Shown one piece after another: positions 1 through 64,000 of a stretch of 64,000 nucleotides of DNA. The DNA is from Pseudobythopirellula maris (lineage in GTDB: Bacteria > Planctomycetota > Planctomycetia > Pirellulales > Lacipirellulaceae). The translations under genes were made by a program, and so were the position numbers. The DNA lies in the NCBI RefSeq assembly GCF_007859945.1, contig NZ_SJPQ01000006.1, positions 1 through 64,000 of the forward strand, read 5' to 3'. How positions within the stretch are numbered: the first letter of the stretch is position 1; each line of letters begins with the position of its first letter. Below the pieces are notes generated by a model. It was not told the origin of the DNA. It was given only the letters and a program-made list of their open reading frames with translations, and did no database searches.

Positions 1-67
1 GAACCCAGGGCTTCATCCGTCGCCACTGGTGATCCGTCAAGTCGGTTGGGTAGGGCTTCCTGCTCAT
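1..67 (-). CDS. IS5-family transposase, N-terminal fragment (partial at window edge)
   Basis: Only the first 22 codons are in the window. They start at ATG 67 and run leftwards off the edge. The peptide begins MSRKPYPTDLTDHQW, which matches the N-terminal signature (YPSDLTDxQW) of IS5-family transposases with a DUF4096-type N-terminus. The DDE catalytic part would lie outside. Recognition rests on this short but characteristic motif. It fits the abrupt truncation of the neighbouring gene just upstream. Whether the element is intact or active cannot be judged here. Confidence 0.6.
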   Translation of the reverse strand, partial: MSRKPYPTDLTDHQWRRMKPWV

Positions 68-123
68 ACCGCGGAGGGTAGTGACTGCGGCGAATCACTC
101 ATATAGCAGTTATTGGACAACCT
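1..123 (-). mobile_element. End of an IS5-like insertion sequence (runs off the left edge)
   Basis: The minus strand from about 123 down to 1 reads as one end of an insertion sequence. It has a short leader of about 55 nt and then the start codon of a transposase. On its right the reading frame of a conserved gene stops matching its family abruptly. The junction lies in a small palindrome (121-131, CCTCTAAGAGG) containing CTAA, which fits the YTAR target duplicated by IS5-group elements. The other end lies outside the window, so neither the terminal repeat nor the target duplication can be confirmed. Confidence 0.6.
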
Positions 124-605
124 CTAAGAGGTTGCCGAATAATATTGGTTGTTATATCGGAGATGATGTCGCTGGAAATTCCATCCACGAGCAGCACTGT
201 ATCTTCAAGATCCTCGAGAAGCCCAGATTGCGCTGCTTCACTACCGCTCAACGCCTGCCAAACATCGGCAGCTGACTCGTTGCCCAACGCTCGCCCGCGA
301 GACTCACCAACGGACAGCCCCAAATGTGTTTCGTTTGGCTCTCTAAGCGTGCGTAGGAGCGCTCGAGCAGTGGTGTGATCGTCGTTTCGTATCGCATCAA
401 GAACTGTAGAGAAGAAGTCTTGAACCAATCCGACGCACTCAAGTCCCCAATCAGTCTTGAGTAATCGCAAAGCTCGTGGGTCAACGAATACGCGAATGTC
501 TTGAGAGGTGTGAACATCAACGAAATCGAGTGTCGGCTGCGTTCGGTGTAGTCGAAAATGTTCGGAAACTCGTGTCACATTTGCCTTAGAAAAGTGGAAT
601 AACAA
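99..605 (-). pseudogene. Conserved protein of unknown function, truncated by the insertion sequence
   Basis: The frame opens at TTG 605 or GTG 581. It encodes about 155 residues of a conserved bacterial protein recognised by eye from phrases such as TQPTLDFVDV, EPNETHLGLS and ISSDIISDITTNIIR. Family members continue well beyond this last motif. Here the match ends near position 128, and the frame then runs about ten codons into the insertion sequence to a stop at 99-101. The 3' part is therefore missing. No enzymatic motif is visible and no function is assigned. Base composition is clearly less G+C-rich than in the neighbours, which suggests acquired DNA. Confidence 0.6.
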
Positions 606-607
606 TA

Positions 608-613
608 ATTATA
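608..613 (-). promoter_or_regulatory. Possible -10 box of the truncated gene
   Basis: The minus strand reads a perfect TATAAT here, 2 nt before TTG 605 and about 26 nt before GTG 581. A good -35 hexamer 16-18 nt further upstream is not seen. If this is a promoter, the downstream GTG is the more likely start. Confidence 0.35.
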
Positions 614-780
614 CAGAAGCAATTCTGCCTAACCCATTAAGCAGGCGCCCCCATTGTTGCCGTAATTCCGGTTGCCCGCAAGCTTTGCCGTCTGTCGAGG
701 TGGCCGGGACGCTGCTTATGCCGACGCGGCGCCGGAGCGAATGGGCCAAACCGCCGCGGTTGCCTCATTCCCGTAAGTTC

Positions 781-900
781 GTAGGTTAGGCTGCGTCTGA
801 CGCCGATTCCTGCCGGCTCGGGCTCGTCTCGCCGTGAAACATACTTCGCGGGCCGAGATCGCCATGACGCGGAAGCTTCATCAGACACAGCCTGACCTAC
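781..900. repeat. Inverted REP-like pair, GTAGG(T)TAGGCTG...type
   Basis: The arms at 781-800 and 881-900 are inverted copies matching at 18 of 20 positions, and both begin GTAGGT when read outward in. The same sequence type recurs at 34403, 36378 and 38025. The pair occupies most of the 606-929 gap, which otherwise shows no gene. The right arm would lie inside a longer version of the downstream transporter gene, which argues for the later start at 930. Confidence 0.65.
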
Positions 901-929
901 CCGCTCCACACGCAACACACGCCAACCCC

Positions 930-1823
930 ATGGCCCACTCCCACGACCACGGCGGCGACGACTACGGCCGCGCGTTCGCCATCGGCGTGGCGCTCAACGT
1001 GGCCTACGTGCTGGTCGAGGCGGGCTACGGGCTGGCGAGCGGCTCGCTCGCGCTGTTGTCGGACGCGGGGCACAACCTCAGCGACGTGTTCGGGCTGCTC
1101 TTGGCGTGGGGGGGCCACGCGCTGGCGAAGATCCCCCCCAGCAGCCGCCGGACCTACGGCTGGCGGGGGGCGTCGGTGCTCGCCGCCCTGCTCAACGCGC
1201 TGTTGCTGCTGGCCGCCATCGGGGCGATCTGCTGGGAGGCGGTCCGGCGGTTCAGCGAGCCGGCGGCCTTGGGCGGGACGACGATCGTCGTCGTGGCGGC
1301 CGTCGGCGTGGTGATCAACACCATCACCGCGCTGCTGTTCGTCGCCGGCAGGAAGCACGACCTGAACCTGCGCGGCGCGTTCCTCCACATGGCGGCCGAC
1401 GCGGCGGTGTCGGTCGGCGTGGTGCTGGCCGGGCTGGGGATCTACGCCACGGGCTGGCACTGGATCGACCCGACCACCAGCCTGGTGATCGCGGCGGTGA
1501 TCTTCTGGAGCACGTGGGGCCTGCTCAAGGAGTCGGCCAACCTGGCGATCCAGGGCGCCCCGGAAGGGATCGACATCGACGAAGTGCGGCGGTTCTTAAA
1601 CGAACTCGACGGCGTCACCGCGGTCCACGACCTGCACGTGTGGGCGATGAGCACCCGCGAGGCGGCGCTCACCGTCCACCTGGTGAAGCCCCAGGTAGAG
1701 AACGACGACCCGCTGCTCGAGCACGCCCGCCGGGGGCTGCACGAGCGGTTCGGGATCGATCACACGACGATCCAAATCGAGCGCGGCGAGGCGTGCCGGC
1801 AGTCGCCGGACGACACGATTTAG
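930..1823 (+). CDS. Cation diffusion facilitator (CDF) family metal efflux protein
   Basis: This is a proton-coupled exporter of divalent metals such as Zn2+, Co2+ or Cd2+ in the cytoplasmic membrane. Starting at ATG 930 gives 297 residues with an N-terminal His/Asp stretch (MAHSHDHGGDD). Six membrane helices follow. The two metal-site motifs are SDAGHNLSD in helix 2 and HMAADAAVS in helix 5. A cytoplasmic alpha/beta domain with VHDLHVW closes the protein. Earlier in-frame starts at GTG 834 and ATG 864 exist, but residues between 864 and 930 are encoded by a REP-like repeat arm, so 930 is preferred. CzcD/ZitB-like length and motifs make the family certain. The metal cannot be read from sequence. 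Confidence 0.92.
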   Translation: MAHSHDHGGDDYGRAFAIGVALNVAYVLVEAGYGLASGSLALLSDAGHNLSDVFGLLLAWGGHALAKIPPSSRRTYGWRGASVLAALLNALLLLAAIGAICWEAVRRFSEPAALGGTTIVVVAAVGVVINTITALLFVAGRKHDLNLRGAFLHMAADAAVSVGVVLAGLGIYATGWHWIDPTTSLVIAAVIFWSTWGLLKESANLAIQGAPEGIDIDEVRRFLNELDGVTAVHDLHVWAMSTREAALTVHLVKPQVENDDPLLEHARRGLHERFGIDHTTIQIERGEACRQSPDDTI

Positions 1824-1905
1824 CGATCCCAGGGCGTCGCCCGGGGCTGAGCTAATTGCCGGTCTTGCAGGCCTGTTGGGCGCTCGCGGTGATCGCGTCC
1901 GGGTG

Positions 1906-1936
1906 GCCGGGGTCGCAGCGAAGCGCAGCCCCCGGC
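1906..1936. repeat. REP-like hairpin after the CDF gene
   Basis: A GCCGGGG/CCCCGGC stem encloses a second short CGC/GCG stem. It lies in the 177-nt gap between the CDF gene and the convergent small membrane gene. A weaker GC-rich hairpin at 1830-1847 directly follows the CDF stop codon. Neither has a T-run. Confidence 0.45.
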
Positions 1937-2000
1937 GAAAGACCAGATCGGCGCCATCTTGCTAAACGCTGAGGGCTACGCTTGGCGGCGATTGATCCTC

Positions 2001-2312
2001 CTAAGCCGACTGGCTGCTCTCGAGCCGCCCCGCCCTGCGGCCGCCGGCCGCCAGGAATAAGGCGCCGCCGGTCAGCATGAGCGGGACCGCTACGCCGCAG
2101 ATCGCGTCAACCGGCTCTGGACTGGGTCGATGGGGGCGGAACACGACGCCGGTGTTGGAGCCGAGACTCACGATCGTGCGCTTTCCATACCCATTGACGC
2201 TTGAGTCCAAAGTTAACCCGCTGTTGATCTTCCATTCGCAGAAGAAGAAGTGAAGAAACACGCCGGCCGTCAGCAAGGTGACGACCGCGATCAGCCTCTG
2301 AGCATTATTCAT
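2001..2312 (-). CDS. Small membrane protein of unknown function
   Basis: The 103-residue product starts at ATG 2312 (MNNAQRLIAV); an extension to 2342 lacks support. It has a hydrophobic helix near residues 5-23 and a second near 75-92 (AVPLMLTGGALFLAA), joined by a polar loop of about 50 residues that would be periplasmic. Similar small two-helix proteins are common in planctomycetes. No function is recognised. It is convergent with the CDF gene and divergent from the gene at 2462. Confidence 0.6.
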   Translation of the reverse strand: MNNAQRLIAVVTLLTAGVFLHFFFCEWKINSGLTLDSSVNGYGKRTIVSLGSNTGVVFRPHRPSPEPVDAICGVAVPLMLTGGALFLAAGGRRAGRLESSQSA

Positions 2313-2461
2313 CGTACGATCCCGCCTTGAGTAAATGAACACCGCTACCTACAGTGTGGTCGATTGGCGCCACGCCCGCCAACACCCGCTGCTGATTCTA
2401 TTCGTCTGGCGGCGAGACATCTATTGATCGGTCCTACGGTTTGTTTCTTGCTGAGAACATC

Positions 2462-3046
2462 ATGTTGAAGACTCTCGACGCAAGACTGGCTCATTTCGGC
2501 TACACCCACGAATGGCTGCGTGTCGGTGTCATCACCGAATCCGGCCTCGCCGCACAACTATCTGAGTTCGAGGCATCAGACGACAAGAACAAGGAACATT
2601 ACCGATGCGCTGCGTTCCTCCAATACATCAAGGGGCTTACAGCTGTTTCGGACTCGGTGCTCAACAGCCTCCTCGAACTAACCGACGTCGGTTCTGACGG
2701 ATGCGACCTCCGCCATAACCGCGCGATGGAATTAGTGCTCGGCGATCTTCTCACCGATCAACAGATGACGCGATTGCTCGAACGCCCCAATCTCCAAGAA
2801 CACCAATGCGTCCGGAGGGCGGTCGACAGGGCAATAATCCGGCTACGCATGCACGCGGAAGGGCTGACGGATGAGGTCTTTAGTAGCGTCTGTGATTTAA
2901 ACGACCAGGTGATGCAGCTATTAGTCTTGGACCGCCACGACCTACGCCGCAACCATCTCGAATGGATATCTCAACACGGACACAATCGCGCATTGCGGAA
3001 CCGATCGAAGACAATGCTTCAAAGCCGAAAGTTCCGCAGCGCCTGA
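2462..3046 (+). CDS. Hypothetical protein, probably helical
   Basis: ATG 2462 opens a 194-residue soluble protein (MLKTLDARLAHFGYTHEW...) with no signal peptide or membrane helix. Leu-rich, charged helices dominate and loosely recall HEAT-like repeats, but no repeat is clear. Codon use is less G+C-rich than in neighbouring genes. An in-frame TTG at 2441 is a less likely start. It stands alone, divergent from the small membrane gene. No family is recognised. Confidence 0.5.
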   Translation: MLKTLDARLAHFGYTHEWLRVGVITESGLAAQLSEFEASDDKNKEHYRCAAFLQYIKGLTAVSDSVLNSLLELTDVGSDGCDLRHNRAMELVLGDLLTDQQMTRLLERPNLQEHQCVRRAVDRAIIRLRMHAEGLTDEVFSSVCDLNDQVMQLLVLDRHDLRRNHLEWISQHGHNRALRNRSKTMLQSRKFRSA

Positions 3047-3503
3047 CATCCAGTTTCGGACTAGAAATCCTGTCAGACGACAGCGATGTAGCCGCCAAGC
3101 AATGCACGGCATTTGATAAGCCCGCCATGCATGTCCCGCCGAAGCGAGCGCACGGCGCCCGACAGAATCGACAGGGCCAGTCCCGTTCAGATCACGTCGA
3201 TCCTTTCATGATCCCGTGATCCTGTCCATTCGTCCCTAAGCGCTCTCGCGCGGGGCGGCAGGTGGCACTGCGATGTTGACGCCACTGCGGGCGTTGCCCG
3301 CAGGTTGCATCGTCCGTTACACGGGCGCTTGCACGAGCGTTTCTTGTCGCCTGCGGCGACCCAGGTTTGAAAAACCTGGGCTACCCGCTTCGAGACATAC
3401 GCATCTTGGGAAACTCCGTACTAAGTTGCATGCCCAACGCCGCCGCGTGGGCATTGCGTTCGGGCCGCAAACGCCGAAGCGTGAGAGGCGCACCCGAGGG
3501 CGA
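3047..3503. other. Convergent intergenic region with two hairpins
   Basis: No credible gene was found in this 457-nt gap. It carries a perfect 8-bp hairpin at 3285-3303 (CTGCGGGC/GCCCGCAG) and a perfect 9-bp hairpin at 3360-3380, annotated separately. Both lie between convergent genes and may act as terminators for either strand, although no T-run follows. Confidence 0.5.
3348..3388 (-). repeat. GTAG-headed REP-like double hairpin
   Basis: Read on the minus strand, the unit is GTAG, then CCCAGGTTT, a 3-nt loop and AAACCTGGG. A second short stem of GTCGCC/GGCGAC type follows. A degenerate copy with the same order lies at 48495-48540. GTAG followed by a hairpin is the layout of REP sequences. 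Confidence 0.55.
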
Positions 3504-5087
3504 CTACTCGCGCCGCCGGCGCTCGGCGAGCGCGCGGATCTCTTCGAGCTCGTCCTCCGATTTGCGTTCGAGGTTCTTCAGTTGCATCCGCATCCGCGGC
3601 ACGCCGGCGAGCTGCTTGCGGTGGCGGTCGAGGAAGTCCCAGTAGAGCGTGGTGAGCGGGCAGGCGTCGTCGCCGGTCGCTTGGTCGGGGCGGTAGCGGC
3701 AGCCGCGGCAGTAGTCGCTCATCCGGTTCACGTAAGCGCCCGAGGCGATGTACGGCTTGCTCGCCATCACGCCGCCGTCGGCGTACTGCGACATGCCGAG
3801 CGTGTTCGGCAGCTCGACCCACTCGACGGCGTCGACGTAGACGGCCAGGTACCACTCGTGGACCCGCTTCGGGTCGACGCCCCGCAGCAGGCAGTAGAGA
3901 CCCGTCACCATCAGCCGCTGGATGTGGTGGGCGTAGCCGTGCTGCAAGGTCTGGCCGATCGCCTCGCGGAGGCAATTCATCTCGGTCTCGGCGGTCCAGT
4001 AGAACCGGGGCAGTTCGCCGGTGGCGCCGAGCTCGTTGCGGTCGAGGTACCCCGGCATGTGGAGCCAGTAGACGCCGCGCACGTACTCGCGCCAGCCCAA
4101 GATCTGACGGATGAACCCCTCGACGGCGTTGAGCGGCGCGGCGCCGTCGCGGTACGCCCGCTCGGCCGCCCGGATCGCGGTGCGGGGGTCGAGCAGCTTG
4201 AGGTTCATCGCGGCCGAGACGAGCGCGTGGTAGAGAAACGGCTCGCCCGACTGCATGGCGTCTTGGTAGTCGCCGAACAGCGGCAGCCGGTGCTCGATAA
4301 AATCATCGAGCGCCCGGCGGGCGTCGGCGGGCGTGACCGGCCAGTCGAAGGTGTCGAGCTCGCCCGGGTGGTCGGCGAACCGCTCCTCGACGAGCTCGAG
4401 CACCTCGCGGGTCAACTTGTCGGGCGCGAAACTCGGCGGCGCCGGCAGGTCGGTGAGCCCCGCTTTGGGCAGCTTCTTGCGGTTCTCTTGGTCGTAGTTC
4501 CACGCGCCCCCCTCGGGCCGGTCGTCGGATCTGTCTTCGACGCCATCGTCCGACCCGCCGGCGGCCATCAGCACGCCGTGCTTGCGGCGCATCTCGCGGT
4601 AGAAGTACTCCATACGGAGTTGCTTGCGCCCCTCGGCGTGGCGGGCAAACTCCGCGGGCGTCGACAGGAAATGCCGATCCTCGAGCACTGAAAGTCTCGC
4701 CGCCGATTCGTCGACCACCCGGCGGAGCATCTGCTCGACGCGCCACTCGCCCGGCTGAACGACCACGACCCGCTCGGGCGCGAGCCGCTCGATCGCCCCG
4801 GCGAGCTCCTCGTCGAGCGAGCCGCGGTTGTCGGGATCGTCGAGCCGGCGGTAATCGACCCGCATGCCCGCCGACTCGAGGGCGTCGCGGAAGTGCCGCA
4901 TCGCGCTGAGGAAGATGGCGATCCGCGCCTTGTGGCTCCACGCGTGGGTCGACTCGGCGGCGACCTCGGCCATCCAAACGACGTCGCGCTCGGGCGAGAG
5001 ATCGTCCAGCGCGGCCGAGTCGGCGTTGAGCTGGTCGCCGAGCACGACGACGAGCCGACGGACGTGTTGGCTAGGCGGCTTCGACAC
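3504..5087 (-). CDS. Bacterial (6-4) photolyase / FeS-containing cryptochrome-photolyase
   Basis: The product is a 527-residue flavoprotein of the FeS-BCP (CryPro, PhrB-like) class, which repairs UV (6-4) photoproducts using blue light. The N-terminal Rossmann-like domain begins VVVLGDQLN. The C-terminal catalytic domain includes LGWREYVRG and NTLGMSQYADGG. The four cysteines that bind the [4Fe-4S] cluster are visible: one near residue 372 (MNCLREA) and three near 460, 463 and 477 (CRGC...DACPL). Length matches the family (about 510). It is transcribed alone. The DPRP-domain family is certain; the (6-4) substrate is inferred from the cysteines. Confidence 0.93.
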   Translation of the reverse strand: MSKPPSQHVRRLVVVLGDQLNADSAALDDLSPERDVVWMAEVAAESTHAWSHKARIAIFLSAMRHFRDALESAGMRVDYRRLDDPDNRGSLDEELAGAIERLAPERVVVVQPGEWRVEQMLRRVVDESAARLSVLEDRHFLSTPAEFARHAEGRKQLRMEYFYREMRRKHGVLMAAGGSDDGVEDRSDDRPEGGAWNYDQENRKKLPKAGLTDLPAPPSFAPDKLTREVLELVEERFADHPGELDTFDWPVTPADARRALDDFIEHRLPLFGDYQDAMQSGEPFLYHALVSAAMNLKLLDPRTAIRAAERAYRDGAAPLNAVEGFIRQILGWREYVRGVYWLHMPGYLDRNELGATGELPRFYWTAETEMNCLREAIGQTLQHGYAHHIQRLMVTGLYCLLRGVDPKRVHEWYLAVYVDAVEWVELPNTLGMSQYADGGVMASKPYIASGAYVNRMSDYCRGCRYRPDQATGDDACPLTTLYWDFLDRHRKQLAGVPRMRMQLKNLERKSEDELEEIRALAERRRRE

Positions 5088-5581
5088 GGCGAGGGGGTGT
5101 GGGGCGCGAACGGAGAAGGACGCTCAGCCGCACGCTGCGGCCAACGCCCCCTTACGATAGCCCGGCGGGCGGGGGTGACCACGGTGGGGTGGCCAAATCG
5201 GCGGGCCCGAATTCTCCCGCCCCAATCGGCCGCTTAAAACGACCCCGCCGCACGGTGCTAAAGCGAATCGTGGCGGCGGCTTACGACAAAATGCTCGGTG
5301 GCCAAGAATCGCTGCTGCGCGCGCGGCCAAGAACGATTGTCGAAATTAGGTAGAAGAGGCGTTACAAAGATAATTGGGCGCCGCAGGGGTGTGTCGCAAC
5401 GGGCCGGCGGTTCGCTTTCGCGGAGTTCCTCGCCCGATCGGCCGCTGAGCGTGCGTTTTCGAGGCGTGTTCTCGCCGCCGATCGCTCGCAAAAGTTTTCA
5501 GCGGCAACGGCGCGGAACGATTCTGAGAATTATTGGCCACTCGGCCGAGCGGCCCCGTGACGCCGCCCATCTCGCCGCGCA
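5088..5581. other. Intergenic region with no gene detected
   Basis: This 494-nt stretch lies between two minus-strand genes and should hold the photolyase promoter. No convincing coding frame, repeat or promoter pair was recognised. The central part (about 5330-5380) is somewhat richer in A+T. Confidence 0.4.
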
Positions 5582-6568
5582 TCAGTCCTGCACGACCTCG
5601 CCGCCGGCGATCGTGCTCATGGCGCCGAGCCAGGACCACTCCTCCGGGAAAACGCCGCCGTCGCCGATGTCTTCGGCGCCGTTCGGGTTCAGGCCGATCG
5701 CTCGGGCGGAGTTGTTGGTCGAGAGCGTTTGGGTGTGGCCGTCGAGGAAGACAAACTGAGCCACGCCCGGGTGGAGGCTGCCGAACATGTCGTTGTCGTC
5801 GTCCCACGGCGTGACGGCCAGGCCGTCCTCGGTGCCGCGGAGGATCGCCATGATGTTGTCGGCCGCCAGGAAGCAGGTGTCGCCTTGCTTGAAATGGCCC
5901 AGCCGTCCGTCGTCGGCGTCGAGCGGCGGAATGTGCCGCTCGCCGATCGCCAGGGTCTTCGAAAGGCCGTCGGTGACCTGACGCCCTTTGATCCGCGAGC
6001 CGCTGAAGATCGGCCCGACCTGGGTGTGGTCGAGCTTGCCCTCGAAGAACTCGGAGTCCTCCATGTTGGTGTCCTCCTCGAAGCCGGCGTTGGCGGCGTA
6101 GTCGCCCGCCACGGCGACGCCCTCGACCAATGGCTCGGCGTCGTCGTTGTCGAAGTTCCGGTCGGCCGAGGCGGGCCGGCGGCTCGGGCAGGTGTAGACC
6201 CCGATCGGCGTGCGCATCGCCACGGCGTTCTCCTCGGCGTCGACGCGGTAGTTGTCGTCGTAGGCGTCGTAGATGTTCTGCAGCTCCATGTAGGGCAGCA
6301 GGCGGTACGACCACGCCACGCCCATCGGGCCGAGCGCGTTGCGTCCCTCGGGGAAGTAGCCGTAGGTGTCGTGGTGCGTCTGAACCGCGAGGCCCATCTG
6401 CTTGAGGTTGTTCGTGCACTCGGCCCGCCGGGCCGACTCGCGGGCGGCCTGCACCGCCGGCAAGAGCAGCGCTACCAGCACGCCGATAATGGCGATCACC
6501 ACGAGCAATTCGACGAGCGTGAAACCTTGCGGGCGACGGGGAGCGCGATCTGTTGTGCGGTGGGACAT
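5582..6568 (-). CDS. DUF1559 pseudopilin-like protein
   Basis: This 328-residue protein has a type IV pilin-like leader with the cleavage/methylation motif GFTLVELLVVIAIIGVLVA near residues 15-35. A long periplasmic domain of the DUF1559 (SBP_bac_10) family follows. The planctomycete signature H-X9-DG is present (HPGVAQFVFLDG, near residues 267-278). Such proteins occur in many copies in planctomycetes and are presumed to be exported and assembled by type II/IV-pilus-like machinery; their exact role is unknown. ATG 6568 is preferred over GTG 6571. It is monocistronic, and the single copy stands apart from other pilin genes. Confidence 0.93.
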   Translation of the reverse strand: MSHRTTDRAPRRPQGFTLVELLVVIAIIGVLVALLLPAVQAARESARRAECTNNLKQMGLAVQTHHDTYGYFPEGRNALGPMGVAWSYRLLPYMELQNIYDAYDDNYRVDAEENAVAMRTPIGVYTCPSRRPASADRNFDNDDAEPLVEGVAVAGDYAANAGFEEDTNMEDSEFFEGKLDHTQVGPIFSGSRIKGRQVTDGLSKTLAIGERHIPPLDADDGRLGHFKQGDTCFLAADNIMAILRGTEDGLAVTPWDDDNDMFGSLHPGVAQFVFLDGHTQTLSTNNSARAIGLNPNGAEDIGDGGVFPEEWSWLGAMSTIAGGEVVQD

Positions 6569-6767
6569 CACAATCGGTGGGCTTGCGGGAAGGCGGGGGG
6601 CGGGGAGACACGTGTTTCAACCCGCCGTCGGCATCGTAGGCGCCGCAAAAAGCGTGACAAGGCTGCGGCGTTTTCAGAATGCGCGTTCTGTGAGACGGCT
6701 TGCCCTAGGGCGTTTGTCTAGGCTCCCTGGCGCGCGTTTCTTGCCGCCGTGCTCGCGCAGCGACCGC

Positions 6768-7826
6768 TTAGGCTCGCTCTGAGCGTGGGGCGCGCCACAG
6801 CGAGACCGCCAGACCGAGCACGACCATTGGCAGCACGTAAGCCAACATGACCGCCGCGAAGCCGCGGCCGATCTGCTCGTGGGTGGCGGCGAGCACCAAG
6901 TGCGTGGTGTAGGCGGCGTAGAGCGCCGCCATCAGGGCGCCCTCCCAGCGGGCGATAACCCGGCCGGTGAAGAAGATCGGCAGGCAGACCACGGCCGCGG
7001 CGACCATGATCGGCAGGTCGCCCCGCAGGACCCCCGCGGGCACGTTGACCCCGTCGCGTGAGACCACGCAAGCGGCGCCCTGCACGCCGAGCAGGTTGAA
7101 GAGGTTGCTGCCGACCACGTTGCCCACGGCGATGTCGCGCTCGCCGCGCACGGCGGCGATGACCGACGTCGCCAACTCGGGCAGCGAGGTGCCCGCGGCG
7201 ACGATCGTCAGCCCGATGACGACCTGCGGAACGCCCCACACGCCGGCCAAAGCGACCGCCCCGCGGACGAACAGCTCGCACCCGCCGACCAGCAGCGCAA
7301 GGCCGACGATGAGCAGGAAGCCGTGTGATGCAAGCGTGCTTAGGCCCGCTGGTTGTGCGTGGTCACTCGCATCAGACTCCACACGACCCGAACGGAACGC
7401 CGAGAGCGTGTAGACGACGAGCCCGAGGAGGAGCAGCCCGCCTTCGAGCCGCGACAGCCGCCCGTCCCACGCCATGGCGAGCACCAAGATCGACACGACG
7501 ATCATGATCGGCGCGTCTCTGCGGACGATCTGCTCCTTGACGGCCAGCGGGCAGACGAGCGCCGAGAGGCCGAGGATCAAGAGCACGTTGAGGATGTTGC
7601 TCCCTACGACGTTGCCGAGCGACAGGTCGGCTTGGCCCTTGAGCGACGCGGCGACCGAGACCACGAGCTCCGGCGCGCTGGTGCCGTAGGCGACGACCGT
7701 CAACCCGACCAACAACGGCGAGAGCCGCGCCGCCAGCGCCAGCCGCGACGCGCCGCGAACGAGCAGCTCGCCGCCGCCGACCAACAAGACCAAGCCGCCA
7801 GCCAAAGCCGCGAAAGCGGTCGTCAT
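6768..7826 (-). CDS. CaxA/YrbG-type calcium/sodium antiporter
   Basis: The product is an inner-membrane Ca2+/cation exchanger of 352 residues with about ten hydrophobic segments. Both alpha repeats of the superfamily are seen: VVAYGTSAPELVVS with GNVVGSNILN in the first half, and IVAAGTSLPELATS with GNVVGSNLFN in the second. ATG 7826 (MTTAFAALAGG) is chosen; a 20-residue upstream extension lacks family similarity. It lies 106 nt downstream of the permease gene at 7933-9171 on the same strand, so the two could be co-transcribed. The cation pair, Ca2+/Na+ or Ca2+/H+, is not resolved. Confidence 0.9.
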   Translation of the reverse strand: MTTAFAALAGGLVLLVGGGELLVRGASRLALAARLSPLLVGLTVVAYGTSAPELVVSVAASLKGQADLSLGNVVGSNILNVLLILGLSALVCPLAVKEQIVRRDAPIMIVVSILVLAMAWDGRLSRLEGGLLLLGLVVYTLSAFRSGRVESDASDHAQPAGLSTLASHGFLLIVGLALLVGGCELFVRGAVALAGVWGVPQVVIGLTIVAAGTSLPELATSVIAAVRGERDIAVGNVVGSNLFNLLGVQGAACVVSRDGVNVPAGVLRGDLPIMVAAAVVCLPIFFTGRVIARWEGALMAALYAAYTTHLVLAATHEQIGRGFAAVMLAYVLPMVVLGLAVSLWRAPRSERA

Positions 7827-7932
7827 GGAACGCGTTTCAAAGAGAGAGGGGCCCCCGCGGCGCCACGGCCCGGGGTCATGGCGCATTGTAGCGTCGCCCC
7901 GCGGAGATCAAGGGGGCGCCTGAGCCGATTCG

Positions 7933-9171
7933 TCACTCGGGGGTCGCCCGGTAACCGGCGGCGGCGAGCAGCTCGCCGGCTCGCTCGGCGGTGATGGCGC
8001 CGGTGACGACCGCGCGCGGCGGGTCGAGCGTCACGTGGGCGGCGCCGACCTCGGGGTCGTCGCTCAAGGCGCGCTCGGCGTGGCGGACGCAGTTCTGGCA
8101 CGTCATCCCCTCGACCACCAGCGTTTGGGTCGCTGCGGCGCCACTGGCGGCGGGCGCTTGCTTGCTCCTCAGGAGTCGGCTGAGGTCTTCGATGGCGAAC
8201 CACGCGATCATCGCGAGTAGCAGCACGCTGCTCGCCACGGCCCACCACGGGGCGCCGTGGTCGTGCGTGTGGAGCGCGGCGAGGTCGCTCACGAGCGGGC
8301 CGATCAGCAGCTCGTAGCCCAGACCGGCGAGCACGCTGCCGGCGACGATCGTCGTGAGGTAAACGCCAAGTGAACGGGCGCCGAGCGTGCGGTAGATCGC
8401 GCCGATCGTGGCGACGTTGGTCGCCGGGCCGGCCATCAGGAAGACGAGCGCCGCGCCCGTCGGCAGGCCGCCCGCCACCAGCGCGGCGGCGATCGGCACG
8501 CTGGCCGTAGCGCAGACGTAGAGCGGCAGCGAGACGACGAGCGCGGCGGCCATCGCCGCCAGTGGGCCGACGATCGGTCCGCCAAAGTCGGCCATGCCGG
8601 CCAGCGCGCCGTCGGGCAGCAAGGCGGTGATCGCCGCCGAGGCGAGCACGCCAATCACGAGCCAACGCCAGATCGATCGCACGAGGTCGACCGCCACGTC
8701 GAAGGCGCCGCGCCAGGTGCGCGGCTGGGCGTGGCTGTGGCCGTCGTCTTGTTCCGCCGTCGGCGCTAGCGGGTCGTTCGCGGCGCTGTCGGCGATCCAG
8801 CCCCCCAGCACGCCGGTGATCGCGGCGGCGGCCACCTTGAACAACGCGAAGGGCCAGCCGAGCATCGACGCGCTCACCAAGATCGAGTCGACGCCGGTCT
8901 GAGGGGTGCTGATCAGGAACCCGACCGCGGCGCCGTCGCTGGCGCCTTGGCGTTTGAGTCCCAGGCCGACCGGGATCACGCCGCACGAGCAGAGCGGCAG
9001 CGGCACGCCGAAGGCGACCGCCTTGAGCACGCCGCCGCGGCCGCTGAGCTGGCGCCCCAGCAGCCCGGCGGGCAACAACCGGTGCAGGAGTCCCGCCACG
9101 GCCGCTCCCAACAGCAACCAGGGGGCTAGTTCGAGCAGGATGGTCCAGAGGCTGGTGAGGAAATCGTTCAA
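7933..9171 (-). CDS. SO_0444-like Cu/Zn efflux permease with C-terminal HMA domain
   Basis: This 412-residue membrane protein belongs to the ArsP/DUF318-type permease family. The cysteine motif PLCSCGVIPVG occurs near residue 60, and STPQTGVDS shortly after. After about eight helices and a His-rich loop (HTHDHG), residues 344-410 form a heavy-metal-associated domain with the metal-binding GMTCQNC motif. This permease-HMA order matches proteins called SO_0444-family Cu/Zn efflux transporters. It probably exports a soft metal, with the HMA domain sensing or delivering the ion. It is divergent from the SGNH hydrolase gene and upstream of the CaxA gene. Confidence 0.85.
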   Translation of the reverse strand: MNDFLTSLWTILLELAPWLLLGAAVAGLLHRLLPAGLLGRQLSGRGGVLKAVAFGVPLPLCSCGVIPVGLGLKRQGASDGAAVGFLISTPQTGVDSILVSASMLGWPFALFKVAAAAITGVLGGWIADSAANDPLAPTAEQDDGHSHAQPRTWRGAFDVAVDLVRSIWRWLVIGVLASAAITALLPDGALAGMADFGGPIVGPLAAMAAALVVSLPLYVCATASVPIAAALVAGGLPTGAALVFLMAGPATNVATIGAIYRTLGARSLGVYLTTIVAGSVLAGLGYELLIGPLVSDLAALHTHDHGAPWWAVASSVLLLAMIAWFAIEDLSRLLRSKQAPAASGAAATQTLVVEGMTCQNCVRHAERALSDDPEVGAAHVTLDPPRAVVTGAITAERAGELLAAAGYRATPE

Positions 9172-9320
9172 GCGATCGATGCGTGTCGGTGGAGGGAGCG
9201 GGCTGTTTACGATTCTAGGGGCGTTTGGCGGCCGGGGACAGCACGGCGTTTCCCCTGCGAAGACCCGAAGGGGCGCGGCGCGTGCTTGACGCGTCGCCCC
9301 GGGCAGCCGACCCTCTGGGG

Positions 9321-9962
9321 ATGAGCCCCGCCGAAGAAGCGCCGCCGCAAACCGTACAGCCTCTGCGCGTCGCCTGCGTGGGTGCGAGCCTCACGTTCGG
9401 CCTCGGCCTGGAGCGTCGCCGTGAGGAGTGCTACCCCGCGCTGCTGCAAACGCTGCTGGGCGACGGCTACCACGTGCGCAACTTCGGCTACTGCGGCGCC
9501 ACGGCGTCGCGCGACAGCGCCGAACCTTACATCAAAACGCCCAGCTACACCGCCGCGGTGCGGTTCGAGCCGCACATCACGGTGATCATGCTCGGCACGA
9601 ACGACGCCCAGTTCGCCCACGCCGCCGCCCGCACCGACACGGCCGACGGGCTGCGGTCGCTGGCCGAGGAGTTCCTGGCGATGCCGGGCGCCGATCCTCA
9701 CGATGGCGCCACGGTGCTCTTGGGAACGTCCTCGCCCGTGCTGCCGACGGTCGCCGAGATCGACGGCGAGGCGCTCGCCCACGTGGTGCGTCCGACCGTC
9801 GCGCGGGTGGCGAGCGATTTGGGGCTGCCGCTGATCGACCTCTGCACGCCGCTGGCCGACCGGACCGACGATTTCCCCGACGGCCTGCACCCCAACGCCG
9901 CGGCGACCCGAATTATCGCCGAAACGGTCCATCGGGCGCTCCAGGGGGAGCTGAGGGTCTAA
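9321..9962 (+). CDS. SGNH/GDSL-type hydrolase
   Basis: ATG 9321 (MSPAEEAPPQ) opens 213 residues of a GDSL-like esterase. Block I is VGASLTFGLG with Ser as nucleophile, block II has the Gly in NFGYCGATA, block III is MLGTNDAQF, and block V is DGLHPN with the catalytic Asp-His pair. No signal peptide is seen, so it is predicted cytoplasmic. Many family members act on sialate or other sugar acetyl esters, but the substrate is unknown. A frame extending upstream to TTG 9225 is ignored because it adds no conserved residues. Confidence 0.85.
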   Translation: MSPAEEAPPQTVQPLRVACVGASLTFGLGLERRREECYPALLQTLLGDGYHVRNFGYCGATASRDSAEPYIKTPSYTAAVRFEPHITVIMLGTNDAQFAHAAARTDTADGLRSLAEEFLAMPGADPHDGATVLLGTSSPVLPTVAEIDGEALAHVVRPTVARVASDLGLPLIDLCTPLADRTDDFPDGLHPNAAATRIIAETVHRALQGELRV

Positions 9963-9984
9963 ATGTCGCTGAATGACCAATGAC

Positions 9985-10040
9985 CAAGCCACAATGACCA
10001 ATACGGACTGGCGTCCCGCCGTATTGGTCATTGGGGCTTG
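9985..10040. repeat. Long near-perfect hairpin
   Basis: Arms 9985-10006 and 10019-10040 pair over 22 bp with one mismatch around a 12-nt loop. Copies of TGACCAATGACCAA extend the left side. It sits just behind the SGNH hydrolase stop codon. It may terminate that gene's transcript, although a T-run is absent, or it may be a mobile palindromic repeat. Confidence 0.75.
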
Positions 10041-10221
10041 GCGTCAGGGGGTCTTAGCGACCGAACTCTTTCTTGACGAACGCTTTACGGCGTGGTGCAA
10101 TGGATTCTTAAGGTACCTAGTCGAGCTTAAGACCTCGTCCCGGCTGATCGCCGGTCGACCGCGGGTCGCACCGGGAAGGCAAGCCCCACACGCTCGACGC
10201 GTTTCGCAGGAACACCCTCTC

Positions 10222-12666
10222 GTGCATCGCTACTCCGAGGCCGACTGCCGGTCGGCTTCTCACGCCGATCTGCGCCTACGCACCGCGCCCAGCCGTGCGC
10301 CGGCCCCCCGTGGCTTGTCACTCGTCGAGATGCTGGTCGCGATGGCGATCACGCTGCTGATGATGGCGGCCGTGGCGACCGTGTTTACGAATGTCTCGGC
10401 GAGCGTTTCGCGCCGCCAGGCGACGATCGAGCTGAGCACGCAGCTCCGCCACGTCCGCGAGGTGCTGCAGGCCGACCTGGCGGGCGCGACCTGCCCGGCG
10501 GTCCCGTGGCAGCGGCCCGAGTCGAACCACGGTTACCTCGAGATCATTGAGGGCCCGCAGAACGACGCCTACCCGAGCGTGTGGCTGTTCGACGGCACGG
10601 GCGACGGCGCGCCAGACGGCATGGCGGCGGCCGGCGGCGACACGCCGGGGATCGACATGACGGTCTCGTCGCTGCCGGGCAGCCTGCGACGCTTCGAGGA
10701 GACCGACTACGCGACCGGCGATACCGAGCGGCCCGACGAAGGACCGGTTGGCGCTATCGGCTCGAATTTTCGCGACGAGGCGTGGAGAAAGGCGAACAAG
10801 ACCGACGGCCGCGGCCTCGGCGACGCCGACGACGTGCTGATGCTCACGGTGCGGAACGAGACGACCCCGTTTGTCGGCGCCGCGCCGACTTTCGAATCGT
10901 ATGACCCCATCACCGGGTTAGAGGCTGTCCCGTTCCCGGGATGGGGGTCGCAGACGATCGAGTCGACCTTGGCCGAGGTGGTGTGGTTTGCGGTCGAGAA
11001 CCCCCCGGAACTCGACACGGCGCCGACGTACTACTTCGGCGAGCCGGGCTATCGGACGGTCTATCGACGGGCGTTGCTTATCGCGCCGTGGCTCGACTAC
11101 GGCGTGAAGGTGGCGGGCGAATCGGCCGGCAAAGGAGTTGTGCGCGTGCTGCGTGGCAGCATCCCCAAGAACCGGGCCGATCTGGCGATCGCCTCGTTGA
11201 TTGCGTTCCAGGACCGATTCGACCTTTCGGTCCGGATCGAGTGGGACCCGCTGCTCGACGGCGGCGCGGGCCGCTGGAAGATTGTCACCAACACGCTGGG
11301 CGACCTGACCAAGCGCGAGAACCGCTACGAGCACCACGGCTACGTGTTTGCGGGAGGGCTCGTCGGGGGCGAGAGGGCGTTCCCCTTCGCCGTGACATCG
11401 GCGGGCCAGTACGACGCCTCGCAGGCGGTCACGTTTCTCGCCGACCCCGAATTTGGCCTCTCGACGAACGACCCTGGGTTCGTGTCGCTGACCGCTCCCC
11501 GCTCGCTCGGCATCGCCGACTTGACGCTCCCACGGCAGGTCGTCGGCTACGAGCCCGACAATTACTCCGCCAACGACGCGGACGATCGGTTCACTCAGAG
11601 CCAGTATCAATACTATTACACGCACCCCACCAACAGCGATCGCAACCGCACGGTCCGGCCGTTCGTGTACCTGCGCAACACCACGGGCGCCCCGGCGACC
11701 GCCCGGGCGATTGTCGACGAGGACGGCTTCGTGGTGCGGGTGGTCCGTGGCCTGGCGCCGCTCTCCGGCAAGCGTCGCGGCGAGGACGTGATGCTCACCG
11801 AGGCGACGCAGTTCGACTTGAAGGCGTACGACCCAGGCGCTCCGGTCTACGCCGTTTACGGGAGCGGCTACAGCAACTCGTCGCCGTTTTCGGCCGACGC
11901 GGTGATCGGCCCCGACGCCCCGTTGTGGGCCAAGGCGTACCTGGACGACCTGACCGACACGGGCCTGGTGGGCGATAGCGTCCTGAATTCGGCCGCAACG
12001 CCGAGCGGCTCGGCCCCCGGCTCAGCGGACCGGCCTTGGGCTTACGAGCGGAGCGGCGAGTATGTCGACCTCGGCTACGGATCGACGTTTTTTGACCCCG
12101 ATGACAGCGATAGTGACGAGTCGTTCACCGATCACCACAACGGCGCGAACAGTCAGTTCGTAGCGCTCCCGCTGCCCACCCAAGGGGGGCAGCCTCAGGA
12201 AGTCGCCCCCGTGCCAGTCGCGCCGGGCGTGCCGCGGCCGCGGTTTTTCAACAGCGGTGAGATCCGCCTGCCGAACTACGTTGTCGAATCGGCCACGCTG
12301 CCGATGCGGCTCGCTCCGGGCTACTCGGTCTACGACACTTGGTCGCTGCACTACGAGAACAACGGGGTGAACGAAGACCGTGATGGCTTCGAGCCGGGCC
12401 CCCCAGAGGTATTCGGCCTGCTGACGGATCTCACCAACGCCATCCCGTTGATCGATGAGGGGACGAACGGGCTGGAGGACTTCGGCGTGTACGTGAACGC
12501 CGTGCTCGGCGCCAAGCGATTCAGCGCCGACGACCCGGGCGAGCGGGAGACGCAGCCCCCTTACGACTCGGCGCTGCGGGGCGTGCAGGTCTCGCTCGGC
12601 GCGTACGAGCGCGACAGCCGGCAAATCCGCGCTGTGAAGGTCGTGCAGACCTTTGTTCCGGAGTGA
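10222..12666 (+). CDS. Very large pseudopilin (prepilin-type N-terminal methylation domain)
   Basis: GTG 10222 is chosen because an AGGA ribosome-binding sequence lies at 10208-10212. The longer frame back to 9973 would read through the hairpin repeat. The 814-residue product has a leader ending in RGLSLVEMLVAMAITLLMMA, the class III prepilin cleavage/methylation motif. A long extracytoplasmic region rich in Asp, Gly and Tyr follows with no recognised domain. GspJ/PulJ-like minor pseudopilins are usually near 200 residues, so this one is about four times larger. It is followed within 15 nt by a small gene, probably co-transcribed. Confidence 0.75.
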   Translation: MHRYSEADCRSASHADLRLRTAPSRAPAPRGLSLVEMLVAMAITLLMMAAVATVFTNVSASVSRRQATIELSTQLRHVREVLQADLAGATCPAVPWQRPESNHGYLEIIEGPQNDAYPSVWLFDGTGDGAPDGMAAAGGDTPGIDMTVSSLPGSLRRFEETDYATGDTERPDEGPVGAIGSNFRDEAWRKANKTDGRGLGDADDVLMLTVRNETTPFVGAAPTFESYDPITGLEAVPFPGWGSQTIESTLAEVVWFAVENPPELDTAPTYYFGEPGYRTVYRRALLIAPWLDYGVKVAGESAGKGVVRVLRGSIPKNRADLAIASLIAFQDRFDLSVRIEWDPLLDGGAGRWKIVTNTLGDLTKRENRYEHHGYVFAGGLVGGERAFPFAVTSAGQYDASQAVTFLADPEFGLSTNDPGFVSLTAPRSLGIADLTLPRQVVGYEPDNYSANDADDRFTQSQYQYYYTHPTNSDRNRTVRPFVYLRNTTGAPATARAIVDEDGFVVRVVRGLAPLSGKRRGEDVMLTEATQFDLKAYDPGAPVYAVYGSGYSNSSPFSADAVIGPDAPLWAKAYLDDLTDTGLVGDSVLNSAATPSGSAPGSADRPWAYERSGEYVDLGYGSTFFDPDDSDSDESFTDHHNGANSQFVALPLPTQGGQPQEVAPVPVAPGVPRPRFFNSGEIRLPNYVVESATLPMRLAPGYSVYDTWSLHYENNGVNEDRDGFEPGPPEVFGLLTDLTNAIPLIDEGTNGLEDFGVYVNAVLGAKRFSADDPGERETQPPYDSALRGVQVSLGAYERDSRQIRAVKVVQTFVPE

Positions 12667-12680
12667 AGGAACCCGCCCGC

Positions 12681-12989
12681 ATGAGCGAAGCGTCGCACGT
12701 GATCCGGTTGCGCGCGGCGTGGCGCCACGACGCGGCGTCGGGCGTAGCCGAGCGGCGGTTCCACCGGCCGACCGGCCTGGAGGGTGGCGACCGGGTCTGG
12801 CTCGTGTTCGACGAGCCGGCGCCCGCCGGCGCAACTGTCGCGCTGAATGGCGGGGCGCTCGCGCTCGACGCCAGCCGGGCTGATATCACGGAGCAGCTAG
12901 AGGCGTCGAACGAGTTGCGGGTCGATGCGTCCGGCGATGTGGGTCTTTGGGTCGCTTCAGCGCAGCTCGAAATCGTGACCGTTGCGTGA
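12681..12989 (+). CDS. Small protein of unknown function, downstream of the pseudopilin
   Basis: ATG 12681 (MSEASHVIRL) gives 102 residues, 14 nt after the pseudopilin stop. An in-frame GTG at 12663 would overlap that stop. The composition suggests a beta-sandwich: alternating hydrophobic strands and a segment with VALNG and ITEQLEASNELRV, which resembles the sugar-binding beta-sandwich of glycosidases. There is no signal peptide. The tight spacing indicates an operon with the pseudopilin, but no specific role can be named. Confidence 0.55.
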   Translation: MSEASHVIRLRAAWRHDAASGVAERRFHRPTGLEGGDRVWLVFDEPAPAGATVALNGGALALDASRADITEQLEASNELRVDASGDVGLWVASAQLEIVTVA

Positions 12990-13337
12990 CGGCCTGAAAT
13001 TCTTCCGGTATCTTTTACTTAGGAGCAGTGGCGATTTGCGATCGGCGCGCCGGCCATGGCCAGGCGGCCCCAATCGTCGCAACCGCGCCGACCCGCAATC
13101 GGTTGGCGTATTCGCCCACGGCACGGGCAGCCAACAGACTCTGTGCTCGTCTGCTTGTAATAGCCTGGAATGATACCCCGCTACGGGGCGAACCACCTCG
13201 AGCTGGCAGTGTGCTTCCACGGGCGTGCGGCGTCCGCAACGCGACATCCGAACGCACCCAACACTTGGCTAGCGATAACCGAGCGGCGGCCGCCGGCAAT
13301 CGACATCAAAGATATCGACACCACAGAATCAGGCGCG
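12990..13337. other. Intergenic region with no gene detected
   Basis: This 348-nt stretch precedes the cyclophilin gene and should contain its promoter. A short palindrome, GGCCATGGCC, is visible around 13060. No promoter pair or coding frame stands out. Confidence 0.4.
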
Positions 13338-14222
13338 ATGAATTTCAACGCAAGACTGACAGCCTTGGCGGCGCTCGCTTCCCTTCTCACTCTCGCTTCC
13401 GACGCCAGCGCGGTGATCGTGCGATTCGACACGGTGCTGGGCGACATCGACGTGCGGCTGTACCAAGGCGCCACGCCGCAGACGACCCAAAACTTCATCA
13501 ACTACGCCGACGACGGCGACTGGGACGGGTCGTTCATCCACCGCAGCGTTCCGGGTTTTGTCATCCAGGGAGGAGGCTTTTCCTTCTCCGATCAGGGCGG
13601 TGTGTCTGACGTCGCCTCCGACCCCGCCGTGATGAACGAACCGGGCATCTCGAACCTGCGCGGCACGATCGCGATGGCCAAAGTCGGCGGCGACCCCAAC
13701 AGCGCTACGAGCGAGTGGTTCTTCAACCTCGACGACAACAGCGCAAACCTTGATTTCCAGAACGGCGGCTTCACCGCGTTCGGGCGCGTGCTCGGTGATG
13801 GCATGGACGTTGTCGACTCGATCGCGGCGTTGCCCCGGGTCAACGCCGGCGCCCCCTTCGACAACCTGCCCGTGATCGACTTCGAGCAGCCCAACGTCAA
13901 CCTCGATGAGCTCGTTGTGGTCAACTCGGTGAGCGTGCTGAACTTCGCCGATGGCGATTACGACTTCGACGGCGACGTTGACCTCAACGACCGCCAAGTC
14001 TGGCTGACCAGCTTCGGATCGACAACACTCGCCGAAGCCGACGGCAACGGCAACGGCGTGGTCGACGCGGCCGACTTCACAATCTGGCGCGACAGTTACA
14101 ACGCGTCGAGCGTCTCGCTATCGATCCCCGAACCGACCGGCTTTGTGCTGACCACGGCGGCGGTGCTGCTGGCCGGCTTGCGTCGGCCCGTCAGTAAGAG
14201 CCGGAGGGCGCGCCGCTCGTAA
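13338..14222 (+). CDS. Secreted cyclophilin-type peptidyl-prolyl isomerase with dockerin-like and PEP-CTERM regions
   Basis: The product has 294 residues from ATG 13338. A signal peptide (to about residue 26, ASDASA) is followed by a cyclophilin domain (FDTVLGDIDVRLYQ, FIHRSVPGFVIQGGG, near residues 28-190) that should isomerise X-Pro bonds. Residues about 200-255 look like a dockerin type I repeat pair (DFDGDVDLNDRQVW; DGNGNGVVDAADF). The tail is a PEP-CTERM sorting signal: IPEPTGF, a hydrophobic helix and basic residues (SRRARRS). This implies export and processing by an exosortase-like system. ATG 13338 is chosen because it starts the signal peptide. Confidence 0.88.
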   Translation: MNFNARLTALAALASLLTLASDASAVIVRFDTVLGDIDVRLYQGATPQTTQNFINYADDGDWDGSFIHRSVPGFVIQGGGFSFSDQGGVSDVASDPAVMNEPGISNLRGTIAMAKVGGDPNSATSEWFFNLDDNSANLDFQNGGFTAFGRVLGDGMDVVDSIAALPRVNAGAPFDNLPVIDFEQPNVNLDELVVVNSVSVLNFADGDYDFDGDVDLNDRQVWLTSFGSTTLAEADGNGNGVVDAADFTIWRDSYNASSVSLSIPEPTGFVLTTAAVLLAGLRRPVSKSRRARRS

Positions 14223-14721
14223 TGCGCCGCGTTGAAAAAAGCGGGGACCTTGGAAGTGTCGGCGACTCACCGACGGAGCGACGCGATCAGGGGCAAGTCA
14301 ATCGCGCCGCGAAAATTGCGTCCAAGGCCCCCGCGGGCCAGCAAGTTGAAAAACTTCGGATCGCCAACGGCGCCGGAGTTTCAATTTCTTTCTAAGGCAC
14401 AAGGCGTGCCGCAATCGGCTAGAAAGGCGTCTCATATTGAGGCTCTCCGCCAAGCGGCCAGCTAATGCTGGAAAACCCCTGGATTTTGACGGTTACTGGT
14501 TGCCATACAACCATTGAATCGCTCGTCGCATTCCGAGACGCACGCCCCCATTTCGCACGCTTGGGTTTTGACCTGAGCATGGATGAAGCTGAGCCGTTGA
14601 ATCTTGCTACGGCGCCGCGGGAGCCCCTATCTTGATGCGACCCACGCCGCGGGGCGTTCGTATCAAAGTGAGACGTCCCCATTGATGTATTTGAAGTTCA
14701 TCCAGCCCCACCCGCGACGCC
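14223..14721. other. Intergenic region with an inverted repeat, possible relic element
   Basis: Arms 14241-14254 and 14321-14334 are inverted copies matching at 13 of 14 positions, with an internal GTCGG/CCGAC hairpin at about 14258-14274. Further right, a 56-codon frame (14465-14635, starting MLENPWILTV) has a protein-like sequence but no ribosome-binding site and low third-position G+C. It may be a relic and is not called as a gene. Confidence 0.45.
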
Positions 14722-15837
14722 TTGATCGACTCCAGCGAATCACTGCCAAACGGGTCGCCAGCCTCACCGGCCGGCTCGCCCCCGATCGCCGATGCTGAGG
14801 TGCGGGACCCGCAGCGCCGCCTCGCCGAGCCACTTGGCGAAGGGCGTCGGGTGCTGATGTTGGTCAACCCGATGGCGGGCGCGGCTCGCCGGCGGGGGCT
14901 GGCCGATGTGGTCGCCTCGGAGCTTGCCGAGCATGGCTACGAGGTCGAGAAGATCGGCGAACTCGCCGCGTTGCACGACGCCGCGATGGAGTCGCATGCG
15001 AGCGGCGACCTGCGCTGCGTGCTGACGGTCGGCGGCGACGGCACCTTCGGCGCCGCGCTCAACAGCACCGAGCCCGCCACGCCGCTCGCCGTGTTGCCGC
15101 GCGGCACCGAGAACCTGCTGGCCGGATACCTCGGCTACGGCCGCAGCGGCGATTCGGTCGCACGGTTGCTGAAGGAGGGCGTCGCCGTGCGGCTCGACGC
15201 GGGCGTGGCGAACGGCCGGCTGTTTGCGCTGTTGATCAGTGCGGGGTTCGACGCCGAGGTCGTGCGGCGCGTCCACGCCGCCCGCCGCGGCCACATCACA
15301 CGGCTGGCGTACGCCAAGCCGATCTTCCGCGCCTTGGCCCGATACCCTTACCCCAAGATGCGGGTCACAGCCGTCCCGCCCGAGGGCGGGCCCAACGGCG
15401 CCGCCGCGGAGCCGCAAGAGCTCGCCCGCGGCAGTTGGCTGTTCGCCTCGAACTTGCCGCGTTATGCTTCGGGCCTGCCGATCACGCCGCACGCCGACGG
15501 CGCCGACGGGCTGGCCGACCTGTGCGTCTTGCAACGCGGTCAGCTGATGGCGGGGCTTTGGTACCTCGGCAACATTGTGCTCGGCCGGCACCACCGGCTC
15601 GAGAGCGTCGAGACGATGCGTGTGGCCGAGTGCCTTGTCGAGGCCGAAGGGGCTGCGCCGATCCCGTACCAATTGGACGGCGACCCGGGCGGTTTCCTGC
15701 CGGTGCGACTCGCCGTCGTGCCGGGGCGGATGACGATGGTCGTTAGCCGCACGATCGCCGAGCGTCTCGGCTTCGCCCTGCCCGATGCCGCCCTGCCCGA
15801 AGCCTCCGGCGCCGATCGCGCGGCCGAAACTAGTTAA
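14722..15837 (+). CDS. Diacylglycerol/sphingosine kinase-family lipid kinase
   Basis: The product belongs to the DAGK-catalytic/LCB5 family, cytoplasmic or membrane-associated lipid kinases that phosphorylate diacylglycerol-like lipids with ATP. The nucleotide-binding motif [11 protein letters not shown] lies near residue 100 and VNPMAG near 50. [13 protein letters not shown] and the C-terminal beta-sandwich with YQLDGDPGG also match the family. The start is uncertain: TTG 14722 gives 371 residues, GTG 14801 is another choice, and no ATG precedes the conserved core. The gene lies 25 nt before kdsA and is probably co-transcribed with it, linking it to envelope lipid metabolism. Confidence 0.85.
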
Positions 15838-15862
15838 GCCACCCCACGGAAGAGCCCCACCA

Positions 15863-16693
15863 GTGCCCCACCTTCCGGCGTCGATCGCCAACCACCGCTG
15901 CGGCCCCGGCGAGCCGCTGCTGCTTATCGCCGGCCCGTGCGTCATCGAGAACGAGGAGCTCACGCTCCGCATCGCCGAGTCGCTCGTTCGGACGACCGCT
16001 GAGATGGACCTGCGGCTCGTCTTCAAGGCGTCGTTCGACAAGGCGAACCGCACCAGCGCCCAGGCGGAGCGCGGCGTCGGCCTGGACGAGGGTCTGCGGA
16101 TCTTGGCCAAGGTGCGCGACACGTTCGGCGCGCCGGTGACGACCGACGTGCACGAGGCGTCGCAGGCCGAGGCGGTCGGCCAGGCCTGCGACCTGCTGCA
16201 GGTGCCGGCGTTTCTCGCCCGGCAGACCGACCTGTTGGTCGCCTGCGCCAAGACCGGCAAGGCGGTCAACGTGAAGAAGGGCCAGTTCATGGCCCCCTGG
16301 GACATGCGCCACGTGGTCGACAAGCTCGCCACGAGCGGCTGCGATAACGTGCTGCTCACCGAGCGCGGCACGTTCTTCGGTTACGGCCGGCTGGTGAACG
16401 ACATGCGGGCGCTCGTGCAGATGCGCGAGCTCGGCGTGCCGGTGGTGTTCGACGCCACGCACAGCGTGCAAGAGCCGGGCGGCCTGGGCGCGGCCACCGG
16501 GGGCAACCGGGCGATGGTCGAGCCGCTCGCCCGGGCGGCGGTGGCGATCGGCGTCGACGCCTTGTTCCTCGAGACCCACCCCGAGCCCGACACCTCGCCT
16601 AGCGACGGGGCGAACATGGTCCCGCTGGACGAGCTGCCGGCCCTGCTACAGAGGCTTCTGCGGCTGCGCGCCGCCACGTTGGAGGCTGTCTGA
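15863..16693 (+). CDS. kdsA: 3-deoxy-8-phosphooctulonate synthase (KDO-8-P synthase)
   Basis: The enzyme condenses phosphoenolpyruvate with arabinose 5-phosphate to KDO-8-phosphate, the precursor of the KDO sugar joining lipid A to the core. GTG 15863, with a GGAAGAG sequence 11 nt upstream, gives 276 residues, close to the usual 280. Family motifs are [35 protein letters not shown] and [12 protein letters not shown]. The cysteine in AGPCVIE (near residue 26) is the metal ligand of the metal-dependent class typified by Aquifex KdsA, where E. coli has Asn. It supports a Gram-negative-type outer membrane. Confidence 0.95.
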
Positions 16694-16816
16694 CACCCGC
16701 CCGCGGACTTAGAATAGAGCGACACAGTGTCTCCCCCCAAGCGTACCCACGGCTTTCCGCTCGCTCTCGCACTGCTTATGCATTTCCTCCCCCGACCCAC
16801 AACCAATCGGCGCCCC

Positions 16817-18805
16817 ATGCGACTAGCGATCGCGGGCTTGCTGCTCGTGGCGATCGTCGCCGCGGGCTGCGAGCAGCGCACGCCGCGCCGCGGGCCCGGC
16901 GCGGGTAGCGCCCACCGCACCGCCGCCCAGCGCGTCAGCCAGAGCAACGCGCTGTTCGACGCGATCGTCGGCCAATTGCGCAACCTGCCCGAGGCGGCCC
17001 AGCTCGAGTTGCGGCCGCCGGTGGTGGTGCTCAACTCGCGCAACAGCGCCGACCGCGAAGACGTGCTTGCCGTCGCGGCGCCGAACCCGCGGGTTGAGAA
17101 CTCGCCCGTCAACCTGATCGGCGTGCCGACCCAGAACGCCCGGTTCCGGTCGGCCGGCGTGCAGCCGGGCGACATCGTCAAGTACTACGTGCTGCTCGAC
17201 CGCGAGAGCCGCGAGCGGCTCCAGGAGGCGGGTGAGGCCGACATCGTCACGATGGAGGCGATCGACCTGACCGTCGCGCAGGTGCTCAGCGAGGCGGCGT
17301 TGATCGTCGAGAACGCCCTGCCGCAGCCGATCGGCCCGCCCGGCTTCAAGCTCGAGGTGTGGCGTAACATCGACGACCGGATGGACGACATCAGCACGCG
17401 GCTGGCCGCCTACGCCAACCGCCGCGACCCGCCGCTCGGCTGGCAACCGGCGCCCGACGACCAGGCGATCGGTCAGCTCACCGAACGGCTCAACCAGTGG
17501 ATGCGTCAGCTGCCCGAAGACGAAGCGGACACGTGGGAGCGGCCCGCGTTGCTCGCCACACTGCCGGCGGACGTCGCCGGATCGGAGCACCTCGCCCCGC
17601 GGCTCTCCGACGAGGCGCTCTCAGGGCGTTTGTTCCAACCGCACGAGACGCGGGTGCTTGAGGGCCTGGTGTGGGCGCGCGACCTGGCGGGCTGGGTCGC
17701 CGCCGACCAGCTGCAACCGCTCGGTCAGGCCGAGGCCTTGTTCGACTGGGTCGTCCGCAACGTGCAGCTCGTAGAGGAAACACCACCGCAGTTTGCCTGG
17801 GAGACGCTGCTGCACGGCCGCGGCGCCGCCGACAGCCGGCTCGAGGTGTTCGCCCTTCTATGCCGGCAACTGAATCTGCCGGTCGTGGCGGTCGCGGCCG
17901 AAGGGGCGCCGCCGCTCGCCGGCGTGCTCATCGCCGACGAGGTCTACCTGTTCGACCCGACGCTCGGCCTGCCGATTGCGGGCGAGGAGGGTGGCGTCGC
18001 CACGCTCGCCGCGGCCGCATCGAACGACGGCTTGCTCCGCCAACTCGACCTCGACGACGAGCCTTACCCGCTCACCGCCGAGGCCTTGGCGGATGCCGAA
18101 TTGCTGGTCGTTGCCGATCCGTTCGCTCTGACGATGCGTGCCGGCCGGTTCGCCAAGAAGCTGCCCGCCAGCGACACGATTGTCGCCACGGTCGACGCGG
18201 ACGCCCTCGCCGAGCGGCTCGCCGCCGCGGCGGGCGAGCGACCGGTTGGTCTTTGGGCGCCCCCGTTCGAGGTGATCCACCGCAAGCACACGGTCGGCCC
18301 GCCCGCCCGGGCTCAGGCGGTCAGGGCGTTCCTGCCGTACGCCTGGCGCCCGGCGTTGTGGAAGGCCCGCGCGATGCACTTCCGCGGCAAGCTGATCGCC
18401 GCCGGGGCGACGAGCAGCGACGCGCTCGACGACGGCGCCAACGACCACCGCGACGCGATGCGGCTTTACATGGACCCGTCGGTGCGTCCCACGACGAGCG
18501 AGCTCGACCGCCTCGAGTCGGACGAGAAACGCAGGATCTACTTCTCGGCCAAGCTGACCGCCACGCTGCAGCTCGCGCTGTTGAGCTACGATGAGGGCGA
18601 CCCCGAGAACGCCATCCGCTGGCTCGGCAACAGCGCGCTCGACGCCCCCGAGGCGGCGTCGCACGCCGACGCGGTGCGTTACAACCTGGCCCGCGCGCAC
18701 GAGGCGCTCGGCGACAGCGCCAAGGCGGCCGAGTTGCTCGAAGCGAGCGACTCGCCCCAGAGCCACGGCGACAAGCTGCGCGCCCGCCGCTTGCGGGGCG
18801 ACTGA
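16817..18805 (+). CDS. Lipoprotein with transglutaminase-like domain and C-terminal TPR-like region
   Basis: ATG 16817 starts a lipoprotein signal peptide (MRLAIAGLLLVAIVAAGC) with Cys19 as the lipidated residue; upstream in-frame ATGs would spoil it. The mature protein is about 640 residues. Residues about 300-380 resemble a transglutaminase-like fold (ALFDWVVRNVQ, HGRGAADSRLEVFALL), but the usual catalytic Cys in GxC is not at the expected place, so enzyme activity is doubtful. Residues about 590-655 look like TPR helices (ARAHEALGDSAKAAELL). A TAGAAT at 16710-16715 may be its -10 box. The role is unknown; it may bind peptides or scaffold at the envelope. Confidence 0.72.
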   Translation: MRLAIAGLLLVAIVAAGCEQRTPRRGPGAGSAHRTAAQRVSQSNALFDAIVGQLRNLPEAAQLELRPPVVVLNSRNSADREDVLAVAAPNPRVENSPVNLIGVPTQNARFRSAGVQPGDIVKYYVLLDRESRERLQEAGEADIVTMEAIDLTVAQVLSEAALIVENALPQPIGPPGFKLEVWRNIDDRMDDISTRLAAYANRRDPPLGWQPAPDDQAIGQLTERLNQWMRQLPEDEADTWERPALLATLPADVAGSEHLAPRLSDEALSGRLFQPHETRVLEGLVWARDLAGWVAADQLQPLGQAEALFDWVVRNVQLVEETPPQFAWETLLHGRGAADSRLEVFALLCRQLNLPVVAVAAEGAPPLAGVLIADEVYLFDPTLGLPIAGEEGGVATLAAAASNDGLLRQLDLDDEPYPLTAEALADAELLVVADPFALTMRAGRFAKKLPASDTIVATVDADALAERLAAAAGERPVGLWAPPFEVIHRKHTVGPPARAQAVRAFLPYAWRPALWKARAMHFRGKLIAAGATSSDALDDGANDHRDAMRLYMDPSVRPTTSELDRLESDEKRRIYFSAKLTATLQLALLSYDEGDPENAIRWLGNSALDAPEAASHADAVRYNLARAHEALGDSAKAAELLEASDSPQSHGDKLRARRLRGD

Positions 18806-18899
18806 CGGAGGGGTCTTCATGCGGGATCTGTCGGGGCTGACTCGGTTGGTTAACGCTTAACCACGACTGATCGAGAAAGCTCGCTACGGAACCGTATTG

Positions 18900-19940
18900 A
18901 TGACTACCCCGCCAACCGCCGGCCGACTGCCACGATTCTTGCTGCGGCAATGGTTCCTCGCCGCGCTCGCGGTGCTGCTCACGCTGGGGATGACGGCGCC
19001 CGCCGCGCTCAGCCCGCTCGCCGCGGCCGTTCCGCGTGACTTGTTGATCGCGACGATCATGCTGCTGATGTCGCTGCCGATCGATCTGATGCGATCGCTG
19101 GGCGGACGCGGCGCCCTGCGGGGCGTTGTCATCGCCTCGGCGATCAACGCGCTCGCCGCCCCGCTGCTGGCCTGGCTGGTCTCGCCGCTGCTGCCGGCGC
19201 CGTTGGCCGTGGGGCTCGTCGTCGCGTCGCTCGTGCCGTGCACGATCGCCTCGGCCGCGGTGTGGACCCGCCGCGGCGGCGGCAACGACGCCATCGCGGT
19301 GGCGGTCACGGTCGTGACCAACCTGGCGTGCTTCCTCGTGCTGCCGGCCGGGGCGGCGCTGCTCATCGGCTCGCGCTTCGAGGCCGACTTCTCGGCGATG
19401 GCCGTGCGGCTGCTGACGATCGTCGTGGCGCCATTGGCCGTGGGGCAACTGCTCCGCCGGCCCGCGGCGTGCAGCGCGTGGTGCACGCGTCACAAACCGT
19501 CGTTGGGCGTTGTCGCCCAACTGGGGCTGCTCGTCATGGTGTTCGTTGGCTCCGTCCGCGCGGGCGAGGCGCTCGCGGCGGTCGGCGACGACGGTTCGCG
19601 CGCGTTCGGCCTGGCCGAAGGCTCGGCGATGCTCGCCGCCGTGGCGGCGATCCACCTCGCCCTGTTCGCCCTGGGCTGGGGCAGTTCGCGGGCGGCCGGA
19701 CTCGCGCGGGCCGACACCCTCGCCGTGGCGGTCGCCGGCAGCCAGAAGACCCTGGCGGTGGGGCTCGACGTGTCGCTCAGCCTGGGGACCCTCGGCCTGG
19801 GCGCCGCGGGGGGGCTCGTGGTGCTGCCGATGATCGCCTACCACGCCGCCCAGCTGCTGATCGACGCGGTGCTCGTCGATCGCCTCGGCCCGCATAAAAA
19901 GGGACCGGATCACACGGGCGGAGGGGGCCCCCCCGGATGA
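18900..19940 (+). CDS. Bile acid:sodium symporter-like (SBF-like) membrane protein
   Basis: ATG 18900 gives 346 residues with about ten hydrophobic segments. The pattern matches the SBF_like/YfeH group of the bile-acid:Na+ symporter superfamily: an early LLIATIMLLMSLPIDL segment and the late signature VAVAGSQKTLAVG in the second repeat. Relatives are predicted Na+-coupled organic-anion carriers, but the substrate is not known. The first in-frame codon at 18897 is TTG and is directly followed by the ATG, which is preferred. It stands 94 nt after the lipoprotein gene and may be read from it. Confidence 0.85.
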   Translation: MTTPPTAGRLPRFLLRQWFLAALAVLLTLGMTAPAALSPLAAAVPRDLLIATIMLLMSLPIDLMRSLGGRGALRGVVIASAINALAAPLLAWLVSPLLPAPLAVGLVVASLVPCTIASAAVWTRRGGGNDAIAVAVTVVTNLACFLVLPAGAALLIGSRFEADFSAMAVRLLTIVVAPLAVGQLLRRPAACSAWCTRHKPSLGVVAQLGLLVMVFVGSVRAGEALAAVGDDGSRAFGLAEGSAMLAAVAAIHLALFALGWGSSRAAGLARADTLAVAVAGSQKTLAVGLDVSLSLGTLGLGAAGGLVVLPMIAYHAAQLLIDAVLVDRLGPHKKGPDHTGGGGPPG

Positions 19941-20013
19941 CGGGCAATCCGCAGGTCCTGAGAAATCGTGAGATCCCGCCCGTTCTCGCCCCCAACCACG
20001 GCGCCTTCAGCCC

Positions 20014-20042
20014 TTGAGCGATCGCCGCAAGCCGCGTATAGT
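20014..20042 (+). promoter_or_regulatory. Predicted sigma70-type promoter of rpmE
   Basis: A TTGAGC -35 box (20014-20019) is followed by exactly 17 nt and a TATAGT -10 box (20037-20042). Transcription would start near 20049, leaving a leader of about 90 nt before the L31 start codon. This is the best promoter pair seen in the window. Confidence 0.65.
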
Positions 20043-20138
20043 ACGGGGCTTAGCCCTTTATTCGGTCCTTTCCCTAGTGCGCCCGTGCGGCGTCCGTACA
20101 ACAGCCGGACGCTCAGAGCATCGGCGGAGATCGCGGAC

Positions 20139-20366
20139 ATGCAGAAGAACATCCACCCCAAGTACGTCGAGACGCAGGTCACCTGCGGTTGCGGCGCGTC
20201 GTTCACCACCCGCAGCACGCGTCCCGAGCTGCGGGTCGACATCTGCAACTCCTGCCACCCGTTCTACACGGGCAAGCTGAAGTTCGTCGACACGGCGGGC
20301 CGGATCGACAAGTTCAAGAAGAAGTTCTCGGCGGCCGGCTACGCCAGCCTCAAGAAAAAGAAGTAG
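20139..20366 (+). CDS. rpmE: Ribosomal protein L31
   Basis: This 75-residue large-subunit protein begins MQKNIHPKYVETQVTC. It is the zinc-binding (C+) form: CGC near residues 16-18 and CNSC near 37-40 supply the four cysteines. L31 sits at the subunit interface and helps form a bridge between subunits. ATG 20139 is the conserved start; the longer frame upstream crosses the predicted promoter. It heads a plus-strand run with prfA and prmC, a neighbourhood seen in many bacteria. Confidence 0.96.
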   Translation: MQKNIHPKYVETQVTCGCGASFTTRSTRPELRVDICNSCHPFYTGKLKFVDTAGRIDKFKKKFSAAGYASLKKKK

Positions 20367-20371
20367 CGCGG

Positions 20372-20514
20372 CGGTCACTCAGCCACTGAGCGACCGGCGT
20401 GCTTCCCGAAGGGGAAAGGCGAAAGGCGAAAGAGGAAACGCCGCTCGCAGGCCGACGACCGGCCGCGGCGTGTTTCCGAATTCCGCTTTCGTCTTTCCCC
20501 TTTTTCTTTTTCAC
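20372..20514. repeat. Hairpin and long imperfect palindrome between rpmE and prfA
   Basis: An 11-bp hairpin with one mismatch (20372-20396) starts 6 nt after the rpmE stop. It is followed by purine-rich arm 20407-20442 and its imperfect inverse 20467-20514, both built on GGGGAAAGRCGAAAG. The palindrome fills the whole gap. It may attenuate or process the transcript, or it may be a mobile repeat. Confidence 0.6.
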
Positions 20515-20540
20515 CCCACCCCGCCCCTCCCTTCTTAGCC

Positions 20541-21614
20541 ATGCGCGAACTGCTCGAGAGCAAGCTGGCCCGTTTCGAGCAGTTGGAGCGCGACCTCGTC
20601 GACCCCGCGGTGCTGTCCGACTCCGGCCGCCTTGCGCAAACGGCCCGCGAGCACGGCTCGCTCACCCGGCTGGCGGGCAAGTACCGCCGCTTCTGCGAGC
20701 TGACCGACGAGATCGCCGCCACGCGTGAACTCGCCGAGGGCGACGACGCCGACATGCGCGAGCTCGCCGAGGCCGAGCTGCCGGCGCTGATCGACGAGCG
20801 CGAGGTGTTGTGGGACGAGTTGCTCGGCATGACCCTGGGCGGCGACGACGCCAACCGCACGCGCTGCATCATGGAGATCCGCGCCGGCACGGGCGGCGAC
20901 GAGGCGGCGCTGTTCGCCCGCGATCTCTACGAGATGTACAAGCGCCACGCCGAGACCAAACGCTGGAAGATCGAGGTCATGGACATGAGCGCCACCGAGC
21001 TCGGCGGCTTCAAGGACCTGTCGCTCGCCTTCGAGGGCGACGGCGTGTACCGCGAGCTGCAGTACGAGAGCGGCGGGCACCGCGTGCAGCGCGTCCCCGA
21101 GACCGAGACCCAGGGCCGCATCCACACCTCGGCCGCCACCGTGGCCGTGATGGCCGAGCCCGAGGACCTCGAGATCGACATCAAGCCGGAGGACTACCGC
21201 CTCGACAAGTTCTGCGCGAGCGGCCCCGGCGGCCAGCACGTCAACAAGACCGAGTCGGCCGTGCGGCTCACGCACCACGAAACCGGCATCGTCGTGCAGT
21301 GCCAGGACGAGAAGTCGCAGCACAAGAACCTGGCCAAGGCGCTGCGCGTGCTCAAGAGCCGCGTGTACGACAAGATGCGCGAGCTGGAGGACCAGAAGCG
21401 GGCCGACGAGCGCAAGGGCCTAGTCGGCTCGGGCGACCGCAGCCAACGGATCCGCACCTACAACTTCCCCGACAACCGCCTGACCGACCACCGCATCGGG
21501 CTGTCGCTCTACAAGCTGGACCAGATCTTGGCCGGCTCGCTGCAGATGGTGACCGACGCGCTCATTGACTACGACCGCCAGCAGATCCGCGACCAGATGG
21601 GCGGGCTCGATTGA
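20541..21614 (+). CDS. prfA: Peptide chain release factor 1
   Basis: RF1 ends translation at UAA and UAG codons. The product is 357 residues, the normal length. The peptidyl-tRNA hydrolysis motif GGQ lies near residue 230 ([15 protein letters not shown]), and the stop-codon reading tripeptide PET is near 185-187 in [13 protein letters not shown]. That PxT tripeptide marks it as RF1; RF2 has SPF instead. The Gln of GGQ is the methylation target of PrmC, encoded next. ATG 20541 is the conserved start. Confidence 0.97.
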
Positions 21615-21617
21615 TTT

Positions 21618-21812
21618 CTTAACCACGGATTACACGGATGGGCACAGATGGACGATGGCCATAAAAAGGCAGGAAAAAGCACGAGAGTTGATGAGTGTGG
21701 CCAGCCCTCCCATCACGGGGCGAACTGAGTCTTCTGCTGTGCCTCTTCGTGCCTTTTTGTGGCCATTCTCAACCTGCAATCCGTGCCCATCCTTGCCCTC
21801 CGTGGTTCTTTT
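21618..21812. repeat. Imperfect inverted repeat between prfA and prmC
   Basis: The left arm (about 21620-21687) opens AACCACGGATTACACGGAT and continues through GGATGGGCAC, TGGCCA and AAAAGGCA. The right arm (about 21745-21812) contains the same blocks in inverse order and orientation. The arms are imperfect but collinear. The repeat occupies almost the whole 213-nt gap. Confidence 0.6.
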
Positions 21813-21833
21813 TAGACGTTAACTTAGGTGAGC

Positions 21834-22712
21834 ATGACCGAAGAAGCCCCCTGGACGATCGGCCGGCTGCTCACGTGGACGACCGACTACTTCGCCGAGC
21901 GCGGCGTGGAGTCGCCTCGGCTCGACGCCGAGGTGCTGCTGGCCCACGCCCGGGGCTGCCCGCGGATCGCGCTCTACACGGCGTTCGAAGAGAAGCCCGA
22001 CGACGAGACCAGGGCGCGGTTCAAAGACTTGGTCCGCCGCCGCGCGGGCGGCTCGCCCGTGGCCCACGTGGTCGGCTACCGCGAGTTCTATTCGCTCGAG
22101 ATGAGTGTCACGCCCGACGTGCTGATCCCGCGGCCCGAGACCGAGCTGCTGGTCGTCACGCTGCTCGACCGGCTCAAAGAACGGGAGCAGCCGGAGGCCG
22201 TGATCGCCGACATCGGCACGGGCAGCGGCGCGGTCGCCGTGGCGGTCGCCAAGCAGGCGCCGAAGGCGAGCCTCACGGCCATCGACAAGAGCCCCGCCGC
22301 CCTGGCCGTCGCGCAGCGCAACGCCGAGAAGCACGGCGTGGCCGACCGCATCCGGTTCGTCGAGAGCGATCTATTGGGCGCCGTTCAAGACCCCGTGCGG
22401 TTCGACTTTATCGTGAGCAACCCGCCGTACGTCACGACGAACGAGCTGGCCGGCCTCGAGCCGGAAGTGCGCGACCAGGAGCCGCGGCTCGCCCTGGACG
22501 GCGGCCCGGAGGGGGTGACCGTCATCGAGCCGCTGCTCGCGCAGGCGGCCGGGCGTCTGGCGCCCGGCGGCGGGCTGCTCATCGAGATCGGCCCGTCGAT
22601 CGCCGAGCGTGTCGAGCGGCTGATCGAGGCGACCCCCGGCCTCGGGCGTCGCCCCACGATCAAAGACCTCGCCGGCCACGCCCGCGTGGTTGAAGCCGTC
22701 CGTTCCGCTTAG
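21834..22712 (+). CDS. prmC: Release factor glutamine methyltransferase
   Basis: PrmC (HemK) transfers a methyl group from S-adenosylmethionine to the Gln of the GGQ motif in RF1 and RF2. The 292-residue product has the N-terminal helical domain, the SAM-binding motif IADIGTGSGAVAVA near residue 124 and the diagnostic NPPY (near 200). The ATG at 21834 is preferred; GTG 21828 in the same frame is possible. Its position after prfA is a widely conserved arrangement and supports the assignment. Confidence 0.95.
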   Translation: MTEEAPWTIGRLLTWTTDYFAERGVESPRLDAEVLLAHARGCPRIALYTAFEEKPDDETRARFKDLVRRRAGGSPVAHVVGYREFYSLEMSVTPDVLIPRPETELLVVTLLDRLKEREQPEAVIADIGTGSGAVAVAVAKQAPKASLTAIDKSPAALAVAQRNAEKHGVADRIRFVESDLLGAVQDPVRFDFIVSNPPYVTTNELAGLEPEVRDQEPRLALDGGPEGVTVIEPLLAQAAGRLAPGGGLLIEIGPSIAERVERLIEATPGLGRRPTIKDLAGHARVVEAVRSA

Positions 22713-22743
22713 AGAAAGACCAAGAACAGCTCGCGGGTGAACG

Positions 22744-22802
22744 TGGATTGGACGGATCCACGCGGATCGATTTAATCCGCGTTGCATCCGTTCAATCCGC
22801 GT
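22744..22802. repeat. Imperfect palindrome built on ATCCGCGT units
   Basis: Arm 22744-22767 and its inverse 22775-22800 match at most positions. ATCCGCGT or its complement recurs five or more times to about 22812. It lies in the 126-nt gap between prmC and the DUF4261 gene. Confidence 0.6.
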
Positions 22803-22838
22803 GCATCCGCGTTCCATCTGTAGAACGACCAGATCATC

Positions 22839-23624
22839 ATGAACACATCTTCTCCATGGCTCGCGCTCGTCGCGCTCGACCAACCCGCCCTGCCCGAGGC
22901 CGACGAACTGATCGGCGCGTTCGCTGCGCGGTTTCCTGACGAGCCGCCGCTCGCGATCGCCAGCCAGACCGATCGGTCGCTCACTCTCACCTTGGGCGGC
23001 GACACCTCGACCACCGTCAACCTGACGCTCGTCGAAAAGGCGATCCCGTGGGAGCGGCTCGAGGGGCCGTGCGCCACGGCGTGGTACTGGCCCGGCGCCG
23101 AAGACGCGTTGCGCCATCACACCGACCACCTGTTCGTCACATTGATCGACGAGCGCGGCAAGCCGATCGAGCGTTGCACGCGGCTCACCCGCCTGGTGTC
23201 CGCCGTGGTCGACGCAACGCCCGCCGTGGGCGTCGTGTGGGGGGCGAGCGGCGCGGTGCACGAGCCCGCCCCGTTCGCCGAGCTGGCCGCCAAGTCGTCG
23301 CCCGACGATTTGCCGCTGCACCTGTGGATCGACTTCCGCGTTTACGAACACGACCCGTCGAACCCGCGCGGCGAGGGCTTTGGCATGTTCACCACCGGCC
23401 TCGAAGCGCTCGGCTACCCGGAATTCGAAGTCCCCCACTTCGCGGGCGACCCGCAGCGGCTGGTCGGCGCCGTTTACAACGTGACGCATTACCTGCTCGA
23501 GAAGGGCGCCCAGCTCAAAGACAGCGAGGGCATCGGCTTGCCCGACGGCAGCCAGGTCACCGCGCGCGAATCGCCCTCAGAGATCGACCCAGGGCAGGAA
23601 GTCATCCGGTTGGAATTTGAATGA
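22839..23624 (+). CDS. DUF4261 domain protein
   Basis: The product is 261 residues without signal peptide or membrane helix. The C-terminal part (about 125-220) resembles DUF4261: AVGVVWGASGAVHEP, LPLHLWIDFRVYEHD and GMFTTGLEALGYPEFEV. The family has no established function; several members are found near secretion or immunity genes, but nothing of that sort is adjacent here. It follows prmC on the same strand with a palindromic gap. ATG 22839 starts the conserved region with a reasonable N-terminus. Confidence 0.7.
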   Translation: MNTSSPWLALVALDQPALPEADELIGAFAARFPDEPPLAIASQTDRSLTLTLGGDTSTTVNLTLVEKAIPWERLEGPCATAWYWPGAEDALRHHTDHLFVTLIDERGKPIERCTRLTRLVSAVVDATPAVGVVWGASGAVHEPAPFAELAAKSSPDDLPLHLWIDFRVYEHDPSNPRGEGFGMFTTGLEALGYPEFEVPHFAGDPQRLVGAVYNVTHYLLEKGAQLKDSEGIGLPDGSQVTARESPSEIDPGQEVIRLEFE

Positions 23625-23632
23625 GGCTTGCC

Positions 23633-23670
23633 AATTTGCACTTTCAAATTTGCACTTTGCAATTTTCAAT
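23633..23670. repeat. A+T-rich short direct repeats
   Basis: AATTTGCACTTT occurs at 23633-23644 and 23647-23658, followed by TTTGCAATTTTCAATC. The same type of sequence appears at 26837-26868. It starts 9 nt after the DUF4261 stop codon and contrasts with the G+C-rich surroundings. Confidence 0.55.
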
Positions 23671-23878
23671 CGTCGCCTCCGTGCAGCGTCATCGCGGACG
23701 ATCGCCGGCGTGCTGTTGACGGTCTTCCCGCTGAGCTGTCAGCCCCTCTAAAAGCCGGCCGATAGCGCAGGGATCGTGCGTCTGCGGCGGACTCGATTTT
23801 GGCCTACACTTTAGGACGCCTCAGGCTCTCGGATTGCCTTCCCCCGCCCTGCCCTTTCCACCTAGATCAGACACTTTG

Positions 23879-25471
23879 ATGCCCTCCACGATCCCCTCGC
23901 TCCGCTGGCTCGCCTCGCTGGCGTTCGCCGCCGTGATCCTCTGCGGCCCCGCTCCGGCTCGGGCCGACGACGCTCCCAAGGACGAAGCCAAGGCCGGGCA
24001 GGCGAAGTCCGACAAGGGCGAAGAGAAGTCTGACGACCAGCTCCCCCCGCCGGTCGTCTCCGAGCACAAGACCACCATCGCCGGCAAGGAGATCGCCTAC
24101 CGCGCCACGACCGGCAAGATGGCGATGAAGAACGACGCGGGCGAGGAGAAGGCGCATATCTTCTACATCGCCTACGAGCGGACCGACGGCGTCGACGACC
24201 AGCAAGACGGCGCTACCGAGCGGCCGATCACGTTCTGTTTTAACGGCGGCCCCGGCTCGTCGTCGGTGTGGCTGCACATGGGCATGCTCGGGCCCAAGCG
24301 GGTGATCGTGCCCGACGACGCCTCGACGCCCGCGCCCCCGTACCGGGCGGTCGCCAACCCGTTCTCGCTGCTCGACGTGACCGACTTGGTGTTCATCGAT
24401 CCGGTCAGCACCGGCTTCAGCCGACCGGCCGAAGGGGAGAAGAAGGACCAGTTCCACGGCTACAAGGAAGACCTGCGCAGCGTCGGACAGTTCATCCACG
24501 ACTACACGACCAAGCAGGGCCGCTGGGCCTCGCCCAAGTTCGTGCTCGGCGAGAGCTACGGCGGCCTGCGCACCGCCGGTCTCTGCGGCACGCTGCAGGA
24601 GCGCTACCGCATGTACCTCAGCGGCGTGGTGCTGGTGTCGGCCGTGGTCGACTTCTCGACCCTGGCGTTCGATGACAACAACGACCGCCCCTACCTGCTG
24701 TTCCTGCCGAGCTACACGGCGACCGCCCACTACCACAAGGCGCTCGGCGAGGAGCTGCAGGCGCTGACGCTCGAGGAGGTGGTCGCCCGCGCCGAGGAGT
24801 TCGCCTACGGCCCTTACGCCAACGCCCTGCTGCGGGGCGACTCGCTTCCCCAGGAAGAGTTCGACGCCGTCGTGGCCGAGTACTCGCGGCTCACCGGCCT
24901 CGGCGAGCGTTACGTGCGAGACTCGAACCTGCGGGTGCGGATGTGGAACTTCGGTAAGGAGCTGCTCCGCGACCGCGGCAAGACGGTCGGCCGCTACGAC
25001 GGCCGGTTCACCGGCCTCGACCGCACCAACGCCGGCGAGTCGTACGACTACGACCCGAGCGGCGCGGCAATCGACGGCCTCTTCGCCGGGGCGCTGTACG
25101 ACTACTTGCGCAACGATCTCGGCTACGAGGAGGAGCGGGTCTACGAGGTGCTCACCGGCGACGTGCGGCCGTGGAACTACAAGCCGTTCACCAACAGCTA
25201 CGTCGACGCCAGCGAGACGCTCCGCAAGGGGATGACGATCAACCCGCATCTGAAGGCGTTCGCCGCTTGCGGCTACTACGACCTCGCGACGCCGCAGTTC
25301 GCCATGAAGTACACCCGCGACCACCTGATGCTCGCCCCCGAGCTGCGCGAGAACTTCACGATGAAGTTCTACGAAGGGGGGCACATGATGTACGTGTACG
25401 AGCCGGCGCTCAAGCAACTGCGCGCGGACCTCGTGGAGTTCTACGAGTCGGCGACGCCGACGCAGGAATGA
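23879..25471 (+). CDS. Secreted serine carboxypeptidase-like peptidase (family S10)
   Basis: ATG 23879 opens a signal peptide (cleavage near ARA-DD, residue 27) and a charged Lys/Glu/Asp-rich linker to about residue 60. The alpha/beta-hydrolase domain of family S10 follows. The oxyanion-hole motif is FNGGPGSSS, the nucleophile Ser lies near residue 226 in GESYGG, the Asp near 468 (GYYDLATP) and the His near 502 (EGGHMMY). The 530-residue length is usual for bacterial S10 proteins. It probably trims C-terminal residues from peptides outside the cytoplasm. It is monocistronic or the end of the rpmE run. Confidence 0.92.
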   Translation: MPSTIPSLRWLASLAFAAVILCGPAPARADDAPKDEAKAGQAKSDKGEEKSDDQLPPPVVSEHKTTIAGKEIAYRATTGKMAMKNDAGEEKAHIFYIAYERTDGVDDQQDGATERPITFCFNGGPGSSSVWLHMGMLGPKRVIVPDDASTPAPPYRAVANPFSLLDVTDLVFIDPVSTGFSRPAEGEKKDQFHGYKEDLRSVGQFIHDYTTKQGRWASPKFVLGESYGGLRTAGLCGTLQERYRMYLSGVVLVSAVVDFSTLAFDDNNDRPYLLFLPSYTATAHYHKALGEELQALTLEEVVARAEEFAYGPYANALLRGDSLPQEEFDAVVAEYSRLTGLGERYVRDSNLRVRMWNFGKELLRDRGKTVGRYDGRFTGLDRTNAGESYDYDPSGAAIDGLFAGALYDYLRNDLGYEEERVYEVLTGDVRPWNYKPFTNSYVDASETLRKGMTINPHLKAFAACGYYDLATPQFAMKYTRDHLMLAPELRENFTMKFYEGGHMMYVYEPALKQLRADLVEFYESATPTQE

Positions 25472-25521
25472 CCCAATCCCGCGCCCGGGCTTAGGACGCG
25501 GGCTGCGGACGCGTTCCCTCC

Positions 25522-25833
25522 TCAACCCGGGATGCCGATCTTGTCGGCCGTCACGACCTCGGCCTCGCGCGGCAACTGGATCGGCTCGTCGCTGTGGGCG
25601 AAGAACGCCAGCCCCTTGTAGCTGGTGAGGTACTGGTGCTTGGTCTTCTGCAAGAAGCCCGATTGGATCGCGTAGACCACCAGCGGCTCGGCGGTGCGTC
25701 CTAGCAGGCCGAGCAAGTCCCCCGGCTCCATCCGCACGAGCACGCCACTCGCCCGGATGCTGTTGGCGATCGCCTGCTGGACGGCGGCGTTCGTGGCGGC
25801 GGAGTTGGTGGCGGCGTTGAGGGCGGGGTTCAT
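25522..25833 (-). CDS. Conserved small protein of unknown function
   Basis: ATG 25833 gives 103 residues. An Ala/Asn-rich helical N-terminus (MNPALNAATNSAATNAA) is followed by a compact domain with HQYLTSYKGLAFFAHSD, PREAEVV and a C-terminal IGIPG. Similar proteins are known in planctomycetes, but no function has been assigned. No signal peptide or membrane helix is seen. It ends 50 nt from the convergent S10 gene. The frame extends upstream to 26112, but that part overlaps the promoter region of the divergent P-domain gene. Confidence 0.65.
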   Translation of the reverse strand: MNPALNAATNSAATNAAVQQAIANSIRASGVLVRMEPGDLLGLLGRTAEPLVVYAIQSGFLQKTKHQYLTSYKGLAFFAHSDEPIQLPREAEVVTADKIGIPG

Positions 25834-26134
25834 CGAATCTCCTGCGTGAGCGGGTGGGGAATGGCTGCTATTCGCCCCGGGCGCCGCGATCTTGCCTGTA
25901 GGTCCAGCGCGCCCCCCTAAACAGGGCCTGCTGCGCCACGACACGTCGAGAAAAGCAGGAAAAATCTTACCGGCGTGCTTCAGCGTTGCGTTAGCGGGGG
26001 TTAGAATCGCCCGCATTATAGGATTGCAGTTTCCCAAAAGGGTGGGCCCCTCACAGATCGATTCGCACGCCTGCCCCTCCGGCCGCCTCCGGCCGCCTCC
26101 GGCCGTAATCAAGCCTCTACCGAGAGATACCGCG
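25834..26134. other. Divergent promoter region with a tandem repeat
   Basis: The gap holds three exact tandem copies of CCTCCGGCCG (26076-26105), 30 nt before the P-domain gene. A TAGAAT at 26002-26007 could be a -10 box for that gene, although no strong -35 is seen. No coding frame is convincing. Confidence 0.5.
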
Positions 26135-26815
26135 ATGAGCCGTCCGCTTGCTTTCGCCGCCTTGCTCGCTTGTGTCGCCGCGTCCGCGGCGCAGGCCTCG
26201 ATCCTAACCGCCAGCGCGGACTACCGGCCCACGGGCTCCCCGGGCGGCGGCGTGGTCGTCGTCGAGGGAGCCACCGCCACGCGTACCCTCTCGCTCTCCG
26301 CCCCGGGCGCGAGCATCCTCAGCGTTGTCGTCACCGCGAACGTGACCTCGTCTGGTAGTAATAGTAGTGGGAGGGAAATTAACCCCGACGGAACAACCAC
26401 CGTGGCTGGGATTTATGTGTTTCCGGAAGATTTGTCCTTGCTGCTAACGAGCCCGTCGGGATCCACCGTCGAGCTGATATCAAAATTTACATATACATCT
26501 GGTTTTGGCTCCAGCATACTGGTCGACCTGACGTTCGAGGACGGCGGGGCGACGCAAGGGGGCGAAACCATCACGCCCGGCACGTTCGCCCCGGCCAGCG
26601 GCCTGTTGGCCGATTTCATCGGGGAAGACCCCACCGGCGAGTGGACCATCACGGTCCGTGACAACTCTTCTTTGGCGCATAGCCTGAACGCCTGGAGCCT
26701 GACCGTGACGACCGTCCCCGAGCCGACCACCCTGGCGGTCTGGAGCCTGCTGGCGCTGGCGCCGATGGGCCTCTGCCGGGCCCGCGTTCGGCGATCGACT
26801 CGCGGCCCGTGCTGA
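26135..26815 (+). CDS. PEP-CTERM protein with proprotein-convertase P-like domain
   Basis: The product is 226 residues. It has a signal peptide to about residue 22 (AAQA-SI) and a beta-rich region ending in a P/Homo B-like domain (about 85-190: LSLLLTSPSGSTVEL, FIGEDPTGEWTITVRDNS). A PEP-CTERM tail follows: VPEPTTLAVWSLL, then basic residues. It should be exported and processed by an exosortase. The stretch 26350-26510 is markedly richer in A+T than its flanks, so the middle of the gene may have a different origin. It has no protease domain of its own. Confidence 0.8.
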   Translation: MSRPLAFAALLACVAASAAQASILTASADYRPTGSPGGGVVVVEGATATRTLSLSAPGASILSVVVTANVTSSGSNSSGREINPDGTTTVAGIYVFPEDLSLLLTSPSGSTVELISKFTYTSGFGSSILVDLTFEDGGATQGGETITPGTFAPASGLLADFIGEDPTGEWTITVRDNSSLAHSLNAWSLTVTTVPEPTTLAVWSLLALAPMGLCRARVRRSTRGPC

Positions 26816-26836
26816 GGCGGCTCGGGACAAAGGGGC

Positions 26837-26940
26837 GATTGCAAATTTTCATTTTCACATTTGCAATCTTCGTCTCGCCCAAGGGCACGAAGGCGCAAAG
26901 AAAGTGAGCCCCTGACTCTTTGCGACTTCGCGCCTTTGCG
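26837..26940. repeat. Two palindromic units between convergent genes
   Basis: A perfect 10-bp stem, GATTGCAAAT (26837-26846) and ATTTGCAATC (26859-26868), with a 12-nt loop, is followed by arm 26886-26900 (CACGAAGGCGCAAAG) and its imperfect inverse at 26918-26932. The region separates the convergent P-domain and YhaM-like genes and may terminate both. Confidence 0.6.
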
Positions 26941-26946
26941 TGAGAC

Positions 26947-28008
26947 TCATTCCCCGCCGAGATAAAGCTGCTGCCCCAGCACGTTGCGTCGCCCGGTCAT
27001 CGCCGCGCCCGAGGTGTCGCCGCCCAGCACGGTGAGCATCATCTGGAACTTCGCGTCGCAGTCGTCGGCGAAGTGGACGATCAGCGCCTCGGGCGTCATC
27101 GGCGGCTTGGGCGAGCCCCACTCCGGCAGCCGCTGGTGCGAGACGATCACGTGCTCCAGCCGCAGCAGCCGCTCGGGGCTCAAGGGCTCGCCCGCCTCGG
27201 CCTGCAGGGCGGCCGTCTCGCGCACCATGTCGCGCCCCTGCAGGATGTGGCCGATCATCGAGCCCGAGGCCGTGTAGTCGGCGCCGGCCGGGGTGAGCCG
27301 CAGCTCGCGGAGCTTGCCGATGTCGTGCAGGATGGCGCCCGCCGTCGCGACGTCGACGTCCAAGGGCGGCGTCATGTCGGGGTAGAGCTCCTGGTACTGC
27401 TTGGCGAGGTAGACCGCGTTGCGGGCGACATTCCTGACGTGCTCCAGGTAGCCGCCGTAGAACGCGTGGTGGTTGGTCTTGGCCGCCGGCCAGGCCAACA
27501 GCTCCACCTGGTGTGTCTCGAGCAGGTCGAGCACCAGCGTGCGGAGCGGCTTGTCTTCGATCCCGCCGGCCAGCTCCACCAGGTCGGCGAACATCTCGGC
27601 CGAGTCGAACCGCGAGCTCGGCTGGCACATCGACGGCGAGAAGCCGTCGGCCGTGTCGGCGTCTTCCACCGGGCGGATGCGGCGGATGTCGAGCTGCGGG
27701 CCGTAGTTCGTGTCGCGGTACAAGGCGCGGAGCTTGTAGAAGCCGCCCACCTGCCACTGGTCGCGGCAGGCGTCGGCCAGCGGGGCGTCGCCCCAGATGG
27801 GGAACGACACGTCGCGCCGGGCGTCGCGGAACGTGACGCGGTAGTAAGGCTTGCCGTCCTTGGTGGTGAGCGTCTGCTTGTCGGCCAGCAGGGCGAACAG
27901 GTCGCCCTCTTGGCCGTCGGTCATCTCGCCGAGGGCGACGATCGACGACGCCTCGTCGTTGGTCTTGCCGCCGGGCTTGCCGGCGTCGAACAGCGTGGGG
28001 TCGCTCAT
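26947..28008 (-). CDS. YhaM-like HD-domain 3'-5' exoribonuclease
   Basis: The 353-residue cytoplasmic protein has an N-terminal OB-fold nucleic-acid-binding part (about 25-110) and a C-terminal HD phosphohydrolase domain. The latter carries HHAFYGGYLEHV (first His region, near 180) and AILHDIGKL (HD pair near 228), plus a downstream His in VIVSHQRLPEWG. This two-domain layout and length match the YhaM/CBF1 family of 3'-5' exonucleases that degrade RNA or single-stranded DNA ends. It is monocistronic and convergent with the P-domain gene. Exact substrate preference is inferred from the family only. Confidence 0.82.
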   Translation of the reverse strand: MSDPTLFDAGKPGGKTNDEASSIVALGEMTDGQEGDLFALLADKQTLTTKDGKPYYRVTFRDARRDVSFPIWGDAPLADACRDQWQVGGFYKLRALYRDTNYGPQLDIRRIRPVEDADTADGFSPSMCQPSSRFDSAEMFADLVELAGGIEDKPLRTLVLDLLETHQVELLAWPAAKTNHHAFYGGYLEHVRNVARNAVYLAKQYQELYPDMTPPLDVDVATAGAILHDIGKLRELRLTPAGADYTASGSMIGHILQGRDMVRETAALQAEAGEPLSPERLLRLEHVIVSHQRLPEWGSPKPPMTPEALIVHFADDCDAKFQMMLTVLGGDTSGAAMTGRRNVLGQQLYLGGE

Positions 28009-28186
28009 CGTGGCGTGCGTTGGTCTTTGGGGGCGGGTGGGACAGGCCCCATCATAGCCGAGTTCGAATCGTTTTTTCAGGAGAGGCCCCCAGCCACGGC
28101 GCTTAAACGTCCGGTTCCGTTCCAGCGGAACAAGCTAGACATACGCCCCTCGGCTGATCGATCCTCCGGCGCAAACAGACCGAGGC

Positions 28187-28343
28187 TAGAGCGGTTTGCT
28201 CATTGGTGCAGACGCTCGGCTAGCGATCGGCGTCATGGCTTCGTCAGCCTGCATCGACAATGCACCGCATTGCCTGCTTCGGCTTCCTCGCCACGCCGCC
28301 AATCGCTTCCCCGCTCGTCCACACCAATTCGATAACCGCTCTA
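28187..28343. repeat. 157-bp MITE-like imperfect palindrome
   Basis: The ends TAGAGCGGTTTGCTCATTGG (from 28187) and the inverse ending AACCGCTCTA (28343) match at 18 of 22 positions. The similarity continues inward through AGCGAT, GGCG, AGCC and CAATGC on both sides, to a centre near 28263. Both ends carry TA, the target of IS630/Tc1-type elements. It fills most of the 348-nt gap 28009-28356; the remainder, 28009-28186, would hold the YhaM-like gene's promoter. Confidence 0.65.
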
Positions 28344-28356
28344 AATCGGTCTCGTT

Positions 28357-28617
28357 TCACGCCGCTGGCAACATCCAGAACCCGAAAGCTGCGATCGCCA
28401 GACCAGCCATTTGCGTGAGGAATGGGCGTTTGCAAACATCCCAGCGTTTGTAGGAGAAGACCCACAGGATCACCTGTGAGACGCCGAACAAAGTTCCCAG
28501 AAGAAGCATGAGCACCATCGGAGTCGGGGCATCGGTTGCTCGTACCGTGGTCGTGAGCAACCAGAAATAGCCAACAGCCGATAGCAATACTCCAATCAAA
28601 ATGACTAAGGCAACCAT
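28357..28617 (-). CDS. Small three-helix membrane protein
   Basis: ATG 28617 gives 86 residues (MVALVILIGVLLSAVGYFWLL), with hydrophobic segments near 3-22, 34-55 and 67-83 and a short KRWDVCKR cytoplasmic-type loop. An upstream TTG-type extension is not needed. It is divergent from the first of the paralogous membrane genes at 28879. No family or role is recognised. Confidence 0.55.
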   Translation of the reverse strand: MVALVILIGVLLSAVGYFWLLTTTVRATDAPTPMVLMLLLGTLFGVSQVILWVFSYKRWDVCKRPFLTQMAGLAIAAFGFWMLPAA

Positions 28618-28878
28618 TGGGCCTCGCTCCTTGCGTGTGAGATACAAGGGGTGAGATTAGCCAAATGTCTGTACGGACGCAGCGTCATTTCTCAAATTGA
28701 TAGCAGCGACTTCTGACGAAGGCCGTAGCAATGAGCAAGAGTGCCGCCGAGGCCGGCTCGGGCACGGTTTGCCCTTTGGGAAGGGTCTGCCCTTCGGGCA
28801 GGCCAGGAACCGGCGGATGTGGCAGCCGGCCGCGAGTTTCTCCCACCGGCGCCGACGGCGTTTGCTAGAATCCTCCGC

Positions 28879-29721
28879 ATGACACCGAAGCAAAAGGCCC
28901 TGCTAGTGATCGCCGTGGTGGCGACGCCCTTGTTGCTTGGGCTAGTCTCTGGCGCAACTTATCATTGGGCGCAATCCTACTTAACCGTAGCGTTCCTAAT
29001 CGCGAATCTTCCCCTCACCACCGCCGGGACGTTGCTGTCGGTTTACGTAGGCCTCGGCCACGGACTCGTGCTGCAACGGCTGGTTATCGCCTTTGGCGCG
29101 ATGCTCGTTCTGACGCTAGGATCCCTGCTTGGTTTCGATATGTCGTTCGAATTCTCCGAATTCGGGGCGTCGGTGGTGTGGGCTCGATTGTCGGAACTAT
29201 GCAGGAAGCCCTGGGCGATGAACGAGGCAATCACCGGCGGCATGCTTTTCCTCTGCCGTCCGTGGGCGGGGGTGATCACACGTTGCGAAGAGACGCCCGA
29301 CCCGAACGAAACCCGGCTGCGAGTGTTTGACTTAATGACCGCCACGGTGGTCGCCGCCCTCTTACTCGCCTGGCGTCAGATGGGTCTTCCCAAGGGCGTG
29401 CTCTCCACCGAACCGAGTCAATTCTTCCTCACCTTGCCATACTTCCTATTCCTTGCGGCCCAAGCGCTCGGCGTGGCATTGCTGGGATTGTCCGAGCGTC
29501 GACTCGTAGGGGCCGCGATAGCGACGGGCGGTCTGCTGGGCTCTCAGATATTCATTATGTATTCCCAGCACTCCGCAGGGCTCTCATGGTCACCGCTAGA
29601 ATACCTCCCGCAGCCGCTCACCTTGGTGCTTGCGATCGCCGCGATCTGGTTCGTTAGGCGTTTGGGCTGGCGGCTGCGGCTGCCGGAAAAAGACGTGCTC
29701 GAAGAATCTGTGGCTGCATAA
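28879..29721 (+). CDS. Multi-helix membrane protein, paralogue of 30575-31447
   Basis: ATG 28879 gives 280 residues with about seven hydrophobic segments. It is clearly homologous to the product of 30575-31447: both have PWxMNxAxTGG near the middle, a RLRVFDLMTATVVAALLLAW-type motif and the C-terminal GWRLRLPE. A TAGAAT ends 7 nt before the start codon with no ribosome-binding site between, so the mRNA may be leaderless or nearly so. The family is not recognised; the topology suggests an integral inner-membrane protein. Likely origin is tandem duplication within this region. Confidence 0.65.
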   Translation: MTPKQKALLVIAVVATPLLLGLVSGATYHWAQSYLTVAFLIANLPLTTAGTLLSVYVGLGHGLVLQRLVIAFGAMLVLTLGSLLGFDMSFEFSEFGASVVWARLSELCRKPWAMNEAITGGMLFLCRPWAGVITRCEETPDPNETRLRVFDLMTATVVAALLLAWRQMGLPKGVLSTEPSQFFLTLPYFLFLAAQALGVALLGLSERRLVGAAIATGGLLGSQIFIMYSQHSAGLSWSPLEYLPQPLTLVLAIAAIWFVRRLGWRLRLPEKDVLEESVAA

Positions 29722-29861
29722 TCCTGCCGCAACTCATCTGATCTCGCAACCACAGCCGCCTACGCGGTCCCCCTGAATAGCGATGAACCGGGCAGCAAAA
29801 CTCACCTGCCAGGGAACCGAGCCAATCGTCGTGTCGTCTCAACACGATGCGATCGGTGGCC

Positions 29862-30437
29862 ATGAAAACGAACGTCGCCGACGCCCTCACGATGCTCGCG
29901 CTGAGCGTCGTGTTCGCGGTGGTCAGCTGGCCGCCGCCTCTCTTCCCGGACGATGTCCCGAACTGTGTCTCCGCGAGGTGGGACTGCCGCTTCTTCGCTG
30001 TCGGCTGTTTGTCGAACCATCGGTTGAGCAGCCTGTTCATCACCACCCAGCACCTCGAACCGGGCCGCGCCGTCTGGGACGAACGAGTTGACGGCAACAT
30101 GTGCGGATTTCATGTGCCGCCCTCCTCGCACCCGATGCGTGAACCGAGCGGTTTCAATCTGCTTGTGGGAACGAGCGGCGTCGCATGGAGCTGCCCCTAC
30201 GCGATGTTCATCGCGTACTGGGGCGCCTTGGCCGTTATTCTCGTCCGGCGCCAGGGGCTCACCGTTTTTGACCTGCTGGTCACAACCGCCGCGACCGCCC
30301 TGGCGTTCTCTCTGATCGCGCTGCGATGCGCCCTGCCTGGCGTCGTCGCCCTCAATTTGATTAGTTTCGTAGCGATGCCGTGGAGCCTGTATTCGTTGGC
30401 GCGCCGTGCCGGCCGTGCGGCTGGGCCAAGCGAGTAA
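29862..30437 (+). CDS. Membrane protein of unknown function with a shared DLL-T motif
   Basis: ATG 29862 (MKTNVADALTML) gives 191 residues; ATG 29847 in the same frame is also possible. A hydrophobic N-terminal segment (to about residue 25) precedes a polar, Cys- and Pro-rich region of about 90 residues. Two or three membrane helices follow near the C-terminus. The segment RQGLTVFDLLVTTAATALAF matches the motif of both neighbouring paralogues but the rest does not align. It lies between them on the same strand with gaps of about 125-140 nt. No known family is evident. Confidence 0.55.
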   Translation: MKTNVADALTMLALSVVFAVVSWPPPLFPDDVPNCVSARWDCRFFAVGCLSNHRLSSLFITTQHLEPGRAVWDERVDGNMCGFHVPPSSHPMREPSGFNLLVGTSGVAWSCPYAMFIAYWGALAVILVRRQGLTVFDLLVTTAATALAFSLIALRCALPGVVALNLISFVAMPWSLYSLARRAGRAAGPSE

Positions 30438-30574
30438 TAGGGGACATGCTACCGAAGCACCTTATCAACCGATCGAGCTTGAACCGGGGGGCAGAAGCGG
30501 AAAGAAAGGTGTAAAGTACGGCGCCGCCGACTCTAAGCATCGTCTCGTGTTCCACGCCCAACCCTCCGCGTTTC

Positions 30575-31447
30575 ATGACGAAGAGCCAATCCCGCCAATT
30601 GCTGGTTCTGCTGGCCGCAGCCGTTCCGCTGCTGCTCGGGGCGATCGCCGGAACAGTGCAGCGGCTGGCGCCGCAACAGCTGGGCGACCTGTCCCCCTAC
30701 GCCCGCCTGCCGATCGCCGCCCTCGGCCCGATGCTGACGGTCTATGTCGGCCTTGGCCGCGGACGGGCGCCGCTGAGGCTGCTCTTGGCGGCTGCTGTGC
30801 TGCTTATGGCGCCTCTCTGTTTCTCAGCAGGTCTCGAGGTCATTCGAAACTCTTTCGATTATTGGATTTTTACACTCCAAGGCCGGCTGCCAAACATCTT
30901 CCTCAGTCCGTGGGGAATGAACCAAGCCCTCACCGGTGGCTTGCTGATTCTCTTCCGGCCATGGTTCGGGGTAGTCGCCTTCGGCGAAGAGTCGCCCGAG
31001 CCGCGTGAGGTCGGCCTGCGGACGGTCGACCTACTGACCGCCTCGGCGGTTGCCGCGGTCCTTCTCTCCTGGCAGCAGGCCGCCATGCAATCCGGTGCGT
31101 TTACCATCGGATTAAGCCAGCTCCTGCTGATCGGTGCGCCGTACTACCTTTTCCAGTTCGCTGTGGCGCTCGGCGCCGCATTAGCGGCTTTCTCTTTCGA
31201 GTGGCGGCTTGCTGGGGCCGCGCTTTGCGTTGCCGGCATGCTGGGCTCAGTGGCGATCATAGCCATGCAAATGGGCTGGGCGAATCTCCCCCTGCTGAGG
31301 CTCGAATTCTATCTCAACCAATTGGCGCCGCTGCTTGCGATCGCCCTGCTCTGCCTCATACGAGGCTTGGGCTGGCGGCTGCGGCTGCCGGAGGGCGCCT
31401 GCTCTGTACCGGCAGGCGACGAGGGCGCCGGAGCACCGATCGCCTAG
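30575..31447 (+). CDS. Multi-helix membrane protein, paralogue of 28879-29721
   Basis: ATG 30575 (MTKSQSRQLLVLL) gives 290 residues with about seven hydrophobic segments. Matches to its paralogue include TVYVGLGRG (SVYVGLGHG), PWGMNQALTGG, a GLRTVDLLTASAVAAVLLSW-type segment and GLGWRLRLPE near the end. Its codon use is more G+C-rich than the paralogue's, so the copies have diverged or have different ages. The polar C-terminal tail is short. Function is unknown. Confidence 0.65.
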   Translation: MTKSQSRQLLVLLAAAVPLLLGAIAGTVQRLAPQQLGDLSPYARLPIAALGPMLTVYVGLGRGRAPLRLLLAAAVLLMAPLCFSAGLEVIRNSFDYWIFTLQGRLPNIFLSPWGMNQALTGGLLILFRPWFGVVAFGEESPEPREVGLRTVDLLTASAVAAVLLSWQQAAMQSGAFTIGLSQLLLIGAPYYLFQFAVALGAALAAFSFEWRLAGAALCVAGMLGSVAIIAMQMGWANLPLLRLEFYLNQLAPLLAIALLCLIRGLGWRLRLPEGACSVPAGDEGAGAPIA

Positions 31448-31467
31448 CCGGTCCGCCCGCGGGAGAC

Positions 31468-31713
31468 TCACGCATCGTCGGCCGGCGGCCGCCCCTGGGA
31501 GGGCGCGTCTTTCGCGCCGGCCTTGTCAGACAAGTCTTGCGTCAGGTGCCAGCCGAGTGCGCTCAGCACGAGCACGCTCGTCACGAAGCCGATCGCCGGC
31601 GGCCGCACCAGCAGCACGATCGCCACGACCGCCGCCACGGCGGCCAAGGTGAGCGTCAGCGCAAAGGGCCGCCCCAGGATGCTGCGGGCAACGGTTTTGA
31701 AGCGTTCGGGCAT
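31468..31713 (-). CDS. Small membrane protein of unknown function
   Basis: ATG 31713 (MPERFKTVARSILG) gives 81 residues with two adjacent hydrophobic segments (about 18-34 and 38-55) and a polar, charged C-terminal tail containing DLSDKAGAKDA. Its stop lies 20 nt from the stop of the convergent membrane gene. No family is recognised. The gene is supported by codon use and a plausible topology only. Confidence 0.5.
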   Translation of the reverse strand: MPERFKTVARSILGRPFALTLTLAAVAAVVAIVLLVRPPAIGFVTSVLVLSALGWHLTQDLSDKAGAKDAPSQGRPPADDA

Positions 31714-31810
31714 ATTGGCGTTTCCGCGATGCGACGGTTGAGGGATCCGGCGATGGGGGCGACAAACGCCGACACGGATCACGACTCACAACGTACCCGC
31801 AGCACCACGC

Positions 31811-33274
31811 CTAGCACACCGTCCGGCGCCGCGTCGCCAGGAGGCACGCCGTCGCCGTCCAAGCAGCCACGAGGGCCGAGGGCTCGGGGACCGCCAGCGC
31901 GACGCTCGCACCGCGCGCGACGCCGAAGTTCGCGACCCACAGGTCGTAGTCCGAGGCGTCGTAGATCACTCCGAGGCCGTCGCGCCAGACCGTGAAGTCG
32001 GCGGCGTCGACCACGTCGTCGAAATTAAAGTCGCCCGCCAGGCTGGCCAGTCCGGCGACGCGCGTCGGGCGGTAGATATCGACATGCAGGTGGTTCAGGT
32101 GAACGCCCGAGGAGTCGAACACGGCGGTCCCCGGGGCGAAGGCGTTGATGCCGTCCAGGATGTCGTCGTTCGAGGTGAGGATCCGCGAGACCGACCCGCG
32201 GTAGTCGTTGCGTTCGCGGCCCGCCTGGATGAAGGCGATCGCGTGGTCGATCACCTTCTGCTCCTCGGCGTCGACCACCCCGTTGCCGTAGTCCCACGTC
32301 GAGCTGTCGACGTGCAGGTCGATGTCCATGCCCACGCGGTGCGTGCTGTGGGCGCCGGCCGAGCCGTAGCCGTCGTCGGTCGACATCGCGTTCATCAGCT
32401 GCGTGCGGCCGGTGTCGGCCTTGGCCGCGACGGCGCCGGCGGTGAACAGGTCGATCGCCCAGTCGGTCCCGAACCGCTCGCTCTGCGGCGTGAGGCCGCT
32501 CCGCACGCCGGTGCCCGGGTCGCGGGCGGGCAAGATATCGAAGTCGCCGATCATCCTCGCTACCGAGAACGAGCCGGGAGTCTGCGGGTCGGGGTCGACG
32601 AGCTCCACCCACGCCGGCGCGTTAACGGCGTTCAGCCAGCCGGCCGTGTTGGGGCCGATGATCCCGTCGACGTTCGCCTGGGTCGTGTTCACCCCGGCCG
32701 TGAACGCCGCCTGAAACGTGCGCAGCGCCTCGTCGGTCCCGTCGTCGAACACGCCGTCAACGCCGAGCGCCGAGCCGCCGTCTTCGACGTACCCGAGGTA
32801 ACGGAGCCGCTGCTGTTGCTGCGCGACGTACAACGGGTTGTTCGTGCGGCCGAGCCCCTCGAGACTCTGGCCGACCGACCCGGCGCCTGCGCCGGTCGAG
32901 CCGGGCCGAACGTTCACCTCGAACGTGGTCGCGACGCCGTTGATCTTCAGGCTGCCGCTCACCACGCCCTGGTAGCCGCGCGTCGCCGGGTCGGCGTCGC
33001 TCGACGCGTCCGGGTTGGGCGCCAGCCAGAAACGGCCGTCGCTCGCGAAGTCGCCCTGCGACAGGTCGCTGCTGGTGAGCGCCTCGTGCCGCTCGCGGCG
33101 GCCAAGCACCACGAGATCGGAGAACGTCGCCCCCGGCGCCACGCCGGGCAGCGAGCCGAGGTCGATCTCGATCGCGTCGCCCGAACGACCATAGAAATCA
33201 AAGTCGGCGGCGTAGCCTTGCGCCGCGAGCAAGACGCACGCGAGCGGGCGAAGGATCATCCAAGAAGTTTTCAT
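31811..33274 (-). CDS. Secreted murein-peptidase-like protein with peptidoglycan-binding, dockerin-like and PEP-CTERM regions
   Basis: ATG 33274 starts a signal peptide (to about residue 22, GYA-AD) and a 487-residue protein. A beta-rich region is followed by a PG_binding_1-like segment near 150-210 (QQRLRYLGYVEDG, GVDGVFDDGT). Residues about 245-400 resemble LAS-type metallopeptidases (M15/M74): THRVGMDIDLHVD and HLNHLHVDIY supply the zinc-binding His/Asp pattern. A dockerin-like repeat (DFNFDDVVDAADFTVW) and a PEP-CTERM tail (VPEPSAL, helix, TRRR) close it. It probably cleaves peptide cross-links at the cell envelope; the bond is unknown. Confidence 0.75.
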   Translation of the reverse strand: MKTSWMILRPLACVLLAAQGYAADFDFYGRSGDAIEIDLGSLPGVAPGATFSDLVVLGRRERHEALTSSDLSQGDFASDGRFWLAPNPDASSDADPATRGYQGVVSGSLKINGVATTFEVNVRPGSTGAGAGSVGQSLEGLGRTNNPLYVAQQQQRLRYLGYVEDGGSALGVDGVFDDGTDEALRTFQAAFTAGVNTTQANVDGIIGPNTAGWLNAVNAPAWVELVDPDPQTPGSFSVARMIGDFDILPARDPGTGVRSGLTPQSERFGTDWAIDLFTAGAVAAKADTGRTQLMNAMSTDDGYGSAGAHSTHRVGMDIDLHVDSSTWDYGNGVVDAEEQKVIDHAIAFIQAGRERNDYRGSVSRILTSNDDILDGINAFAPGTAVFDSSGVHLNHLHVDIYRPTRVAGLASLAGDFNFDDVVDAADFTVWRDGLGVIYDASDYDLWVANFGVARGASVALAVPEPSALVAAWTATACLLATRRRTVC

Positions 33275-33469
33275 CGTGCGGCCGCAGCGTTGGGGAGGAA
33301 ACCCCCAGTATAAACCATTCCCCCCACGCCGTGACCGGCGAGCCGTGCGGGCCACCGCGACTCGCCGCCGCTATTGCAACGCCCAAGGCTCCAAGCTGGC
33401 GCCAATGCTCGAGCCGAAGAAGCTATATCGCCGCCGCGGCGTTGAACCCAAGACCGATGGACCCGGCGC

Positions 33470-34237
33470 CTAAGAACCCAGCGTAGATGTGGCGGCGCCC
33501 GACGGGCTTGCGGGCGCGAACGGTGTGGCGCGACCTTCAGGCACAGTCTGGCCCGCGGAATCGGGCGACCCCCGCTGCCCCCGATCGGCTAAGCCCAGCC
33601 ACTCGTAGTCGGCTCCAACGTTCCCGCCGCCGTCGTCTTCCCAGTGGGTCATTTCGTTGACCCGGTCCAGGGCGAACGACCCGGCTGCCGGCGGATCTTC
33701 CGGCTGCGAACACGCGTTGGCGGCTTGGGCGCCGCCAGTGTGGCGGCGAGCTTTATTGCGTTCGTCGCGCATCGCTTCCGTGACGAAAAGCCCCCAGTAG
33801 GGGATGCCGTACCAGACCCCGAGCAAGAGGCAGAACGCCGCCCCCGCCCCCAAGGTTGCTACGTCAAAGACCAATGCCGCGATCGCGAACGCCCCCATCG
33901 CCATGACGCCCGCTAGCTCCAACGCAGTCGCAATCCCCGCGTCCTGCACGTCGATCTCGACCTCTTTAGCGGATATTCCTTCCTGCTCTGGACTGCGCAG
34001 TGCGGACGCCCGGGCTTCCCGCTCCAGGTAACCGACCACGAGCAGGACGACTCCCAGCACCGGGACGGGAATCGCCGCGAGATACGCCGCCGGACGATAG
34101 AACACCAGCAGCACGATCGTCGCCAAGAAGAAAAACGAGAGCGCGACACGGAAGAAGGTCCGCAGACGACGCATCATCACGTGAGCGTCGGGCTCGCCGA
34201 GCGGCTTCGCCGGACCAATATCAGCAGGCTTGTTCAT
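33470..34237 (-). CDS. Membrane protein of unknown function
   Basis: ATG 34237 has an AGGAGGG ribosome-binding site (34244-34250) six nt upstream, which decides the start; GTG 34240 is therefore excluded. The 255-residue product has hydrophobic segments near 30-50, 55-70, 110-130 and 132-150, followed by a long polar tail (about 165-255) with a MTHWEDDGGG stretch. No family is recognised. It is divergent from the truncated alkylation-repair gene. Confidence 0.6.
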   Translation of the reverse strand: MNKPADIGPAKPLGEPDAHVMMRRLRTFFRVALSFFFLATIVLLVFYRPAAYLAAIPVPVLGVVLLVVGYLEREARASALRSPEQEGISAKEVEIDVQDAGIATALELAGVMAMGAFAIAALVFDVATLGAGAAFCLLLGVWYGIPYWGLFVTEAMRDERNKARRHTGGAQAANACSQPEDPPAAGSFALDRVNEMTHWEDDGGGNVGADYEWLGLADRGQRGSPDSAGQTVPEGRATPFAPASPSGAATSTLGS

Positions 34238-34402
34238 CACTAGCCCTCCTTATCCGTCCGCTCTTATCCGCGGACGCATTAATCATTTTACTCCTGTCGC
34301 GTTCTAGCGGCGAGCGAACCTCGAGTAGCCTCACCGTTGCGAAGAGCAAGAACGCCGGACACGAAGGCGGTGTTTACTTGGCCGAAGCGGTTGGGCGAGT
34401 AG

Positions 34403-34421
34403 GTAGGTCAGGCTGGACTCT
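34403..34421 (+). repeat. Partial REP-like unit GTAGGTCAGGCTG
   Basis: The first 13 nt match the unit at 36378 and the pair at 781-900. The inverse half (TGCCTGAC type) is replaced by GACTC. It lies 40 nt before the start of the surviving alkylation-repair coding sequence. Confidence 0.45.
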
Positions 34422-34461
34422 TCGCAACCCTGTGGCGGCAGGCGCCCCCTGCCCCCTCATC

Positions 34462-35016
34462 GTGTTGCACGCCGACCCCACCCGCTACGTCACCCGCTCG
34501 GTCGCGAACCACCTGAACGACATCGCCAAGTCGCAACCCGGCGTGGTGATCGACACGCTGGAGCGCTGGAAGGAACAAGCCGCGCAAGACGCCGCGGAGC
34601 TGCGATGGATGAGCAAGCAGGCGCTGCGCACCCTCGTCAAGAAGGGCGACCCGCGGGCGCTGCGATTCCTCGGGTTCAGGCCGGACCCACGAGTCGAGGT
34701 CACGGGGTTCACGATCGTGTCGCCCAAGATCAAGCGCGGCGAAGCGGTCGAATTCACGTTCTCGGTAGCCGCCTCGCGTGACGGCGCGTTGATGATCGAC
34801 TTCGTGATCGACTTCGTGAAGGCCAACGGCGCGCTGTCGCCCAAGGTCCACAAGCTCAAGCAGATCGCCTTGCGGAAAGGGGAGTCGGCGACCCTCCACA
34901 AACGCCACGTCCTGCGCGCGGGCGCGACGACCTACAAGCTCTACCCGGGCACGCACCGCGTGACCCTGCAGATCAACGGCAAGCCGTTCGGCACCGAGTC
35001 GTTTGTCTTGCGGTAG
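34462..35016 (+). pseudogene. 5'-truncated AlkC-type DNA alkylation repair protein
   Basis: The 184 codons after GTG 34462 encode the C-terminal half of an AlkC-like 3-methyladenine DNA glycosylase. The last HEAT-like repeats are present (HADPTRYVTRSVANHLNDIAK, with ALRTLVKKGDPRAL), followed by an Ig-like beta domain (KIKRGEAVEF, VIDFVKANG, YPGTHRVTL). Family members are about 370 residues, so the N-terminal half is missing. The match begins about 50 nt after a REP-like unit. No ribosome-binding site precedes the GTG. It is probably a relic, unless the shortened domain is still used. Confidence 0.7.
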
Positions 35017-35034
35017 CGGGCCTTGTCGAATGAC

Positions 35035-35703
35035 TCACCGGCTCTCGGCAGGACGCCGCAGCTGATACGTCGTGATCGAACCCGCCTTGCCGGCCCCCCC
35101 CGGGATGCTCTTCAGGTCCTCCGTGGTGTCCTCGAAGCTCGCGGGGCGGCTCCAACCACTCGCATGCATCACCTTCAACCGGTCGCCCTCCCAGGCGTAG
35201 ATGCCGTGGTCCGATCCGCGCGCTGAGATGAAATCGATGTGGCGGGGCGTGGCGCGCGGGTCGACCCGGAATTCGCCGAGATTGAAATCAACCACGATCG
35301 GCTCGCCGTTGAGCTCCAGGGGCCGCCCCTCGTGATCGACCATCACCCAACGCCCCGCGATCCGGCCCGTCTCGCGTGCGACATACGCCCGCCGATAAGC
35401 GTCCCAGCCCAGCAAAACCGCCAGCAGGGTCGTCAGGACCAGCATGTGGACAAGGCGGAAGCGAAACCACCGCAGGCCAACCAGGCCCCGCGCCCGCCGG
35501 CCCGCGCCGCGCAGCACGCGCGGCAAACGCAACCGCATCGCGTCGAACACGACCGGCCCCACGGCTATCAGAGCGAGCAGGGCCGCCCCAGCCACGAGCG
35601 AGCTCTCGACCCGAAAGCCCAGCCGCAAGAGCGCAAGGGCAAGCAGCTCGCCCAGGAGGACGGCGAAGACCAACCGCGACGCGTGTGATTGGGCTGCTGG
35701 CAT
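35035..35703 (-). CDS. Membrane-anchored TIGR03067-domain protein
   Basis: ATG 35703 gives 222 residues. Two hydrophobic segments (about 8-28 and 33-55) are followed by a basic loop and a third helix after the motif FRFRLVHMLVLTTLLAVLLGW. From about 115 the sequence matches the planctomycete TIGR03067 domain: GRWVMVDHEGRPLELNG, RHIDFISARG, GIYAWEGDRLKV and RPASFE. The domain is a small lipocalin-like beta structure of unknown function. Usually it follows a plain signal peptide; here it hangs from a three-helix membrane anchor. The stop lies 18 nt from the end of the convergent relic. Confidence 0.75.
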   Translation of the reverse strand: MPAAQSHASRLVFAVLLGELLALALLRLGFRVESSLVAGAALLALIAVGPVVFDAMRLRLPRVLRGAGRRARGLVGLRWFRFRLVHMLVLTTLLAVLLGWDAYRRAYVARETGRIAGRWVMVDHEGRPLELNGEPIVVDFNLGEFRVDPRATPRHIDFISARGSDHGIYAWEGDRLKVMHASGWSRPASFEDTTEDLKSIPGGAGKAGSITTYQLRRPAESR

Positions 35704-35757
35704 GGGCTATTACCCTAGGGATCGTCAGACGCTGCCGGTCGACGGACTATAACCATC

Positions 35758-36303
35758 CTACGACGCGTCCGCAGCGGCCCCGGCCAGCACCCGCAAAACG
35801 CCGCGGCAGAACTCCGGCAGGTCGTCGGGCCGGCGGCTGCTGACGAAGTGGCGGTCGACGACCACCGGCTCGTCGCTCCAGAGGGCGCCGGCGTTCACCA
35901 GGTCGTCCTTGATGCCGGGCGAGCCGGTCACGCGCACGCCGCGGTACACGCCGGCCGAGATCGGGATCCAGCCGCCGTGGCAGATGGCCGCCACGAGCTT
36001 GCCGGCCGCGTCGAAGTCACGAACGAGCTGAAGCACCCGCTCGTCGCGCCGCAGCTTGTCGGGCATGAACCCGCCCGGCACGACCAGCCCGTCGTAGTCG
36101 TCGGCCGCGGCGTCCGCGATGGCGATGTCCGACCGGCAGGGGTAGCCGTTCTTGCCCGCGTAGGTAACGCCCGCCTCGGGGCCCGCGATGACCACCTCGG
36201 CGCCCGCCTCGATGAGCCGCAGCTTGGGGTACCACAGCTCGAGGTCTTCGTAGACGTCGCCGACGAAGGTGAGGATGCGTTGGCCGGTGAGGGGGCGGGT
36301 CAT
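35758..36303 (-). CDS. DJ-1/PfpI-family protein
   Basis: ATG 36303 (MTRPLTGQRILTF) gives 181 residues, the normal size for PfpI-type members of the DJ-1 superfamily. The nucleophile elbow AICHGGW, with Cys near residue 109, and the nearby VVPGGFMPD loop are seen. Related proteins act as peptidases, glyoxalases or deglycases; which applies here cannot be read from sequence. It is cytoplasmic and monocistronic. Confidence 0.88.
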   Translation of the reverse strand: MTRPLTGQRILTFVGDVYEDLELWYPKLRLIEAGAEVVIAGPEAGVTYAGKNGYPCRSDIAIADAAADDYDGLVVPGGFMPDKLRRDERVLQLVRDFDAAGKLVAAICHGGWIPISAGVYRGVRVTGSPGIKDDLVNAGALWSDEPVVVDRHFVSSRRPDDLPEFCRGVLRVLAGAAADAS

Positions 36304-36377
36304 GCGCGGGGCGACGTCCAGTGGTGTGAGTTCAAGGAGAGGGATCCACGACGGAACAACGTAACAAAGACGGGCGT

Positions 36378-36398
36378 GTAGGTCAGGCTGTGCCTGAC
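36378..36398. repeat. REP-like hairpin, GTAGGTCAGGCTG type
   Basis: GTAG is followed by the GTCAGGC/GCCTGAC stem with a short loop. It lies in the gap before the DJ-1/PfpI gene and matches the units at 781-900, 34403 and 38025. Confidence 0.6.
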
Positions 36399-36490
36399 GG
36401 GCTTCCGACCGGGAACAATGTGGAGGGACTGCGACCCCAGGCACCCGGCGAAAAAAAGATTACAGCCACACCTTGAGCCAAAGGCTATTG

Positions 36491-37018
36491 CTAATCGTTC
36501 GCGTCGGGAATCGTGATTGAATACAAACTTGCCCGCAAGAGTTTCTCGTACTTCGGAAAATCTTCCTTTGTTGAGTTGAAATTGAATAAGAGCATTTGGT
36601 TTTTGTACCCGGTGACCAGCATGATGTTGTAGATATCGGTGTCGACGGCCGAAGAAGTCATCTCCATCAAAACCCACTTCCTCCCGCTGTGCTCAACGAT
36701 CTCGTTCTTCTTCCACACAAGACTAGGGATCACCCCCCCAAAGAGCTGAGTGAACTGAGCCTGAGCCTCCCTTAGACCGCTCTGAGGAATCACGTGTGGC
36801 TTGAGGTCGTAGGCCACGGTCGTCGTGGCAGCTTCGTTTCCCACGACGTATCTTGGCGCCCGATTCGATGGCCACTTCAGGTCCCGAATCCTCTTGGGAA
36901 CCGGCTTGAAGCCCGCTGGCGGCTCGAACGTGACCCCCGTGTCTCCGACGCTTACGGGCTCAGCGGAGGCGGCTGAGATGACGCAGAACACCAACATAGC
37001 GGCGAGCATGGGTTTCAT
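36491..37018 (-). CDS. Exported protein of unknown function
   Basis: ATG 37018 starts a signal peptide (MKPMLAAMLVFCVISAASA, cleavage near residue 19) and a mature domain of about 155 residues. It has VTFEPPAGFKPVPKRI near the start and later TSSAVDTDIYNIMLVT and LLFNFNSTKEDF. Similar secreted proteins are conserved in several phyla but are uncharacterised. Codon use is less G+C-rich than in its neighbours. It is monocistronic; a REP pair lies upstream. Confidence 0.65.
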   Translation of the reverse strand: MKPMLAAMLVFCVISAASAEPVSVGDTGVTFEPPAGFKPVPKRIRDLKWPSNRAPRYVVGNEAATTTVAYDLKPHVIPQSGLREAQAQFTQLFGGVIPSLVWKKNEIVEHSGRKWVLMEMTSSAVDTDIYNIMLVTGYKNQMLLFNFNSTKEDFPKYEKLLRASLYSITIPDAND

Positions 37019-37108
37019 GGTTCTAGTCCTCATGCAGTCAATTAGGATGGCCCGAAGGCCCATCGATTCGATCGATTCTGCCCCCAACATAGTGATGGGC
37101 CTATGTTA

Positions 37109-37249
37109 AGTAGGATGGGTGATCGCACCCATCTTCAGCTTCTCCGCTACGCCGCACAGTCCATCCATGAGCAGCTTTACCAACTGGAAAAGCAACGGAA
37201 GAGCCTCCCGCTTCCAACCGGGAAGATGGGTGCGAGCACCCATCCTACT
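37109..37249. repeat. Paired inverted REP hairpins (BIME-like), GTAGGATGGGTG type
   Basis: Arms 37109-37136 and 37222-37249 are inverted copies matching at 27 of 28 positions, separated by 85 nt. Each arm is itself a hairpin: GATGGGTG and CACCCATC around a 4-nt loop, headed by GTAG. This is the layout of a bacterial interspersed mosaic element. It lies between aqpZ and the exported-protein gene. Confidence 0.8.
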
Positions 37250-37252
37250 GAC

Positions 37253-37984
37253 TCAGCCCTCGGTCGGCTCGGCCTCGAGGCAACACTTGTAGGTCCAGCC
37301 GGCGAAGACCGCGCCGACGAGGGGGGCGACCCAGAACAGCCACAGCTGCGTGAGCGCCCAGCCCTGCACGAAGACCGCCGTCCCGGTCGATCGGGCCGGG
37401 TTGACCGACAGGTTCGTGACCGGGATGCCGACGAGGTGAATCAGGGTCAGGCCCAGGCCGATCGCGATCGGCGCGAAGCCGGCCGGCGCCCGGCGGTCGG
37501 TGGCGCCGAGGATGATCAAGAGGAACATGTACGTCAGCACGACCTCGGCCAGGAAGCAGGCGGCCAGCGAGTACTGGCCGGGCGAGTGCTCGCCGTAGCC
37601 GTTCGACGCGAAGCCGTCGTCGAGCGTGAACCCCGCCTTGCCCGAGGCGATGAAGTACAGCACGGTCGCGCCCACCAGGCCGCCGACCACCTGCGCAACG
37701 GCGTACGGCACAAAGTCCTTCATTGGAAAACGCCCGCCGGCGACGAGCCCCGCCGAGACCGCCGGGTTGAGGTGGCAGCCGGAGATGTGGCCGATGGCGT
37801 AGGCCATGGTGAGGACGGTGAGCCCGAACGCCAGCGCGACGCCGACGAAGCCGATGCCCATGTTAACGGGCGTGTCGCCCATCTGCCCGGCAAAGCTGGC
37901 CGCCAAGACCGCGCTGCCGCAGCCGCCAAAGACGAGCCAAAAAGTGCCGATCAACTCGGCAACGCAGCGCTTGAAGAGGGGCAT
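37253..37984 (-). CDS. aqpZ: Aquaporin Z-type water channel
   Basis: The 243-residue major intrinsic protein has six hydrophobic helices and both NPA boxes, in [10 protein letters not shown] (near residue 72) and [10 protein letters not shown] (near 196). The N-terminus [19 protein letters not shown] is typical of AqpZ. His in the second half-selectivity region ([13 protein letters not shown]) and Arg after the second NPA fit the narrow aromatic/Arg filter of water-selective channels. The stop codon directly adjoins the REP pair at 37249. Confidence 0.94.
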
Positions 37985-38024
37985 GGTTTTCTTTCGTGAG
38001 AGCGAGAGGAGACGTGAGGAGAGA

Positions 38025-38184
38025 GTGGGTCAGGCACAGCCTGAGCCGCGGGCTAAAAAGCCCCGGAGGGGCGGCAGCACTACGGCTCGCGGGCACGCTG
38101 TCGCCCCTCCGGGGCTTGTTGGATTGATTAGACCGTTTCCAGAGGCTGGCGCCCCTGGCTAGGTGCTTTCGCCCCTCCGGGGCT
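38025..38184. repeat. Cluster of REP-like units, including three GCCCCGGAGGGGC copies
   Basis: A GGGTCAGGCACAGCCTGA unit at 38026-38043 is followed by AGCCCCGGAGGGGCG arms at 38058-38078 and 38097-38117 (inverted, 20 of 21 matching). A third CGCCCCTCCGGGGCT lies at 38170-38184, 9 nt from the HNH stop codon. The whole gap between HNH and aqpZ is built of such repeats. Confidence 0.7.
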
Positions 38185-38193
38185 GGCAACAGC

Positions 38194-39098
38194 CTAACGA
38201 TTTTTCGACAAGGCCGCAGGGAAGCATAGCCAATTGCCCGAAGCGGCCACTATCGACAACGATGTATTCTCTTTCTCAACTTGTCCCATGAGTTCAAAAA
38301 ACGTGTCGCTGGCATCGCTGGGCATGGGTAAAAAGGCGCCGACGCATTTCGTCACAGAGGTCCGGAGAAACAGAAGCACAAACAGAAACGGTACGCGATC
38401 GACATGCCCGTTGCAGTAACAATGCTGGTAGTCGCCGACTTCCTCCTTCATTCCCTTCACAAAGACTGTCAACGGACGAATGCACGGCACCTTTAAGTCA
38501 GGATCATGAAACCGTCCGCGAATCTTTCCCATGGCTGGGTTTATCAACAGACTATATCCGCTTGTACTGAGAACTGAGAGATAAGCACACCTGAGGATGG
38601 CAAGCCGAATGCCATCGTCACTGAAACCATATGGAATAGTGAATTCTAATGGTGGATTCTTTCCTTCTGAGAAAAGGCGTTGGATGGCAAGGCTATTCTT
38701 CGGATTAGTGGCTTGGCCGATTATCCGAATATCCTTGCGTCCCTTAAGCCAATCAATGTCAACCGAGGTAGGGTAACCAGCTACAGTCATCTTTGCCTTC
38801 ATCGGTTTGTTGCCACTAAACCGATCTTGCGTTCGCATGTAGTTCGACAAGTGAGAGTCGATACGGGACCCTTGGTCATTGTTGCATTTCTTGCAGGTGA
38901 GCGTCTTTAGTGTGCCGCCAACTGAGCCTGGGATTACATGCTCAATGGTCAGCTCATCTAGGCGTGCTTCTTTCCAGCACAATGGGCAAATAATCGCATT
39001 GCTGCCTGAAGCTGCAATGCCATTATCGTCCATATCACGAAGGCAACGCTTGTATAGTGTTACCTTCAATCCAGCAGTGTCGCTTGCACTCACTCGGC

Positions 39099-39102
<4 letters not shown>
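38194..39102 (-). CDS. HNH endonuclease overlapping the aconitase stop codon
   Basis: The first codon is GTG 39102, which shares GTGA with the aconitase stop (39099-39101); another GTG follows three codons later. The 302-residue product has an HNH_5-like nuclease core near residues 39-78: CPLC, then [11 protein letters not shown] and [10 protein letters not shown]. The two Cys pairs bind zinc and EH-N supply the active site. The remaining 220 residues match no family recognised here. Codon use is far richer in A+T than in the flanking genes, a sign of recent transfer. The overlap suggests translational coupling to aconitase. Confidence 0.8.
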
Positions 39103-41873
<2,771 letters not shown>

Positions 41874-42022
41874 GGCGAGCTGCGGTTGGGGGAGGAAATT
41901 TTTCGGATGGGCGTGCGCCTGCGGCAGCGATGATACCAAATCACGCAAAAAAGGGGAGTTGGCGCGGCGAGCGTCAAACCGAGGGCAGTAGCCGACGACC
42001 CAACCGCCGTAAGCGGATCGGC

Positions 42023-42043
42023 CCGCGTCGCGCAGCGACGCGG
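42023..42043. repeat. Perfect 9-bp hairpin in the acnA leader region
   Basis: CCGCGTCGC and GCGACGCGG pair around a GCA loop, in the 221-nt gap between csaA and acnA. It could end the csaA transcript or be another interspersed palindrome. No T-run follows. Confidence 0.5.
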
Positions 42044-42094
42044 CTAAAGACTCCTGGCAGGGGACGCCAATGGTGGCGCCAGCCGAAACGCCGC

Positions 42095-42466
42095 TCAGCA
42101 GAGGCGGGCGCCGTTCGGCGCGTCGCGGTCGGCCGCCAGCAGCGCAACGCCTCCCGATTCGACCGGAACGCCCAGCACGAGCGCCTCGCTGACGAATTTA
42201 CCGATCTGCTTGGGCGGCAGGTTCACCACCGCGGCGACCTGGCGGCCGACGAGCTGCTCGGCGGTGTAGAGCGACACGATTTGGGCGCTGCTGCGTTTGA
42301 CGCCCACCGCCGGGCCGAAGTCGATCGTCAGCTCCAGCGCCGGCTTACGTGCGCCCTCTAGCGGCTGGGCGGCTAGGACCGTGCCGAGGCGAACGTCGAC
42401 CTTCAAGAAGTCGTCGAAGCCAATCTCCGGCGACGCGGGCGTAGCGGGGTCGTGCTCGAGGTGCAT
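42095..42466 (-). CDS. csaA: CsaA-type tRNA-binding protein
   Basis: This 123-residue protein is a single EMAP-II/Arc1p-like OB-fold domain. Visible family features are [13 protein letters not shown] near residue 18, [28 protein letters not shown] and SEALVLGV. CsaA binds tRNA and has chaperone-like activity linked to protein export in some bacteria. It lies 51 nt after vapC on the same strand. ATG 42466 is the only good start. Confidence 0.9.
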
Positions 42467-42517
42467 AGCGTCGTAAGCAGTTATGTCTAGGAGCAGCTTC
42501 TTAAGCCCGCGGACAGC

Positions 42518-42904
42518 TCACCAACCGAGCCGCGTCACGCCCTCCAAGCCGTCGAAGTGCCGCTCATCACGGCTGGCGATCGGCAGGCCGTGCTGCCGGG
42601 CGAGGGAGGCGATCCAGAGGTCGTTCTCGGGAATCGGCCGGCCGCGGAGCTTGAGCTCGTGGCGGAGGGTGGCGTACTCTTTGGCAGTCTCAAGGTCGGC
42701 AGCGAGGATGATCGACTGGGACTTGAGCTGTACGAAAAACGGCTCGATCGATTTCCTCAGACGCGACCCTAGCAAGCCGAATTGGTACTCGCCGATCACA
42801 TGGATCGGCAAATAGGGCCTGCCGTGCAGCCGAACCAAGCTGAGCAGTGCGTCGTCTTTATCGACGGCGGCAGAGACCGCGTTTGTGTCGAGGATCACTC
42901 CCAT
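42518..42904 (-). CDS. vapC: VapC-type toxin, PIN-domain ribonuclease
   Basis: The 128-residue PIN domain starts MGVILDTNAVSAAV with the first acidic residue at Asp6. It continues with Glu in VIGEYQFG, near 39, and Asp residues in ENDLWIASLARQHG and IASRDERHF. These form the Mg2+ site that cuts tRNA or other RNA. It overlaps the antitoxin gene by 10 nt, the usual coupling of type II modules. Growth arrest would follow if the antitoxin is lost. Confidence 0.9.
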   Translation of the reverse strand: MGVILDTNAVSAAVDKDDALLSLVRLHGRPYLPIHVIGEYQFGLLGSRLRKSIEPFFVQLKSQSIILAADLETAKEYATLRHELKLRGRPIPENDLWIASLARQHGLPIASRDERHFDGLEGVTRLGW

Positions 42905-43164
42905 CCCTCGGGATCGACACGCGAGAATTCCTCATCGACGATGGCTTGGACTTCGGCGACAGCTTTTGGATCGGCTTTGCCGAAGCTGTTCCACCAAGCC
43001 AGCGCCTCAGCTTCCTTCATCGCGGCGTCCCCGGCAGCTGCGGATTGCTCGATATTGCATTGGGCCGCCATCAGAATGAACTGTTCGACACTAACGCCGT
43101 GCGCAGCGCTCGCGGCAGCGATCTGTGGGTAGAGCTCATCGGGAATATCGACGGTGGTCTTCAT
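42895..43164 (-). CDS. vapB: VapB-type antitoxin with ribbon-helix-helix N-terminus
   Basis: This 89-residue protein begins MKTTVDIPDELYPQIAAAS, typical of ribbon-helix-helix DNA-binding antitoxins. A C-terminal acidic helix ending SRVDPEGWE would wrap around the toxin. It is the first gene of the module and probably represses it together with VapC. The stop codon lies inside the vapC start region (ATGGGAGTGA). It begins 39 nt after the ClC gene stop on the same strand, so read-through is possible. Confidence 0.85.
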   Translation of the reverse strand: MKTTVDIPDELYPQIAAASAAHGVSVEQFILMAAQCNIEQSAAAGDAAMKEAEALAWWNSFGKADPKAVAEVQAIVDEEFSRVDPEGWE

Positions 43165-43203
43165 ACCCGTAATTCTAGCTCACCCCACCGCTCTAGGCCA
43201 ACC

Positions 43204-45225
43204 TTATCGCCGCGTCAGCAGCTCTTGCCGGTAACGCCGGATCACGTCGGCCCGCAGCAACAGGCCCACGAGGCGGCGGTTCTCGCCCTGCCCCACTTCG
43301 ACGGGCAGGGTCTCCACGTCGCGGGCGCCGAAGTCGCGCATCGCTTCGAGCAGGTTCTCCGACGGGTGGACCGCCAGCGGCGCACGCAGCGCGATGTCTT
43401 CGGCGTTTACCAGCGCGGGGGGCATGTCGCTGTCCAAGACCCGGTGCAGGTCTTCGGCGCGGATGATGCCGATCAGCTTGTTGTCGTGGCCGATGACCGG
43501 CAACGACTCGATCTCGGGGTGCTCGCGCGCGATGCGCACGATCTCCAGGCCGTTTGCCTCGGGCTTGAGGATCGGGAAGTTGCGGATCATCACGTCGCGG
43601 ACCATCACGTGGTCGAGCGTGTGCATGTCGTGGCCGCGCGAGATGTGCTCGCCGCGTCGCGAGAGCTTTTTGGTGTAGATGTTGTCGTGGTCGATCATCT
43701 TGGCGACCACGCTCGCCAGCCCGGCAGCAGCCATGATGGGCAAAATGATCTCGTACTGGTCGGTCATCTCGTAAACGATCAGGATCGCCGAGAGCACGCC
43801 TTGCGTGGTGCCCGCAACCACCGCCCCCATGCCAACAATGGCGTACACCCCCGGCGAGTGGCTGTACTCGGGGACCCACATGTTCATCACGATGCCGAAC
43901 GCCCCGCCGAGCGTGGCGCCGAGGTAGAGCGACGGCGCGAACACGCCCCCCGAACCGCCGCCGGCGAGGGTGAGGCTCGTGAGCAGCGGCTTGAGCAGCA
44001 CCAGCGGCGCAAGCCAGAGCAGCTCGCCGAGCATCCGCTCCGGGTCGAGCGCTACACTCTTCTGCGAGGCGGCCTGGAACAGCCGCTTGAGCGTGGCGAG
44101 CGGCATGGCCAATGGCGAGGCGTCTTCTTCGCTGGCGATGGCCGGCTCGGCGGTCCTTGGCAGTTTGAGGTGCAGCGAGTGCTCGACCACTTCGTAGCCG
44201 ACACCCATCAGCGGCGGCGGCGGGTGGCGCCCCTCGGCCAATTCGGCCGCCATCGCGGCCGACACGTTGGGGGGCGTCGTCGGGTACAGCGCGCCCGACA
44301 CGCCCACGAGCAAACCGATCACGACCGCCCGCTTCCACCAGCTAGGCAACAACTTGAGGGTCACGTCTTCTAAGCCGTAGAGCATTTTGACGAACAGCCC
44401 GGCGGCGAGCCCCGCCACGAGTCCGAGGACGAGGTAGCTGGGCAGCTGCACCCAGGCGCCGGCGAAGGCGTACTCCAGGTCGGCGAACGCCGGGTCGAGG
44501 CGGTGCTCGCCGAAGTGCTGTTGCACGACGTCGGCGATCACGCTCGCCAGCACGATCGGTGTGAGCGACTCGACGGCGAAGCTGCCGAGGATGATCTCGC
44601 CGGCGAACATCACCCCGGCGAGCGGGGCGTTGAACGTGGCGCTGATGCCGGCCGCGGCGCCGGCGGCGACCAACACCTTGATGTTGCGCGCCGAGAGCCG
44701 GAAGAACTGCCCGGCGGTGCTGCCCAAGGCCGAGCCGATCTGCACGATCGGCCCCTCGCGGCCGACCGAACCGCCCGTGCCAATCGTCACCCCCGAGGCG
44801 AGGATTTTCACGAGCGCTACCTTCGGGCGGATCACCCCATCGTGTCGCGCCACGGCTGTGATCACCTCCGGCACGCCGGCGCCGCCGGCCTCGGGAGCGA
44901 AACGCCTGGTGAACCAGGCCACCAGCAACAGGCCGAGCGCGGGACAGATCGCCATGACGGCGGTCCAGCCGTAGGCGGCGGCCTCCTCGGCCTTGCCGGC
45001 TTGGTGGTAAGCCCCGCCGAACGTCCATTCCGAGACCCCTTCAATAATGAAGGTGAAAAGGACGGCGCCAAAACCCGCCAGCAAACCGACCACACCAGCC
45101 AGCAGCATCGTCAGCGCCCCGCCCGGCAGCACGCCTCGGTGCGTCACCGACCTGATCTGCGCGGCGAGCCCCGATAGGGAGAAGTTGGAAGGGACCGGGG
45201 TGGGCGACGGGGAGGCGGGGGCCAT
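43204..45225 (-). CDS. ClC-type chloride channel/transporter with CBS domains
   Basis: ATG 45225 (MAPASPSPTP) gives 673 residues. The ClC core (about 30-460) shows GGAGVPEV, GGSVGREGPIVQIG with the gating Glu, and GGGSGGVFAPSLYLGA. A Pro- and polar-rich insertion of about 70 residues lies near 285-355 between transmembrane parts. Two CBS domains follow (about 510-570 and 590-665), which usually bind adenosyl nucleotides and regulate transport. Whether it is a channel or a Cl-/H+ exchanger is not resolved. The gene starts a minus-strand run that includes vapBC. Confidence 0.93.
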   Translation of the reverse strand: MAPASPSPTPVPSNFSLSGLAAQIRSVTHRGVLPGGALTMLLAGVVGLLAGFGAVLFTFIIEGVSEWTFGGAYHQAGKAEEAAAYGWTAVMAICPALGLLLVAWFTRRFAPEAGGAGVPEVITAVARHDGVIRPKVALVKILASGVTIGTGGSVGREGPIVQIGSALGSTAGQFFRLSARNIKVLVAAGAAAGISATFNAPLAGVMFAGEIILGSFAVESLTPIVLASVIADVVQQHFGEHRLDPAFADLEYAFAGAWVQLPSYLVLGLVAGLAAGLFVKMLYGLEDVTLKLLPSWWKRAVVIGLLVGVSGALYPTTPPNVSAAMAAELAEGRHPPPPLMGVGYEVVEHSLHLKLPRTAEPAIASEEDASPLAMPLATLKRLFQAASQKSVALDPERMLGELLWLAPLVLLKPLLTSLTLAGGGSGGVFAPSLYLGATLGGAFGIVMNMWVPEYSHSPGVYAIVGMGAVVAGTTQGVLSAILIVYEMTDQYEIILPIMAAAGLASVVAKMIDHDNIYTKKLSRRGEHISRGHDMHTLDHVMVRDVMIRNFPILKPEANGLEIVRIAREHPEIESLPVIGHDNKLIGIIRAEDLHRVLDSDMPPALVNAEDIALRAPLAVHPSENLLEAMRDFGARDVETLPVEVGQGENRRLVGLLLRADVIRRYRQELLTRR

Positions 45226-45494
45226 AGGGCCGGAGGGTTGAGAGGTGATACGGCGAGGCGGAAGGACTCCCCAGAGACTATTCGCGTAGCCCCGATCACG
45301 CCAGTAGCCAACTCGGCAATGCGAGCGGCGTGGAGACCGCCGCCACGCGCCGAGGCCGTTCGTAGGAAACGGGCCATCGTCAAAGCCCACACCGCCCGTT
45401 AGAATGACCCGCTTGCTGCCCACCCGTTTGTCCAGGCCTATGGGCTCAAGGTCCCCAGGCCCGCCAGAGACCCGACCCTCGAGAAACAGTCACC

Positions 45495-46649
45495 ATGTCG
45501 ATCTCGCCCGCCCCGTTGTCCGAGACCCCTGCTGGCGCCTCGGTCGAAGACCGCGTTTACAACTTCTCGGCCGGCCCCGCCGTGCTGCCGCTGTCCGTCT
45601 TGGAGCGGGCCCGCGAAGAGTTGCTCTGCATGCCGGGCGTCGGCGCCAGCATCCTGGAGATCAGCCACCGCAGCAAAGCGTTCCTCGAGATCATCGAGAC
45701 CGCCGAGGCCAATCTCCGCAAGCTGCTCGGCATCAGCGACGACTACGCCGTGCTCTTCCTCCAGGGAGGCAGCCGGCTGCAGTTCTCGATGGTCCCGATG
45801 AACCTGCTGGGCGCCGACCAATCGGCCGATTACATGGTCACCGGCTCGTGGGGCAAGAAGGCCTTGGAAGAGGCCGCCAAGGTCGGCAAGACCCGCAAGG
45901 TCTACGACGCCAAAGAGACCAACTACGACCGGCTTCCCGAGCCGTTCTGCGCGGACGGCGGCACGATGGACCTCGACCCCCAAGCCGCCTACCTGCACTA
46001 CACCAGCAACGAGACGATCCAGGGCGTGCAGTTCAGCGCCGAGCCCGAGACGCAGGGTGTGCCGCTGGTCTGCGACGCCTCGAGTGAGTTCCTCTACAAG
46101 CCGCTCGACATCGACAAGTACGGGTTGATCTACGCCTGCGCCCAAAAGAACGCCGGGCCGGCGGGGGTGACGATCGTCGTCGTCCGCAAGGACCTCGCCG
46201 AGCGGGCCGACCCGAACCTGGGGGTCTACCTCAATTTCAACACGCACATCGCGTCCGGCTCGATGGACAACACTCCGCCGACCTTCGCGATCTATATCAA
46301 CAAGCTGGTGACCGACTGGCTGCTGAGCGAGGTCGGCGGCCTCGAAGCGATGCACAGCCGCAACGCCGAGAAGGCCAAGCTGCTGTACGACGTGCTCGAC
46401 CAGAACGCCGAGTTCTACCAGGGCCACGCCCGGCCCGACTGCCGCAGCCTGATGAACGTGACGTTCCGCCTGCCGAGCGACGAGCTGACCACCAAGTTCG
46501 ACGCCGAGGCCAAGCAGAACGGCATGACCGACCTGAAGGGCCACCGCAGCGTCGGCGGCATCCGCGCTTCGATCTACAACGCCATGCCCCTGGCGGGCGT
46601 CGAGACGCTCCGCGACTTCATGGTCGATTTCGCCAAGAAGAACGGATAG
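45495..46649 (+). CDS. serC: Phosphoserine aminotransferase
   Basis: SerC converts 3-phosphohydroxypyruvate and glutamate to phosphoserine and 2-oxoglutarate, with PLP. The 384-residue product begins its core with YNFSAGPAVLPLSVLE. The PLP-binding Lys is near residue 218 in CAQKNAGPAG. C-terminal VGGIRASIYNAMP is also typical. A TAGAAT at 45400-45405 may be the -10 box. It stands 136 nt before serA, so the two steps of serine synthesis are clustered. Confidence 0.96.
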   Translation: MSISPAPLSETPAGASVEDRVYNFSAGPAVLPLSVLERAREELLCMPGVGASILEISHRSKAFLEIIETAEANLRKLLGISDDYAVLFLQGGSRLQFSMVPMNLLGADQSADYMVTGSWGKKALEEAAKVGKTRKVYDAKETNYDRLPEPFCADGGTMDLDPQAAYLHYTSNETIQGVQFSAEPETQGVPLVCDASSEFLYKPLDIDKYGLIYACAQKNAGPAGVTIVVVRKDLAERADPNLGVYLNFNTHIASGSMDNTPPTFAIYINKLVTDWLLSEVGGLEAMHSRNAEKAKLLYDVLDQNAEFYQGHARPDCRSLMNVTFRLPSDELTTKFDAEAKQNGMTDLKGHRSVGGIRASIYNAMPLAGVETLRDFMVDFAKKNG

Positions 46650-46656
46650 CAGAACC

Positions 46657-46742
46657 GCCCTCCCCTCGCGGGGGAGGGCCGGGGTGGGGGCGCCCCGGTT
46701 ACCCACTTCACCCCCATCCCAACCCTCCCCCACCGGGGAGGG
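46657..46742 (+). repeat. Paired hairpins between serC and serA
   Basis: A GCCCTCCCC/GGGGAGGGC stem (46657-46679) starts 8 nt after serC. A second CCCTCCCC/GGGGAGGG stem lies at 46723-46742, with GGGTGGGGG and CACCCCCA between them also complementary. It could attenuate transcription into serA. No T-run is present. Confidence 0.6.
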
Positions 46743-46785
46743 AGCAACTGACCTCTCACCTCCGACCTCCTCCCCCTCCCCAGCC

Positions 46786-48405
46786 ATGCCCAGCGTTATC
46801 GTTCTCGACCCGCTCGCTCAAGAAGGCCTCGACCTGTTGGACGCCGCCGAGGGGATCACCTACGAGGTCCGCACCGGCTTGAAGGGTGACGACCTCCGTG
46901 AGGCCGTTTCGCAATTCGACGGCGCCATCTGCCGCAGCGGCGTGAAGCTCACCTCCGACGTGCTCACGGGCAAGAGCAAGCTCAAGGCGGTCGTGCGGGC
47001 CGGCGTCGGCACCGACAACATCGACAAAGACGCGGCCACCAAGGCGGGCGTGGTGGTGATGAACACCCCGGCCGGCAACACGATCAGCACCGCCGAGCAC
47101 GCCATCGCGCTGATGCTCGCGATGAGCCGCTCGATCGCCCCGGCTTACCAGTCGCTCATCGAGGGCCGCTGGGACCGCAAGGCGTTCATGGGCGCCCAGG
47201 TCGCCGGCAAGACGCTCGGCATCGTCGGGCTGGGCCGCATCGGCCTGGCCGTCGCCGCCCGCGCCAAGGCACTCGAGATGGACCTGATCGGTTACGACCC
47301 CTTCATGTCGGCCGAACGCGCCAAGCAGCTCGGCATCGAACTGGTGGAGAACGTGGCCGACATGCTGCCGCGCGTCGACTACCTCACGGTCCACACGCCG
47401 CTCACCGAAGAGACCCGCAATTTGATCTCGACCGAGCAGATCGAAGTCATGAAGCCGGGCGCCCGGCTCATCAACTGCGCACGCGGCGGCATCTACGACG
47501 AAGCCGCCCTGGCCGAGGGCCTCAAGGCGGGCAAGATCGCCGGCGTCGCGCTCGACGTTTACCCGGACGAGCCCTGCACCGACAGCCCGCTGTTCGGCAT
47601 GCCGGGCGTCGTTTGCACGCCCCACCTGGGAGCGAGCACCGAAGAGGCCCAGACGCAGGTCGCCGTCGAGGCCGTCGAGCTGCTCACCGCGTACCTGAGC
47701 ACCGGCGCCATCCGCTGTGCGGTCAACGTCCCCTCGCTGGACCCGCAAACGCTCGCCTCGCTCCGCAGCTACTTGGACCTGGCCCACCGCCTGGGACGCT
47801 TGGCGGCCGGCCTCGACCCCAGCGGCCTCACGAAGTGCCAGCTCACCTACCGCGGCGAACTCGCCGAACGCGACACCAAGGTGCTCACCTCGGCCTTCGC
47901 CGTCGGGCTGCTCGAAGACGCCATGCCCGAGTCGCTCAACCTCGTGAACGCCGAGTCGCTGCTCCGCGACCGCGGCATCGAACTTGTCGAAGCCAAGAAC
48001 AGCCACCAGGGCGCCTTCCGTTCGGCGATCGGCGTGGAGCTCGCCTCGGCCGGCAGCTCGCACACCATGACCGGCGCCATCCTTGGCGCCGACATGCCGC
48101 GCCTCGTGGAGATCGACGGCTACCGACTCGAGTCGTTCCTCGACGGCTTCCTGTTGCTGTTCAAGCACAAAGACGTTCCCGGCATCATCGGCTCGGTCGG
48201 CACGACGCTCGGCGACGCGGGTGTGAACATCGCTCAGATGGCCGTGGGCCGCGAGGCCCAGGGCGGCGAAGCCGTGGCGGTGCTCAACATCGACGGCGAG
48301 CCGCCGCAGTCGGCCGTCGACGCCGTGCTCGCCCACGAGGCGATCACCAAAGCGAAGGTCGTCCGCCTGCCTGCCGCGGGCACGCTGCCAAGCTGGCTCG
48401 GCTGA
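46786..48405 (+). CDS. serA: D-3-phosphoglycerate dehydrogenase (long form)
   Basis: SerA oxidises 3-phosphoglycerate with NAD+ at the entry to serine synthesis. ATG 46786 (MPSVIVLDPL) gives 539 residues. The NAD-binding fold has VGLGRIGLAV near residue 147. Catalytic Arg (CARGGIYDE, near 231) and His (TPHLGAST, near 278) are present. After the dehydrogenase core come the ASB domain and a C-terminal ACT domain (about 465-530, starting HKDVPGIIGSVG), which usually mediates serine feedback inhibition. This is the long type-I form. Confidence 0.97.
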   Translation: MPSVIVLDPLAQEGLDLLDAAEGITYEVRTGLKGDDLREAVSQFDGAICRSGVKLTSDVLTGKSKLKAVVRAGVGTDNIDKDAATKAGVVVMNTPAGNTISTAEHAIALMLAMSRSIAPAYQSLIEGRWDRKAFMGAQVAGKTLGIVGLGRIGLAVAARAKALEMDLIGYDPFMSAERAKQLGIELVENVADMLPRVDYLTVHTPLTEETRNLISTEQIEVMKPGARLINCARGGIYDEAALAEGLKAGKIAGVALDVYPDEPCTDSPLFGMPGVVCTPHLGASTEEAQTQVAVEAVELLTAYLSTGAIRCAVNVPSLDPQTLASLRSYLDLAHRLGRLAAGLDPSGLTKCQLTYRGELAERDTKVLTSAFAVGLLEDAMPESLNLVNAESLLRDRGIELVEAKNSHQGAFRSAIGVELASAGSSHTMTGAILGADMPRLVEIDGYRLESFLDGFLLLFKHKDVPGIIGSVGTTLGDAGVNIAQMAVGREAQGGEAVAVLNIDGEPPQSAVDAVLAHEAITKAKVVRLPAAGTLPSWLG

Positions 48406-48455
48406 CGCGTTGCGACACGGCAAGAGACGCAAGCCTCCGAGGGGCGTAAGCCTAC

Positions 48456-48481
48456 AGCCAGAGGCGCAAGCGCTCCTGGCT
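48456..48481 (+). terminator. Hairpin after serA, possible terminator
   Basis: AGCCAG pairs with CTGGCT and GCGC with GCGC around CAAG; TTTATT follows on the plus strand. It lies 50 nt after the serA stop. A preceding imperfect hairpin (48428-48452) is similar in style, so it may be an interspersed repeat instead. Confidence 0.45.
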
Positions 48482-48494
48482 TTATTGCTCCTTA

Positions 48495-48540
48495 CCGCCT
48501 GCGGCGACCCTGGTTTCAAAAAACTCGGGCGGCCCGCGGT
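48495..48540 (-). repeat. Degenerate copy of the GTCGCCGCAGGCG REP-like unit
   Basis: This stretch matches 3348-3388 in order: the GTCGCC/GGCG stem and a GTTT-rich stem, but the second stem has decayed. It lies between convergent serA and the zinc-ribbon gene. Confidence 0.45.
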
Positions 48541-48560
48541 TTATTGGCGAGACGTTCGCC

Positions 48561-49247
48561 TCACGCCGCCGCACGCAGGTCGCCGAACAGCCGCTCGAGT
48601 CCCTTGCGGCTCTTGCCCCAGTCGAGCCATTGGCCGGGGATGTGGGTGGCGGCTTCGACCAGGGTCGTGCGCTCGCGGCCGCGGATCGCTACGCGGATCT
48701 CGCCCCCCAGGGCCCACACGTCGGACGGCAAAGTAGCGATCAGCGTCACGCCGTCGTCCGCTTGGTCGGCGCCTCGGAGCTCTTGGCCGCGGCGCCCCAG
48801 CGAGCAGAGTGCGCGGACGATCGTCTCGCCGACCGGCGCCGCCACTTCGCCACGCTGCTCGCGGTCGAGCTTCACGCCCATCGAGGCGTACATCGGCTGA
48901 ACCACGCCGGCGAGCTTGTCGTACGGCACGCCGCCGGGAAGCGCGGCCCCCAACAGCCCCAACACCTGCTCGCCGCTGACGGTCGGCTTGGCGCCGGCCT
49001 GGGCCCGCTCGATCCGCTCACGCACCTCGGCGTGGGCGAGTAAACGCTCGAGCCGCGTCTCCTGACGCCAGTCACCAACAGGCGCCGGCGCCGCTGGCGT
49101 TTCGCCAGCCTCGGGGCTTTTGAGCGGCGCCCCACAAGCCGAGCAGAAACGGTTCTCGCCCCGCCGGCCGCAATGCGAGCAAAACACCGGCGCCACGGCG
49201 GTGAGTTTGATGGTGGGGTCGAACGCGTTGGACGAAGCAGTACTCAC
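48561..49247 (-). CDS. Zinc-ribbon protein of unknown function
   Basis: GTG 49247 is chosen because an AGGAG ribosome-binding site lies 7-8 nt upstream. The 228-residue product has two CxxC pairs (CSHCGRRGENRFCSACG, near residues 22-39) forming a zinc ribbon. A helical linker follows, and then a compact domain (from about 90) of no recognised family with TLIATLPSDVWALGGEIRVA. No membrane helix is seen. It lies 92 nt downstream of the beta-galactosidase gene on the same strand, but their link is unclear. Confidence 0.65.
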   Translation of the reverse strand: MSTASSNAFDPTIKLTAVAPVFCSHCGRRGENRFCSACGAPLKSPEAGETPAAPAPVGDWRQETRLERLLAHAEVRERIERAQAGAKPTVSGEQVLGLLGAALPGGVPYDKLAGVVQPMYASMGVKLDREQRGEVAAPVGETIVRALCSLGRRGQELRGADQADDGVTLIATLPSDVWALGGEIRVAIRGRERTTLVEAATHIPGQWLDWGKSRKGLERLFGDLRAAA

Positions 49248-49339
49248 GGCGCGTTCTCCTGCTGGGCTGGCCGAAGAGGCGCCAGCGTTCTTGTGCAGGA
49301 GCCCACAAGGTCTAGATCGGCAACACCGGCTCACGAAGA

Positions 49340-51814
49340 TTAATCGCGGTCGTTGCTTGGCTTGAGCTCGGCCACGCGGCGACGCACGAGCTCGACGCGA
49401 TCGATCCGGGCGAAAGGTTTACCTTCGTCAAACGCGGGCCAGGCGTCCGCCGGCAAGTAGATCGGCGCCCCCCGCTGCAACGGCAGAAGCTCGATCGACA
49501 AATCGCCGGCGGCCGCCCCGTGACCCCACCGCCGCAAGCCGATCTCCAGCGGCCGGCCATGATAAAAATCATCGCAAACGAGCTCATCGCCGAACGATAC
49601 GCGGGCCACGTCGGCCACGTAGTGGATGCGCACGAGAGGATCGCTCGCGGGGTCAAGCGTTTCGGGTAATCGAACCGTCCAACGCGCCGCTGCGGCAAAG
49701 TCTTCGGCGGCGGGAGCCGCGGCGACCGGCTTCGGGCTATTGCCCAAAGGGATCTCACGCGGCGGGCCGGCTTGGCGGACTTGCTCGACGACGAGATCGA
49801 GCGGCGGCGCCGGCTCGGCGTCGAGGTCGAATCGGGCGAACACGCCGTCGGCCGCCGCCCGCGGCAGCCCCTTGGGGGCCAGGTCGTCGGCGGGCCAAAC
49901 CCCGACCGCGAGCTCCGCCGAGTCGGACGAGGTGAGCCGCAGCGCGCCGCCGTCGACCACCAAGCCCGCCTCGGTGAGTAACACCCGTTCGCGGCCCAAC
50001 CATTCGAGCTTCCACAACGCTAGCGAGTCGGCCTCGCTCAAAAGGACGATGCGAACCGTTTCGCCCGCGGGAGTGCGGACCGTGAGGGCGACGTCGCGGC
50101 CGGGCGTGAGCGAATCGACCACGCGCTGATCGCCTTCCTGACGCACGCGGCCCTTCGATTCGACCTCGATCCCCACTCCGCTCAACACAAACTCGGCGTC
50201 GACGCCCGGCGTCGCGGCGAAAAAGACCGTGCGGCCCCCCTGCCCTTCAGCGGACGTGACCCACTGCGCCGTCGCGTGTTCGAGCCGCAGACCGTCGCAC
50301 AATGGCAGACCAAAAGGCCAGACGATCCGCGTCCCGGCGGCGATGTCGACCGGATCGCGAGGCAGCGTGACCGCATCGCCCTCAGGCAGCTCCACCTCGA
50401 ACCGCACGCCGCGCTTCGGACCGAGGTCGGCGAGCCGCTCGTGGTTGTTGATAAACACAAAGCCGGCGTGGCCGTCGCTGCGCACGGCCCAGCGGAGCGT
50501 GCCGTGGTCTTCGCGGCCGACGGGCCGTTCTGCTGGCAGTGTGGGGGGCATGGCGGCAAGCGCCTCGCCCCAGTCATCGAGCCACAGGTGCATCCTCCGC
50601 AACGCGTGGTAGTGCGGCCGCAGTTGGCCGTACTGGCCGATCGGCGCCTGGAAGTCGTAGTTCACCTGCGGCAGGTCGTTCCACTCGCCGTTGGCCTGCG
50701 ACTCTTGCAGGGTTGTCAGCTCGCCGCGCGGGTTCTCGCCGCCGTGGTACATGTAATAGCCCGGCAACACGCCGCCCGAGCCGAGCTTCACGAGGGCGAG
50801 TGTCTCCACGTCGGCGGGGTCGATCCGCACACGGCGGTGGTAGCTTGGCGTCATGCCGCCGCCAAGCTCGCAGGTGAGGAAGGGGTAGAGCTCGACGCCT
50901 TGTGGATCACGGGCCTCGCGCTCGCCCAACAGGTCGGTGGCGATCGCCGCGTCGGTTCGCAGCGGCGAGAAGCGGAACGCCATCCAGTAGCGACCCGGCA
51001 TCGGACGGGTCGAGCGGTCCCAAAACCCCTCGGCGTAGGCGCCGTAGAGCGGCAAGATCTCGCCGGGCGGCATCGGCGTGGCGAGCGTGGGCCAGCCGGT
51101 GCGCGTGTAGAGCGGCGCGTCGAGCCCCGCCTCGCGGGCCAAGCGTTTGAGGGTGAGCAGATGCTCGGCGCGGCCGCGGTACTCGTTTTCGAGCTGCACA
51201 CCGACGACCGGCCCGCCGTCTTTCCACATCAGCCCTGCGAGCTGCTCGCCGATCTCGCCGTAGAAATCTCGGACGTATTGCAGGTAGCGCGGGTCGTCGC
51301 GACGCGAGGGAAAATCTTTGGCCAGCAACCAATCGGGCAGCCCGCCGCCCCGCACCTCGCCGTGGCACCACGGGCCAATGCGCACCACGAGCTTGAGGCC
51401 CGCCTCTTGGCAGAGCTGTGCGAATCGCCTCAGGTCGCGGCGCCCCGTCCAGTCGAATAGCCCCTCGGCCTCCTGGTGGTGGATCCAGAAAACGTAGGTC
51501 GCTGCGATCCGCACACCACCGGCGCGCATCTTGAGCAACTCCTCACGCCACTCCCCCTCGGGGCAGCGGCTGAAGTGGAACTCGCCCATCGCCGGCATCC
51601 ACCGCCGGCCGTTCATCAGCAGACTCTGCGAGTCGACCGTCAGTTTGTCGCCCGCTGGCGAGACGGCGGCGCCCATCGCGAAAGTCTCGGCCGGCGCCGC
51701 CGGCGGCGCCGGCTCGTGCACGGTTGCCACGAGGCGATCGGCGGCTCGTGTTTCACTCCCGAAGAAACCAATGAGGCAGCACAGCGATAAGCAGGGTGAG
51801 CAGAAACGGCGCAT
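49340..51814 (-). CDS. Exported GH35 beta-galactosidase
   Basis: The 824-residue protein has a signal peptide (MRRFCSPCLSLCCLIGFFG..., cleavage near residue 25). A family 35 glycoside hydrolase TIM barrel occupies about 60-400. The acid/base Glu is in QLENEYRG (near 208) and the nucleophile Glu in LTCELGGGM (near 316). The N-terminal MNGRRWMPAMGEFHFSR is also a family feature. The C-terminal beta-domains (from about 430) bind sugar or aid packing. It should release terminal beta-galactose from polysaccharides outside the cytoplasm. No other carbohydrate gene is adjacent. Confidence 0.92.
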   Translation of the reverse strand: MRRFCSPCLSLCCLIGFFGSETRAADRLVATVHEPAPPAAPAETFAMGAAVSPAGDKLTVDSQSLLMNGRRWMPAMGEFHFSRCPEGEWREELLKMRAGGVRIAATYVFWIHHQEAEGLFDWTGRRDLRRFAQLCQEAGLKLVVRIGPWCHGEVRGGGLPDWLLAKDFPSRRDDPRYLQYVRDFYGEIGEQLAGLMWKDGGPVVGVQLENEYRGRAEHLLTLKRLAREAGLDAPLYTRTGWPTLATPMPPGEILPLYGAYAEGFWDRSTRPMPGRYWMAFRFSPLRTDAAIATDLLGEREARDPQGVELYPFLTCELGGGMTPSYHRRVRIDPADVETLALVKLGSGGVLPGYYMYHGGENPRGELTTLQESQANGEWNDLPQVNYDFQAPIGQYGQLRPHYHALRRMHLWLDDWGEALAAMPPTLPAERPVGREDHGTLRWAVRSDGHAGFVFINNHERLADLGPKRGVRFEVELPEGDAVTLPRDPVDIAAGTRIVWPFGLPLCDGLRLEHATAQWVTSAEGQGGRTVFFAATPGVDAEFVLSGVGIEVESKGRVRQEGDQRVVDSLTPGRDVALTVRTPAGETVRIVLLSEADSLALWKLEWLGRERVLLTEAGLVVDGGALRLTSSDSAELAVGVWPADDLAPKGLPRAAADGVFARFDLDAEPAPPLDLVVEQVRQAGPPREIPLGNSPKPVAAAPAAEDFAAAARWTVRLPETLDPASDPLVRIHYVADVARVSFGDELVCDDFYHGRPLEIGLRRWGHGAAAGDLSIELLPLQRGAPIYLPADAWPAFDEGKPFARIDRVELVRRRVAELKPSNDRD

Positions 51815-51881
51815 CGAGCGGCTCGGGGAAGAGTGACGAAAAGGCTTGCCCGATGATAACCCCGATGCTGGCGCACGAAAA

Positions 51882-51911
51882 AAGGGCCGCGGGGAGACTC
51901 CCGCGGCCCTT
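51882..51911 (-). terminator. Rho-independent terminator of the fasciclin gene
   Basis: A perfect 12-bp stem (CCCGCGGCCCTT and its complement) with a 6-nt loop is followed on the minus strand by TTTTTCG. It lies 30 nt after the fasciclin stop and also shields the divergent-side gene at 49340-51814. Confidence 0.85.
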
Positions 51912-51940
51912 CGTGTTGTTTATGCCGTGCGTGCTAAGCC

Positions 51941-52540
51941 TCAGTACTCGGTTGCCGCGGCCGGCTCCGCCGCTGCGGCCGATTCTTCCTTGGGCATGAG
52001 CACCGTGTCGATCACATGGATGACGCCGTTCGAGCAGAAGATGTCGGTCTTCACCACTTTGGCGTTGTCGATCTTCACCTCTCCGTCATTTACCGCGATC
52101 GACACGCTCTGGCCGTTGAGCGTTTCGGCACTCTTCATGCCCACGACCTTGTCGGCCGGCGCCCGGGCGGCGATCACGTGGTAGGTCAGGATCGAGGCGA
52201 GCTTCTTCTTGTTCTCCGGCTTGAGCAACGTCTCGACCGTACCCTTGGGGAGCTTGGCGAAAGCCTCGTCGGTGGGGGCGAGAACAGTGAACGGCCCGTC
52301 ACCCTTGAGGGCTTCGACCAAGTCGGCGGCTTGCACGGCAGCGACGAGAGTCTTGAAGGATCCCGCGGCAACGGCGGTGTCGACGATGTCGGCCTGCTCG
52401 GAATGCTTGGCTTGCGTGACCTCACACTGTGCGGCGTTGCTGTGGGAGTCGTGCTCGTCAGCCCCGGCGACGGGGATCAGACAGAGCGAAAAGAGGGCCG
52501 CCGCCGAGAGCGTGCAACCGACGCTTGTAAAGGTCTTCAT
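51941..52540 (-). CDS. Exported fasciclin (FAS1) domain protein
   Basis: The product is 199 residues with a signal peptide to about residue 27 (VAGA-DE). One FAS1/BIgH3 domain spans about 48-180: [20 protein letters not shown], the [15 protein letters not shown] motif, and the closing [14 protein letters not shown]. Bacterial FAS1 proteins are linked to adhesion and biofilm. The Ala/Glu-rich tail ([13 protein letters not shown]) lacks an anchor. It is monocistronic with a clear terminator. Confidence 0.93.
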
Positions 52541-52694
52541 GTTTGTGTTCCTCGTGCCTCGAGATTGGAGAGTGGGTAAGCGTTTCAGCGCTCGAGTGCC
52601 CGCGGCGGCCGTCCGCGGGCACTCATCAAGACACTAGGAAAGAACCGGGGGGCGACAAGAAGGGGCCACGGATTTTTTTGCGTCGCGTCTCGCG

Positions 52695-55600
52695 TTACTC
52701 AGGCTCCGTCGCCGAGGCGGTCTCTTCGGAAGCGTCCGCCGACTCGGCTTCGGCGCGAGCGGCTTCCTCCTGCTGGGCGTAGACCTGGGGCGTCCCGCCT
52801 CGATCGGCGCCGTGGCGCCTGACCAGCGATCGTCCGGCCAGCGTGGAGGTGTACAGATCGAACGGCGGGAAGAAAGCCGCGATCCCCAAATACTCGTCGG
52901 CCAAATCGGGCTTGCCCTGCTGCTCCAACGCCGCCCCCAGGAAGCAGTTGTAGTCGCAGCGGTAGCGGTCGCTCGTCTCGCGCAAGGCCTTGCCGTACGT
53001 TTGCAATGTCGCGTCGCTCAATTCCTTGCCCTCAAGAGCTTCGGCCAACGCCTCGTAGACGACAATCCAATCGGGCCATTGCTTGATGTCATCGTGCTGA
53101 GCCGTTTGACGGATCGATTCGATCGCGCTCTTCTGGCGTTCAGCGTCCCCGCACTCGCCCGCGATGATGGCGGTCAGCAGCGAGTTGTACTGCCGTGCCC
53201 AGGGGTCCTTCGAATCGCGGTGCGGCTGGAGTCGTTGGTCAATGACCCGGAGCGCCGCTTCGTGGTCGCCGTCGAACCAATGGCAGAGGGCCATACGGAG
53301 CTGGGGGTCGTAGTAGGAAGAGTGCTCGGCGACAGCAAGACTCTGCTCGGCGGCGGCGCGGGCGGCTTCGGCGTCGCCTTGGCCCGTGCGGACGGTCCAG
53401 AAGTACCAATGAGTGCCCATCGACGAGGGATAAGAGCGCGCCCCCTCGGCGTAGTAGTGCCCCGCCTTCTCAGGGTCCTGCATCCCTTCGTACACTTGGG
53501 CGGCAAGCTTCAGGCCCCAACCCGAATAGGTGTCGGCGGCCTCCACCGCGTGCGGCTCGGCCTTCGTCCAGCGACGGTTGCGTATGTGCTCTTCGGCTAT
53601 CTTCCGATGGATGCCGGCGTGGGCGAGACCGAGGTCCTCCACCTCGAGGTACTCCATGAGCGTCGGCTCCCAGAGCTCGGTCTTACCCAATTCCCAGTAG
53701 CAGTTCGCCAACCACGTCGTGGCGTCGTGGCACGGGCTGATGTCGAGCGAACGGCGGTAGCAGCGGGCCGCGTTCTGGTAATCTTCAATCCGGTAGTGAG
53801 CCGCGGCCGCTTGCATCCAGCCGATCGGGTCCGCCGTCAACTGCGACTCCCACTCGGCGATCTGCTCGGAGGTGAGGTTCTCCCGGTTGTTCCAGCGGGC
53901 GCGTGTGGCGTTGGGCGACTCGGGGCTGACCGCGGCGAGTTCGTTCTCCAAGGCGGTTCGCTGCTCGTGGGTTACAGTATTGGTCCATTTCATCGCCACG
54001 CGATTAAACAGGTCGATGAGTGTGGGTTGACGGAAGGGTCGTTGCTCCATGAGGAAGCAGCCCAATTGGGAACCCCAGCGTTCTCCCGAGAGCTTCGCCT
54101 GCCAGCCCTTGGAGAGCATGCCCCTCATCGTTGCGCGAGGGTCGACGACGGTGAGCTTTGCGATCTCCGCCTTGGCGGCCGCGGGGTTGGTCCGCGGGGC
54201 GGCGTAGCTCTCGATGAAGGGCGCGTAGCGGTGGCCCTCGACCAGCGGCCGCAGCCTGGCGACCAAACCCGCGTTCGAGTGTTCCGTCGCGTCGGTCGAC
54301 ACGCGGAGGGCGTCGGCCGCCTCGACGAATTGCTCTTCGGCGATCAACTCGGCCAGGATCGCCCACGAGCACTCCTCGGCAAGCGACTCTGCGGCGGCGG
54401 ATCTCAGAGCCCGAGAGACGTTCATCGGTCGGCCACTCGAATCCCCCGCCGGTAAGCCGCTAAGCATTTCAGCGATCCAGCCGGGCTGCTCCGCGACGAG
54501 CGTCTTTACCGAATCGGGCAACCCATCGAGTTTCGCAACCCGCGCTGGCAACGAGGAGGCGAAGGCCTCGGCGCCCGTCCAGGCGCCGACACGTTTGATC
54601 TTCAAAGCGCTCCAATTGGCCATTACCGAATAGACCCCGTAAGCCTCGGGGCAAGTTTGCGCCGCTTCGAGGCCCTTCTCGTAGATCCAACGTCCGTGAA
54701 AGTAGCTGCGGTAGAGTTGCCACTGCAGCAGGGCGGCGGTCTCGGTCAACTCGGGATGACTCTCAATCACCCGCTCAAGCGAGTCGTGATCGAAGCGGCA
54801 AAAGGGGACGACCAGGCCCGCCCACGGCGGCGCCGGCGTCTCGCTCGCGAGGAGCCTCTCCGCCTCGTCCAAAGCCGCCCCATGCAGGCCGACCACCGCC
54901 TGCGCGTAGGCTCGAAGCCAACTTGCCTTGTCGGCTTCCCCTGACTTCAGCATCGCCCGTTCGGCGTACAGCAACGACCGAGCGGCGAAGGCGTCGGGTT
55001 GGCTCGACCAAGTGTGCTCGGTGAGCATCGCGAGGTGAGCGTATCCGCGGGCCAGCACTCCCAGCCATTCTGGCGAGGCGCCCTCGGCGCCGAGGGCCCG
55101 GTGGGCTGTGCGCACGGCTGCGAACTGCGAGACGAAATCCATCTTTTCAAGCCAAGCTTCCGCCTCGTCCAGCGACACGATCGCCACCGCGGCGGGCGGC
55201 GGCGAAGCCGATGCCCCGGCCTCTCTGAGCGCTTCGGAGATCTCCGCCACGGCCTCACTCACTTGCTCAGCGGCTTGGGCGTAGAGGGTCTGCGGATCGG
55301 GATCGAGGCTCCCGCTGCGACTCCAAACCGGTTTAGCCGCCGTCCACCCGGCGCCGGTGAGGCGGGCCTCCCAATTGCCGGATTGATCGATCCGAACCGT
55401 CAAGTCGAGCGCCGGAGGGGCCTTACTATTCGTATTCGGCTCGCCCGCCTCTGGGGCATCCGGCGTGTCGGTCGTTGTGGGGAAAGGCTCGCCGAGCGTC
55501 TGGTCGCGGGTGACGAGTCCCAACTCGTCTCGGGCCGCGATCAACACCCCCTGGCGGAAAATTTCGCGCAGCGTGGCGTGCTCGACCCCGCCGTCCCCCT

Positions 55601-55769
55601 CGGGCCGCTGGGGATACCACTCGGTTCGGAGGCAGAGCAGCGGCCCGATCGGCTCGCGGGGCGCCGCCGGGCTCGAGATCGCCACCGTGGCCGACGGGGC
55701 GCCGCAACCGATCGGAGCGATAAGGGCAGCTGACAGGAGAATCAAGAGCGTGATTCCACGTCGATTCAT
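52695..55769 (-). CDS. Large TPR-like lipoprotein of unknown function
   Basis: The 1024-residue product begins MNRRGITLLILLSAALIAPIGC, a lipoprotein signal with Cys22. A region at about 30-190 contains a possible beta domain. The C-terminal half (about 640-960) has degenerate tetratricopeptide repeats, for example AAAHYRIEDYQNAARCYRRSL and LRMALCHWFDGDHEAALRVI. The tail is acidic and Glu/Ala-rich. It probably sits on the periplasmic side of a membrane and binds proteins. No partner is encoded nearby; it is divergent from tRNA-Thr. Confidence 0.75.
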   Translation of the reverse strand: MNRRGITLLILLSAALIAPIGCGAPSATVAISSPAAPREPIGPLLCLRTEWYPQRPEGDGGVEHATLREIFRQGVLIAARDELGLVTRDQTLGEPFPTTTDTPDAPEAGEPNTNSKAPPALDLTVRIDQSGNWEARLTGAGWTAAKPVWSRSGSLDPDPQTLYAQAAEQVSEAVAEISEALREAGASASPPPAAVAIVSLDEAEAWLEKMDFVSQFAAVRTAHRALGAEGASPEWLGVLARGYAHLAMLTEHTWSSQPDAFAARSLLYAERAMLKSGEADKASWLRAYAQAVVGLHGAALDEAERLLASETPAPPWAGLVVPFCRFDHDSLERVIESHPELTETAALLQWQLYRSYFHGRWIYEKGLEAAQTCPEAYGVYSVMANWSALKIKRVGAWTGAEAFASSLPARVAKLDGLPDSVKTLVAEQPGWIAEMLSGLPAGDSSGRPMNVSRALRSAAAESLAEECSWAILAELIAEEQFVEAADALRVSTDATEHSNAGLVARLRPLVEGHRYAPFIESYAAPRTNPAAAKAEIAKLTVVDPRATMRGMLSKGWQAKLSGERWGSQLGCFLMEQRPFRQPTLIDLFNRVAMKWTNTVTHEQRTALENELAAVSPESPNATRARWNNRENLTSEQIAEWESQLTADPIGWMQAAAAHYRIEDYQNAARCYRRSLDISPCHDATTWLANCYWELGKTELWEPTLMEYLEVEDLGLAHAGIHRKIAEEHIRNRRWTKAEPHAVEAADTYSGWGLKLAAQVYEGMQDPEKAGHYYAEGARSYPSSMGTHWYFWTVRTGQGDAEAARAAAEQSLAVAEHSSYYDPQLRMALCHWFDGDHEAALRVIDQRLQPHRDSKDPWARQYNSLLTAIIAGECGDAERQKSAIESIRQTAQHDDIKQWPDWIVVYEALAEALEGKELSDATLQTYGKALRETSDRYRCDYNCFLGAALEQQGKPDLADEYLGIAAFFPPFDLYTSTLAGRSLVRRHGADRGGTPQVYAQQEEAARAEAESADASEETASATEPE

Positions 55770-56078
55770 AGCGAATCTCTTGGTAAAAATTGGCGAAGAT
55801 GAGCACCGATAAAGTGCTAGTAAGCCAGTCTACGGCGCCACATCTGCGGTTTCGACAACCTTCCCGACAAGGCTTGTCCCGTCCTGAGGCGATCGCCGCC
55901 CGGGGCGGGAAGCACTGCCCGCAGCCCTTGGCCGCCGCCCGGCAGAATGCTAGGATATCGCGATTGTCGCCCGACTACCGGGAGGTCTAGACCACCCGAA
56001 GGGAACGTCATGGGAGCCCTCCCCCCTGCGGAGGGCCTCGCCGCGATGGCGTCCTCGGCAGTCTTGGCGACACCGTCC
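55770..56078. other. Divergent region upstream of tRNA-Thr with a possible promoter
   Basis: A TTGGCC (55928-55933) and TAGGAT (55951-55956) pair with 17-nt spacing reads toward the tRNA, about 120 nt before it. A GCCCTCC/GGAGGGC hairpin lies near 56014-56034. No coding frame is convincing. Confidence 0.4.
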
Positions 56079-56152
56079 GCCAGCGTAGCTTCAATTGGCA
56101 GAGCACAGCATTCGTAATGCTGGGGTTGTGGGTTCGAATCCCACCGCTGGCT
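56079..56152 (+). tRNA. tRNA-Thr (anticodon CGT)
   Basis: A full cloverleaf can be drawn. The acceptor stem is GCCAGCG/CGCTGGC with discriminator T at 56152. The D arm is GCTT/GAGC. The anticodon stem CAGCA/TGCTG encloses the loop TTCGTAA with anticodon CGT at 56113-56115. The T arm is GTGGG-TTCGAAT-CCCAC. CCA is not encoded. It reads ACG codons, frequent in such a G+C-rich genome. Confidence 0.97.
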
Positions 56153-56193
56153 CTTTGGTGAGAGTCGAGAGGTTGGAGTTCAGAAGCTTAGAT

Positions 56194-56226
56194 AAAGCCG
56201 CCGACGCCTCGTGCGTCGGCTTTGTT
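56194..56226 (+). terminator. Terminator of tRNA-Thr
   Basis: AAAG plus CCGACGC pairs with GCGTCGG plus CTTT, with a 3-nt bulge and 5-nt loop, and is followed by GTTT. It lies 42 nt after the tRNA. Confidence 0.65.
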
Positions 56227-56296
56227 TAGTGCTTTTGCGTCCGATCTTAGGCCACCTCCCCGGTCCCCCAATCCTGACCCCAGACCCCTCTCCTGC

Positions 56297-57640
56297 ATGT
56301 CGACCCTAGCCACCACGCCGACGGCGACCGAATTCGATGTCAAGCAGCTGATCGTGTCGACCGCGGCCTTCGGGCCACGCGAGATCGACGAGATCACCGC
56401 GGCGATCGCCGCCAACTACTCGAAGTATCGTGAATTGCGCGAGGCGATCGAGGAATTGGAGCTGCAGGAGAGCCGCACGCCGGCCACCTCCGCCAAGCTG
56501 GGCGTGTGCCTCCATCTGGTGGGCCGCTACAGCGAGGCGATCGAGGTGCTCTCGCACGCCGACGGCGGGGCGCTGACCCACTTTTACCTGGGCCGTGCGA
56601 ATTTGTCGCTCGACAAGTACGAGGAGGCGCTCACCGCCTACGAGTCGGCCGAACGGGCCGGCTACGACAAGGGCATTGTCGCCTTGGCCAAGGCCGAAGC
56701 CAAACGCTACATGGGCGACGCCGAGGGCTCGCTGGCGATCCTCGACAACCTGTCGGGCGCGGTCGAGCAGACGGCCGACTACCTTTACCAGCGTTCCGCC
56801 ACGGTGCAGGCGATGGGGGGCAACCAGTCGGAGGTCGTCGCCCTCTTGGAGCGCGCCGTCGGAGCCGACGACAAGCACTCCGGCGCCTTGTTCGGCCTCG
56901 CGCTGCAGAACGATCGCAGCGGCAACGACAGCTACGCCCGCGAGCTGTACGAGCAAGCGGCCCAGCAGTTCCCCACACACATCGGCACCTTGCTGAACCT
57001 CGGCGTGCTGTACGAGGACATGGAGCAGTACGAGCGCGCCAAGGGCTGCTACCAGCGGATCCTCGACGCCCACCCCTCGCACTGGCGAGCGCGGCTCTAC
57101 TTTAAGGACGCCGACGCCAGCCGCGACATGTTCTACGACGAGGAGGCCCGCCGCCAGCAGGACCGCCTCAGCCAGGTGCTCAGCATCCCGGTGACCGACT
57201 TCGAGCTCAGCGTCCGCAGCCGCAACTGCCTGCAGAAGATGGGCGTCATGACCCTCGGCGATCTCACCGAGACGACCGAGCAAGAGCTGCTGGCGAGCAA
57301 GAACTTCGGCGAGACCTCGCTGGTCGAGATCCGCGAGATGCTGCACTCCAAGGGCCTCGACCTGGGGCAGTTCGCCAACCAGCGCCGCGAGGAAGAGCCC
57401 GCCTACGACCCGGACAGCATGTCGCCGGACGAGCGGGCGTTGTTGGACCGACCGATCTCGGACCTCAGCCTCTCGGTGCGGGCCCGCAAGTGCATGGTGC
57501 GGCTCGGCCTCACCACGGTGGGCGAGCTCGTCCGCCGCACGGGCGACGACCTGCTGGAGTGCAAGAACTTCGGCGTCACGAGCCTCAACGAAGTCCGCGA
57601 GAAGCTCACCGCCAACGGCCTGAAGCTGCGTGGCGACTGA
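56297..57640 (+). CDS. TPR protein with two RNA polymerase alpha-CTD-like domains
   Basis: ATG 56297 (MSTLATTPTATEFD) gives 447 cytoplasmic residues. The N-terminal 290 contain TPR-type helices (LGVCLHLVGRYSEAIEVL, FYLGRANLSLDKYEEAL, LNLGVLYEDMEQYERAKGC). Two domains resembling the C-terminal domain of RNA polymerase alpha follow, at about 297-355 (VTDFELSVRSRNCLQKMG, SKNFGETSLVEIREML) and 384-445 (ISDLSLSVRARKCMVRLG, CKNFGVTSLNEVREKL). Alpha-CTDs bind UP elements and regulators. A protein joining two to a TPR scaffold is a planctomycete feature of unknown role, perhaps in transcription. Confidence 0.85.
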   Translation: MSTLATTPTATEFDVKQLIVSTAAFGPREIDEITAAIAANYSKYRELREAIEELELQESRTPATSAKLGVCLHLVGRYSEAIEVLSHADGGALTHFYLGRANLSLDKYEEALTAYESAERAGYDKGIVALAKAEAKRYMGDAEGSLAILDNLSGAVEQTADYLYQRSATVQAMGGNQSEVVALLERAVGADDKHSGALFGLALQNDRSGNDSYARELYEQAAQQFPTHIGTLLNLGVLYEDMEQYERAKGCYQRILDAHPSHWRARLYFKDADASRDMFYDEEARRQQDRLSQVLSIPVTDFELSVRSRNCLQKMGVMTLGDLTETTEQELLASKNFGETSLVEIREMLHSKGLDLGQFANQRREEEPAYDPDSMSPDERALLDRPISDLSLSVRARKCMVRLGLTTVGELVRRTGDDLLECKNFGVTSLNEVREKLTANGLKLRGD

Positions 57641-57668
57641 TTCCGGTGGCGGCATTGCGGTATTGAAC

Positions 57669-57768
57669 CTGTAGCGGCCGCCCTCTGTGGCGGCCCTGCC
57701 CTCGCGGGTCGGTTCCGAGCACGAGCCGTGCACCCGGGCCGGAACGCCACTGAGGGCGTTCCCTACAG
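57669..57768. repeat. Paired inverted REP hairpins with compensatory changes
   Basis: The left unit (57669-57693) is CTGTAG plus a GGCCGCC/GGCGGCC hairpin. The right unit (57740-57768, inverted) is CTGTAGG plus a GGAACGCC/GGCGTTCC hairpin. The stems differ in sequence but each pairs perfectly. The pair lies between the TPR-alphaCTD gene and tgt. Confidence 0.75.
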
Positions 57769-57811
57769 AGCCTTCCGTTGAGGCTACGATCACGGATTGA
57801 GTGAAGGCCGA

Positions 57812-58981
57812 ATGTTGCCAGCACAGAATCCGCAATCCGAAGCCGCCACTACGCGTTCCACTCCCGCGGTCCGCTACGAACCGCTGAACGGCGCCCCCGT
57901 CGCTGGCCCCCGCCTCGGCCGGCTGCACACGCCGCACGGCGTGGTCGACCTGCCGGCCTTCATGCCCGTGGGGACCCAAGGCGCCGTCAAAGGGGTCGAG
58001 GCCGAAAGGCTCGCGCAGACCGGGGCCCAGATGGTGCTGGGCAACACCTATCACTTGGCGATCCGCCCCGGTGAACGGGTCGTGGCCGAGCTGGGGGGCC
58101 TGCACCGGTTCGCCGCTTGGCCCGGGGCGATGCTCACCGACAGCGGCGGCTTCCAGGTCTTCAGCCTGGCCGACAAGATGAAGCTCGACGAGCGCGGCGC
58201 CCGCTTCCGCTCGCACGTGAACGGCGACTTGGTCGACCTCACGCCCGAGCGTTCGGTCGAGATCCAGCACGCGCTGGGCGCCGACGTGATGATGGCCCTC
58301 GACCACGTGGTCGCCCTCCCCTGCCCGCGCGAGACGGTCGTCGAGGCGATGCGCCGCAGCATCCGCTGGGCCGAGCGTTGCCGTGAGCACGCAGATAAAA
58401 TAGGGGCCAGCGCCACGCAGTCGCTCTTTGGCATCGTTCAAGGCGGCCTCGACGCCGAGCTGCGGGTCGAGTGCGCCGAGGAGCTCGTAAAAATCGGGTT
58501 TGCCGGCTACGCGATCGGGGGCCTGAGCGTCGGCGAACCGCCCGAGGAGATGTACCGCACGATCGAGGCTACCACCCCCTCGCTGCCCGCCGAGCGCCCG
58601 CGCTACCTGATGGGAGTCGGCGCCCCGACCGACTTGCTGGAGGCGGTCGACCGTGGCGTCGACATGTTCGACTGCGTGATGCCCACCCGCAACGGCCGCA
58701 ACGGGCTCGCCTTTGTCCCCGAGGGGACCCTGCGGCTGAAAAACAGCCGGTTCCAGACCGACGACACGCCTCTCGAGCAAGGGTGCCCCTGCCCCGCCTG
58801 CAGGCAGTACTCCCGCGGCTGCCTGAGGCATCTGCTGGCGGCTGGCGAGATGCTGGGGCCGATGATGGTCACGATCCACAATCTCACCTACTACCAGCGT
58901 CTGATGGCGGACATCCGTTTGGCGATCGCCGAGGGGCGTTTCGCCGAGCTGAAAGCCGCGCGACTGGCCGCCTGGCGGTGA
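57812..58981 (+). CDS. tgt: Queuine tRNA-ribosyltransferase (tRNA-guanine transglycosylase)
   Basis: Tgt exchanges the wobble guanine of GUN-anticodon tRNAs (Tyr, His, Asn, Asp) for preQ1. ATG 57812 gives 389 residues. Key motifs are [12 protein letters not shown], the nucleophile Asp region [17 protein letters not shown], and the zinc site CPCPAC with Cys and His farther on (GCLRHLL, TIHN). No queuosine pathway genes are adjacent, but tgt-yajC-secDF is a conserved order. A TTG start at 57797 in frame is less likely. Confidence 0.96.
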
Positions 58982-59258
58982 GATCAAGCCGCCCGCTAGC
59001 GGCCCGGCGCTGCGACAGACGGCCGGCGGCTCGAAATCGGCGTTTACGAGGCCCGTTTGGCCCTGCCGCTTCCCCCTTCCCCCTTGCGCCGCATGGGTTT
59101 ATGATTCGTCCCTTTGGCGCAGCCTGCGGCTGATCGGTCTGATCCGCCGGCCCGCGAGCCGGGGGTCTTGGACCCCCCCCGCGAGCAACGCTTATAGACC
59201 CCCCAAGGGCGCTGGTCCCGGGCGCCACGCGGCCCCTCCACCGGTGTGAACCCCGCAC

Positions 59259-59663
59259 GTGAATCCTGCCGACGTGATCCTGCAACCGCTAACGACGATC
59301 CTGGCCACGGCAATCGACGCCGCCGGGCCGCTGCTGGCGCAAGCCGACGCCGGCGACGGTGGGCCCTTGGGCCAGATCCTGCGTCTGGCGCCGATCCCGC
59401 TGATCATCGTCCTGTTCTACGTGATGTTTATTCTGCCTCAGCAGAACAAGCAGAAGGCTTTCAACCAGCTGCTCGAGAACTTGAAAGAGAACGACCGCGT
59501 GGTGACCACCGGCGGCTTGCACGGGGTGGTGACCTCGGTGCAGCGCGACTCGGGCCGGCTGACCTTGCGGATCGACGAAGCCAACGGAACGAAGGTCCGC
59601 GTGAGCCTGTGGGCCATCGAAAGCGTTGAAGGGCCCGACGGCCCGGTCAGCGCGAAGAAGTAA
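59259..59663 (+). CDS. yajC: Preprotein translocase subunit YajC
   Basis: YajC is a small accessory of the SecDF complex. GTG 59259 gives 134 residues. An N-terminal region of about 40 residues, longer than in most YajC proteins, precedes the membrane helix (PIPLIIVLFYVMFILPQQNK, near 50-70). The cytoplasmic domain follows (LLENLKENDRVVTTGGLHG, near 75-90; VTSVQRDSGRLTLRI). It is followed by secDF after 123 nt and preceded by tgt, which confirms the assignment. Confidence 0.93.
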   Translation: MNPADVILQPLTTILATAIDAAGPLLAQADAGDGGPLGQILRLAPIPLIIVLFYVMFILPQQNKQKAFNQLLENLKENDRVVTTGGLHGVVTSVQRDSGRLTLRIDEANGTKVRVSLWAIESVEGPDGPVSAKK

Positions 59664-59786
59664 CCGGATCCTCACGAAAACTCACGATTCATCACAAGGG
59701 CGAGCCGCCCCTCCTGGAAACGCCCCCTCGCGGGCGTCACCGCCGCTCGGCCCCTTTTCCGCACGAAAGCGACACGAAGTCAGACG

Positions 59787-62700
59787 ATGAAAAGCTCGAC
59801 GTCAGCGGCTGGATTCTTGTGGGCGGCGCTCGCTATGGCGGCGCTCGGTACGATGGGCGCCCCCGTGGCGTACGCTCAGGACGCCGACGCGCCCGAGGCG
59901 ACCGTCACGGCTGCTGAGGAGGCCGCCGAGGATGGCGCCGCCTTGGAGCAAGAGGAGCCCGCCGCCGAAGAAGGAGCGGCCGCCGAGGACGCCACAGCCG
60001 ATGAGGCCGTGGCCGAAGACGCCGCGCCCGACGCCGCCGGCGACGGCCCCGAGCCGCCCGCCAGCGATGAGCCCGCTGCCGACGAAACCGCCGCTGAGGA
60101 GCCCGCGGCTGAAGATGCCGGCGCTGGCGAGCCCGCCAACGACGAAGCAGCCGATGAGGCGGCCGCCACCCAGGGCATCGACTTCCGTGCGATCGCGATC
60201 GCCATCGCGCTGATCGTCGCGCCAATCTACCTGGGCAACGCCATTGCGAAGGGCCTGCGGATGAAGGAGCACGGCTGGAAGATCGGCCTGGTGCTCTTCT
60301 CGATCGCGGCCGCCGCGCTCTGCGTGGCGATGGGCGAGTTCAAAGGCGGCCCCGACCTGGCGGGCGGCATCACGCTGATTTACGAGATGTCCGACCCCAC
60401 CGCCGTGGTCGACGGCGACGAGGAAGAGGAAGCCGACGCCAAGAACGGCCAACGCAAGGTCAGCGCCGACGAGATGATCTCTGCCCTGAAGCAGCGGATC
60501 GATCCGGCCGGCACCAAGGAAGTGACCATCCGCCAGTACGGCGACGCGATCGAGATCATCATCCCCAAGGCGGGGCCGGACGACCTGGAGTTCGTCAAAC
60601 GGCGGATCACCGACCTGGGCCAGCTCGAGTTCCGCATCACGGCCGACCCCACCTACTCGGACGACCAACCGATCATCAAGCAGGCCGAGCTAGCGGCGCC
60701 GAGCGAAAAGATCGTCAGGATCGGCGAGCGCGAGGTGGCCGAGTGGGTGCTGTACGACGTTGACAAGTTCGGCGAGTCGGGAGCGGGCTTGGTGACCCGC
60801 CAGGCGGGTGACCGGCTCGAGGCGCTCGTGCTGCGTGACCCGTTCAACGTGACCGGCGAGTACCTCGCCAGCACCGCCAAGAGCGTCGACGAGATCGGCG
60901 CCCCGACCGTGGCGTTCCGCCTCAACTCGAGCGGCGCCAGCCGCTTTGGCAAGCTCACCGGCGACAACCTGCCCAACCAAGCCACGGGCGCCAAGCGCAA
61001 GCTCGGCATCATGCTCGACAAGCGGCTGATCTCGGCCCCGCAGCTCAACGGCCGGATCAGCGAGAGCGGCCAGATCTCCGGCATCAACGACGAGCGTGAA
61101 GTCGATTACATCATAAGCATCCTCAACGCAGGCTCGCTGCCCGCGGCGCTCAACAAGACGCCGATCAGCGAGGAGACGGTGAGCCCGACGCTCGGCGCCA
61201 CAACGATCGAGATGGGCAAGCAGGCGATCGCCGTGTCGCTCGGCGCGGTGCTGCTGTTCATCCTGTTCTACTACCGCTTTGCGGGCATCGTGGCCTGCAT
61301 CGCGTTGGCGCTGACTCTGCTGATGGTGCTGGGCGTGATGGTGCTGATCCAGGCGGCGTTCACGCTGCCGGGCCTCGCCGGCCTGGTGCTCACGGTCGGC
61401 ATGAGCGTCGACGCGAACGTGCTGATCTTCGAGCGGATCCGCGAGGAGCTCGCCAAGGGCGCCGGCCTGCGGACCGCCATCCGCAACGGCTTCGGTCGCG
61501 CCACCACGACGATCGTCGACGCCAACATCACGACGCTCATCACCGGCATCGTGCTCTACTCGATCGGCACCGACCAGATCAAAGGCTTCGCGGTCACGCT
61601 GATCCTCGGCATCTTGATGAGTATGTACACCGCGATCTTCGTGTCGCGGCTCATCTTCGACATCGCCGAGCGGTGCGGCTGGATCAAGAACCTGTCGTTC
61701 GCCAGCATCGTCGGCAACCCGGGCATCGACTTCATCGGCAAGCGAGGCGTGGCGTTGGTCTTGTCGCTGGCTCTGATCTCGCTCGGCCTGGTGGGTGTCT
61801 TCAGCCGCGGCAGCGACCTGCTGGACATCGACTTCACCGGCGGTTCGAGTGTCACGATGGCCCTGAAGCCAGAGAACGCCGCGACGATCGCCGAGGTCCG
61901 CGAGACGCTCGAGCAGACCGAACTGGTCGAGAACAACCTGCTGATCGTCGAGCGTGGCGAGACCGGCACCCGGTTCACGGTGAACTCCAGCATCGAGGAT
62001 GTCGACGAGGCCGAGTCGATCCTCGACGAAGCGTTCCAAGGCAAGCTGCAAACGTACAGCGTCGAGATCGGCGAGTCGGAGCCGTTCACCGAAGAGGGCG
62101 GCTTCAGCGGCACACAAACCTCGCTCACCTTCAACGACGGCGAGGGTTTCAGCGACGACGACGGATTGTCCCACGACACGCTCGTTTCGCGGTTGCAGAA
62201 GATCCTCGCCGACCAGGGCCAGGGAGGCGTGTTGCCGTTGGCCATGAACCCGAACCTGACCCCCGGCAGCAGCCAACGGTTCAAGGAGTGGGACGTGCGT
62301 CTGGGCCTGCCGGCCGAGGCTTCGCGTGCGGTCTTCGATCAGCTCAAGGGCGACCTCGAGAGCCAGGCGGTCTTCCCGCTGGCGAACAAGATCGGCGGCA
62401 AGGTGGCCGGCAACATGCAGTTGCAAGCCATCTCGGCCATCTTGGTGAGCCTGCTCTGCATCGTGGCTTACCTCTGGTTCCGCTTCCAGAACGTCTACTA
62501 CGGCGTCGCGGCCGTGATCGCACTCGTCCACGACGTGCTCATCACGCTCGGCGCGCTCGCCGGGTCGGCCTGGCTGGTGAGCGGCATGCCGCCGCTCGCC
62601 ACGGCCCTGCAGCTCGACGCCTTCCAGATCAGCCTGCCGATCGTGGCCGCGTTTATCACGATCATCGGTTACTCGCTGAACGACACGATCGTGGTGTTCG

Positions 62701-62999
62701 ACCGCATCCGCGAGGTGAAGGGCAAGAGCCCCGAACTGTCGAACGACATCATCAACTCGAGCGTCAACCAGACCCTGGCCCGCACGTTGCTCACCTCGCT
62801 CACCACGTTGATCGTGGTGGCGATCCTTTACTTCGCCGGCGGCCCGGGCATCCACGCCTTCGCCTTCGCCCTGGTGATCGGCGTGCTGGTGGGCACCTAC
62901 AGCTCGATCTTCGTCGCCTCGCCGGCGTTGCTGTGGCTCACCGGCGGCAAGATCATCGAGCACACGGCCGAAGACCAACCGGTCGACAACGAGCCGTGA
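59787..62999 (+). CDS. secDF: SecD-SecF fusion protein with N-terminal acidic extension
   Basis: The product is 1070 residues in one chain. SecDF uses the proton gradient to pull exported proteins out of the SecYEG channel. A signal peptide (to about 30) is followed by about 95 residues almost entirely Ala, Glu, Asp, Pro, an unusual acidic low-complexity stretch. After two membrane helices comes SecD, whose conserved motif DANVLIFERIREELA lies near 550 and SVSPT-type region near 470. SecF begins near 650, with its NDTIVVFDRIREVKG near 968. Both halves keep the conserved Asp residues of the proton path. A terminator follows. Confidence 0.95.
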   Translation: MKSSTSAAGFLWAALAMAALGTMGAPVAYAQDADAPEATVTAAEEAAEDGAALEQEEPAAEEGAAAEDATADEAVAEDAAPDAAGDGPEPPASDEPAADETAAEEPAAEDAGAGEPANDEAADEAAATQGIDFRAIAIAIALIVAPIYLGNAIAKGLRMKEHGWKIGLVLFSIAAAALCVAMGEFKGGPDLAGGITLIYEMSDPTAVVDGDEEEEADAKNGQRKVSADEMISALKQRIDPAGTKEVTIRQYGDAIEIIIPKAGPDDLEFVKRRITDLGQLEFRITADPTYSDDQPIIKQAELAAPSEKIVRIGEREVAEWVLYDVDKFGESGAGLVTRQAGDRLEALVLRDPFNVTGEYLASTAKSVDEIGAPTVAFRLNSSGASRFGKLTGDNLPNQATGAKRKLGIMLDKRLISAPQLNGRISESGQISGINDEREVDYIISILNAGSLPAALNKTPISEETVSPTLGATTIEMGKQAIAVSLGAVLLFILFYYRFAGIVACIALALTLLMVLGVMVLIQAAFTLPGLAGLVLTVGMSVDANVLIFERIREELAKGAGLRTAIRNGFGRATTTIVDANITTLITGIVLYSIGTDQIKGFAVTLILGILMSMYTAIFVSRLIFDIAERCGWIKNLSFASIVGNPGIDFIGKRGVALVLSLALISLGLVGVFSRGSDLLDIDFTGGSSVTMALKPENAATIAEVRETLEQTELVENNLLIVERGETGTRFTVNSSIEDVDEAESILDEAFQGKLQTYSVEIGESEPFTEEGGFSGTQTSLTFNDGEGFSDDDGLSHDTLVSRLQKILADQGQGGVLPLAMNPNLTPGSSQRFKEWDVRLGLPAEASRAVFDQLKGDLESQAVFPLANKIGGKVAGNMQLQAISAILVSLLCIVAYLWFRFQNVYYGVAAVIALVHDVLITLGALAGSAWLVSGMPPLATALQLDAFQISLPIVAAFITIIGYSLNDTIVVFDRIREVKGKSPELSNDIINSSVNQTLARTLLTSLTTLIVVAILYFAGGPGIHAFAFALVIGVLVGTYSSIFVASPALLWLTGGKIIEHTAEDQPVDNEP

Positions 63000-63031
63000 T
63001 CGCGGACCACGCGACAACCTAGCTAGACCAC

Positions 63032-63064
63032 GAGCGGGGCCGCCCATGGCCCCGCTCTTTTTTT
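63032..63064 (+). terminator. Rho-independent terminator of secDF
   Basis: A perfect 10-bp stem (GAGCGGGGCC and GGCCCCGCTC) with a 6-nt loop is followed by seven T residues. It lies 32 nt after the secDF stop codon. Confidence 0.93.
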
Positions 63065-63460
63065 GCGCCGACCACGCGGGAAGTGGCTTGCTTCGACGAC
63101 TCGAGGCGGACCTTGCCGGTTGCGCAAGCCCCACAGCCTCTCCGCCGGGCCGGGCTGGCCGCTCTCGCTCGCCGCGGCGAACTCTTCATCGCGAGGACGC
63201 GTATCTCCTGCGGCGTCGTCAGGGTTTCTGTCGCCGGCGCCAGCAGAACGACGGCCGCGTGATTCTTCGCCGCGCGTGATGAAAGACGACGCCCGGCGGC
63301 CGGAGAACGCCGATCGTGTTCTGTATACGGAGAGACGCGAGCCCGATCAGGATCCGCCCGGGCCGCTTATTGTTCACGGACGAGCCACGACTTCCCAAGC
63401 CGAACGCGACGCCATCCCCACCACGGGGACGATCGCTCGGTGGCAGACTCGAGGTACGCC
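63065..63460. other. Intergenic region with no gene detected
   Basis: This 396-nt stretch separates the secDF terminator from the last gene. No convincing frame, repeat or promoter pair is seen; it should hold the promoter of the gene at 63461. Confidence 0.4.
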
Positions 63461-64000
63461 GTGACCGAAACGACCCGTGTGTTTTCGACCCTTCTTTTGA
63501 TCGCTGTCGGATTTGGCCTCGCCACGGTCTTCGGGCCGCCCGAACTGGCCGACCGCCTTGCCGACCGTCTCGCGCCCCGCGGCGCCGCCCCGAGCGACTT
63601 GAGCCCGCTGCCTTCGGACCTTGCGGCGCAGATCGGCCCCTCGCGCGATTTCGACGCTTGGCGCAACGCCGTGGCGACCACGCCCACGCCGCAGACCGAC
63701 GGACAGGCCACCGCTTTCGTGTCGCCCGCGTTGCCCCCCACGCCGGAACTCCCGCAGCCAACCTACGACCGCTACGCGCCGAGCGCGGCGCCGCCGGTCG
63801 CGTCGCAACCGTTCGAAGCTTCGCTCGACACACCGAGCGACCTGCGCCCTGTCACGCCGCTGCCGGCCCACCCGGCGCCGGGTGGCTCGCGGTACGCCGA
63901 GCCGGCGCCCGCCGCTTCGCCCCAGCGGGACCGCTTGATCTCCAACAGCGTGCCGGCTCCGCCGGTGGCCGCCACCTCGTGGCAAACGCACCCCGATTTG
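63461..64000 (+). CDS. Exported or membrane-anchored Pro/Ala-rich protein (partial at window edge)
   Basis: GTG 63461 with GAGG six nt upstream (63451-63454) opens a frame of 180 codons with no stop before the window ends. The N-terminus MTETTRVFSTLLLIAVGFG, continued by LATVFGPPELAD, is a signal anchor or signal peptide. The rest so far is a low-complexity Pro/Ala/Thr-rich linker (for example SPALPPTPELPQPTYDRYAP), which usually precedes a domain such as LysM, but none is in view. Frames on the other strand here are shadows. Function unknown. Confidence 0.65.
   Translation, partial: MTETTRVFSTLLLIAVGFGLATVFGPPELADRLADRLAPRGAAPSDLSPLPSDLAAQIGPSRDFDAWRNAVATTPTPQTDGQATAFVSPALPPTPELPQPTYDRYAPSAAPPVASQPFEASLDTPSDLRPVTPLPAHPAPGGSRYAEPAPAASPQRDRLISNSVPAPPVAATSWQTHPDL

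Follow-up and report, generated by a model that had tools for sequence, protein, structure and literature searches.

Membrane protein genes at the locus

The window, meaning the whole stretch of DNA analyzed here, is 64,000 nucleotides of the Pseudobythopirellula maris genome. It contains three genes, all open frames on one strand, whose predicted membrane protein products we call P1, P2 and P3, and a gene on the opposite strand for a TIGR03067-like protein. All four products carry a copy of a short segment that we call the module.

28879-29721, plus strand: P1, polytopic membrane protein of 280 residues, paralogue of P3, C-terminal tail RRLGWRLRLPE
29305-29388, plus strand: module copy of P1 (profile match), Arg at position -1 and Asp at position 5
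29847-30437, plus strand: P2, membrane protein of 196 residues, homologue L134
30246-30329, plus strand: module copy of P2 (profile match), Gly at -1 and Asp at 5
30575-31447, plus strand: P3, polytopic membrane protein of 290 residues, paralogue of P1, tail IRGLGWRLRLPE
31004-31087, plus strand: module copy of P3 (full-profile match), Gly at -1 and Asp at 5, the weakest of the four
35035-35703, minus strand: TIGR03067-like protein of 222 residues, with two predicted helices, the module helix and a beta-rich C-terminal part
35389-35472, minus strand: module copy of the TIGR03067-like protein (profile match), Arg at -1 and His at 5

P1 and P3 align over 252 residues with 40% identity (E = 6e-38), in agreement with an earlier note on this DNA, made from the sequence alone, that had called them paralogues. 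The same note held that the gene between them shares only a motif with its neighbors, and P2 indeed has little but the segment in common with them: its alignment to P1 is weak (E = 0.16) and begins inside the module segment, and no alignment to P3 was found. None of the three proteins had a match above the curated cut-offs of Pfam or NCBIfam, and PADLOC gave 0 matches. The possibility that P1 and P3 belong to an already named family, which the earlier note had raised against its own proposal, was rejected, there being no match above threshold in Pfam, NCBIfam, PADLOC or the PDB.

No convincing relatives of P1 and P3 were found among 248 genomes of the class and 59 relatives. Two matches were taken as chance, one in genome G120 (1.6e-3), where the list of open reading frames holds no recognizable relative, and one in G271 (0.02). 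P1 had no match to one protein of a tandem cluster in G067, a genome of the window's family. P2 has a homologue in G094, also of this family, with 38% identity over 165 aligned positions and the segment at the aligned place. The earlier note had called this cluster the best candidate in the window for an undescribed system. With P1 and P3 lacking a convincing relative in 248 class genomes, P2 having one, and nothing found but the helix to tie the carriers together, this is not supported; the window holds four carriers of the module and no separate system.

P1 and P3 end in a G[YW]RL-type tail after the last helix (window 29650-29721 and 31360-31447), as do the members of another tandem carrier pair, on contig C3 (L036 from 18847; L162 5976-6830). 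Among 92 multi-helix proteins of the sampled genome, the tail was seen in 3, each of them a carrier. A relationship between P1/P3 and the C3 pair was considered and rejected: BLASTP found nothing and a profile comparison aligned the module only (probability 0.2), with L036 entering as 313 codons without the tail, so that a weak relation may have escaped. Other genes of the window were recorded in passing. Near P3, the protein of 31811-33355 (minus strand) contains a peptidoglycan-binding domain (2.9e-7) and matches a murein endopeptidase weakly; two small genes at 42521-43164 (minus strand) resemble, by eye, an antitoxin and PIN-domain toxin pair; and the product of 5585-6568 (minus strand), matched by N_methyl and SBP_bac_10, is a prepilin-like DUF1559 protein of the canonical kind.

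Recurrence of the module across genomes

As first written, the shared motif (L-x3-[DH][LM]-x3-T-x3-A) occurs at the level of chance, in 2 of 873 sampled genes (a sample that includes the window) against a shuffle mean of 1.8. The motif grew clear from relatives, namely the tandem cluster in G067, with RFEIRHLLIATAWVA-type segments, and L051, an LRR-like protein of the window's own genome with the segment GFVLLDLLELTTLVALTLGW. Inside the G067 cluster, a transposase-like frame was also seen by eye (L081 12291-13094). Because the regular expressions 'med' and 'relaxed' were devised with the window already in view, profiles were preferred to them. The first profile had 8 rows and the later one, made after segment collection, 38; the module spans 26 columns. 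At a permissive E <= 1, the 8-row profile matched 187 of 198 class genomes and lets in prepilins, for example L133 and L142.

A 28-column profile made without sequences of this genome matched P1 with 20.9 bits, P2 with 18.5 bits and the TIGR03067-like protein with 26.9 bits; the last of these, in which the earlier note had seen a similar arginine-rich motif, carries the same segment. P3 stayed under 9 bits with this profile and was matched by the full one (E = 0.004). With the 28-column profile, reversed proteins gave 0 matches, and none of 10 block-shuffled proteomes had more than one protein reaching 10 bits. The test was not fully blind, because the seeds used to recruit other segments included some from the window.

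Searched at E <= 1e-4 against 248 class genomes, the 38-row profile gave at least 142 matches (inspected in part) in at least 52 genomes. The family to which the window belongs accounts for 45 of these matches, the rest of its order for 42 and a further family of the class, f15, for 55. Each of the 12 genomes drawn from the window's own family had a match, and none of the genomes matched belonged to f16 or f17. The reversed module profile had 0 matches at E <= 1e-4 and one at E <= 0.01 in the same genomes. The module thus recurs, and does so beyond what membrane-helix composition alone would give, a limit that the earlier note had itself set. One part of the earlier description has to be changed, in that the supposed amphipathic stretch before a helix is predicted to be the start and core of the membrane helix itself.

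In a phylum-wide search at E <= 1e-4, at least 4 of 246 genomes matched, three of them from this order. Among 27 phylum loci outside the order (L176-L202), 18 have prepilin starts and 3 are prepilin-like with another residue at -1; five are neither or have no readable segment, and L185 (1323-2183, module-like segment RFSMRHLLLFVFIVALG), whose genome does not belong to the class, has the look of a genuine module. At least 9 of 199 genomes from the phylum of an Acidobacteria locus matched at E <= 0.01 and at least 1 at 1e-4 (28-residue frame), and a search of 13 more genomes yielded a single match (0.003), which lies in a Planctomycetota genome. RF[STC]LRTLL, searched as an exact DNA pattern, occurs at 13 loci in genome contigs, two of them titled Planctomycetota; the pattern uses GC-rich codons only and near genomes may have been left out, so it says little on spread.

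These searches bear on the simplest reading, in which the segment is a generic signal anchor or first helix whose columns reflect membrane physics together with a lineage's residue preference (basic flank, interfacial Phe, Leu-rich core). RF[ST]LRTLL followed by a hydrophobic stretch occurs outside planctomycetes too, at several of the 13 loci, which suggests that the first half of the module is a common way into the membrane, and the chance level of the short motif alone points in the same direction. Against this reading, the reversed profile and the block-shuffled proteomes stay nearly empty, 0 of the 13 pattern loci pair a Thr in column 13 with an Ala in column 17, and the E <= 1e-4 matches in the phylum and in the other phylum are few. 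We consider a generic helix rather unlikely.

Carriers of the module

From 91 segment keys, removal of 8 flagged as prepilin-like and of L192 left 82 segments in 79 proteins. Genes of the sampled stretches are script calls, and helices were counted with a plain hydropathy window. Once the module had been masked, the 79 carriers fell into 37 clusters by single linkage (E < 1e-4), which is an upper figure for the sample because more sensitive methods may merge some of them. The view of the segment as a short conserved element in otherwise unrelated proteins is upheld by this result.

One cluster consists of 15 related tandem proteins in G031 with an N-terminal module (L153 3723-18900, L154 377-1331), and both members scanned are ankyrin proteins. 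A cluster of nine includes LRR proteins, with matches in 2 of the 3 members scanned and none in L160, and a cluster of seven (L125, L126, L127, L130, L136, L143, L171) is a family whose N-terminus is acidic (DDDFEYEVEPVD...) and whose members hold one module helix or two. Other carriers include polytopic proteins, a TIGR03067-like protein, one protein with weak WD40 matches only and one DUF1559 protein, L151. No Pfam model scored above its cut-off over the module in any of 28 carriers scanned, and no NCBIfam model did so in 14; a few sub-threshold matches overlap it. A C-terminal stretch like RPWLxVxPDPP is common to the small carriers L209, L138, L150, L224 and L229.

Conserved columns, charge and predicted structure

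Counted after the 8 prepilin-like of the 91 had been removed, the 82 segments have Arg at position -1 in 64 cases, Gln in 10, Gly in 5 and His, Asn or Thr in 1 each, and at position 5 Thr in 23, Asp in 22, His in 11, Gly in 8, Gln in 7 and Glu in 1; both Gly(-1) and Glu(5) are rare in part through the way the set was made, F-x-x-x-E-type segments having been removed during collection, but the four window copies follow the same trend. Asp stands at position 5 in 5/5 segments with Gly(-1), against Asp or Glu in 18 of the other 77 (Fisher p = 0.0012), an association of five segments only, two of which, P2 and P3, come from this window. Thr is found at position 10 in 46 of 68 segments. Small residues (G, A, S, T, C) occupy column 17 in 81 of the 82 (99%), a count that is high because of the seeds, column 14 in 82%, column 21 in 65 (79%) and column 13 in 57 (70%). 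Small-residue spacing of this kind is typical of helix packing.

The mean net charge is +1.9 before the helix and +0.3 after it, the flank before being the more positive in 56 of 82 segments and the less positive in 15 (p = 6e-8). Under the positive-inside rule, the more basic flank of a membrane helix is the cytoplasmic side, and from charge alone we infer an N-in orientation for the module helix. A single-sequence structure model of the TIGR03067-like protein (mean pLDDT 60.1) has two helices, a long helix (71-115) holding the module and then strands, with a block pLDDT of 80-88 for residues 81-100. The P3 model was unusable (mean pLDDT 39.7).

The small-residue columns, together with the tandem arrangement of carriers, seen in G067 and G031 as well as in this window, make a targeting or partner-binding role, as the earlier note had suggested, plausible. 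In the strongest form of this idea, the module would be a dedicated partner-binding element, and a planctomycete machine or common subunit would recognize the helix and gather unrelated proteins. That 37 clusters retain the same columns would suit such a reading, as would the packing residues and the tandem genes. No partner gene is known, however, and duplication of neighboring genes explains the clusters of related carriers, so we regard a dedicated partner-binding module as unlikely.

Resemblance to the prepilin N-terminal helix

Judged by sequence, the nearest known counterpart of the module is the prepilin N-terminal helix, mostly without Gly at -1 and Glu at 5. A profile from which the Gly(-1) members and the DUF1559 member had been excluded was used to rank a set of 1,781 proteins, free of carriers, from four sampled genomes, and prepilins, of which 23 were present, took 18 of the top 20 places (AUC 0.978). 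When all helix columns were permuted (40 runs), the AUC fell to 0.57, with at most 1 prepilin in the top 20; permuting the helix core alone gave 0.71 and at most 2, and permuting the five head columns alone gave 0.92, with a mean of 2.3 in the top 20 and 18 in one run. Because 18 DUF1559-type prepilins are nearly one sequence, the ranking was redone by prepilin type, using 77 distinct segments with the Gly(-1) members (including the DUF1559 member) left out. Three of six prepilin types ranked 1-2 among the non-prepilins, a result equaled by 0 of 150 permutations, and the other three ranked 45, 262 and 541. The N_methyl model (PF07963) had no match at E <= 1 in 28 carriers. Many module copies sit at internal positions, and no signal of the prepilin type would be expected there. 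Some two dozen residues are too few to tell descent from the prepilin helix apart from convergence on it.

For one carrier, its gene family gives a further indication. At G031:C11, paralogous DUF1559 genes stand in tandem. In the first, the start is canonical, GFTLVELLVVIAIIGIL, and N_methyl matches (1.9e-10) immediately ahead of the domain; the second has the intermediate start GYSLRMLFAAIFLIGVL, for which a 48-residue piece was scanned and gave no N_methyl match; and the third, L151, has the module-type start GFTIRDLLMLTFFVAAL and a DUF1559 match of 3e-39. L151 scored 17.9 bits with a module profile that excluded it, the next DUF1559 protein scoring 9.7, and the second and third paralogues are 55% identical. 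Tandem paralogues with three types of start indicate that, within a single family, one position can hold a helix of the prepilin type or of the module type, which supports a descent of the L151 module copy from a prepilin helix, a conclusion that would hold for L151 and not for all copies.

Prepilin peptidase needs Gly, or sometimes Ala, at -1. In the sampled prepilins, at least 5 of 23 have Ala for Gly at this position (L090 18785, L074 16948, L007 10728, L023 11598, L067 5831). The module carriers with Gly(-1) and Asp(5), which are P2, P3, L051, L151 and L146, could retain a still-active prepilin-type signal that is cut by the peptidase. The unbroken pairing of the two residues and the adjacency of L151 to a canonical DUF1559 protein are in favor of this reading. 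Yet Glu(5) is absent from these carriers, and the segments of P2, P3 and L051 come after earlier predicted helices, which makes them unlikely leaders; an active signal thus seems very unlikely.

A proposed membrane-entry helix

The explanation that we favor, and to which we give about an even chance, is that the module serves as a prepilin-like entry helix, oriented N-in and left uncleaved, one face of which packs through small residues. The segment would be a membrane-entry helix that either shares ancestry with the prepilin N-terminal helix or has come to resemble it by convergence, and in which the peptidase site is mostly missing, usually with Arg for Gly at -1 and with Thr, Asp or His for Glu at 5. 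It would enter the inner membrane from the basic cytoplasmic side and stay uncut. As a first helix, the module would anchor extracytoplasmic domains (ankyrin, LRR, DUF1559), and as an internal helix it would start a new membrane pass, as in the polytopic P1, P2 and P3. The small residues of columns 13/14, 17 and 21 would make up one packing face, through which the module probably associates with further helices, perhaps ones from carriers whose genes are adjacent. The observations beneath this picture are the recurrence of the segment, the specificity of its sequence, its likeness to prepilins, the basic flank on its N-terminal side and the columns of small residues. The copies may also share a common descent.

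A bolder extension holds that in planctomycetes a prepilin helix became a general uncleaved module on dozens of unrelated proteins, internal helices included, and that a dedicated partner, perhaps derived from a type II secretion or type IV pilus platform, gathers the carriers. We would call this improbable as a whole. A short helix that recurs in unrelated proteins would represent either a sorting or assembly code or the repeated re-use of a prepilin helix. A bridge between the very large DUF1559 prepilin-like families of planctomycetes and ordinary membrane proteins could serve as a handle on both, and the module labels orphan membrane proteins that have no family model.

Comparison with known systems

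In the part of the open PubMed Central literature reached by segment strings, planctomycete membrane motifs and DUF1559, no description of the module was found. The 35035-35703 protein matches the second half of the model of TIGR03067, a planctomycete domain (31 bits, 2.3e-7, profile positions 51-107 only); the match is under the curated cut-off of 40.15, and the module lies outside it. Planc_extracel (PF07595), another export motif, for which PMC8567305 cites Studholme et al. 2004, is likewise a short planctomycete segment heading many proteins. Its consensus, RRLxxExLExRxLLA, is unlike that of the module, and the model had no match at E <= 1 in 28 carriers.

The DUF1559/SBP_bac_10 family (PF07596, TIGR04294) is large, with 76-172 matches to one member per genome in six genomes, and PMC8567305 counts 100 proteins with N_methyl in Tuwongella immobilis and 91 with both N_methyl and SBP_bac_10. 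The carrier L151 is a member, with a TIGR04294 score of 21.9 bits (cut-off 19) beside its Pfam match, whereas its N-terminal helix is of the module type and the other 27 Pfam-scanned carriers had no DUF1559 match.

The closest comparison is with the helix of type IV prepilins and pseudopilins. N_methyl prepilins differ from the module in the residues that surround the cleavage site, since, with prepilin-like segments removed, Gly(-1) is present in 5 of 82 module segments and Glu(5) in 1, and in the lack of N_methyl matches among the carriers; module copies, moreover, are often internal and usually have Thr at position 10. The resemblance, which the rankings bear out for three of the six prepilin types, lies in an interfacial Phe, Ser/Thr, Ile/Leu, a polar position 5 and Leu-Leu/Met in that order, followed by a hydrophobic core whose position 14 is small, all next to a basic flank.
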